DNA of 64,000 nt. Origin: Cliona cf. orientalis. Lineage: Eukaryota > Porifera > Demospongiae > Clionaida > Clionaidae. The notes beneath the pieces are model-generated. The model was not told the origin of the DNA. It saw nothing but the letters and a program-made list of their open reading frames with translations, and did no database searches. Location: assembly GCA_963930775.1 (NCBI GenBank), contig OZ005695.1, positions 8,184,001 through 8,248,000 of the forward strand, read 5' to 3'. The position numbers and the translations under genes are program-made. Positions 1 to 64,000 of the stretch are shown here, piece by piece. Each line of letters starts with the position of its first letter. Positions within the stretch are counted from its first letter, which is position 1.

Positions 1-1197
1 CACTGTACCGACTGTTGTACCAAAGTCTCCACCTACAACGACAACAGGTATGGTGATAGTCTCACCTGGGTAGGCTTCGCGAGTCATAAAGATTTTTGAA
101 AGATTTGCACATTTGGGTCTACCATAGCTGTCACACACACAGACGCGATCGGGAGTGCTTGAAACTGATGATATGCTATCAGTTTCAAAATGAAAGTGCA
201 TATATGGATCCCAAGTAAACGAGCTATTGGTAATATTTTCCGATACTTGACAGCTACTGTTTAAATAAGTTCCATAAATATCTTCACCACCAAATTTTGC
301 CGAATTATTTTTGAAAAACACATGAAATTCATTAGATTCTAATGGCGATAAAACTTGATAAAAGCACAGAAACACTCCGAAATCGCTATCAGGTCTCACA
401 ATCTCACCCAACTCCACATAGATGGCACCACCAATAGTCAGAGCTCTGTTATTGATAAAAGATATATTTGCGGTGTTTCCAAAACGCAGTCTAGTAGAGT
501 AGAGGGCCATAGCTCCTCCACCATATCCAGTATTGTTGATGAAATCCACCGTATTATATAAATACATGATGCTATGAAAAGCCAAGACTGCTGTCTGATT
601 TGCACCAACAAATTTACTTCCATTCAGGTGAACAATACTGTGATACACAATTAGTGGATTGTCACTGGATGATAAATTAAGATTGAGAAATTCACAGTTA
701 CTCAGAGTAAGAGTACTCCTTATGCTTTTGAGTGCGCTGCTTTCTACAAATTTACAATCAATCACCTCTACAATAGGGTGCACCAGTAAAGCTACAGGAC
801 GCACACGAACACTTGCACTTCCTCTAAATACTACTGATGAGATATGAAAAATCTCCACGTCTATATTGAATTCTACATTTTCAATAGATACATTTTGGGA
901 TTCTCCTACTAGTATAGTCAAATTGTTCAAATTGGTCACATTAAACTTGCCACTGGATGACGTGTGAGTTCCGTTCATGAATACCATACTAATGTTAGCC
1001 TTATCAGGGGAGAAAAGTTCACGGCTGTTATTCACATAGTAGTCCAAGTTACAACATTGCTCGTGATCAGGTGCTCCACGGCAATCCTCACTGGTTGAGC
1101 CCGGGGACACACAGTAAGTGGTTGCTGCAAAGGTCCCAGGTGCAGGGCACAGGATAAGCCCACTCAGAAGAATAGGCACGAGAACAAAAAGCATCAT
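1..1197 (-). CDS. Beta-helix surface protein, N-terminal 399 codons (cut by left window edge)
   Basis: An uninterrupted reading frame runs from ATG at 1197 to base 1 with no stop. The first 25 or so residues (MMLFVLVPILLSGLILCPAP) form a typical signal peptide. The body is rich in N-glycosylation sites and carries Pmp-like repeats: FINN followed by GGGAMALYS, then FINN followed by GGAIYVEL, then FKNN. These motifs predict a right-handed parallel beta-helix outside the cell. The visible part ends in a CVCDSYG cysteine segment and a PGETITIPVVVVGG stretch equivalent to the PGQSYELE-type stretch of the complete relatives at 7597-11328 and 19915-23649. By comparison with them it should continue into a multi-pass membrane domain beyond the window. 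It lies on the same strand as DNA-PKcs, only about 630 bp beyond the last DNA-PKcs exon found. Ligand and function are unknown. Confidence 0.85.
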   Translation of the reverse strand, partial: MMLFVLVPILLSGLILCPAPGTFAATTYCVSPGSTSEDCRGAPDHEQCCNLDYYVNNSRELFSPDKANISMVFMNGTHTSSSGKFNVTNLNNLTILVGESQNVSIENVEFNIDVEIFHISSVVFRGSASVRVRPVALLVHPIVEVIDCKFVESSALKSIRSTLTLSNCEFLNLNLSSSDNPLIVYHSIVHLNGSKFVGANQTAVLAFHSIMYLYNTVDFINNTGYGGGAMALYSTRLRFGNTANISFINNRALTIGGAIYVELGEIVRPDSDFGVFLCFYQVLSPLESNEFHVFFKNNSAKFGGEDIYGTYLNSSCQVSENITNSSFTWDPYMHFHFETDSISSVSSTPDRVCVCDSYGRPKCANLSKIFMTREAYPGETITIPVVVVGGDFGTTVGTV

Positions 1198-1825
1198 TTT
1201 AGCTAAATTTCCAGTATAGCTTCAAACTTTCCACTAGTAGCTCAAAGGGACTGAATCACATGATTCACAGGATAAGAGCTTTGAATTCGTATTATGTGCA
1301 AGTTTCAATTCCCACATTTTAGTTCAGGTCAGATAGTAAGAGCATTATTGTAATACAATGACTCTTGCTACTATCTCTCTATATATATATTATAATAGAG
1401 TACATGATTGTATGTATAACTCATTGTTCATAGTGCACATACATTATGTACATGCAGCAGCATACATACAATAATAGTAGTTAATATTAATACCATTATT
1501 ATATTATTACTATGGACTCTCCTCCCTGCATGTGTTCCATGTGACATGTACAATGTCATGTATGAATTAAATTTTTACTACAAGGTACATGTATCCATAT
1601 CCCATACATGTACATGTACTTTTTTGCATTTCCTTTTTAATATAACCTGGTAGCAAGGTAACAAAGGTTGTAGTGAGCTTGTAATTTTTGTATGGGAGTA
1701 CTATAGCTTAATAGTGACTCAAAAAACCAAGGATGTCATGAGCGAAGGCTCACCCCAACTGATGATATCATCTTCCTAGTAATAGAATATAATCTTATGC
1801 TAGTACAATAGAACTACAACATTAC
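1198..1825. other. Non-coding AT-rich stretch between a beta-helix gene and the last visible DNA-PKcs exon
   Basis: This holds the upstream region of the 1-1197 gene. If DNA-PKcs continues to the left, it is also part of a large DNA-PKcs intron. The DNA-PKcs donor (AA|GTAATG on the minus strand) is at 1825. I looked on the minus strand for the next conserved exon (the human GFPPSASLCLLDLVKWL region) and did not find it here. The sequence carries several ACATGT/TACATGTA palindromes and no convincing ORF. Confidence 0.6.
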
Positions 1826-4800
1826 TTGGGAATTCTTCTCGTCCTGGAGGGAGTCACAAGCTTGGAAGATTTGACCTTGATGATACGACAGAGATGATCA
1901 ATCGACAGACAAGCCTGTTCCCTTGTGCCTGCATAGAGTGGTGGATAATTAGCTACACGTACATGTACATGTATATAGTCCCAGTCATACAACGCATGCC
2001 TTCCAGTTATATGTACATCATGAATAAGATTATGCAGCTACATATTATTATCATGTATGTACCAAGAGATTTGTCATCCCTATGAGCCAGTCTCAGGCTC
2101 TCTATCATCACTACCAGCATCTCTATCACAAACATATCAACTAGTGGGTCCTCTTCCCTGCAGAATATTAAGATTATAACTAAAAACTTTACCACATGCC
2201 CAGTAGCTGACATAATGGTTCATATGGTAATAGGTCGTCAATATAGTGCGTGCACAGTCTGAACCACATTGACGTCGGCGCCTCAATCACAGAGATGGAG
2301 TCTGAGACTGACTGTCGACCTCGATACCGACAATTTTCAATCACAGGAGACGAACTCGACAGCGCCATACCATACAGCTTCTGAACATCAGGTTGGTCGC
2401 GGCATGGCACACAGCATGCATGCTATATATAGTGCAAGGCTAGCTTTATTTATCCACGGGATTACGTCAGCCAAGAGAACGCGTGAAGTTCGGCCGGTGG
2501 TACTTATCAGAGAAAGTAGCACTCTGCTTAATTGTATTCGCTGGATACATGCGTCAGATACTCTACATATATACCGATTTTCAAGTCTCAGAAAGGCTTC
2601 ATGGAGGCCTTGCATTTTCTGGCAATTACCTCATAGATTGCACCATAGGTTTCATCATACATTACACTATAATTACCTCATAACCACTGAAAAGTAAATT
2701 GCTACTTGATACCATTCATAAATTATGTCCTCAGTAGCAATTTACTTTTTGTGGTTATTAGGTAATTATGAGTAATTATGATGAAACCTATGGTGTAATC
2801 TATGATGTAATCTATGGGGTAATTATAAGAAAATCTAGGGCCTCCGTGGAGCCTTTTTGAGACTTCAAATTCAGTGAATATGTAGAGTATCTTGTGCGTG
2901 TATCCAGCGAATACCTTACAAGCAGCGTATTGCCTTCTCTGACGAGCAGCGACAGCCGAACTTCAAGCATTCTCTTGGCTGACGTAATCCCGTGGATATA
3001 ATAAAGATAGCCCTGCACTATATACATGTGTATAGCACGTACCATGAGCAGCGTGCTGCCGGAATGATCTGAAGTTCGGACACTGTACTGCACTATTGAG
3101 TTCTTCTCAGCTTTGAAACTTTTCACTATTGAGGTCGAGAGCCACTCTCAGACTCACGATGATCAGAGTCTAGTCTGCGACTGAGGCACCGGCATCGTAC
3201 TGTATCGTGAACGCACTAAATTGACGACCTTTACCGTAATATACACCATTTCCACTACGCAGCTACTGAGGACATGGTCAAATTTTCACTATAAATTAAA
3301 GTAAATTCTTACCTGAAGACAACATAGATACTGTTAATAGCCAGAGCTGCCCCCAGACGTTTAGAGGCCCCTGGATGTTTTGCCAAGCTGTAGATCCTCT
3401 TCAACAGTGACTTAGTGTTGATGGGACTCTTCTCTTGTTGCTGAAATCATACCAAATTCACAGGACTCACATACAATGCATACCGTATAGCCGGAGGAAA
3501 TTTTGGCGGATTTTAATTTGGCGGTTGTAATATAGACCGCCAAACCGCCAAATTTAATTCCCCGCCAAATTTTCCGGCTATACGGTATACACTTTCATAA
3601 TAATATCTATATTATACTACTGACTTTCTTTGTAGTTTGTTTGATGGACCAGGCAAGAAACTCCCTCACACAGAGAGCACAGAAATCCCTCAGAGAGGTG
3701 TCTGTTGGATGCACAATCCCATCCTGGAAAAAAATGCATGTAAAATAATGTAAGCTTATACAAGCAATGGAAAATATATGCAAACTCACAAGGATGGCGT
3801 CCAAGAGGGCAATGGTATCTGGACTCTCATACTGGGTGTTCCTGGTGAACCAGTGGATCATTTGGAATACAAGCGGCCGGAACAACTGCTCAGCAACCTA
3901 TACATAAAACAATGGAAATTATTTTCAATCAAAGACTTCACTGATATTCGTTAATTAATTCACCCTTTCTACATCACAGGCCAGCTGTAGCACTATGGGG
4001 AACATCTTCTTATACAGCTTGGTCATAGGGCTCTGCATAAAGACAAGTGTATCCACATAATATTCAAAAATCTTTGACTAGAAAGAGCTTTCTATAGAAC
4101 ATGCACACAAGTACATGCAGTTAGTCACCTTCTTTACGACGGCAGGCTGGGTGCTCTTTCCAATTGTAAAAAGAATTAGAGCATGCAGGAGCTCACAAGC
4201 GGCAATCTGCAATAGACATAAATTACATGTAAATGTAAGGAAAATGTGTGGAGCAACTACCACATTACAATTTAGAGATAAAAATAGTATCTTACCTTGG
4301 TTTGTCTATCACTCGATGAAGTTGCCAATTCACAGATACGAGGAAGGAAAGGATCTAAAAAGTAATGATAGCAAGCCAAAAGTTAATAATGCCATATATA
4401 AACTAATCTTGTTTCAGTCTGGCTCTCACCAAGGTAGAGGGTTGGTTTCATATCCTGAAAGGGAAGTGCAAACTCGAGCCTGTTCCTGCTGTCCCAGGCA
4501 ACGGCCTTGGCTGCATAAGCTGCTGCCGACTCACTCTCCACTAGGCCAGTGTTGATCTGTCCACCGAGAGCACCAAGAAAATGGACAATCCTTTGACGGA
4601 CTTTGTTCAGAGGACTCTCCGCTCCCTCTATGCCTTCCTTCCACTTCTCTATCACTTTGATCGGCATCTTTCTACTCCCACGGACGCTAGGAGATGATAT
4701 CGATACCGTACCAGATCCAAGGTCAGCACCTGAAGTATTATACACCTCAGTGAGTGGATATACTTAATCTTTAGCTATAGAAATTTGCTATTCTCAACAA

Positions 4801-7800
4801 ATTTTTTTAAAGTTAGCTTGCTAAAATTATGCCACGTGCAATATAAACAGTATGACCCAAGTGTCCACATGGTAATGTACATCATAATAATATGCACATC
4901 CGCAATACCTGCTGCATAGCTAAGAGTCCTCAGGTAGTCATCAAGGTAAGGAAGGATATGTTTGAAGTAAGGGTGAAGGAGCTTTGGTGATAGCTCACTG
5001 CTCCACAACTCCAGAGCATCCAGTCCAGCATTGGCCAGGGGAAGGTAACTCAGACCTAGCTTGAATGTCATCTATGGGTAATATTAAATTTTAATATCAC
5101 ATAAATACCATAATATTATCGTAGAAAGAGCTCAGGGCCATAAATGTACATATATGTCTGCCTATCCCCTCAATTGTAGTTAAATTTTCACCTGCAAAGC
5201 AGGAACAAGTCCCTCAAATTCCAGCTCCACGAGTTCCTTCGGTAGAGAGAGGAGAAGCTGAAGACAGGAGGCCAGCAAGTCATCCTTATACTGCTTCATA
5301 CGTACTAATACCTGAAAAATATTGTCAAGACATTAGAGTGAAAATCAAGGTATGAGTTTAAAATAGCAAGCAGAATTGAAACTCACCTCTCTCACAAACT
5401 TCTGAAATAAAACAAAGCAAGCCTGTTTATCAGTGGCATCTGTCTCCATTATGGAATCATCTTCAGAATCACATGTTCCATTCTCACTCTTCACTCCCTA
5501 AACACATCACATGAATGAAACTCAATGGGCATGCTACACTATTGGAGAAACTGACCTTGAAGTAACTAATGTTTTTGCAGATTTTGAAGCAAGTGGCAAG
5601 CATTTTGTAGAAGCCACTGACCAGAGGGTGGCTGGAAGACAGGACAATCATCTCTCGGCCAAACGTGGCCACCCAAGGCTCAAACATCTTCCACGGAGCA
5701 ATGGGGAACAAGGCCCTAAGGGAGTCAGACAATCATCAGTTATCAATAGCAACTAACTATTCAGGGTGACAAATCAAATTTCAATATTATCATCCCTATA
5801 GCAGTAGGATATACAGCAACTAATTGCTTACATGTACGTACCTACAAAGATCTACTAGGTTGATAAAAATGTGGAAATCCTTTGGTACACTAGGCTGGAG
5901 TGCAGTGATGGGGTCAGAGGTCACAGCCGATGGAGGAGAACTTGGTGTGGGGGAATCCCCTTTTACAGGTGCTCCAGCTCTTGTAGTGGTGGAGGTAGGG
6001 GAGAGAGGAGACTCACTGGAGGAGGATGGCTGAGAGAAGCATATACAGAAAACATATTCACTCATACATGTACATGTACATACAATATCATAGCTATACA
6101 TCCATAAAAAATATGTACCGGTATACACGGTGCACAAAATACACACATAAATAAAATCATACAGATGCACACACAAATCACCTCATCTGCAGTGAAGGGA
6201 GTTTTTGAAGAGAGGTTCAATCTGTTGACTATCTTGAGAACAGCTGTAATGACTTCATCGTAAATGATCTGCTGAACCGTCTCTCTCATTCCAAACTGTT
6301 GGAACTGAATATTGAGCTCCTACATTACATAAAGTTTTCTGTGATATACTATACATTATGCGTGCGGAACTAACTGGACCTACATTAATTTTACGTACAT
6401 TGTTTGACATTGTATGGATAAAATATGAATATGTGTATCAATACTACACTTGCTTTTAGCTTTGTAGGGTCCACCAAGTGCCTCCACAGCTCCACATAGT
6501 CCCTGTAGGAGGCCTTCTTGTTGCCAAGAACATCAGTGCTCTCAACTGCTACCACAGTAGTGCCATCTCCCTACATTGACATTGTACGATGTCAAGATGT
6601 GCACAGGTGGATACACAAATGTTAGTGTATCTTACCACATCCAGAACAGGAGGGTGAGAGCAGGTACGAATCAGACCTTGATAAACTTGAGAAAAATAAT
6701 TTTTATGCAGTAATAAAAACATTTCAATCATAAATGTACAGAATTTCTGACATCAACAAAACAGTTTACCGCTTGTTAATACGCAGCTACCAAATTTCTT
6801 ACCAATATGGGAAAGGAAGGTCTTGAGAGTGGCACGGTTTGCAGAAATCCCTAGAATGAGCTTGAGGACAGCAAAGAAGGTCTGCTTGCGGTAGCCTTGG
6901 GGAAGGAGCGGGAAACACTCAAACAACAGAATCATTAATTTCTCAAGGGATGTCATGAAAGATTCCGATACCTAGAGCACATAGGATATGGAACACCAAT
7001 GTTAATCGTTTATGCATGACTTACAGAAAAAGGCATGGTAGCTCAACTAACTACTACGTCCAATGTATATATATGTGCAGATGATCAGAAATCAGCCTTC
7101 AAGGTAAGAAAGCGCTATTAGAAACACATATATACTTTTATATATCTTGTTTATGGCAGCTCTGATGCTCCTAATTTCATTTCATGTGACTCTCTTCTGC
7201 ACACAATGCATGCAGAGTTTGCTATGAAAATTCCCTCTTGGGTCACAAAATTGAACTGCAACATACTTTTAATACAGAAGAATAACTTCGCTGACTAGAA
7301 ATAACATGTTTCAAAACTTGCGACAATCCAAACATTAAGTATCCAAGGGACATGTGAGCAGCTGTCATGACCAAAACCACAGCTTCTGAACAACTGCATG
7401 TTGAGCAAGCTTGCACTGTTACCTAATCTACATGTTATTAAAGTAACTATCAAAGGTATACAGTTCCAGAAACAACTGTCAGCTAAGCTCTATTATAGAT
7501 ATTACATGTATACACATACCAAGAACAGACAGATCAAGCTTAGCCAGTGAATTCTGGAACAAGTTCGTATACCAGAAGAAACTCAAGCCTTAGGGTATGA
7601 GTAGGCAGAGAGTGCTAACACTAGTAGGCTTATTGTACACCACTTGCATCATCGATGCAGTAATAGTTCATGTGCTACCAGCGAGTCATGACTCTTCTAC
7701 CTTCACCCAATGCAGCACTGAGTCAAATGTACAATGCTACCATCTGGAAGAGTTATTTAATAACTCGCTATTTCTCAATACTCTTTCCAATACAACAATC

Positions 7801-10800
7801 AATTTCTATCCAGGAGTGCATACAATTGGCAATGCAGGATCTGCTGATAAAGTCATTTCAATCAACAATGTTACATCCCTTAAACTGATAGCAGCTAGCC
7901 AGAGAGAAGGTGCCACAATAAAGTGTGAAAGCAACATTGGGTTGGTCTTCAGCTGGTGCACCAATTTATCAATCATTGGTATCAAAATCGAAGGCTGTGG
8001 AGCATATTTAGCCCCTCAGCACCACAACTACAATGGATGCATAGCACACCCTGTCCACAAACCCATGTATTATGCCGTAAAAATGTTTACCTTATGTATT
8101 TATAATTCACTTAATGTTCACATATCCAATGCAACTGTAACAAATGGGAATGGAATTGGTCTACTAGTGGCTAACATTCGTAGACAATTTGACCTCTCGT
8201 ACTCAATATTCAATAATGCAAGGAGAAATTTATACCTTTTCTATGATGAAGATTGGAATAATGCCTTACTAGACACAATTATATGCATAAGACATTCAAG
8301 ATTTGTGAATAATGATAGTAACGTTTCCTTACCAGGTGTACACATAATATTATTACAGACTCAGTACAAAGTGAAAGCTGAGATTATAAATACAACATTA
8401 GAACAAGGAAATATGTTTAATATTGTCATTGACTTTAATAATGACAAAAATCAAGTGTCAATTACAAATGTAACATCCATAAGTCCGAACTTCAAGTATG
8501 GAATGCGCATCAATTCAATCATTACTAAATGCGACTGTAATAGTCTCAAAACGATCCCAAATACTGTACTAAATAATGCTTACTTCAAACAAGGTGGGCT
8601 GGTATTAATATATACACATAAAAATAAATACTGTTACTGTGGTAGTTACATCATTCTCTCCAATATTATCATTGACAGAGTACAAACTTTCTTTACTCTT
8701 TTGCTAAGTAAAGTATACTACGCAATAATAGTAGATTTGACGATTCAACACAGTGCAGGCAAATTTCAGGTTATGAACAGTGATGTATTGATACGGCATT
8801 ATTTTAGCTTTATTCAAAACAATAGTACTGTGCAATTCTATGCACAAAGTAAAATGATTATTGAGAATAATACCAAAGTCATTATTACAGAAAATTTTGA
8901 CACAGTTTATTCACCTCTATTCTTTGCTGAAGGATCAGCTTTGGAGCTATATGATAATACTATTCTACGAATTGAAAAGAACAATGGACAATTATGTGGT
9001 GGGCTGCTTCTTTTCAATTCAACCATAGCATTCAAGGGAAAGTCAAGAGTTGTGTTCACGCACAACAGTGGAATCAGAGGTGGAGCAATAGCACTTTATC
9101 AGAAATCAAAGTTTACATTTCACAGTGGATATGCTGAAATATTACTCTCCGAAAACTATGCAAAGATAAAAGGAGGAGCAATGTATATACAGGACATTGA
9201 CTATGCTGAATATTTCATCAATAGCCACCAGCTAAACGCCGCATTTAGAACGTCGAGTCAATTATTATTACTGTACAAAAGACTGTTTGGCTTATATGGA
9301 GGGAATTATAACTTTTATTTCAAAAATAACTCAGCAGGTCAAGCTGGAAATGCAATTTATGGCGGCTTTAAGATTGGTAATGAATTTCACTTCAATGATT
9401 CTGCACAAAACAATGTATCTCTCATATCTTCGGATCCATTTCAAGTGTGTGTTTGCATAAACTCCAAACACAACTGCAATATCAAAAATAGATCAGTTGA
9501 TATCCTTCCTGGACAGTCTTATCAACTGGAAGTTGTCGCTATAGGCCAGAGAGAAGGCATTGTTCCATCAACTGTTCAAGCTACATTTGATGACCACTCA
9601 CTTGGTAAACTACAGCGTATAGAGTATATCCAAGCAGTAGGCAAAAAGTGTTCAACAGTAACATATACCATAGAGTTTTCCAGTGAAACTGAGCTGATTC
9701 AACTTACTACTACAGAGCTAACATGGATGATAAAGATACCATTTTCTGTTAAATTTCATCGGAAAATTTGCAATGCAGGATTCACTTGGAACATAGGTAA
9801 AACTAAATGCATTTGTGACCACCATCTAACAGACCATGGAATAGAATGCAATATTCAGACGCTCAAAGTAAAGAGGCTAAACACAAAATGGGTTTCAGTA
9901 ACCTATGAACATCTGTCTTCAAATCAACAGCCTGGAGTCATTGTACATGACTACTGCCCATTTGACTACTGCATTGGCGTTACTCAATCCCTCAGTCTAC
10001 ATTATCCAAATCAGCAATGTAATTTCAATCGTTCAGGAATCCTATGCGGTGGCTGTAAAACTAACTATAGCCATGTCCTAGGAACATCCAAATGCAAGCA
10101 ATGCAACAACCACTGGATGTTACTAATAGTTCCACTGATTGCAATAGCAGGAGTTCTTCTAGTTGTCAGCCTAATGCTCCTTAACTTAACAGTTTCAGTC
10201 GGCACAATCAATGGACTTATCTTCTACGCCAACATAGTCAGAGCCAAACACTCAACTTTTTTTTCACATGATGCACCTACCTCATTTCTCAGTATATTCA
10301 TTGCATGGTTGAATCTGGACTTGGGAATTGAAACTTGCTTCTACAATGGTTTAGATGCCTATTTCATAACCTGGTTTCAGTTTCTCTTTCCTCTCTACAT
10401 TTGGTTGATCTTGATTACCATCGTTGTGGTAAGCCATTTCTCAACTCGAATCTCGAAGCTGATAGGCAACAATGCTGTTCAGGTTCTAGCTACCCTCTTC
10501 CTTCTTTCGTATACCAAACTCCTTAGAATCATCATTACGGTTTTCTCGACAGCTGTGCTGGTCTATCCTGATGGTTACCACAGGAGGGTCTGGCGGTACG
10601 ATGGCAATGTGGACTACTTAAAAGGGAAACATGTACCACTGTTTATGGCAGCGCTAATACTTCTCATTTTTGTCTCATTTCCATTCACTATGGTTCTCCT
10701 TTGTATCCAGTGCATGCAGAGGCTATCTAACAAGAGAGTATTGTCATGGGTGGCAAAATTACAACCACTTTTCGATGCCTACACTGGACCATATAGGATC

Positions 10801-13800
10801 AAGCATCGCTACTGGACTGGACTACTTCTGCTCACCCGAGTCTGTCTCTTTCTAGTTTTCTCCCTCAACACAATTGGCAACCGCATGATCAACCTGCTAG
10901 CTACGTGCATCGCTATGTCCTGTCTTCTTGCATACCTTTCTTTAGTTGGTGGAGTATATAAACTGTGGTGGTTAAATGTCATTGAAACAGCCTTTATTTT
11001 AAACCTACTCATCTTATCATCAGGGAGTCTGTATCAGATTAATGCTGGCTCTTCCATCAAACCCATCAGCTACACTTCAACTAGTATTGCCTTGGGATTC
11101 TTTATCGGCATTCTTATCTACCACGTCATCATAAAACTGACGAAAACAAAATTAGGCCAGCGAGCAAAAAGCAAATTCACAGACTGTCTTCAATCGCTCA
11201 CAAACGTAAAGTCTAGAGATCAAAACAGACTTAATTACAGCCTCAATCAAGTAAGATCCCTGCAGCCAAAAGATGTGGTGACCTACAGTGAAATTAAGCT
11301 AGAGGAACCACTTCTCGAGGGTAACTAAGACTGCACCGTGATTTTATACGTATACATGCATACTATGTCTTATTAAGGAGTACTAGTGTGTATAATTATG
11401 TGAGCTATTATTATGGCTATATTGTGTGCAAATGATGAAATCCTAGCTACAATTACTATAGTCCTTCAAATTATAATCTTAGCAGTGTATGCATGTACAA
11501 GAATGTTGACCATAGATAGCAAATAACCTATGTGAAGTATCTAGTTTTCAACCCATAATGATGTAATTAATGCTCAGTACTACTACAGCAATGTGCACAT
11601 TTGGTATAGCATACCTCATCAACTTCCTTGATAATGGATGCCAGAGCTTCGAGAAAGAGTGGGAGGTGGTGCAAGCTCTCATCCATACTCTCCACCGGGG
11701 TGAAGAAAAGCTGCTCACTGCGCTGAACCATCTCACTGAACATGAACTGAAGGTCCCCTGGCTTCATATAGATCTTGCATGGCTGTACGGAATATATTTA
11801 TCTCCATGAAAAACACACATGTACAGTGGCATACAAATTTGCAGTTCTATGGGGGTGACAGCTAGTGACATCAAAGCACACCAGGCTGAGGATGGTGCAG
11901 CACCGCTCTTTAGGGAGAACCCTCCATACACATAATTATAATATGCTTTACTCACAGCAGCAAAGTAGCCATATCCTTTGATGGCCACGGATAGCTCCTT
12001 GTGTCTGCTGTTCTGGTTATCGATGATTGTTCTGAATCGCTGGATGAACTCTCTGAAGATTGCTGCATTCACTTTCTTGTCCTTGTCAGCATCCTCAGTA
12101 ATAAATTGTGATACCTATAAAATGTGAAACAATAATAGTCTCTATTCGTTTTCATTTTCCCTGTCTCAGTAGCTAATTATCTCATTGAAACTATCATTAA
12201 ATTCACCTCATACAAGAAAGCCTCTAGAGCAGGCAGGGCCAATTTCATTGTCTCTCTGTTGTTGTGTAGACTCCACTCCAAAAGAGTTTTATACATGTAC
12301 TGCATTGGGTAGAAAAATTTAATGTGATTAATATCAACGTGATATTTACACTATTACTTATTGCATAAAATGTATGTAGTGCGTGTGATCACATACGATG
12401 TACCTCATGATCTTTGGCCAGATATTCTTTGAACTGTGCTGCGTGCTTACCAATCAGTGATAGACCAGCTGAAAATCACCAGCAATAATCATGAACAAGC
12501 TCATCAAGTACATGGAAATATTATTGCAATCCCCCCTCCCCACCCCACCCCTCCCCCCAGTTGTCTAAATAACCCCCTGATGCATTATTACCTCGAGGTA
12601 CTTCATACTTGGTCATAGAGACTTCAGTGCTGATGGCCATTCTGGTAAACTTATAGATGTCTTGAGCATAGGTTGAACCTACAAAAGAAACAAGCCATTC
12701 TTCTAATCTATAACATGCATCCCTGAACTTGGTTATATAAAAATGGTGGCTACCAAATTCAATTACTCTTTATTCATTCCTAGCTAGCTTTTTTGTGCAG
12801 CTAGCCACCCTCCAGTTTGATCCCAAGGTAAGGTGCATAGCCCATGGGCCCTTTTTCACGTGACTACAGTAACAATATTATGCTAAAACACCTCATTCCC
12901 TGAATCCCCTAGAAGTTCACATAACGTTACCTTCAGCGACAGACTGTGAGAACTGAGTGAGATAGGAGGTGAGTCCTCTGAGGCAGCCTCCAATCAGTGG
13001 CATGTCCGGCTTCTTCTTCTGCTGCTTGGACACCATCTCCGTCTTGAGTGTCTTGACGTACATATCCACCAGCCGATCGGACATGGGGACCATACACTCA
13101 GGGTAGACCTCACACAGCTTGCCCAGAACTCGAAATATACCACCTCTGACTGTAGTCACAATAATATAATATTAATATTATGCATACATTACCAGTATCA
13201 CTGGTGAGCTAGAAACTCAAAACTTTGCTATTCGTCAAAATTTTATGAGCTGATTTTTCTTACCTGTTGAAACATACTTGGTAGGCTGACGAGAGGCTTG
13301 GAAAAACCTTTAAAGTTATGAAATCAAGGAACCACATACTTCACAATACCATGCCCTATAAATAGCACACTAGACATTTGTATATTATAGCTGGGAGGAG
13401 GGGAAGAGGGAAAGGATACTTGTCAGCAATTTTGGGCACATTCAGCAAATCCACCACTGACGATCGAACACACAATTCCAAAACCTATATATCGTGCATG
13501 TTTTTTGTTTTATTTTAAATCACATTGCTCTAGTGATATACCGTATAGCGGGAAATTTTCGAGGGAGAAAACTTTCACGAATTTCGCGATTTTTCAGCCA
13601 TTTGCGAAAATTTTCTCCACGAAATTCTAGGTATGCCACACCCATTATGCGATCAATTTTAGCATTCCGCGAAAGTTTTCTCTGCAAAATGATCCTTTCC
13701 TATCGATCCACGAAAGTTTTCTCCCTTGAAAATTTCCCGCTATACGGTAATCAACCACAGATTGACTATAAACTTACAGCACAGAGAGGAGGGAGGGTTG

Positions 13801-14900
13801 CATTTTTCACTTTACTTGACTTTTCTCTGAAAAACAGGGACATACACACGTCCTATGTGCAAGGGAAAGAGACTAGTAGCTACTAAGCTGATTACGAACT
13901 CTGGCTGAAATGACAAAAACATCACATAATACTGTAGATTGGGAAATTTTTGTTCTTCACACAAGCAACAACAATAATTAAAAACACTCATTAATTTTGT
14001 ATATGCATTATAATAGTACAGCAAGGTCATCAGCCATAAAATTAAATTTTCCATGATAAAGCATTTTAGCATGAAATATTTGAGATCTAGCTACAGTAGA
14101 CATCAACATTGATACGCATGTATACCTTGATTTCCACGGCATAGGGCAATACTTTCTCTCCAAGGTTCTTTATGTAGCCATCCAGCAATCGGAACAGCTC
14201 CTCCTTGCAACTAGCAAACTATAAAATTTAATGTAATTATCACACATTCAGTCGTTGACTCAAGCATTCATAGGCATAGCCGGCCTAAAGCAGTAGCTAC
14301 AGGCTAAGGCTAAGTACCTCTTCAAGAGTAGCAGATTCCCTGAGAAATTTCAGCACTCCATTCTCCTTGTCAAATAAGACAGAAGAACAGTACGCTACAT
14401 GCCAAAAAAGGTATACACATTAAGTCAGTACCACTTATGAATAATTACTAATAGCCACTAATCATCCATCAGCACCCCAGCGCAATGAAGCAGCATGTAC
14501 CCACTAAGACTGACTGGCATCATGGCATGCCAACTATGTGTACATGGGCTCCACCCACTCATCTCCACCCCCACAATTGCCCTCCATTCCAGTACCCGCC
14601 CTGGCATGCCCAGTGGCACACATCAGAAACAAGGTGACGCACACTCTAATACACAACATAAAATGGTGATGCCAGTACAACCTATGGCACCTATTAAGAG
14701 CTGTCTTATCAAACTACCTCTAGTGGACTGTAGCTGTACCTTGCCACTGGAGGCTTACCAAGTTCAGTATCGGAGACACTTTCGATGCAGAGCTGGTAGA
14801 GATCGGAGGCCAGCTGCGCTGCCTGCGATCCTCGGTGAGGGTTCTTGGAGCTGAGGATGGCGAATAGCTCTTGCACGTTCACGTTTATGGACGCTGCCAT
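1826..14900 (-). CDS. PRKDC: DNA-dependent protein kinase catalytic subunit, N-terminal third (29 exons; 3' part not in window)
   Basis: DNA-PKcs is the PIKK kinase that binds Ku-loaded DNA ends in non-homologous end joining. About 1,155 codons align in order with the human N-terminal HEAT region: [152 protein letters not shown]. Exons, 5' to 3': 14759-14900, 14318-14394, 14126-14218, 13420-13484, 13264-13307, 12931-13149, 12592-12678, 12404-12468, 12207-12299, 11956-12114, 11615-11782, 6803-6971, 6636-6685, 6454-6570, 6182-6319, 5842-6029, 5556-5715, 5387-5497, 5192-5311, 4909-5071, 4430-4729, 4296-4354, 4129-4206, 3964-4032, 3790-3897, 3625-3723, 3313-3440, 2063-2157, 1826-1928. Phases agree throughout. 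A 21-bp exon near 13893-13913 is possible. The start at 14900 (MAAS...) was chosen; an in-frame ATG at 14996 lies inside an NRF1-like site. FAT and kinase domains are not present here. Confidence 0.92.
2201..3273. repeat. Large foldback (inverted-repeat) element in a DNA-PKcs intron
   Basis: Two diverged arms, about 2201-2700 and 2727-3273, are reverse complements of each other. Shared words include GGTCGTCAAT.TAGTGCGT near the outer ends, GGATTACGTCAGCCAAGAG against CTCTTGGCTGACGTAATCC, and GTAAATTGCTACT against AGTAGCAATTTAC at the centre. The outer ends read CAGTAGCTG and CAGCTACTG. The right arm is itself bounded by GTCCTCAGTAGC (2727-2738) and GCTACTGAGGAC (3262-3273). ORFs on both strands here are mirror images created by the repeat and are not genes. 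The element fills the intron between exons 3313-3440 and 2063-2157. Confidence 0.8.
3483..3585. mobile_element. Short TA-flanked MITE, CCGTATAGC family
   Basis: A near-perfect hairpin with terminal inverted repeats CCGTATAGCCGG / CCGGCTATACGG is flanked by TA on both sides (3481-3482 and 3586-3587). The inner arms carry TTTGGCGG / CCGCCAAA. The ends and TA duplication resemble Tc1/mariner-derived MITEs. It sits in a DNA-PKcs intron and relates to the elements at 13541-13747 and 57766-57963. Confidence 0.8.
7597..11328 (+). CDS. Intronless beta-helix/multi-pass membrane protein, 1,243 aa, nested in a DNA-PKcs intron
   Basis: One exon from ATG to TAA. Residues 1-28 are a signal peptide. Residues of about 30-720 are an Asn-rich predicted extracellular beta-helix with Pmp-like repeats ([32 protein letters not shown]). 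A cysteine module follows ([15 protein letters not shown], then CGGC at 817-820 and CKQCNNHW). A polytopic domain starts near residue 840 and contains [32 protein letters not shown] and a last hydrophobic block near [14 protein letters not shown], giving roughly 7-9 membrane segments. A cytoplasmic tail with Ser, Lys and an acidic EEPLLEGN end completes it. It closely resembles 19915-23649. It lies antisense within the 4.6-kb phase-0 DNA-PKcs intron 6972-11614. The family is not one I can name; the TM block faintly recalls protist or fungal TRP-like proteins. A sensing or adhesion role is inference. Confidence 0.88.
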   Translation: MSRQRVLTLVGLLYTTCIIDAVIVHVLPASHDSSTFTQCSTESNVQCYHLEELFNNSLFLNTLSNTTINFYPGVHTIGNAGSADKVISINNVTSLKLIAASQREGATIKCESNIGLVFSWCTNLSIIGIKIEGCGAYLAPQHHNYNGCIAHPVHKPMYYAVKMFTLCIYNSLNVHISNATVTNGNGIGLLVANIRRQFDLSYSIFNNARRNLYLFYDEDWNNALLDTIICIRHSRFVNNDSNVSLPGVHIILLQTQYKVKAEIINTTLEQGNMFNIVIDFNNDKNQVSITNVTSISPNFKYGMRINSIITKCDCNSLKTIPNTVLNNAYFKQGGLVLIYTHKNKYCYCGSYIILSNIIIDRVQTFFTLLLSKVYYAIIVDLTIQHSAGKFQVMNSDVLIRHYFSFIQNNSTVQFYAQSKMIIENNTKVIITENFDTVYSPLFFAEGSALELYDNTILRIEKNNGQLCGGLLLFNSTIAFKGKSRVVFTHNSGIRGGAIALYQKSKFTFHSGYAEILLSENYAKIKGGAMYIQDIDYAEYFINSHQLNAAFRTSSQLLLLYKRLFGLYGGNYNFYFKNNSAGQAGNAIYGGFKIGNEFHFNDSAQNNVSLISSDPFQVCVCINSKHNCNIKNRSVDILPGQSYQLEVVAIGQREGIVPSTVQATFDDHSLGKLQRIEYIQAVGKKCSTVTYTIEFSSETELIQLTTTELTWMIKIPFSVKFHRKICNAGFTWNIGKTKCICDHHLTDHGIECNIQTLKVKRLNTKWVSVTYEHLSSNQQPGVIVHDYCPFDYCIGVTQSLSLHYPNQQCNFNRSGILCGGCKTNYSHVLGTSKCKQCNNHWMLLIVPLIAIAGVLLVVSLMLLNLTVSVGTINGLIFYANIVRAKHSTFFSHDAPTSFLSIFIAWLNLDLGIETCFYNGLDAYFITWFQFLFPLYIWLILITIVVVSHFSTRISKLIGNNAVQVLATLFLLSYTKLLRIIITVFSTAVLVYPDGYHRRVWRYDGNVDYLKGKHVPLFMAALILLIFVSFPFTMVLLCIQCMQRLSNKRVLSWVAKLQPLFDAYTGPYRIKHRYWTGLLLLTRVCLFLVFSLNTIGNRMINLLATCIAMSCLLAYLSLVGGVYKLWWLNVIETAFILNLLILSSGSLYQINAGSSIKPISYTSTSIALGFFIGILIYHVIIKLTKTKLGQRAKSKFTDCLQSLTNVKSRDQNRLNYSLNQVRSLQPKDVVTYSEIKLEEPLLEGN
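13541..13747. mobile_element. TA-flanked MITE, CCGTATAGC family, 207 bp
   Basis: Terminal inverted repeats CCGTATAGCGGGAAATTTTC and GAAAATTTCCCGCTATACGG are flanked by TA at 13539-13540 and 13748-13749. The interior repeats GAAAGTTTTCTC and its complement. It lies in the DNA-PKcs intron between exons 14126-14218 and 13420-13484 and shares its ends with the copy at 3483-3585. Confidence 0.85.
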
Positions 14901-15061
14901 CCTGTGCTGTTCTGCTAGGACCCTCGTGGGGGCGAAAAATGTCCCGTATGGTAATGGTCGTTCCAACGACTCCACTTTGAGCGCCATTATGCGCATGCGC
15001 AGTGTTGTACGTGTGAAGGTTCACCTTTGACCTCTTACTGACGTTCTAACAACGTCACATC
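14901..15061. promoter_or_regulatory. 161-bp bidirectional promoter between DNA-PKcs (-) and the BRF-like gene (+)
   Basis: The two start codons (14900 minus, 15062 plus) are 161 bp apart and diverge. The interval is more GC-rich than its surroundings and contains the perfect 12-bp palindrome TGCGCATGCGCA at 14990-15001, which fits the consensus for metazoan NRF1, a common factor at divergent housekeeping promoters. TSSs were not mapped. The minus-strand frame stays open through the palindrome, so an N-terminally longer DNA-PKcs cannot be excluded. Confidence 0.7.
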
Positions 15062-18000
15062 ATGGACGCGGAGCCAGATCTAGAGCTAGAAGAAGGCGGT
15101 AGCGATGCAGCTCCAGCTACTGACGGAGAAGGGTGCTATTCTGGTATAAAATGCAAGGAGTGTGGTGAGCTCTCCATGCGACAAGACTACATAGGAACCC
15201 AAGAATGCATGGTCAGTTTTGTGCCCTGACTGCTCCCATGATCCATTTAAAAGCAGTTGATTGTGCCCAATAGGTGTGTGTCAACTGTGGTTATTGTGAT
15301 GAGGTGATGTTTGGTGATGGTGGGCAAGAATGGTGTCCATCAGGAACACAGTATGCATCGTAAGTTTGACTCTGGTGTGGTAAGGGTCGTCAGTCACAAA
15401 AATCCAAACAACGCTCCCCATTCCATTAGCAATGTACTTTTGCAGTCATGACAAAGCTAAGTACCCCCATGCACATGTGCAAGGGGTCAATTCTGTCTGG
15501 CATCGTCATCGTGAGCACAAAATTAAAATTGTCAGAGCTGGAGATCTAGGCACCTTAGCAACGTATAACGGGGGTGCGGTGAATGTAGATGTGATGAAAT
15601 TACAATAGTATTGTATTCATGATCCATGGCATTATTAAAATTTATTTTCTCATCCATAGAGGTGCTGGTCCCTCCAAATATGGTAAATTCCATGGACCTA
15701 GAGATCGATACAAAGAGAGAGAGGTAAGCTTACTGATTTATCTCACTACGAATAATGCAGCATTGTGATGGTGTTGACGATAATAATATTATGTTGCAGA
15801 TATTTTTCATAGGAATGTTGAGAGATATGGCATGGAGAGTCAAGCTACCCAAGCATGAATCCACATTGGTAAGAACCGTAGCTGCTACAAGTACAAGAAA
15901 AAGGTATATATTATGTATGCGTCCAGCCATTGCATAATGCAGGGTAGGGGTGCATGATTTCTATCTAGAGCACACTTTGAAAGCACATAATACAGTGCTA
16001 CAGAGCAAAAGAGTAGATTTTTTTCTAACTTTGCATGCACACTTATTTTGACCTACAATGTATAGAAATAGCACTTTTAGCTGCAGTACTGGTGTGCAAA
16101 GCATCAAACAAACATCGCTCCGTAACAGAAGGTATGACGAACGATGACGTTGGTCTGGTATCACGTGCGCTATACATAGCAATACAAGCGATCAAAAATT
16201 GCAAGATCGAAGGTTATGGACGAGTTGAGGTAAGTTTCTGAAGGTAGAGAATCACTCTGGTATGTCTGCTACTACACAGTAATACCGTACGTAGCTAGCA
16301 CGAGCGACTGTCGGACCGCCTAGTCAAGCGGTAGCTATCAACCCCACAAAAATAATATGGAGCATTAAATAGGCTTTTAGGCTGCTTATCGTTACTATCT
16401 TACCTCCCTTCAACGCTCCAGAAGCGAAGCGCTCCACGCGTTGAACGCTAAGAGCTCGGTTCTCGCTGCCTCTCGTTCTTAGCTTGCCAGTGGGCGTGGT
16501 CAATGTAAACGTCACTATTGTATATACGTGCGTTGGGCATACGTCATCAAGACAGACTTCGACCCGTCTGGAGCAACCGGCGGAAATATTTGCTTCCGGA
16601 TTGGGCGTTTCCTGCAACATATTCGCAGTTTCACATATGCACTAGGATTGTTAATGCATAAGGATGCATAGAGCACAATATTGACTCTTAACTAAAGCTT
16701 TCATGCAAGATTCTGTGCCTAACGTAAAGAGACCAAAATTTAGGCTATTTTGGTGAATATCTCCGTGACTCTTTGTAGTTAAGACTTCTTATTTGGCACA
16801 AAGATGTATCTAGTTGGTGCCTATCTTCATTTCAAATCATGGTTCTTAACTATAATCCAATCCCGTGAAATTGTGCCTAACATAAGAATCGGAAATTTTT
16901 GGCCATTCTTGCATGCTGAAGCCATATAGAAGGTGATATCAGCTTTCCACTGCATATGTAGATAGTCCATCCATTGACCTAACTGGGTATCAAATCAAAT
17001 AAAGATATATGCAAGTTTAACCACAAAACACTGCAAAAACCACACGGTGGTAAAAATCTACTCTCTTGCTCTGTAGCACTGTATACATTGTGGATTTCAA
17101 GGGATATTATAGATTTAGTATGATTGTTATATTGTACTCAGATGGAGGAGGAAGCGCGGACTCTTCATAGGAATGGTCTGGTAGGCTCTCAGATGAAGAA
17201 AACAGCCGCAGCGTATGTAATGGATGCTTATTTACATCTACATGTACACCTACATGTATACATGTATCAAGCACATGGATACTGAAAACTTCTATTTTAC
17301 TGCTCGCCTCTTATGCATATGCCACTTATCATTAGTGGTGCTACCTTTTGCTTGATTTGGGATAAGGTGTGCCTGATATGGAGATACTTTGGGATGGTTT
17401 GGTCCCCTACAAGTACATGTATATAGTAGCTTGGGTCGCTGTGTTTAATGATTATTATCATGTTGCGCTTCTGAATTCTCAGATTGATATTTATTGCTCT
17501 TCAACGCCACTCCCGCACTGTCAGCTACAAAGAAGTGGCAGTGAGTAGCTACCTTTTATAGTTGCGTATGATTATACCACTGATTTATAAATACTGTATT
17601 CTATACATGTAGATGCAGTTACATATCAAAGTCAGATCTCTCGGCAGGACAGTGATGAAGTTGAAAAAGGAACCTTGCATCGTAAGTCCAACTAAATAGT
17701 ATCTTTGTTTCCATTTGCTATAGCCTCACCAAAGAGGGCCATGAATGCACAGGGTTACTTTTGGAAAGGGGGATTCACTATAGTCTCACAAAAGACTCTT
17801 AAAAAAGGGAGCCATGAATGGGTGGGGTGGGGTGGAGGGGGGCAGGGTAGACCCCCCCCCCCCCTTTGAAATTTATCTGCCCACGGGCTTTCTTTTATGA
17901 AACTACAGTACTAGGATTTGGTATTTCTTTTGTACAGCTAACTTTATCACCTACTATTCATGTACAGAAATAATGCTACATGTATTTTTTTTTCTTTTCA

Positions 18001-19685
18001 GTCCCAGGCGTCAAGGTTTGTAACTATTGAAGAAAAGATTGAGGCTGTCATAGACCGACTGCCATCCCCTCCTCCAATGGATGTCCGCATCCAAGCCAAG
18101 AAAACTGCTATGGAGTAAGTAAATACGAATGTATGGTCTAGTATTTCAACTCCATATCAGTAGCTACTAGCTGCGTGTACTAGCTACCTTGCTGGTGTTT
18201 AAAGCGCTACTACAATGTGAGTCATGACATTGTATTTTTGCAGCATAAAGGATCTTTGCTCAGAGAAGAAAATAAAGGGATATTTTACGTAAGTTGAAGT
18301 TACTGCAATTTTAACTTTGGTGATTTTTTTCATAGCTGTTGTATCTTCCTTCAATTTTGTAGTGAGTGTTTATCCACTGACTGTGCTATTTTCATCATTG
18401 CCCTGGAAGCCGTGCAGAAGAAGAAAATTAAGGTACACGGTAGGATAAAATTATTTGTGTAGCAGGAAACTTCAACAACATTTTTAATTTTATGACAATT
18501 GCCGCATCAAACATCTCACAATTCAAATTGCCAAATTTAAATTCCACCTCAGTCTCATTGGATTGAAACTTTTGCCAATAGCGTGAAGCTAGCACCTACT
18601 ACACTGAAGACGGTTAGTCTTCCAACCTTTGTGGTCAATGCTGCTTGTGTATGAACAAGCGTTTTATGTAACTCCATTGCAGGCATTGTGGACCGTACGT
18701 GCCATGCTCGTGTCAGCTGCTGAGGAAATACCTTCAATAGGTCAGCAGTTGTCTAATTATAGTGATACAGTTAGAGGGTGGGGAGTATAGGGGATTCCCC
18801 ACCCCTGAGGTGGATTTCCTGCCCTAGAATTTCTAATGTGTACATAAAGAGTAGTACTGGAGTACCTATGCCAGTATGCCTGGGGTGCATCTGATAAAGG
18901 GTCGTCACAACTGATAGATTCTGTTCGTATATTTTTGTTTACAGGTCCAAGGGTTAAGTCAAAAGCCATCACTTTTCGCAACATCCAACAGTTTGTGCCA
19001 ATCATTTTGAAAAATAAAGTTTTCTTGATGGGTGATTCAGATGACGAAAGGTACGTACTCCTTGACAAAGCCATTATCAGTTGCCAGTTACCAAAAATTA
19101 ATTATTGTCAAGATAATAGCACCACATGTCCACACTAGTACCTGCATCTATGTCCCCATGGCCAGTGAGATTGATTTTGTGCGGGTGCTACAACAATACC
19201 TCCCCCCCCTCCCCCCCTCCCTCCCCCCCCCCCCCGCATATCATTAATTCTATCTGCCGTTTGACAGTATTCCACGAGTAGGGAAGAGGTTGAATCAAGC
19301 AATCAATAATTATATTGTCATCTCCATTGTAGTTCAGATGAGGAGCCATCTGGTTTAGAAGCAGGAGCAGGTTGTGGCCCTGTTGTCACTATAATGCCTC
19401 CACTGGCCTCATCACTTGAAGACGACAGCGATGCTCACTTGAGTGACTTGGATGATGAGATCAAAGAGTACATTGCAACAAAGAAAGAGGTAAGGAGAAT
19501 GACTAGTAGTTGGCTTCTTAGCTTCTCTCTCCACTGCGATGGAGTCAAATTCCACTACTACTGATTAATTTTGTGAGCCGTATATGATTGGTTTATCATG
19601 GATGGTCAGTGGTCACAGTTAATATCCAGGATGCATTGTGATAATGTATCTACAGGTAGCGAGGAAACAAAGACTGCAAAGTTAA
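15062..19685 (+). CDS. TFIIB/BRF-like transcription factor, 16 exons, about 451 aa
   Basis: Probably a TFIIB-related factor, the TFIIIB subunit type used by RNA polymerase III. Exons: 15062-15211, 15274-15359, 15660-15723, 15800-15890, 16066-16229, 17142-17212, 17483-17540, 17613-17681, 18002-18114, 18244-18288, 18363-18432, 18589-18612, 18683-18740, 18945-19050, 19333-19489, 19656-19685. Phases are consistent and total 452 codons including TAA. The N-terminus has a CxxC...CxxC zinc ribbon (CKEC, CVNCGYC) followed by GGQEWCPSGTQY, recalling the TFIIB GSEWR segment. Helical cyclin-like segments follow (IALLAAVLVCKASNK; IFIALQRHSRTVSYKEVA, like the BRF1 TVKEV repeat). The C-terminus has an acidic LSDLDDEIKEYIATKKEV motif like the short motif near the C-termini of BRF1 and BRF2. 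BRF1 versus BRF2 cannot be settled. The exon 4 donor (15890) and the 24-bp exon 12 are the least certain. Confidence 0.6.
15993..17081. repeat. 31-bp inverted repeats of Tc1/mariner type flanking exon 5 of the BRF-like gene
   Basis: The left repeat (15993-16020) begins CAGTGCTACAGAGCAAAAGA and the right one (17053-17081) ends TCTTGCTCTGTAGCACTG. With one mismatch they are reverse complements over about 30 bp, and both are flanked by TA. CAGTG ends with a TA duplication are typical of Tc1/mariner-derived elements. Exon 5 (16066-16229) lies between them. Between 16230 and 17141 I see no other gene; 16380-16520 is a GC-rich palindromic patch. Confidence 0.65.
19201..19236. repeat. Poly-C rich low-complexity tract
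   Basis: A 36-base run of C with occasional T lies in the intron between exons 14 and 15 of the BRF-like gene. A similar G- and C-rich patch occurs at about 17821-17873 in another intron of the same gene. No coding potential. Confidence 0.8.
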
Positions 19686-19914
19686 TCTCCATTTACTGGA
19701 CAACCATCATTTACTTTTTGATCCACTTGATATTCTCCTATGATTCTCTCTTCATAAATATTGTTCCTAATTCTGTACATTAACAAGATGATCAACCATA
19801 ATTATATTAATACTAGTATTATTGATTTGGGATGCACACACATAAAAGTACTATAATATTATACTGTTTTATTTATGAAAATGTAGCTATCTACATTAAT
19901 TTTAGCTACTGTCT
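19686..19914. other. Short tail-to-tail intergenic region
   Basis: This separates the stop of the BRF-like gene (+) from the stop of the beta-helix gene (-). It is AT-rich and carries AATAAA-like and ATTTAT words that could serve as polyadenylation signals in either direction. No ORF or structured element seen. Confidence 0.5.
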
Positions 19915-22900
19915 TCAAAGAAGTGGCTCTTCTAGTTGAATGACAGAATAGGTCACCTTATCTTTTGTTTCTGAACCATGGCTGCCTGTATGATCTGTTC
20001 CGTGTCCACTCTGTATGCCATGATTACTTCTTCTAAGCTTAAGAAGGTGGTGTTGTAGTTTCCTCACATTTACTAATAGCTTCTGCCCCTGATTTGTACC
20101 AAGTACCTTTGTCACAATGTGATAGAGAACGATAGCTGTGAATAGTGCCATGGTGATACCAATTGATACATAGGTGATAGGTTTGATCGAAATGAGAGCA
20201 TTGATCTGATAGAAGGTTGCGACGGACAAGATAAGTAGGTTTAAAACGAATGCTGTTTCAACCAAGTTGACCCACCATTTTTTATACACTCCACCTATTA
20301 GTGAGAGGTATGCAAAGAGGCTTGACATAGAAACTGATATAGCCAGCATATTGATTAGTGGGTTGCCACTTAAGTTGAAAGAGAAACATAGAAATAGACA
20401 GACTCGAATCAGCAGAAGTAGTCCAGTCCAGTAGCGATGTTTGATCTTATACGGTCCAGTGTAGGCATCAAACAGAGGTTGAAGTCTTTTCACCCAAAAC
20501 ATTACCTTCCTGTGGGACAATCTCTGCAACCATTGGATGCAGAAGAGTGTCACAGTGAAGGGAATGGAGATCAGAATAAGAAGACTTAGGGCTGCTATGA
20601 ATAGAGGGATGTGCTTTCCAGTTAAGTAGTCAATATTTCCGTCATAGAGCCAAACCCTTCTGCGATAACCATCTGGATAGACCAGTTCAGTCGACGAGAA
20701 CACTGTGATGATAATTCGTAAGAGCTTGGCATAGGAGAGGAGAAAGAGGGTGGCCAATACTTGAACAGCATTGTTGCCCACAAGCCTTGAGATTCGAGTG
20801 GAGTAGTGGCTGATCAAAATAATGACACTCAAAATGAACCAAATGTAGAGAGGAAAGAGAAATTGGAACCAGGTTTTGGAATAGGCATTCAGACCATCGT
20901 AAAGGCAGATTTCGATTCCCAAGTCCAGATTCAACCATGCTATGAATATGCTGAGGAATGAAGTGGACATGCTGTGTGGAAAGAAAACAGCACGATTGGC
21001 TCGAACGATATTAGCATAAAAGATGAGTCCATTAATGGTACCAGCCGAGACCGTCAGATTGAGAAACATGAGGCCAACCACTAGAGCTATCCCTGCTACT
21101 GCAATGAATGGAATTATCAAGGCTGCTATCCATGGCTTATTAGTGCATCGTTTGCATTTTGAAGTTCCAAGCATATTACTGTAGTTGACTTCACATGCTC
21201 CGCATAGAATACCTGACCGATAAAATGCACATTGTTGATCTGGGTAGTTCAGGTTGAGGGACTGAGTGCTTCCATTTGTCGAAATGCAATAATCAAAGGG
21301 GCAGTGATCGTGCACTAGCACACCTTCTGATTGGGACTGGGAACTAGTTAAGTGTATGTATGTTGTACCTATCCACTTTTGAGTTGGTCGTTGAACAGTG
21401 AGTGTATTAATGTCACAGTTTATTCCGTGGTCTACGAGTGTCCCATCACACATGCATTCACCCATTGATGTATCATACGTGAAGCCTACTGAACAGTTTT
21501 CACGCCGAAATAAAATCTCAAAAATCTCCTTTTGCTTCCAAGTGTGTTCAGCTGTAGTCAGCTGTAGTAATTCATATTCACTGGAGAAATGCACAGTGTA
21601 CGTCAGTTTAGTGCAGTGTGTCCCTGTGGATTGCACGTACTCAACCTGCTTTAGCCGACCACGTGACTGTTCCACGAAGCTAGCTCTAATTGTAGAGGGA
21701 ACAGTGCCGTATTCTTTGTTTCCATACTCACCGCCCACTGCAATGGCTTCAAATTCGTAAGACTGGCCTGGAAGTAGCCTCACTGATATTTTGGAAGCAC
21801 CACAGTCAGGCTTTGAATTACTACTAGTATTGCAAAAACAGATTTGGAGTGGAACTGAAGATACTAGGGATGTGTCGTTATCTGATAAACCATGAAAATG
21901 AAAATTATCGTAACTGATAATCCCTCCATAGACTGCACTGCCAGCCTCAATTGCGCTATTGTTAGTGAAGTGGAAATTTCCTCTTCCTCCAGCTGTAGCA
22001 AGATTATGATCATAGAAATTTCCATACTCAAATCTTGTTATTTTACGGATATAGTCATATTCCACGTAATCTTCGTCCTGTACAAATATCGCTCCTCCCC
22101 TTTTTGCATGGTTTCCTATAAAGGTTAGGTTAGTCGCTTCACTTCGAAATACAAGTACTGCTTTTTGATAGAATGTCATTGCACCACCATTGGTCCCACT
22201 GTTGTGGAGGAAATTGATTTGAGAATTTCCCTTGAATATGATGGTGGAATTGAACAGGATAATTCCTCCCCCGTCTGACCCAGAGTTGTTTGTAATATTG
22301 ATGGAAGAGTTTTGCATTTCAATGTACGACCCAGTAATGAAAACAGGTGCATAAAGAACAGCTGTATTTTGCATTACAATCATAGTGATACTTTCCATTA
22401 CCATTTTGTTATGACCTAGCAGTAAAACTGAGCCATGATTTTCTTGATAGACAAAGTGGCCTCTGAGAAGGACATTGCAGTTCTTGATAACTACATTATC
22501 TGTTGTACCTCTAATTGTTACATTACTAACTATGAGTCGTGGTGTCTCGGCTGCAAAGAGTGAATACTGTGTTCCAGTGTCATTTTCAATGATAATGTTT
22601 GAGAGCACCATCTGGTACCTGTAAATATCGGCTAATGTTGTGTTTTGCAGTAATTGGTTCTGCTGGTAGCCACGATTTGTGATCAACACTCCACCTCTTT
22701 TGAAATAGGCATAATTTATGTTGATAATCGTACAAGGTGCTCCAAAAGAGCTGTAGCATCTCTCTGTTGAAACTGAGGTGGAGAGTATCCATAGTCCGAA
22801 TTTGTTATCGACACTCACGGATGTTATGTTAACAATACTTACTTTACTTGTACGGTAATCCAGTTCCACAACCATATTGTATTTTGCATTTTTTATCATG

Positions 22901-23649
22901 GTGATGTTATGCACAGCAGCTGTTACATTGTACTTGGTCTGAAATAGTTTGAACACCACACCTGCTGTGCGAACACTTCGTATAAGTTCGTCCTTATGGT
23001 GACACGAGGTTGCCCCATTAAAATGGGAATTCTTCACACTAATAGCTACTGTATCATTAAATATTATGCTTCCTCTATCATCCAAAAAGAAGTAAAGGTT
23101 ACATGTATTGTCCGCAAATTCTGAATCTGATAGATCAAAAGATCCATGCACATTCACTGCCAGTAGACCTATGCCACTGCCGTTCTTCACCTCAACATCT
23201 GAAAGATGAACATTAGTGGAGCAAAGCATCAGTATCACAAAATTGCTAGTCACTGCACCATAGCCTTTCTCAAAATGAGCACCACAACTCTCAAATGTGA
23301 TTCCACTGATTGTCAAGTTTGTGCAGTAGCTGAAAGCGAAGCCTGCATTTCCAGTACATTCAATGACTGCGCCTTCACTAAAGTTGGCAGCAGTCAGTTC
23401 GAAGATGGTAGCATTACTGATGGAGAATACTTTATTGACAGCACTATTAATGCTGTGAATCCCTGGATACAAGAGGACGGTTATAGAAATGCTATCGGAA
23501 AGGATTTTGCTCTTTAACAGTGCTTGAAGGTTGTAACACTCAGCTGATTGACACTGTGGTACAGGTGGTAGTATGTGAAAGACTTTCGTTGGTTGAGCAA
23601 AACTAAGTGTGGCCAAAGTAACTAGTATTACAACTATTAGCCTGATCAT
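19915..23649 (-). CDS. Intronless beta-helix/multi-pass membrane protein, 1,244 aa
   Basis: A single exon from ATG at 23649 to TAG at 19915. The signal peptide MIRLIVVILVTLATLSFAQ is followed by the family N-terminal motif CQSAECYNLQALL. A long Asn/Ser-rich region carries Pmp-like motifs (GGGIILFNSTI, FLHNSGTNGGAMTFYQ, GGAIFVQDE, FTNNSA). Then come PGQSYEFEAIAVGG, a cysteine module (MCDGTLVDHGINCD, SGILCGACEVNYSNMLGTSKC) and a polytopic domain whose landmarks include [31 protein letters not shown] and LFAYLSLIGGVYKKWW. The tail ends IQLEEPLL, almost the same as the end of 7597-11328, so the two are recent paralogues; the cytoplasmic EEPLL may be an endocytic or sorting signal (inference). Many NxS/T sites suit a secreted ectodomain. 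It lies between the BRF-like gene and the NLR 3' end. Function unknown. Confidence 0.88.
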   Translation of the reverse strand: MIRLIVVILVTLATLSFAQPTKVFHILPPVPQCQSAECYNLQALLKSKILSDSISITVLLYPGIHSINSAVNKVFSISNATIFELTAANFSEGAVIECTGNAGFAFSYCTNLTISGITFESCGAHFEKGYGAVTSNFVILMLCSTNVHLSDVEVKNGSGIGLLAVNVHGSFDLSDSEFADNTCNLYFFLDDRGSIIFNDTVAISVKNSHFNGATSCHHKDELIRSVRTAGVVFKLFQTKYNVTAAVHNITMIKNAKYNMVVELDYRTSKVSIVNITSVSVDNKFGLWILSTSVSTERCYSSFGAPCTIININYAYFKRGGVLITNRGYQQNQLLQNTTLADIYRYQMVLSNIIIENDTGTQYSLFAAETPRLIVSNVTIRGTTDNVVIKNCNVLLRGHFVYQENHGSVLLLGHNKMVMESITMIVMQNTAVLYAPVFITGSYIEMQNSSINITNNSGSDGGGIILFNSTIIFKGNSQINFLHNSGTNGGAMTFYQKAVLVFRSEATNLTFIGNHAKRGGAIFVQDEDYVEYDYIRKITRFEYGNFYDHNLATAGGRGNFHFTNNSAIEAGSAVYGGIISYDNFHFHGLSDNDTSLVSSVPLQICFCNTSSNSKPDCGASKISVRLLPGQSYEFEAIAVGGEYGNKEYGTVPSTIRASFVEQSRGRLKQVEYVQSTGTHCTKLTYTVHFSSEYELLQLTTAEHTWKQKEIFEILFRRENCSVGFTYDTSMGECMCDGTLVDHGINCDINTLTVQRPTQKWIGTTYIHLTSSQSQSEGVLVHDHCPFDYCISTNGSTQSLNLNYPDQQCAFYRSGILCGACEVNYSNMLGTSKCKRCTNKPWIAALIIPFIAVAGIALVVGLMFLNLTVSAGTINGLIFYANIVRANRAVFFPHSMSTSFLSIFIAWLNLDLGIEICLYDGLNAYSKTWFQFLFPLYIWFILSVIILISHYSTRISRLVGNNAVQVLATLFLLSYAKLLRIIITVFSSTELVYPDGYRRRVWLYDGNIDYLTGKHIPLFIAALSLLILISIPFTVTLFCIQWLQRLSHRKVMFWVKRLQPLFDAYTGPYKIKHRYWTGLLLLIRVCLFLCFSFNLSGNPLINMLAISVSMSSLFAYLSLIGGVYKKWWVNLVETAFVLNLLILSVATFYQINALISIKPITYVSIGITMALFTAIVLYHIVTKVLGTNQGQKLLVNVRKLQHHLLKLRRSNHGIQSGHGTDHTGSHGSETKDKVTYSVIQLEEPLL

Positions 23650-24133
23650 CTCTGCTCATGCAGACATTGATATGTGTACTGGCGATTGATGGTCAGATTG
23701 AGAAATAGTAGGCCTATATATACTCTATAAGCTTCCCATATAGCTAACATGGGGGAAATCCTTGAAGCCAATGCAATATTGATGTAACAGGGCCAAGTGT
23801 TGCAGAACAAACAAAACATCCCAAATATGGAAAACACCAGCTTGTTGAGTAGTAATAGCTAATATAGGTTTCTACAAATTAAGTACTGAGTGTACATTTA
23901 TTGACAATAATTAAGGTGGATGTCCCAGCTATGTGTCACTAAACTTGTAACTATAGCTAATAATATTATTTTGTATGATAAATTTAGAAGCGATTTTTTA
24001 AAGACTGCTCATGCAGTATGGCTTGATTTTAATATAAATTTTCATGGAAGAAGTATGACATTGTAACTTGATACACACAACTCATATCCAAAATTTGGTA
24101 CAAAATTAACATACCGGTATTAATATTATTATC
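23650..24133. other. Intergenic region, beta-helix gene 5' side and NLR 3' side
   Basis: AT-rich, with no ORF of substance. It should contain the promoter of the 19915-23649 gene near 23700-23850 and the 3' UTR of the NLR near 24133. Nothing else recognisable. Confidence 0.5.
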
Positions 24134-25455
24134 TCAGATTTTTATTTGCAGTTTAGCCATTTCTTTTGTCCTATTCTCTTCAGCTTCTCTTAATTTCTCA
24201 TGTTCAGTGAATGAGTTAGCTCTAATGCTGTCATTTTAAACAAGCGAGAGGAGAGATAAGTATTAACAATGATTGTCTCTGTGTGTATACATCGATCATA
24301 ATGTGCTTACTCTAGTTTTTCAAGATTATGAGCACTTGAAATCAGTTTTCTCAAAGATGTTAAACTTTCGTCCGTGATTGAGTTGTTGAACAAGCTATAA
24401 TACAATTATTGTCCAATTGATCCAGCTATAGCATCTATGATCTCCATAATGATCAACGTACTCAAGTGTGATCAAATTCTGATTGCTCTTCAATTTGGTG
24501 ACCCCTTCGCACAAAATTTCCACTCCAGAATCCTCCAGCTTATTCTCACGGAGGCTGTATACGATTCACACCATGTATATGTATAATATAATAAAAATGA
24601 TCAAGTCTGATATGCTTATATACCTTAAGACTCTTAGACGTTCTAAAACTCCAGAGTCTACTAAAATCTGAATTCCACTGGCACTGATGTTATTCTTTTG
24701 AATGCTAAATGCAAGTTACGTGCAGATGTCATTGATAATTTTTATACTTGTGGGATGACTTGGGGAGTCATAAATAATTAGAGGGAACTGAAACTTATAA
24801 TTTAGCTTACTCAAGCTCACGAAGACTTGAATGACATTTTAGACCTTGTACAAGACAAGAGAGTCCATCATCACAGAGTCCAACTTTCTGTAAGCTGCAT
24901 AGATGTGTTTGATATGAAGCATTCTACACCACTGCATAGACTACAAGTATACACTCTAGTAAATCTTGTAGCTATACCTCAGCTGTTCTAACTGTTTGCA
25001 GTTATTGCCGAGGAAGAAGTCAGCCAAATGTTTTGCACCAGCATCACCAATCTTATTCCGGCTAAGACTGTACAAGAGAATAATTATAACAAGATGGGTG
25101 GATGACTAATAGTTTTGTGTCATGATGATCAATACAATGTCATGATAATTATGTACCATGACGTGTATCATATTGTGCATCATCATGATATGTAACCTCC
25201 GAGCTCTAGGCTGGAACACTGGAAAGGTAGACTGCAGATATTACCACAGCTAGTTAGGCTTCTGTATCACAGCCATGCATGCATAGGAGACTGAAATTAG
25301 CCTGTACATGCAGGCATTCCAGGATGGGGGTATTCAAGGGAGGAGCCTGGGTGACCCCTATTAAGTCATATTATGCCCAGGACCTTATATACAGCAGCTT
25401 TTTTCTATAGCATTATGACATTGTGTAGGCAGACATTACCAGGGTTTCATCCAGT

Positions 25456-25492
<37 letters not shown>

Positions 25493-28400
25493 AGGGGGGA
25501 AGCTTCCCCTCCAAACTCCTTAGCTTCCCCCCCTAAAAATTTGACTTTAATTAAATTAAGCATCATAATATCACAGTAAATCACCAAATAAAATCACTAG
25601 CGTTTCTTTTTGATCAACAATTATCCGAAACAATATGGAAGAATTAAAGAAATTCTCCTAAAATACGTCCCAAGGAACTTGGCATGCTGAATACGCCCAC
25701 TCATTTATCGCGCTTCCACCCCAAATTTTTGTCGCTGGATGAAACCCTGATTACTTACACAATGCTTTGAAGAGCAGAGCAGTGAAACAGACTTCTGCCA
25801 AGTAACTCTACTGCTTCTTCATCCAAGTTATTGCTATCAAGCCTATAGGGAAAGATGTAGTATACTAATCACATAACAGCAAATAATCAGAAAAAGTATT
25901 ATACTTGAGCACTTGAAGATTTTTCCAGTATTTAAATCCCTCATTTAGAATACCTATACAAGGTACAGCAATACTGGAATCCAATAACCTAATTATTAAG
26001 TGAGCAGTCAATAAATTTTAATATTTTGAATGAAATTCGGTAGAGAAACATACACTATCTCATGAAGATTTGAGCTACTCCGTAATCCTCCAACAAAATT
26101 GTGGACCTCATCCACTCCAAGTTTTGCATAAAAGATTCTAATATAACAATGTCATAAGGATAACAGATTCAGTGACTGTACACATAATAATATTCACACA
26201 CCGTATCATTATCATAATTATTTAGCATAGGTATAATAATTATTTATAGAACTTACTTGATTCGATCCAAATTATTGATTGGAGACCTACTCAAACCTTC
26301 CAAGAATGTAGTAGTTGTTTTCCGTCCACTATAATTTTATATTATGCAAACAGACAATTTTTACTATACTATTATGTTATTATGTCTGCTACTAATAAAG
26401 ACTAACGAGATCATTAGGTCAAGTGGTACATCGGCTACTCGCTGAAGAAAGGCAACCACTCCTTCGATCTTAAAATGAGATTTGTTGAAGTCAATCGCTA
26501 CTTTCTGATCAGGATTTTGAGTACTTGCACTATTGGCAACGTAACCAATAGCGGTGCAGTCTGAAATGGTGAACTGTTCCTTTGAAGGTAGTCGAAGAAT
26601 ACCACTTTGGAAAATACGTGCACAGCACTCTCTCTGCTGAGATTCATAAGCAAAGTAGATTTTGGTCATAATGTTCATACAAGCTTGGGAGTACAAGATA
26701 TGGTTAAAGACCACCATACTCGCTTCGATCGAATAATCCAGTGTGCCACAGACGAACTTCAACACGAGATCAAAGGCACCGTTTCCTTTGTACTTCTTTA
26801 TCAGTTGCAGCTGGTGGCTAGGATCCAATCCACTTATGTACACGGCAGCTAGATATTCCTGAAATGTTAAATGGAAGAAGGAATACACATCCTCTCTCCC
26901 ACGCAGTGCAACTTGCCGATCTACAACGACTAGACCAAGAGTATCTTCATCGCTCCCTTTACCTCCAGACTTCAAGATCTTCTTATCACTCAATTCAGAT
27001 GATTTGAAGGATTGCTTCATGGACACAGTGGCATCAAAAGCAAGCTCACAAATCTTATCAAAAAGTAGCCTATCTTCAGGTGAGAGATCGCCGTATGAAT
27101 TCAAGAATGTTATAGGCTCAGGGTCATTCCTTTTGTTAATAGAACGCAGCAGAACTGAAAGTGTGAAGTGGAGATACATTCGGGTCTCAGTTGCTGGCAG
27201 TTCAATGTCTTCTTCGTACAAAAACACAAGCATATTCAAATGGAGTGGTGAATAGCATGTATTCATCAAGTTGCGATGCTGCTCCAGGTGTGAAATAAGC
27301 TTCTGTGCTTTTTGTGTATCATCAGCAAAATATCTATTGACATATTCGGGAATCTGTGTTCCAGTAAACCCTATCACCTCAATCAGCAAGCTAGCATTTC
27401 TCCGGTAAGCCTGGGTCCCGGCAGGTCTCGATGTGATGAGAACTGTGGACTTGGGTAGAGTGCGTTTTGTCATTAGCTTGTGAATAAAATCACCTTTGGA
27501 TTGAGGAGAATATTCATCAAGTCCGTCCAATGCAAAGACAACATCTTCACCACTGTGAAGGATGATCTGAGAGCAGAGGGAATCAAGAATCCCGGATGCT
27601 GATAAATCTTCGAACAATGCTGAAAGCATCGAAAGCAAGGTCAACTTCTCCTCAAGACCCTGGAGCATTCTAAGTTGCACAAGAAAAAATAGCTTGGACT
27701 GCAGAATCGTCCCCTTGGCCCAATCTTTGCTTATCTCAATGATGAGAGTGGTCTTTCCGCTGCCCGGTCTCCCCTCGATTATGATTCGGATTCCAGATTT
27801 GGACTGTAACTTGTGAAGCAAGTCACTGTACTCGATCTTTGCCTCTCCGACCAGAGTTGAATCCACTTGTTGTCTGACCGTAACAAAGCTGAATGTTTGC
27901 TGATTTGGTTTCTGCTTGATCATAGTGAATGGAACAAACATGGTGGCTTTCACTGGAGGCCAGTTCACTTCCTCTCCTTCTTCAATCTGCTCCAAGTAGT
28001 AAGTGGACAGCATTCTTCGACAAGTATCATATGGATCCTCTAAAAGGTTTTGAGATATTCAGATAATTTTTGTGCTTCATACTCCTATAATAATAATATT
28101 ATACATACCTGAAGTTAAATACATTTCAAGACCTCCACTGAAACCACATACAGGTGATACTGTAAGAGGGTATGACATTGTGATAATGAATATCGTACTG
28201 TGTATACACAGGCTACACGTACATGTAGTGACTTTTGCTGTAACATGATCTCACCTGGTCTAGATCTCCTTCCTGCATAATGTTGACCTCTAGTCTCCAG
28301 ACTTGGTGAAAGTGCCATAGCAGGGTGATCAAAATATGCCGGTCTAGATACTGGGCCAACCATGGTGTGCTGATCGGTTATAACTGTGGAACAAGCATAC

Positions 28401-29491
28401 GATAATATATGTAGCTATTGTATTTATTATTCTCTCCCTATCTCCTAGTTCTAATCAATACTGAATCATCACATGCCGTATCTACCTGGATGGTGAGCTG
28501 CTATTTCTTTGGCAAGAGTGTGGTCATTTCCCCCCGCTTCACTGTCAACAGCTTCCACAAGCTTCCTCCATGTTGGAAGACCGAACCTTGCCGTGTTGTA
28601 CTTCTGTCGCAGCCAGGCTAGGACAACTTCAGTTAAAGCAGTGCCAACATCAACGATGCACAGTGGTGTTTTTTGAATGCTCTCCAGTTGAGCATAGCTC
28701 AAGCCTAGGATCATCCCAAAAGCCTTATAGTTTGCCTTAACACGAACTATCTCCTTCATGATATCGCCAATATCTTCTTCTCCTATTATAGTAATGTAGG
28801 CTTATAAATCTTTCTCTAACTACAGTTTATACTAGTAAAGCATCTATAATTTATGCATGTGTTTACCTAATATCTGGCTGTTGTCAATGTTATTGTAGTC
28901 AAGATCTGTTTTGAGAATAACATAATATCTTATCAGAGTTACAGTGTCATAATAGAATGTTGTATTCCAAACTCTAATGTGATGTTTAATAGTGTATGGC
29001 ATGCATTGAAATAGTTTTTGCTGTTAACCGAAACTGATCATAGTGTACGTAGGTTTTGAAAACTGACAAAATCATCATAGGAATAACACTGGATACACAA
29101 AGAAGCTAAGATATTAAACTAAATAAACTTAATAATGGCATGCAGTTTATTATCATTTTTTGCCTCCAAGTCTGTGAAGTTTGATTGGCATGGGCTTTAA
29201 TACTATACACATGGAAATATTTATTGCCAAGTGATGTTAATTCAGTAGTAAAGAACATCACATTATGGTAGTATAGTACTTTAGCCTCATCCCCAGGTCC
29301 CTCCCAGGTTTTCATTGATGACTTAGAAATGAGCCCGTCCAACTTCAGGTAGTACAATCATTTTTAATACCTGGGTATCTTCCAACAGGTCCAGGGTTAA
29401 GTTCAATATCTCCACATCTTAGCAATAGTGAGTTCCTGGACACGCTAACTCGAGAGACAATGGCCAACGTGATAATCATGATCACTTCCAT
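24134..29491 (-). CDS. NLR receptor: 2A leader-DEATH-NACHT-LRR, 16 exons, 1,039 aa
   Basis: A cytosolic pattern-recognition receptor of the metazoan NLR family. Exons 5' to 3': 29371-29491, 28867-28905, 28486-28782, 28255-28383, 28109-28159, 26407-28039, 26257-26328, 26054-26137, 25905-25988, 25759-25842, 24978-25067, 24811-24894, 24624-24704, 24462-24554, 24311-24394, 24134-24227. All phases join, giving 1,040 codons with TGA. Residues 1-35 are a hydrophobic leader ending in CGDIELNPGP (2A). Residues of about 54-152 are a DEATH fold (ALTEVVLAWLRQKYN...PTWRKLVEAV). The NACHT domain has Walker A GRPGSGKTTL (302-311), Walker B ALDGLDE (382-388) and sensor LITSRPAG. Nine RNase-inhibitor-type LRRs follow, one per exon of about 84 bp (e.g. 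LSRNKIGDAGAKHL). The last exon ends in a charged helix. Family knowledge: the NACHT oligomerises on ligand sensing and DEATH recruits adaptors; ligand unknown. Confidence 0.9.
25440..25749. mobile_element. MITE with 15-bp perfect TIRs, ATTAC target duplication and internal poly-G
   Basis: The ends CAGGGTTTCATCCAG (25440-25454) and CTGGATGAAACCCTG (25735-25749) are perfect reverse complements, and ATTAC directly abuts each end, so the element is bounded by a likely 5-bp target-site duplication. Inside is an uninterrupted G run (25456-25490). It lies in an NLR intron between two LRR exons (25759-25842 and 24978-25067). No transposase is encoded. Confidence 0.85.
29387..29416 (-). other. 2A ribosome-skipping motif in NLR exon 1
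   Basis: Codons 26-35 of the NLR read CGDIELNPGP, matching the D(V/I)ExNPG|P consensus of 2A peptides. The glycyl-prolyl bond between residues 34 and 35 is the expected skipping site. The preceding 25 residues (MEVIMIITLAIVSRVSVSRN...) are short, hydrophobic and signal-peptide-like. N-terminal 2A leaders on echinoderm NLRs are reported to act as dual signal/recoding elements; extension to this gene is inference. Confidence 0.85.
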
Positions 29492-29653
29492 CTTGCAATT
29501 GGGCTTTGTTCTATAGATTTGCGCATGCGCGTGGCTATGGTGCTTAGGCCCCGCCCTTTCATATTTTGTTTCCGGTCTGCAACAATGGGAGCTGCTATAC
29601 AAGGTTAGCAAGATGACAAAGCATCCAGATCTGGAAAGCCATCCAGCTCCATC
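29492..29653. promoter_or_regulatory. 162-bp bidirectional promoter between the NLR (-) and beta-helix receptor (+), with NRF1-like palindrome
   Basis: The two ATGs diverge at 29491 (minus) and 29654 (plus). GCGCATGCGC at 29521-29530 is an NRF1-type palindrome, the same core as at the DNA-PKcs/BRF-like promoter. No TATA box is evident. Shared use of this interval by both genes is inferred from spacing. Confidence 0.65.
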
Positions 29654-32600
29654 ATGAAACCCTGGTCCCTATCACTGATTTTATTGATCTTTCTACAGGT
29701 GGTGACAAACAACGCTCGACATCTCTGTGTCACAGTTGATGGAGAATGCAACAGCCAGTCGTCTGCCGAAACTACGAGCACCCCTTGTGGCAGTGGTGAT
29801 GACGTAATGATCCCAATACTCACTAGTAGTGGGTCTGGAGCTGGAACAGAAGATGATCAGCCACTACACTGCTATACCCTGGAGAACGCTCTGTTGCAAA
29901 TGCGCTCCAACGATACCCTTCATCTTGCGTCTGGTACCCACACTCTAAGCAATGCTACGTCTAGTGTGATTGGTGACTTATCAGGAATAGCAATATTTGG
30001 AAATCCATTGAATCACACAAAAGTTATTGTCACTTGTGCGAAAGGAGTAGGGTTCAGTTTTGTGAACATGACAGGACTGACTCTATCAGGTTTTATCGTG
30101 GATGGATGCAGCATCAGTGGGTCCCAGGCCATGATCACAAAATTGGATCATTCCGACGAATTTTTTTCCCATCCAGTTATAGCAGACTTTGTTGGTGCTA
30201 TCTTCATTGTGCAATGTTCAGACCTTCTTGTTGAAAACGTAACAGTCCAAAATAGCCACGGCTTTGGTGTTGTAGGGTGGAATTTGTTCGGAGATTCGCG
30301 TTTTTGCCGAGTAAATTTTCTGTCAAACTCCCCAAGTGCTTGCTTTTTTGAGGTTGAAGACCATCATGATACTTCTGTCAGTCAAGGCTTTGGGGGTGGT
30401 GCTTTTATAATGTATCAAGATGTTGAAGACACACGGAATGCTGGATCGAAATTCACCGATAATTCACTCTCCTTTGATGGAGGACTGATAGCTAACAATT
30501 ACGGATGTCGACGTGGAATTGATTCAGTTATCTTTAACAACCTCTTTAGATCAGTCGCCAATAGTCAAAATTTAGCCGGAGCTGGAGGTCTTTCGATTGT
30601 ATTTGGACAATCTAGCTTCCATGTGAATGCAACTATCACTTCATACACCTTCCGTAATAACACCAACCTGTATGCTGGAGCGGGCATGATGGTACTCATT
30701 TATGAACTAGCTAACAGATCTGATGTTTATATTATTGACTCAACCTTCAAGGACAATGGTGTTACATCAAGAACTGTGTATGGTGGGGTAACTAGTGGAA
30801 TACAAGGGGCCCTCTCAGTCTTATTTTATGTTCCCATTCCAAACGCTCAACTGGATAAAAGCTTACTCTTGACCTACTTACACCAGTTACCAAGCAAAGT
30901 CCATGTACATAGCACAGTATTTGCTAATAATTCTGCCCAAGCTGGAGGAGGGCTGTCTGTCTTATCATTTGGTGCCTCGCAAAGCTTCGTCCACGATCAG
31001 CTCAACCTCGAAGATTGCACGTTCAATTCCAATACAGCACAACACGGAAGTGCTATCTATGCTACCGAAATTACATACAGTGGTTTCGAGCAGGGCCTAG
31101 AAATGTCTCTTAGGAATATCAATGTGACCGAGAGCATGGGTATGTTTGAAGCAATTAGCCTAAATCAGCTCAAAGTTTCCCTCAGTGGTGTGAACATTTT
31201 TCGAAGGAATAGGGTTACAGCCCTGAGTTTGAACAGAGCAATTGCTGTATTCTCTGGAACTAACACCTTTAGGAGCAATATTGGGAATAATGGGGGAGCA
31301 ATTCACCTGAAAACGTCAGAGTCTTATATCGTCGTACGCGATAAAACGAATGTTTCATTTATTGCAAATGAAGGGAGAATTGCAGGTGGGGCTGTATTTG
31401 TTAGTTTTGATATCACCAGCACTGTTTCTTATGACTGCTTCGTCTTCATTGAAGAGTTCAATCCATTCTGTCATCATTTGAATGACTGTTCCACATATGG
31501 GGTTAGCATTGCTTTCATTAACAATACTGCTCCCTTGGGAACTGCCCTATATGGTTCCACATTGTACAATTGCCCGTGGAGCAGTGGTGTGCACTATATC
31601 GACTACGACAATCGAACTGTGCACATGATCGCTCAGGACATAATCAACAGTTTACACAGTGCCGAATCATGGTTGCACTTCTACCCTCAAGTGAACGGAA
31701 GCAATAATGTCATCAACACGCAGCCAGAGTCTATTGTTTCAAAAGACTATGACTCCAGTCCAAGCTTCAGTGTCACACCTGGAGGACAGTTCACTCTTAA
31801 TCTGAAAGCACTCGATCACCTTCTCCAACCTGTACCACTCACTATACTCTCACACATTACCTCTCCAGATGGAAGGGACGTGACAGATGCAAGAGCTTCT
31901 ATAGGAGCAACCGATCGCTACTTACTCATTGGTGCGGAGGAGTACACCGAAGTTCCAATCAGTGTATATGGGATGGAGGATACTACCTACATTGTAACCA
32001 TTACGAGCAATGAGGCTTCAGTTGAGTTTGATATTACTGTCAACATGAGAAATTGCTCTGTGGGTTATGGATTCAATAACGAAACTGATTTCCCCACTTG
32101 TGAGTGTGAGGTAGACGATATTCTGCCAGGTATCATTTGCAATGACGATGGAACTATCACAACTGATTCCAACAATTGGGTGGGACTGCTAGAAGACTCT
32201 GGCGAGTACATCCAACACGGTTGCATTCTGAACTATTGCAATCTTGACGTGACTGTTGTGGACCTTGGTTTCACTGATGAGCAGTGTGCCGATAATCGAG
32301 CAGGCATCCTCTGTGGTGGCTGCTCACCAACATACAGTCGTGTCCTAGGCTCCACACGTTGTCTCTCTTGTCCGGATAACAAAACTCTAGGATTAATCGC
32401 TCTCTTTGCAGTACTTGGCGTGTTACTGGTGATTTTAATTAAAGTCTTCAATGTTACGATAACGGACGGATATATTAATGGTTTTATCTTCTACAGTAAT
32501 ATCCTGAGTATTTACTTGAATAACCTTTCCAGCTCAGAGAGGATACCATTTTTTGTATCAATGTCCTTCATGAACCTTAATTTTGGGATCGAGACTTGCT

Positions 32601-33682
32601 TTTACAGTGGAATGTCCCAAATACACCTATCTGCTCTGACGCTGGTGTTTCCCATCTATCTTCTTGGCATATTGCTGGTGATAGTCTTGTTCACAGAGTA
32701 TGTATATCTGAGTACTCGTGTGGAAAAACTTCTCAAACATATGATTCCTAGGAGAAAAAGTAAACCCAGTGATGCCACAAAAAGTGCCGACGATATTCAT
32801 TCCAACATCATCCAAGTATTGGTCACTCTACTTCTGTTTTCCTACACCAGTATCATACAAACTTGTTTCGATATCCTTGGCATTGTGCTGATCAACACTC
32901 CCTCTGGAACAATAGTGAGATGGGGAGATGATCCGAATCAAAAATACTTCAATGGAATTCATATTCCTCTCTTCTTTATCGCTCTTGCGCTGCTCATAGT
33001 GCTGATTCCAATTCCATTCCTGCTTACATTTCCACGGATTATTCTCAGTTGGCGATATACTCACAAGCTCAAGCCACTTGTTGATGCAGTTACTGGACCA
33101 TTCGGGGAGAGACGCCGATTTTGGTTGGGATTTCGACTACTCTGCCGCTTGGTCATCCATTTTATTGCTGCCCTTGGACTCCAAACATCTGGTGACCTGG
33201 TCTTGGCAATCATCATAATACTACTCCTGGTGATCCAGTCATCAGTATGGCCCTACAAGACAATGGCTCGCAATCTATTGGATCTTTCATTGATAACTAA
33301 CCTCGCAATGATTGCTGTCCTCAACCTATACGTGGAACGCGATGTTATGGAAAGGAATGTACTGATAGCATTTACTGCCATTGCCATCTGTGAGCTAGCC
33401 TTCCTTGTGTGCTACTACATTATCGTCAAGTTCTCTTTCACCAGGAGAATCTCCGAAGCTCTCGCCAGAAAGACTAAGGAGCTGGGCATGAGGATGATGA
33501 GACAGTACCAGTGCAAGGCTGCAATACTCAGAAGAAGGATTAGTAGGCAGGAGGACCTACAAGGACTGATAGATGAGTCAAAACTGAGTGGACGAATATC
33601 ACATACGAGCTTGCGTCTAGGAAGCACGTCTTCTAATGTACTACGTGAGGCTTTGCTTGAAGAAACTGAGTTTGTGTACTGA
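29654..33682 (+). CDS. Diverged beta-helix/multi-pass membrane protein, 1,342 aa, single exon
   Basis: One open exon from ATG to TGA. A signal peptide (MKPWSLSLILLIFLQVVTNN) is followed by the family motif HCYTLENALLQM. The ectodomain has many Pmp-like units: GGGAFIMYQD, FRNNTNLYAGAGMMV, FANNSAQAGGGLSVL, FRSNIGNNGGAIHL, AGGAVFVSF, FINNTAPLGTALYG. After PGGQFTLNL come the cysteine module (CECEVDDILPGIICND; AGILCGGCSPTYSRVLGSTRC) and a polytopic domain with FMNLNFGIETCFYSGM, HIPLFFIALALLIVLIPIPF, AVTGPFGERRRFWLGFRLL and SSVWPYKTMARNLLDL. The cytoplasmic tail is basic and Ser-rich and ends EALLEETEFVY. Sequence is well diverged from 7597-11328 and 19915-23649, so it represents a second subfamily. 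It is head-to-head with the NLR, and its stop lies 116 bp before ERCC1. Function unknown; surface receptor or adhesin likely. Confidence 0.87.
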   Translation: MKPWSLSLILLIFLQVVTNNARHLCVTVDGECNSQSSAETTSTPCGSGDDVMIPILTSSGSGAGTEDDQPLHCYTLENALLQMRSNDTLHLASGTHTLSNATSSVIGDLSGIAIFGNPLNHTKVIVTCAKGVGFSFVNMTGLTLSGFIVDGCSISGSQAMITKLDHSDEFFSHPVIADFVGAIFIVQCSDLLVENVTVQNSHGFGVVGWNLFGDSRFCRVNFLSNSPSACFFEVEDHHDTSVSQGFGGGAFIMYQDVEDTRNAGSKFTDNSLSFDGGLIANNYGCRRGIDSVIFNNLFRSVANSQNLAGAGGLSIVFGQSSFHVNATITSYTFRNNTNLYAGAGMMVLIYELANRSDVYIIDSTFKDNGVTSRTVYGGVTSGIQGALSVLFYVPIPNAQLDKSLLLTYLHQLPSKVHVHSTVFANNSAQAGGGLSVLSFGASQSFVHDQLNLEDCTFNSNTAQHGSAIYATEITYSGFEQGLEMSLRNINVTESMGMFEAISLNQLKVSLSGVNIFRRNRVTALSLNRAIAVFSGTNTFRSNIGNNGGAIHLKTSESYIVVRDKTNVSFIANEGRIAGGAVFVSFDITSTVSYDCFVFIEEFNPFCHHLNDCSTYGVSIAFINNTAPLGTALYGSTLYNCPWSSGVHYIDYDNRTVHMIAQDIINSLHSAESWLHFYPQVNGSNNVINTQPESIVSKDYDSSPSFSVTPGGQFTLNLKALDHLLQPVPLTILSHITSPDGRDVTDARASIGATDRYLLIGAEEYTEVPISVYGMEDTTYIVTITSNEASVEFDITVNMRNCSVGYGFNNETDFPTCECEVDDILPGIICNDDGTITTDSNNWVGLLEDSGEYIQHGCILNYCNLDVTVVDLGFTDEQCADNRAGILCGGCSPTYSRVLGSTRCLSCPDNKTLGLIALFAVLGVLLVILIKVFNVTITDGYINGFIFYSNILSIYLNNLSSSERIPFFVSMSFMNLNFGIETCFYSGMSQIHLSALTLVFPIYLLGILLVIVLFTEYVYLSTRVEKLLKHMIPRRKSKPSDATKSADDIHSNIIQVLVTLLLFSYTSIIQTCFDILGIVLINTPSGTIVRWGDDPNQKYFNGIHIPLFFIALALLIVLIPIPFLLTFPRIILSWRYTHKLKPLVDAVTGPFGERRRFWLGFRLLCRLVIHFIAALGLQTSGDLVLAIIIILLLVIQSSVWPYKTMARNLLDLSLITNLAMIAVLNLYVERDVMERNVLIAFTAIAICELAFLVCYYIIVKFSFTRRISEALARKTKELGMRMMRQYQCKAAILRRRISRQEDLQGLIDESKLSGRISHTSLRLGSTSSNVLREALLEETEFVY

Positions 33683-33798
33683 AATTATTGCATTTACATG
33701 ACTGTAGTAGATAAGATTATTTTTGCTTTTTTATATTCGCGAATTATAGTATCTGCTCTTTTTATACGAAACGTGAAATATTGAAATAAAATTAATGC

Positions 33799-35771
33799 AT
33801 GATGTCGAAGTTCACCATTCCTTCCTTGGCTGAAATAAAGGCTGCCAATAAGATATCCGGCAAGAGTGAGCCGTCACTCTTCAAGGCCTCCTCTAGAACA
33901 TCATCAGCTCAGCCACACCCCTCTGCATCATCCTCTGAGGCAGCTGCTCAGTTAACTAGTGCACTTGGCGAACCAGGGCCTAGCCACTCAGCTCCAACTT
34001 CTGCTGCAGTGAGGAAATCTGGGAAGACTGACAAGCAAATACCATCGATATATCTGGGTAATTCAATACTTAAATTTCTGCTCCCATGTAGCTACATATA
34101 GCTGACTCTCATGACACCATGCACATTATATGATAAAGTTATTACGATGCTGTCTCCAATTTGTGGATTTTTCTTGTACATGCATGGGTCTATATTATTA
34201 TAATAGCATTGGGATCAGATTTAAGTATGTGACCAAGGTCTCAAGTAATGTTATTACTGAAGACTCAACATTTATTCCAGACTCTGGTGACTCAAATAGA
34301 CACAGTACCAAAGTGTTACCTGAAGTATTAATATCCCAGGGACTAACGACTGCCTCAAAAGAGGGCACCAATGATGAGCTGGACAGGAGGCACATGGGGC
34401 AGGATCAGCAGAACACAGCAGCAGCAGCTGTAGTCCTTCAACCATCTTCATCTGCTTCTGCAAGTGCGGCACAGGTGTCTACGTATCGACCTCATGCTAT
34501 CATTGTCAATGTGGTTCAGGTAAATGATACAGCAGAATCCCTCTTCTTCAAATATTAAATTTTGAAGTACTTCTGCCTGTAGAAGAAGAATCCGCTGATG
34601 AAGCACATTCGAAACGTTCCCTGGGAGGTGGGTAACATTGTGCCAGACTTTGAACTTGGAAAGACTACATGTGCACTGTTCTTGAGGTATATCATGTGTG
34701 TAGAAACTTTGCATGGTTGTAAAAGTAGCAGTTTGAGGCGAAATTTGCAATTTCTCTTCTTGTTTTGTAGCGTTCGGTACCATTCTCTCCATCCTAATTA
34801 TGTCCACGATCGTCTCAAGTCTCTGGGTAAGCAGTATCAGCTCAGGGTGCTGCTGGTTCTTGTCGATACTGTAAGCATTGGCGTGTATGAGTGTGTGGAA
34901 AGATTTATCATTTGAACTTTATGTAATACAGAGTGAAAGTCAGAAAGTGCTCCACGAACTTGCAAGGATTGCTCTCCTTGCTGATCTAACCCTCATCCTC
35001 TCCTGGAGGTCAGGTTCACTTTCACTAAAGCTGTAGTTTCCATATCACAATAATTAAAAATTACTGCGTCATCACTTCTCCCTTGTGTAGCTATGAAGAA
35101 GCAGCGAGGTACCTGGAGACCTACAAAGCTTACGAAAACAAGCCGCCCGACTTGATCATGGAAAGAATTGACAGTGACTCCTCTTCAAGGGTGAGAAAAT
35201 AATTATTAATCTTTGTCACAGGGATCCCTGAAGCTTGTAAAATCTTGTAGTCATCTCAAAATATCCCTTAGTCAGTGCTATTAATTTGGCTAGTGAGTGG
35301 GGAGCCTCTGTTTGATGGTATAATTAAATTTTGTGAGACAGCTAAAAAGCAGTAGATAATAATTTTTATGTTTGTGCTTGCATGTATTAAATTATTACAG
35401 GCCATTGAATGCTTAACAACAGTGAAGAAGGTGAACAAAACTGATGCTGCTACACTCATGAACACTTTTAAGGTGTGCATTATTGTATGACATTCATGCA
35501 ATGATCCTGGGAGTACATCAGTGTGCATGACGTCGATGTTTAATATCATGATAAATTAATTTTATTCTATAGACGATGGAAAACCTGGTGACTGCTTCCA
35601 AAGAAGAGCTGACTTTATGCCCTGGACTAGGCCCACTGAAGGTTAGTTATTAGTAGTGTTTGTGGCGGGTAATAAAATGACATCTCTCTTTCCGATTAGG
35701 CTCAGCGACTGCATGACTTATTTCATGAACCCTTTCTCAAATCAGCAGCAAAGAAGTCCAGTGTAGAATGA
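33799..35771 (+). CDS. ERCC1: ERCC1 DNA excision-repair protein, 9 exons, 363 aa
   Basis: The non-catalytic partner of XPF endonuclease in nucleotide excision and interstrand cross-link repair. Exons: 33799-34057, 34281-34519, 34583-34686, 34771-34870, 34932-35008, 35091-35190, 35401-35472, 35573-35641, 35700-35771, all in phase. The central domain is highly conserved: [79 protein letters not shown]. The C-terminal helix-hairpin-helix pair follows ([38 protein letters not shown]), then HEPFL. The N-terminal roughly 150 residues are low-complexity Ser/Ala-rich and less conserved. The total is longer than human (297 aa), mainly in that N-terminus. The start at 33799 has a second ATG directly behind it (33802). 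The upstream stop of the beta-helix gene is only 116 bp away. Confidence 0.95.
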
Positions 35772-36093
35772 TAGTAGCTAGTGATAATATTTATCATCAT
35801 ACTGACCACCAAGTGTTTAATATTTTTCTTCTCCATATTATTGTCACCTTGTTCCCATGAGCTGTGAGATTGCCAGCGCTAGCGCTAGAGGGTAATGGTC
35901 GGTATGTGCGCGTGCTATTCTGGGCATGCGCGTTGCGCGGCAATGCTAGTGGGAGGAGTTTGCGTCGACTATAATTATTATACCATCGTTTCACTGCGGT
36001 ATCAGGAGAGAAGTTCATCCATTAACCGTTAAACGACTCTAGCCAAGAGTGGAGTATAGCTGGAGATAAAGATAACTTGTCAGGATAAAAACC
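35772..36093. promoter_or_regulatory. Intergenic/promoter region upstream of tetraspan gene A
   Basis: The region 35860-35950 is GC-richer than its surroundings and has GGCATGCGCGTTGCGCGG (35923-35940), resembling a degenerate NRF1 site. It is also rich in GCGC words. It probably holds the ERCC1 3' UTR and the tetraspan A promoter. No ORF seen. Confidence 0.45.
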
Positions 36094-41816
<5,723 letters not shown>

Positions 41817-42677
41817 GACTGTCATTCATTCATGTTCACTTAATTCCTCTGCTTCTGTATAATTACTATGATGCTATTGACTTTATTAATTTTGTATGTA
41901 AAATAATATCATGCAGTGGTAGTTATTTAGTCTCCAGTGTGCCCAGCCCCTATAATTATGCAAGATAAAATCTCATCTGGGCTTGTTATAGTGTGACCCA
42001 GCCCCCTTGCACGGCTAACCATACTATAATAATATTATTATAGTATGATTAGCCATAGTCTAAGGTGCAGAACTAGAAATAAATTTCATGACGTCAATTT
42101 TTAATGATCGACACCCCCTAAGTGTCTGCAAAATCGAAGTTGAGATCATCATACCATACAAATTTTTGATGAAGCATTGGTATAACAATTTTGTACACAT
42201 AATAGTTATCTGCCAGTAATTGGGGTGCATGAGATACATGGTCGAATGCCATTGGCCTACTTTATGATGACCCAACCCCTTCCCATAGCCGGCAAATTGC
42301 CTATAAAAACTTTGGTTGCCAAGCAACTACCAACAAACCCAAACCATGATATTGTCTATAAAAAAAATGATCAAACAGGAATCCTCTGCAAGGAATTTGC
42401 AAGTATGTACCAGAGTATGTACAGGCTCAGTGGTTGTGTGGTCTACAGTAGATTATTCATAGCTGATGCTGTGTTGACGATCAGTGCACCACCTGTTAAT
42501 TGGTTTTTGATCAATATTCATACTTCACAGTTTGTCTACTGCTAACCACACAGCAGCAGCGGTAGGTGGGTGGGGCTGCTCAGAAGATCAGTACCGTACT
42601 ATATAATTTGACCCGCCGCAGTGCTCGGAGACATTCGAAAGAGTACCAGCTATCCAGGGAACTCACAGCCCTATGTG
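41817..42677. other. Intergenic region and probable promoter/5' UTR of the ankyrin-Roco gene
   Basis: A hairpin-rich stretch (TATAATAATATTATTATAG near 42020) and the second X-box-like block lie here. The coding frame stays open upstream to 42621 without an ATG, so the 5' UTR or an upstream exon may join near 42620 (CCGCCGCAG). No other gene seen. Confidence 0.5.
42315..42327. promoter_or_regulatory. RFX X-box-like palindrome GTTGCCAAGCAAC upstream of the ankyrin-Roco gene
   Basis: Fits the X-box half-sites GTTGCC and GCAAC around AA, about 350 bp before the ATG. The preceding sequence (AATTGCCTATAAAAACTTTG) also resembles the block before 40002-40014, so both could be copies of one repeat that carries the site. 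Confidence 0.45.
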
Positions 42678-45600
42678 ATGATCATGGCTGCTAAGTGGAC
42701 ACTCTATTGGAGCTTCCGCAATCGAGATCTTGCTACTTCTTCTGAACTGATTCATAGCTTTGATAAAGCTTACTATGGAGTAGAATTAAAGGAAGTTACT
42801 GGCAGGTATGGTGACACTCTCTTACACATAGCCTGCCAGAATGGGTGGCTAGATATGGTGAAGCAACTAATTGAAGAAAGTGGGTGTGATCCTGAAATTA
42901 AAGACTGTGGTAAACAAACACCACTGCACTACGCTTGTCGTTATGGTTGTCTTGAAATTATTCAATACCTTATACAAGAGCAAAAGTGTGATATTACTGC
43001 TTCCACCTCAGATCAATGGACACCATTCTACTATGCATGTCGATACGGCCACCTCGATGTTATTAAGTATCTTGTCCAAATACCAGGTGCTATTAGTCAT
43101 ATTGATCAACAAGCAGTGCTTCAATTGACATGTAAGTATGGATACTTTGATACTCTACTATATCTTGTGAATGATCAGGGATTTATTCCAGAGAAAATAC
43201 TCCATTTGTTACGTATTGCATGTGAGCATGGTTTCATTGAAATTGTTTGTTATCTTTGCCGTAACCTAAACAACTTTGAGAATATGGATTTGAAAGAGCA
43301 CAAAGCACTGTTCTTTTTCTGTTGTAGTAATGGTCACTTAGACATACTAAAGCGATTAAACCTTGAAAGCAGATGCACCAAGTCTTGTGTTGCACAGACG
43401 ACTGACAAGTCCAATATGTCAGGGCTTCACTATGCTTGTCAGGAAGGGCATACCGATGTCGTTAAATATCTTGTAGAAGAGTGTGGCTGTGATATTAATG
43501 TGCACACTCAAGATGGACTGACCCCACTACACCTAGCTTGTAAATATGGCCACAGTGTTGAAGTAGTAGAGTTCCTACTGAATAGGCCTGAATGTAATTC
43601 CTTAGTAAGAGCAAATGACGGTAACACAGCCATCCACTTTGCTTGTATTACAACCCAATTTAATCCCAACGTAGTAGAAGTCCTTATCAAAAAGGGTGCA
43701 GCCATTAGCAAAGGAATACTAGCTTTAATCAGAACTATTTCCAGTTCTAGATCAAGTAACAGTTTTGTTAAACCAGCTATTTTATCATTTTTGCTTGAGG
43801 TGACAGCATGTAATCCAAATACCAGGAATTACTCTGGTGTGTCACCAATCCAGCTAGCTACATATCCATTCATTGCAAAGGAAACTATTGCTCTACATGC
43901 TGAGACAGAATTCTATAGATGGATGGAGTATACAAATGAACAAAGAGCTATTACTGAGATTCAAGAGTATATAAAAAAAGGCCAGTTCAAACTTAATCAA
44001 TTGACAGCCAATAATGGTGATACAGTTCTTCATATAGCATGTGTTGCTAATAAAGTAAACATAGTTAAGCACTTGCTTCAGTTTCACAAATTTGACCCTA
44101 ATGTAAAAAATAATTTTGGAGAAACACCACTCTGTTGTGCTCTAAAGCACAGTGCATATCAATATGTAATAGCATCCACTTTGGAAATTGATCTACGTAA
44201 TTTGGTATTCATGTTTATAAAGCAGTCACGATGGAAGCCATCAGTGAATGAGGTGGATGATGATGGCAATAATCTATTTCACCTTGCATGTCAAGCTAAT
44301 CAACCAAACTTGATTGAAGTGCTATCAATAAAATCAAGAATATATTATTATGATCTGTCCCTCAAGAATATTGATGGATATACACCTTTTGAATTGATAT
44401 CAAGTCCTAGTGTTAGTGTTAATAGGTTAATGAAATCATATAATTTTTACAGTAATAGCATATTATTTAAGCCTGGATCTATCCAACATTTTATCTGGTT
44501 CTGTAAAAATATTACTGAAAGAAGGCTTATATCTTATCTGCTTACAAATCAACATGTCATCAAATGGGATCATAAAATAAGGAGTGATTGTTGCACAAAA
44601 TATTTTGTTCTCCACCTACCTGATCACCCCACATTTTATGTACTATTTGAAATATGCCTTCACTGTGAAGCAATGAAAAAATTATCTGAAATAGAATATG
44701 ATATAAGTGATGAGAATAATATAGTAAGTCATTGCTACATCACTAAAGTAGTAGACTATCTTGTGGACACTAGCTTTGAGGGTAACACGTGCCATGAAGA
44801 ACTGTTGTATGCTGCATGCAAACAAAGCAAGTACCATTTTGTGAATTATTTACTATCCATCACCAAATGTGATCCAAATTATTGTCATAATGGTGTGACA
44901 CTACCCCATGTAACAACTAATCCTTGTATTATGGAACTCTTGTTTCAACATGGAGCAAATGTGCAGCTAGATGATGTTAAAAAACTGATCAGAATATCAA
45001 CTAAAGTAAGTCACTTTAGTTCTGCATTCGAATTTCTGCAAGAAAATGGAGAATGGTGCCCTGATTTGAAACTTGACTTCAATGGTAACACTGCTCTCCA
45101 TTATTCAGTTCAATATCGAAATATTGTAGTAACAGAATTTTTATTAATGGAATATGGTTGTGATCCAAATGCCAAGAACTTTAAAAGCAAAACTCCTCTT
45201 GATCTAGCTACTAATTCAGAAATTATGCAAATTTTAGTTCAGAATGGAGCAAATATAAAACCAGAGAATATTGAAAAATTGTTCAGCCTTGCAACAAAAG
45301 AACATCCTATCTCTATAGAAACATTGAAAATACTAAGGAAAGCTGAACTATGGTATCCTGATTCAGTATGGACTTCTCTGAATGATACAGCCCTTCATCT
45401 TTCAGCACGACATCAAGCACATAAAGTAGTGCATTTTCTGCTGACTGAAGTAAAGTGTGATCCTAATATTAAAAATGGAGGAAGTGAGACACTGCTTCAA
45501 CTTGTGGTCCCTAAATGGGCTTCACAACCTAAAATTATTAATGTAATCAAAGATCTGGTGATAACCAAACAGTGGGATCCAAATTCATCTTGTAATTACA

Positions 45601-48600
45601 AAGGTGACACAGCCCTTCATCTTTCAGCACAATATCATAAACCTGAAGTAGTGCTCTTCCTGCTGACTGAAGTAAAGTGTGATCCTAGTTTCAAAAATCT
45701 ATATGGAGAGACACTGCTTAAACTTATGATCCCTACAATGGCATGGACTTCACAGCCTGAAAAAATTATGACAACCAATCCTACTTCATGTCGATGGTTT
45801 GGTTCTGAGTGTATCGAGGTAATCAAAGTGCTAATAGCAACTGAACATTGGGATGCTAATTCAAGCTGCAATTCTATAGGAGACACAGCTCTTCATCTTT
45901 CAGTAAGGCATAGTGAGCACAGACTGGTACGCTTTCTATTATCTGAAGCTAAGTGTGATCCCAACTCAAAGAATTTTTATGGTGTAACACCACTTCAGGT
46001 AACCAACGATGCTGAGATTATCAGTGATCTCATTCGTTATGGTTCGAATCCAAACAATGTGTACAAGTTGTATGGCAAATCTATAAAACTAAAGAAGCCC
46101 TTAAAGCCTCCAGTAAAGATTTTCATTGTAGGTAACTCTGGTGTAGGAAAGAGTACACTAACTGAAGCACTAAAAATTGAGGTACCATTACTAACAAGAG
46201 CTTTTTCAACAAGGAGAAGAGTTTCAGATGTAGACGAAAAGACTGCTGGGATTGTTCCTCATAATTTTAAAAGTAAGAATTATGGTCGTGTCACTCTTTA
46301 TGATTTTGCTGGTCATAGGGAATTTTATAGTAGCCATGCTGCTTTTCTGCAGAATGTGATTCAAGGTACATCACCAGTGTTCCTCGTTGTTGTCAATATC
46401 AGTGCTGATAATGACATCATTCAACAAAATATTCTCTATTGGCTATCGTTTGTAGAGAACCAGTGTAGTGTTGTAAACTGCACATCCCATGTCTTTGTGA
46501 TAGGTAGCCACGCTGACATTGCTGTTGGTAGCGGTGAAGATCCACAGCAAAAAGCTATTGAAATGTCAACATCCATCAAGAAAGTATTCCAGAGTTTGAT
46601 TGTAAAATATGATGGCATTTATCCTATGGACTGCCAGTATCCTGAATCTCCTGGCATAAACAGACTGCGAAATCATTTGACAGAGATTTGCAGTGCTATA
46701 AGAATTCCAGAACTGATCCCTTTTAATGCTCACTGCTTCCATGTGTTTCTGTTGGATAAATTTAGAGCATTTATTGCAGTTATTGTTCAAGATATACAAG
46801 ATAAAATAGTGGATGAACAAAACATGATTGCTAAATTTCTTCCAGATACCTTTTATAATATTTGCAAAGTATGTGACGAGCTAAATAAAAGGGGCCACAT
46901 CTTATTTCTAAGAAACTATAATGATGATAAAAACAGTTGGGTGATTATTGATAAAGCTCGTTTACTCTCTGAGGTTACAGGTACAATATTTGCTCCAACG
47001 GACTTCAAACAACATTGTCAGTTAGCAGAAAGCACTGGAGTTGTACCTTTACAAAGACTCAGTGAACACTTTCCTGATATTGAGACAGAAGTAGTGACTG
47101 GTTTTATGACACATCTTGAGTTTTGCCATGAGATCCTTGACTGTGAGCTCCTTGAGCTGATCACGAAACATCATGAGTCTCTGAATATAGCAAATGCCTT
47201 TACATTAGAGAGAGAACGTTATTTTTTATTTCCAGGTTTGATAACCCAACAGGCTCCCAAGAATTTATGGGAGCAAAATCATGAATTTAAGTATCATTGT
47301 GGTTGGATTCTCCAATGTGCAAATCCTAATCAGTTTTTCTCATCTCGATTCTTACAAGTTCTACTTCTTCGTTTGGCATTCTCGTTTGCTCTTGTCAAGA
47401 TGGAAGTTCATGAAACTATCCCTGCCTTTCAACGTGAATGCTCAATTTGGAAGAATGGAATATTCTGGGGAGAAAATTTTGGAATGGAAGTTATTGTTGA
47501 AGTTCATTCAAGTAATAAAACAGTAATACTCCAGATTCGCTGCCGAGAAGAGCACTTGTTGCGCTGCATTGCTCAGCGTAGTCGCATCATTAGGAAAATA
47601 CTCCAATGTACTCAGGATTTTTGTCCTCAAATCAAGCCAGTTGAGTCCTTTATTCATCCTTCGGAAGCCGTGAACTTTCCCATCAAACTCACTTCAGAAA
47701 TGCCTCGATTTAATATACAAAAGGTTGCTGAGGCAATTGTAAAATATGGTGACCACTGTCCCTTCTCTGTAGTATCAGCTACACGAACAATTTTACTTGA
47801 CCATTTAGTAATATTTGAACCCTACGCTGATATAGGGCTATCTATACTGAACAATTTGCTTAGTCATCCAACCAAGAAACTCTCTGATAACAACCTTGAA
47901 ATTCTTAGCCTCAAATTGTCTGAAAAGGCCGACATTTGCAGCAAAATTTTCAAAGAAACCAAAACCCTTTCCTCTCCACCAGATGAACTCTTGACTGTTT
48001 TAAAGAAATGGAGAGATGGATGTGATGGAACATACAAGTGTTTGAAGGAAAAGCTGGACCAGTACAGTATCTTTGCAGAAAGAAATCTCCTGGTAAGTAC
48101 ACCCAGAAGATATAGTAATAAGCTTTATGCTTTAATTTTTTCCTATAGGAGTTATCTAGAGTTCCTCTTCAGTTTCAAGATGATGAACATGATACACATT
48201 ATGCAGCAGATGATGATTCAGAAATACCTGTGTGTGTAGATGTGACAAGTACTATTGCTAAGGATACAGAGTTAGATGCTGACCAAGAGTATGATAATTT
48301 GGATGAAGATCAAATATCTTCGAATTTGCCTCCTACTTACAAGATCGCCACAAGATTACATACGAACGTACTAGATAATGTTATTGATACAGATGAACCA
48401 CTCCAAGAGCTACCAGCTTATGATGCCACCAAATTGACTACAGATAGCTTGAATGGCACAAAAGGTACATCGGATTCTTCATGCATGATTATAGTTGATC
48501 AAAGGGCTATGTTAAAATAATTAAGTCCTTGAATCGATACACTTTCATAATAATGTTATACATTAATGATTGTGCTCATGGCTCGTTTGCTGCAATAATA

Positions 48601-49950
48601 TTGTTTGCATCATTATTATGATGGAAGGGGCTGCCACCCTGAATGTTAGGCTTCTGCTTCTCATATATTATTTGAATAGAGAAAATTTGTGGAGAGGTGC
48701 TGGGTTGATAGCTACATTGACATTATTCATAATTACAGTAAATAAATCTTATTTGCTATAATTATAGCAGGTTCTGCTTTGGACATACCGAAACTCCATC
48801 AGCTTGATTATCTGGAGAGAAATGGAAAGAAAGTAAAACTTATTTATGCAGTTGCTGCCCATTGGGATAAAGTTGCCCTCAGATTACATTTTGAGGGATA
48901 CGACATAGACAGAATTGCTAGGGATCACCATCAGCAGAGTGTCTTAGCTGCTACTACAGTGTTCACTGAGTGGCTTAATGGTAAAGGTCGCCAGCCACCA
49001 TCCTGGGCTGTACTAATTAAGGCTCTCCAGGAAACAGAATTATCTACAGACATTATTAATGATCTGGAATGCATTTTGGGCATCAGTAACGATGATTTAA
49101 CTGAGCCACAAGAAGCATTGCATGTATCCTCTCTTTGCAGTAAGTCTCATGACACAGGAATAGTGTTTTTAATATCGATCCACATAATATTGTATCTACA
49201 GGTTTATCAGAGATCTAGAATGAAGGAAAAACTTCTTTAAATGTGTGGTCCATAGCTACCACAACCACAACCACGGCTGATGGTGCTAAAGGTAAATTGG
49301 AAACTCCATAACAGTTTTTGTTAATGTGCAGATTTCAGAAACTTCCTTAGGGTTACTAATTAGCTAATGGGAGGGCTAGTCTTAGGATCACTGAAACTTA
49401 ATCTAGGACTTCACACTGTGTATGCTGTATATATATATAATAATATTATATAATACCATTGTGTTCGATACATGCAGCCTCTGGTGCACGTGAATTAGGG
49501 CAACAACCTGAAACGATGTTAACACTCGAAAGAAGATCAGATCTACCACTACATGGTATATTATGATGTGAAATAAAATATGCATGTAGCTACTCGTGAT
49601 TCACTTTTCCTGCTTGATAATGCTATATTATAGGCAATAAGCCCAAACTGCCAGAGCTACAACTACTTAAGGGTCGTGGTGGAAGAAAGGTGAAGGTTAT
49701 CGAAGGTGTGGGGGACAAATGGAAAGACTTGGCGAGATCCCTTAACTTCAGTGAACTTAGAATTGATAGTATTATCGATGCCGGAGCACCACGTGAGCAA
49801 TCTGAAGAAGCATGCCAACGGATGTTTAGTGAATGGTTGGATGGAGACGGTGATTTGAAAGGTCCAGTGACCTGGGACACTCTCATCCAGAGTACAATAG
49901 ATGCTGGACTGATGGATATGGCTGATACATTGAAGGAACTCATCAGATAA
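42678..49950 (+). CDS. Ankyrin-Roc-COR (Roco) protein with two C-terminal death domains, 6 exons, 2,186 aa
   Basis: A large signalling GTPase-scaffold. Exons: 42678-48092, 48149-48464, 48771-49139, 49226-49291, 49478-49555, 49634-49950, phases consistent. Residues of about 40-1120 hold many ankyrin repeats (GDTLLHIACQNGWLDMVKQL, TPLHLACKYGHSVEVVEFLL, repeated GDTALHLSA..). The Roc GTPase starts near 1140: P-loop GNSGVGKST (from 1152), DFAGHREF (1209), VIGSHAD. The COR region follows to about 1750, then an acidic linker. Death domain 1 (about 1925-2030) includes WDKVALRLHFEGYDIDRIAR and FTEWLNGKG. Death domain 2 (about 2100-2186) includes WKDLARSLNFSELRIDSII and FSEWLDGDGD. DAPK1 shares the ankyrin-Roco-death order, but here the kinase is absent. 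Start: first in-frame ATG; 42684 is also possible. Roles in death or stress signalling are inferred. Confidence 0.85.
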
Positions 49951-50605
49951 CACTACTAGACAGAAAAAATTTGAAACATGGTTGAAAAGGATTTCAAAAA
50001 TGTGTTACAATTTCCATTATTATTGTGCCGCTTTATATTATTATGACATGTACTGTGCTACATACTACAATGTCATGTAGTTGCTATATTCCCCTACTAG
50101 TGCATATTATATATCCCTAAGTGCTACTGTAACATTAAATTTATTAAGTTTCGTTGTATCTGGTTGTCACCTTGTAGCTATTACTATATTTGTGTGCTGC
50201 CATGGAGATCAGTATAATACATTATTATCATTATTACACCTTGGAAACTTCGGATGTTTGTTCTTAGTTCAACTTCCACTTGACCAGTTTGGTTCAAATT
50301 TCCAAATTTTTTCTTAGGGAGTGGTGGTGGCATTATGGAGAGAGGGCATGCCCCAAAATTGGACAGGTTTCTCGTTACCCCCCAGACCTTGTTACACATG
50401 TAATTTGGCAGAACTCCTTACTGGTATTGCAACACTATACTATTTCCTGGATGGGCAGGGCTAGGCTAGAGATAGAATTCCATTCCATTTTACCGGCACT
50501 GACATGTGATTTGATCAGCTAGCGCCGTCGTCATATCACAGCAATCCACCAACGAACACACTGATCGATCGTCTGTGCTGAGATCCAGAGAAAGGCTCTT
50601 CAAAG
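49951..50605. other. Intergenic region before tetraspan gene B
   Basis: AT-rich sequence with no supported gene. It contains the 3' UTR of the ankyrin-Roco gene and, near 50510-50600, a moderately GC-rich promoter-like segment (CGCCGTCGTCATATC) leading into the ATG at 50606. Confidence 0.5.
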
Positions 50606-59415
<8,810 letters not shown>

Positions 59416-59443
59416 AAACAATAGACTAGAAAAGGCCTTATAC

Positions 59444-61510
59444 TCATAAAACTAGCTCTACTTCATAAGCCTCACTGCTAAAGTAGCCACCCCACTTGTG
59501 ACTTCTGCGGACAAATTTTGGTCGAGGTTCATCTTCTTCAGAGTCATCTATAGCTACTGCAGTTTTTGCTATAGGTTCCTTGATTTCCAGCAATGGTGTG
59601 GTGACTTCATGATCAGCAGAATCATCCAATGCAATTAAATTTGGTATTTCTTCAGCATCTGTAGCCAGGGTACTGGGTAGTACTGCCTGCTGACCTACAT
59701 GAACATTCTGTTCGTAAAAACTTTCATTTGTATCCATTTGTTCTTCGTATTCACCCTGTAACATGAATGCTTCAAGAGAATCGACTTTTTCCGTCACCTC
59801 TGTTTCCTTAGCTTGAGCCACAGGGAGAGTAAGTATGGTCGCTTCTTCCTGCACAACACCAGGGTCTTGCTTCCAGTTGACTTCAACGTGTGTTGAACCT
59901 GCACTCACCACGGTACCCTCCAGGTAGAGGGAAGTGTCATCTGGTGCGACCCAATCTGGACCTGGACAAACTTTGGACCCCACTCTCGGCCTGCCGTCAA
60001 TAGTGACATCATCCTTAACTGCGATGGCGACCCCACCCAACCATATCTGCACGAGATGCTTGCCAGCGCAACGAGGAACAAACTCGATGTTCCAGCATTT
60101 ATTTTCTGTCGTTTCATACGATGCCACAGATTCTAGAACTTTGCGACATTTTCCGTAGAGTACCTGAAATTCAGGCTTTTCTACCATGCCTACGGAAAAG
60201 GTGACCTCGACTATTATTGGCATACTCAATTTTGGTGTGCGCACTTTCAATCCATTGTCATCAACGACATTCACACTGATATCTCCCTCAGCAATGGGCG
60301 CCACGTGTAAGTCCTCCCATGATAAGTCTGAGGACTGTAGCAGCTTTAATGGTTTAGAGCTCGTCTTAAATACGAGGGGGCGTGGCAAGGACTCGTGGTT
60401 CCATGCTGCTTTTCCTACCTCCGCTAGAATCTTGGTTCCCTCTGAATTCATGGCGATCCTGTCGGCTGGGTTGACAAGGCGCTGGGCCTTTTGTGTCATC
60501 CTGAGACCAGCCTGGATTTTGTTCAACACCAGATCGATCATACTCTTTTCTGACCACACCTGCTTCTTCGATTGTGAGTCATAGTTGTCGATGTATTGTA
60601 CCAGCGTTTCTCGCTTCTCTTGTAGCCGTCTTATCCTCTTGTCAAACTCTGCACTCACTTTTTCTCTCAACTTTTTTGTGTAGCTTTCACCTGCCATCTC
60701 TCCGTCTACCCTAGCTATATACTCGCGGTATTTTTCATAGGTCCTTTGTGTTCCTTGTACCTCTTTGCTTTGCTGATCAATTTTATCTTGTAGCTTTTTA
60801 TCCGCTTCTTCTAGGAGGCTGACGGAGTGGTTCTGGTGCAGTTTGACCATGCAGATGTGGCATATCACCTGAGAACAGCTGTCACAGTACATTGTCACCT
60901 TTTGTCCGTGCCTACCGCAGAGGTGGGTCTTCCTTTTCGGCCCTAAACTATCAGCCGTGATCTCCTTGATGGGCCTGACCGTGTGCTCAGCGAAAATGAC
61001 TAATTCTTCATGTGTCTCTGTACACCTCTGACAGATTCCACCACACTCATCGCAGTGGTTGGTGATAGGCTTTTCTTTCGAGCATGAACCACACTTTTGG
61101 CTCAACTTTGTCTTGGTCAGAGACTTCTGCAGGAGCTCCATCTCTATGGCCTGTATGGCTTCAAAATCAGCTGGAAACTGAGCCACGCCACCTAGTGGTA
61201 CAGCGTGCTCTCTCTTGCAAACTGGACAACTAATTTTTTGTTCCTTTACAGCTCTCTCGATCTCAATATCGTCATAGCTCTGTTCTTCTTTGACTGTCTC
61301 TCCATCTGCTTCATGCGTGCTGGCTGTTCTGATGCTTTCCAAATGCTTAGCTGATTTAGCTGCTCTCTCTTCTTTCATACTTAGAGTCTTCTGCAAACAG
61401 GCCAGGCAGTAGGTGTGGGAGCATGGTAGTATCTTAGGCTCCTTGTACTGCTCCAAGCATATTCCACAAGTTAGGCTAGAGCTCTTGTTAGTACTTCCAC
61501 CCTCTGCCAT
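59444..61510 (-). CDS. TRIM protein: RING-B-box1-B-box2-coiled coil-filamin-like-MIB/HERC2-like, 688 aa, single exon
   Basis: A probable E3 ubiquitin ligase. The start is ATG at 61510 (MAEGG); the frame is open upstream but lacks an earlier ATG. RING: C15, C18, C30, H32, C35, C38, then C95 and C98, so the last zinc pair is separated by an unusual Lys/Glu-rich insertion of about 56 residues. B-box 1 spans about 140-176 (CGSC, CDEC, CQRC) and B-box 2 about 198-228 (CGRH, CDSC, CHIC, H..NH). A coiled coil follows at about 230-320. Residues of about 405-505 resemble a filamin-type Ig domain (FVPRCAGKHLVQIWLGG), as in TRIM2/3/45/71. Residues of about 508-550 (GSKVCPGPDW ... EGTVV) resemble a MIB/HERC2 domain. 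An acidic tail completes it. The coding region is intronless, which suggests a retrogene, and its stop faces tetraspan B. Substrate unknown. Confidence 0.85.
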   Translation of the reverse strand: MAEGGSTNKSSSLTCGICLEQYKEPKILPCSHTYCLACLQKTLSMKEERAAKSAKHLESIRTASTHEADGETVKEEQSYDDIEIERAVKEQKISCPVCKREHAVPLGGVAQFPADFEAIQAIEMELLQKSLTKTKLSQKCGSCSKEKPITNHCDECGGICQRCTETHEELVIFAEHTVRPIKEITADSLGPKRKTHLCGRHGQKVTMYCDSCSQVICHICMVKLHQNHSVSLLEEADKKLQDKIDQQSKEVQGTQRTYEKYREYIARVDGEMAGESYTKKLREKVSAEFDKRIRRLQEKRETLVQYIDNYDSQSKKQVWSEKSMIDLVLNKIQAGLRMTQKAQRLVNPADRIAMNSEGTKILAEVGKAAWNHESLPRPLVFKTSSKPLKLLQSSDLSWEDLHVAPIAEGDISVNVVDDNGLKVRTPKLSMPIIVEVTFSVGMVEKPEFQVLYGKCRKVLESVASYETTENKCWNIEFVPRCAGKHLVQIWLGGVAIAVKDDVTIDGRPRVGSKVCPGPDWVAPDDTSLYLEGTVVSAGSTHVEVNWKQDPGVVQEEATILTLPVAQAKETEVTEKVDSLEAFMLQGEYEEQMDTNESFYEQNVHVGQQAVLPSTLATDAEEIPNLIALDDSADHEVTTPLLEIKEPIAKTAVAIDDSEEDEPRPKFVRRSHKWGGYFSSEAYEVELVL

Positions 61511-62777
61511 TTTTGAAGCATTGAGTTGCTGAATTGGCAAAAATATTTGCTAATTTTAGCATTAAGGTTATTTTTGGTTTTGCCCATTTTTGGTAATGGG
61601 TACATCCCTGCCTAAATTACAGCTTAGCAGCACATAATAAGTTTGTTATACATATACACACATACACACACTCTCACTCGTAGGTTATTTTACTTTCGGT
61701 TGTATCGACCAATCGAGTCAATGCACAGGACCAGCTCGACTATCGATCAGCCAACAAGAACAGCTTTCCACTGAAGTCTGTCCACTAACTGAACAACGGC
61801 TGTATAAATATAATTTTTTTCGTGTTTGAGATTTTTCTTTTGTTACACATTTTTCTTTTTGTTTTTACCAATATCCCTTACAGGAATCAGTATACAACAT
61901 ATATACCCACACATTGAATCATTACCACACCTTAACACCTTATTATTATAGGAGATCAAGATCATACCTTATACATAGCTTTTGCTGCTATATGTAAAAT
62001 TAGGTTCAATAATAATAATATTAATTATTATCATGTGTGACAACTTTCATAATAAGTTATAATATGCTGTATAATATGTATACACTGTAGCCTTGTCCCC
62101 GGCCGGGCCTGGGGACTGCACTGATTTGTCACACACACACACACACACACACACACCTGTACATGTACCCAGTGGATGATGATTGCAGGCAGCATAAGAC
62201 ATAATTATATACAATGCATAATTAGCTTCAGTGGCGTCTCTAGGCAATTGTTTAACTGTATGGCCTGGAATGGCTCATGGCATGCAGATCTAGTGGTAAC
62301 AACTAGACACGTACCCTTTAGCTTGACCGTAGTGTATCTATATACATGCACCCTTTTTAAAAGGAGATCTATAATATAATTATTATAACAATGTATGCAT
62401 GATATTATAATAATATTATTAGCAAAAGAAGTGCAACAAGAATTGGCTAAAGTGTATATAATATTATATCAATGGCTATAGCCAGTTACAGTTTCATAAA
62501 CTCAAATATGTGTAGCTACAGTAGTTACAAAAATTAATCATTATCTTGTTTTTTTTTGCGGGTTTTATAAACTCAGTTTAGATCTCATAATATATGCATG
62601 ATATTATATTATTAGCAAAAGAAACATAACAGTGCAACAAGAATTGGCTAAAGTGTATAGATCAATGGCTATAGCCAGTTACAGTTTCATAAACTCAAAT
62701 GTATAGCTATAGTAGTTACAAAATCATTATCTTGTTTTTTTTTGCTTTTTTTTGTGGGTTTTAGCTATATACTCAGC
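61511..62777. other. Intergenic region between the TRIM gene and the last beta-helix gene
   Basis: AT-rich. It contains the TRIM promoter or 5' UTR, a CA microsatellite (about 62131-62155), ATAATATTAT palindromes and a tandem duplication next to the beta-helix gene (62396-62788). No ORF supported. Confidence 0.55.
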
Positions 62778-62788
62778 TTAGACCTCAG
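62396..62788. repeat. Tandem duplication (about 200-bp period) including the 3' end of the beta-helix gene
   Basis: Two copies, about 62396-62594 and 62595-62788, share GCAACAAGAATTGGCTAAAG, TCAATGGCTATAGCCAGTTA, CAGTTTCATAAACTCAAAT and ATTATCTTGTTTTTTTT. The second copy ends with the authentic stop (GAG GTC TAA on the minus strand). The first copy contains the same stop context (GAG ATC TAA), so the final codons were duplicated with the 3' UTR. Confidence 0.85.
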
Positions 62789-64000
62789 TCTCCTCCGGAT
62801 CCACTGAAACTTTCTGCTCATTGCTTTCCTTTTGTGGTTCTGGTATCGCCAGTTGGGGTTGGTGCACCTCTACAACAGAAACAGTGGGACTCACGGGTGC
62901 TACTTTGAGCGGCACATTGTAATCATTAGTGTTAATAGGGTGATCAATTATGTCCAGTAGTTCGTAGAATTGGTGAATGTCATCATCAGGCGGTGGGCTC
63001 CGGTGACATTTAGGTTGTGGTTTTCGATTACCGTTACGGCGAAATAATTTGTCAATCGTTCCTTTAAGGTTCATCTTCATCACCTTTGAGAATACTGAGG
63101 TGTACGTGTAGACATGGTAGAGGATGATAATCAGCAGGGCGATAAATGTGATGATGACCGATGTCCAGGCAGCTGCTCTCTGGTTGCTTGGCTCATCAAG
63201 AGAATACCAGGTGAATATTGTGAAGGATAGGATATTTATGTAGAAAAATGTCTCAAGTACATCCACTGGCCATTTCCTGTACAGTCTGCTACCAAAGAAC
63301 TGTCTAAGAGCAAAAATGCAACACAATGTAAAACTGATAGCTGTAAGAGCAACTGTGGGGTCATTAGAAACATTGGTAGTGGCTACAAGATACAAAATGA
63401 TTCGAACAATCAGCAGCAGTCCAGTCCAGTAGCGATGCTTGGGGGTGTAAGGTGCATGGTAGGTCTCGATGAAAGTCTGTATTTTAGGATTCCTCGACCA
63501 CCTAAAGATTCTCCACCTTGGAAGGTAGAGGAGCCACTGCCAGGAGAAGAGGAGAGCAGTGTAGAATAAACCGACCAGGAGAATGAGAACAGCTGCAATT
63601 AATAGAGGAATATGCTTTCCAGAGAGATAACTGACAGTTGCATCAGGGAGCCACAGCATTTCACTAGAACCACCAGGATACTTAAGAATCGCAACTGATA
63701 GAGACTTAAAGCAGAATCCAAGAAGATTAGCATAGGAAAGCAAAATTAGGGTAGCCAGAGTTGCCACTGGGTCCTTCTTTCCAATGAGGTTTGAAAACCG
63801 AGAAGAGTAGGAGCTGACAACAATAACCAAGACCACGAGAAGAATGACATAGGTAGGGAAAGCTAACAGTAGCCATGTTTTCATGTAAGCGTCCATTCCT
63901 GGAGAGAAACAGGTGTCAATTCCTAGTTCCAAGTTTAACCACGATATGAATATTGTGATAAAATTTGTTTCTTGAAATGGGAGCAGAATATTTTTGTTTG
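62778..64000 (-). CDS. Beta-helix family protein, C-terminal membrane domain (cut by right window edge)
   Basis: The frame is open from base 64000 to a TAA at 62778-62780 (407 codons). The visible part starts within the polytopic domain: FITIFISWLNLELGIDTCFS corresponds to the [20 protein letters not shown] segment of 7597-11328. Further family landmarks are SFSNLIGKKDPVATLATLIL-like sequence, [39 protein letters not shown] and a last TM block ending LYHVYTYTSVF. The cytoplasmic tail is longer than in the relatives (about 110 residues, Pro- and acid-rich, ending VDPEETEV). By analogy the signal peptide and beta-helix lie beyond the window. The stop region is duplicated downstream. Confidence 0.85.
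   Translation of the reverse strand, partial: NKNILLPFQETNFITIFISWLNLELGIDTCFSPGMDAYMKTWLLLAFPTYVILLVVLVIVVSSYSSRFSNLIGKKDPVATLATLILLSYANLLGFCFKSLSVAILKYPGGSSEMLWLPDATVSYLSGKHIPLLIAAVLILLVGLFYTALLFSWQWLLYLPRWRIFRWSRNPKIQTFIETYHAPYTPKHRYWTGLLLIVRIILYLVATTNVSNDPTVALTAISFTLCCIFALRQFFGSRLYRKWPVDVLETFFYINILSFTIFTWYSLDEPSNQRAAAWTSVIITFIALLIIILYHVYTYTSVFSKVMKMNLKGTIDKLFRRNGNRKPQPKCHRSPPPDDDIHQFYELLDIIDHPINTNDYNVPLKVAPVSPTVSVVEVHQPQLAIPEPQKESNEQKVSVDPEETEV

Follow-up and report, generated by a model that had tools for sequence, protein, structure and literature searches.

The window, a stretch of 64,000 nucleotides from the genome of the sponge Cliona cf. orientalis, harbors on its minus strand a gene for which we derived a model of 15 exons and 14 GT-AG introns, encoding 1022 amino acids with a single terminal stop and all joins in frame. 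The model was assembled from sequence landmarks, from which its splicing was also deduced. Exon 1 (29371..29491) forms the 5' end of the coding sequence and specifies a leader and a 2A motif before a phase-1 donor (CCAG|GTATTA). It is followed by exon 2 (28867..28905), exon 3 with a DEATH domain (28486..28782), the linker exon 4 (28255..28383), exon 5 with the NACHT domain (26407..28039, placed by Pfam and the gene model) and exons 6-15, the leucine-rich repeats (24134..26328), with the stop codon at their end. Exons 2, 3 and 4 are in phase 1 at both ends; the first four introns are phase 1 and the remainder, those of the repeats included, phase 2. Exon 2 fits in frame between GT-AG introns but, short at 39 nt and placed by its splice sites and frame, is the least certain exon of the model. 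The repeat exons are 26328..26257, 26137..26054, 25988..25905, 25842..25759 and 25067..24978 (exons 6-10), and 24894..24811, 24704..24624, 24554..24462, 24394..24311 and 24227..24134 (exons 11-15). A 35-base run of G (C on the minus strand) lies at 25456-25490, in the intron between repeat exons 9 and 10.

Pfam placed NACHT at residues 281-435 of the spliced protein (4.1e-24) and LRR_4 at its C-terminal end (2e-9). The DEATH exon of the window itself found no match in the Pfam search; Pfam Death was matched by 12 of its 17 aligned relatives, and a profile of these 17 found the death domains of FADD and CRADD in the PDB (best E 0.0014). Left out of this alignment were L029, a locus with a stop inside the match, and the second copies in two-gene loci. 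Exon 3 is, by assignment through its relatives alone, a divergent DEATH domain, and the gene, in which NACHT and LRR share a single open coding sequence, is on its predicted domains a DEATH-NACHT-LRR receptor.

Exon 1 translates to MEVIMIITLAIVSRVSVSRNSLLLRCGDIELNPGPVGRYP, after which the phase-1 donor follows; its ATG is at 29491 and the GT donor lies 3' of 29371. The original prediction had placed here a hydrophobic leader ending in CGDIELNPGP, and exactly this is read on the minus strand from 29491 to 29371. It had also held that the exon splices in phase to the DEATH-NACHT-LRR exons, and the model agrees, since the phase-1 end of exon 1 meets position 28905 and the 15 predicted exons stay in frame. 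Up to the skip point the exon yields MEVIMIITLAIVSRVSVSRNSLLLRCGDIELNPG|P. Its parts are a hydrophobic stretch, VIMIITLAIV (residues 3-12, 29456..29485), which is a candidate signal h-region, the L-rich hexapeptide LLLRCG (residues 22-27, 29411..29428) and, directly adjoining it downstream, the 2A core DIELNPG|P (residues 28-35, 29387..29410), identified by motif match. The skip is predicted between Gly34 (29392..29390) and Pro35 (29389..29387). The ATG is the first in its open frame and has a good context (A at -3, G at +4), and the only leaders that could start in this frame are 34 and 30 amino acids long. An out-of-frame ATG in weak context at 29526 would overlap the receptor start if the transcript begins above 29526. 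A gap of 162 bp (29492..29653) separates the receptor ATG from that of a divergent gene on the plus strand, and because this neighbor starts so close, there is little room within the gap for another upstream exon, though one may lie farther away. The gap, presumed to be a two-way promoter, contains a GC-rich box and the palindrome GCGCATGCGC (29521-29530), which we take to be NRF1-like.

DIELNPGP conforms to the D(V/I)ExNPGP core of StopGo/2A sequences and is the only match with up to two mismatches in the window, where shuffling gave an expectation of 0.03. In the genome (217 Mb in 149 contigs) the exact motif occurs 152 times and its reversed pattern not once; this control and the window shuffles rule out a chance motif. 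Searching without the leading Gly returned the same total (47 + 105), Gly thus preceding the core in 152/152. Coordinates are available for 147 of the 152 sites, and all positional counts given below rest on these. Insertion of a virus or retroelement at the locus was rejected as well, the 2A frame continuing into the intact receptor model; among the frames scanned around the 2A exon, no transposon frames were seen. Two pairs of closely spaced motifs were found on contig C10, each above one DEATH exon, at 760125 and 760495 (370 nt apart) and at 774007 and 773803 (204 nt apart, a multiple of three); they could be tandem skips or alternative first exons.

The residues before the core fit a known StopGo class. 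LLLRCG has the form of the L-rich StopGo context described in PMC12846837, a hexapeptide ending in (A/S/C)G before a core that starts with D, and a motif-6 member of this class was reported there to be active in lysate. Among the distinct host peptides, 23 of 23 have G at position 9, S, C or A at 10 and hydrophobic residues at 12 and 13. For the sea-urchin leader SpNLR2A6, PMC4981915 gives an estimated skipping of ~80%, which was substantially lowered by changes of R11, L13 or L14; all three residues are present in the window leader. Between the window and L019, the closest sequenced NLR paralogue, the 15 codons of SLLLRCGDIExNPGP differ by eight synonymous and two nonsynonymous changes, although eight of the 15 are core codons demanded by the search itself, so that the selection signal outside the core comes from seven codons. 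In SLLLRC the codons have changed synonymously and the amino acids have stayed the same. The corresponding ratios of other pairs, from short and noisy stretches, were 0, 0.19, 0.34, 0.60, 0.64 and 1.15, and a selection signal in the 2A tail is only suggestive on these comparisons. Leader parts gave 0.36-0.51 in four comparisons within the EEN family, and 0.73 between L025 and L033, where the two sequences were compared without gaps and are probably misaligned. As a general gauge of purifying selection, synonymous changes within the core were discarded because the third positions of N, P and G barely vary within the compared families. Altogether, StopGo at Gly34/Pro35 is likely, judged by the canonical core, the L-rich context and the retention of the motif in whole paralogue groups (see below).

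We think it highly improbable that the motif is instead a relic without activity that duplication or mobile elements have spread. Helitrons of the same genome do carry it, and its AAC-CCT-GGA codons are so uniform that recent copying or conversion is possible, but a decaying relic fits poorly with 152 exact sites against only 22 more when one mismatch is allowed, with the purely synonymous change in SLLLRC and with an L-rich context kept in every distinct peptide. As to the codons themselves, they are nearly fixed at the 31 2A sites with sequence (AAC 24/31, CCT 29/31, GGA 30/31), and the same codons make up 39%, 32% and 38% of the respective usage in eleven downstream frames. Common descent, conversion or a constraint on the nucleotides may each account for this.

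That the leader also directs the receptor to the ER is less sure. Its best 9-residue Kyte-Doolittle mean is 3.22 and ranks among the highest 3.3% of 1631 frames beginning with ATG; its weight-matrix cleavage-site score of 3.28 is reached by 21% of these frames and lies below the customary 3.5. The n-region contains a Glu and no basic residue. For the L019 leader the score is 7.7, and for GD(V/I)EENPGP-family leaders, read from their 43-44 aa start, it is 4.4-6.4. At several ankyrin-type loci the core is preceded by an open frame of 150 residues or more that lacks a defined start; as long frames of this sort are seen at many related loci, short signal leaders are not the rule. The original prediction of a receptor made in two forms, one leaderless in the cytosol and one leader-fused in the secretory pathway, is partly supported: skipping at Gly34/Pro35 is well supported by the sequence features given above, whereas the secretory form is weakly predicted for this leader (3.28 < 3.5, no basic n-region residue) and is plausible by analogy with SpNLR2A6. 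In PMC4981915, the wild-type sea-urchin product was ~85% cell-associated with 15% in the medium, and the skip-dead form 56% cell-associated with ~44% in the medium.

We consider it rather probable that exon 1 equips a DEATH-NACHT-LRR receptor with a StopGo leader, so that a leaderless cytosolic form and a minority of leader-bearing, ER-capable chains arise. In most passages the ribosome would release a 34-residue peptide ending in NPG and resume at Pro35, giving the leaderless cytosolic receptor; in a minority the Gly-Pro bond would be formed and the chain, keeping its hydrophobic leader, could enter the ER. The expected outcome is a mostly cytosolic receptor starting at Pro35 and a minor leader-bearing form. 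The ribosome tunnel holds roughly 30-40 residues, and a leader of 34 residues would thus be mostly inside it at the point of choice. With the leader still in the tunnel, skipping would be decided first and SRP would see mainly read-through chains; longer leaders could be captured by SRP before skipping. Inhibition of 2A by signal sequences is reportedly the subject of PMC2978324. In this explanation the splicing of the RNA, how efficiently the ribosome skips, passage into the ER and whatever the ER form might do are inferred. It is conceivable that the released N-terminal proline could set receptor stability via a Pro/N-degron.

A rival account accepts active StopGo but denies that secretion of the receptor is its point, the receptor being cytosolic in practice. 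The leader might then bring the message to the ER surface, the released membrane peptide might be the product, or the skip might simply make a hydrophobic exon upstream tolerable for a cytosolic receptor. We regard this as unlikely, yet deserving of weight: the 2A core is kept while the leaders vary widely in length and sequence, the signal score of the window leader is borderline, and in the sea urchin the wild-type product stayed largely with the cells (PMC4981915). On the other hand, L019 keeps a strongly signal-like leader, the GD(V/I)EENPGP leaders score above the cut-off, and the sea-urchin leader, once skip-dead, put nearly half of its product in the medium.

The leader-2A exon is not confined to the window. 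The sequence around 33 sites was examined, two of Helitron type and 31 not. In 31/31 of the latter the highest-scoring donor is in phase 1 and falls 1-16 nt beyond the last Pro codon, and among 22 DEATH exons of these loci the highest-scoring acceptor is phase 1 in 21, the sequences being related and hence not independent. With a single DEATH query, a DEATH match follows on the same strand, no more than 5 kb downstream, at 65/147 sites. When a second query was added (matches overlapping those of the first were not re-entered, and the weak fragments C18:7148071, C18:7148141 and C10:8003960 were left out), this held for 92 of the 130 sites outside the part of contig C1 beyond 18 Mb, a split chosen after the data were seen; random placement of the sites in 1000 rounds gave a mean of 0.68 and a maximum of 5. 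On the opposite strand, DEATH was found within 10 kb of 0/147 sites. Seen from the other side, an exact 2A motif lies up to 5 kb upstream of 91/205 DEATH loci. The leader-2A exon of the window is one of a large class and not peculiar to a single gene.

Among the 2A loci fetched with 10 kb of sequence, 21/27 contain a window-type DEATH match and 8/27 a window-type NACHT match. Selected frames downstream of 2A encode, according to Pfam, NACHT with LRR or COR-A, long ankyrin arrays, TRADD-like_N beside ankyrin, and SPRY-RING; at the SPRY-RING locus, L022, a DEATH exon was not found and the tie to its 2A motif is positional only. The motif is present at DEATH-ankyrin genes and also at Helitrons. 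With 152 exact sites and several gene architectures, the view of one receptor with an unusual start, as originally predicted, was too narrow.

Not every NLR of the genome has the module. An exact 2A motif lies up to 10 kb upstream of 45 of the 184 merged NACHT loci and is absent there in 139. Loci at least 57% identical to the NACHT frame of L020 have it upstream in 25/26 cases, and those that match the window NACHT in two pieces in 10/12; C2:7047077 and C4:11328058 are group members lacking an exact motif. Both groups were picked by NACHT similarity, independent of the motif, though the query of the larger one, L020, is itself a 2A locus and the smaller was defined after seeing the data. The large NACHT clusters on C14 and C6 have no or few exact motifs upstream; for C14 there was none among the matches used (one NACHT search supplied 75 main matches of 116). 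From the near-complete retention in two groups and the lack in other large clusters it follows that the module follows NLR lineages, and from the 139 loci that it is dispensable in other NLR groups; as predicted from these positions, 2A use divides NLR lineages inside one genome. The many NACHT loci that lack the motif and the paired motifs on C10 could also be taken to mean that exon 1, though real, belongs to another or alternative transcript and that the main message uses a first exon free of 2A. This is quite improbable in our judgment in view of the in-frame GT-AG model, the phase-1 donor and acceptor conserved across families, and the retention of 2A in the two paralogue groups.

The closest known precedent are the SpNLR2A leaders of Strongylocentrotus purpuratus NLRs (Roulston et al. 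2016, PMC4981915). They share with the window leader a 2A of the GD(V/I)ExNPGP kind at the N terminus of a DEATH-NACHT-LRR protein with hydrophobic residues before it, and the tested SpNLR2A6 has G9, R11, L13 and L14 in common with it. The 26-residue sea-urchin peptide is signal and 2A at once, whereas the window leader has 34 residues and a separate hydrophobic stretch; also unlike SpNLR2A, the motif here closes a phase-1 first exon at its 3' end and is found ahead of DEATH-ankyrin genes as well as in Helitrons. Nowhere in PMC4981915 do the terms sponge, Amphimedon or Porifera appear. The L-rich StopGo motifs 2 and 6 of RNA viruses have the same (A/S/C)G-ending hexapeptide before D(V/I)ExNPGP, but here the motif is cellular and N-terminal; PMC12846837 describes cellular StopGo use as rare or absent and cites the sea urchin for signal-leader use only. 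In a literature search, none of the matches listed reported 2A for sponge NLRs or for Helitrons. We make no claim to a first report, since Rao et al. 2025 (Cell Rep 115822), which PMC12846837 cites and which surveys 2A sequences of eukaryotes and viruses, may already include genes of this sort. The window gene alone would be another case of the sea-urchin kind; what departs from it is a modular phase-1 exon across architectures, and its scale.

It is tempting to speculate that the leader-2A exon is a portable phase-1 module that fits symmetric phase-1 DEATH exons and that two or more architectures, DEATH-NACHT-LRR and DEATH-ankyrin among them, have acquired or retained. We offer this tentatively, as a possibility that may well fail; on the same tentative reading, a large share of the animal's death-domain repertoire would be under StopGo control. 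Most mapped exact 2A cores precede death-domain genes and, if they are active, one animal would use ribosome skipping widely enough to make it a layer of gene expression in innate immunity, in which single residues preceding the core could tune the choice between cytosol and ER. As one genome contains both paralogues that have the motif and paralogues that lack it, its function is directly testable.

The module may have been moved or copied by Helitrons of this genome, whose leader and 2A resemble it, and the exon could have passed from Helitron to host gene or the reverse. Two Helitron-type elements, L026 and L027, have a hydrophobic leader and 2A before the Rep-helicase region; the L026 frame (1250 aa) contains Helitron_like_N and a PIF1 helicase (Pfam). 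PMC4981915 names 2A-like sequences of non-LTR retrotransposons, which likewise lie in the frame of a mobile element, the elements here being Helitrons (PF14214). Of the 147 2A sites, 12 (ten on C1, one each on C9 and C14) are followed on the same strand by Helitron_like_N at a distance of up to 6 kb, and none has it on the opposite strand. The linked regions are C1:18.0-34.1 Mb, C9:3682827 and C14:1726077, and it is GDIEVNPGP sites that accompany the Helitrons on C1 beyond 18 Mb. This part of C1 holds 64 of the 124 Helitron matches used (of 150) and 17/147 2A sites, together with 0/205 DEATH loci and one of 192 NACHT matches; it may be a distinct chromosome arm, or a sex or B chromosome.

The window also contains two long single-exon frames, one of 1357 aa at 29609-33682 on the plus strand and one of 1246 aa at 19915-23655 on the minus strand. 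No family reached the cut-off for either in the Pfam search; both open with a signal-like sequence and have several hydrophobic segments towards the C terminus.
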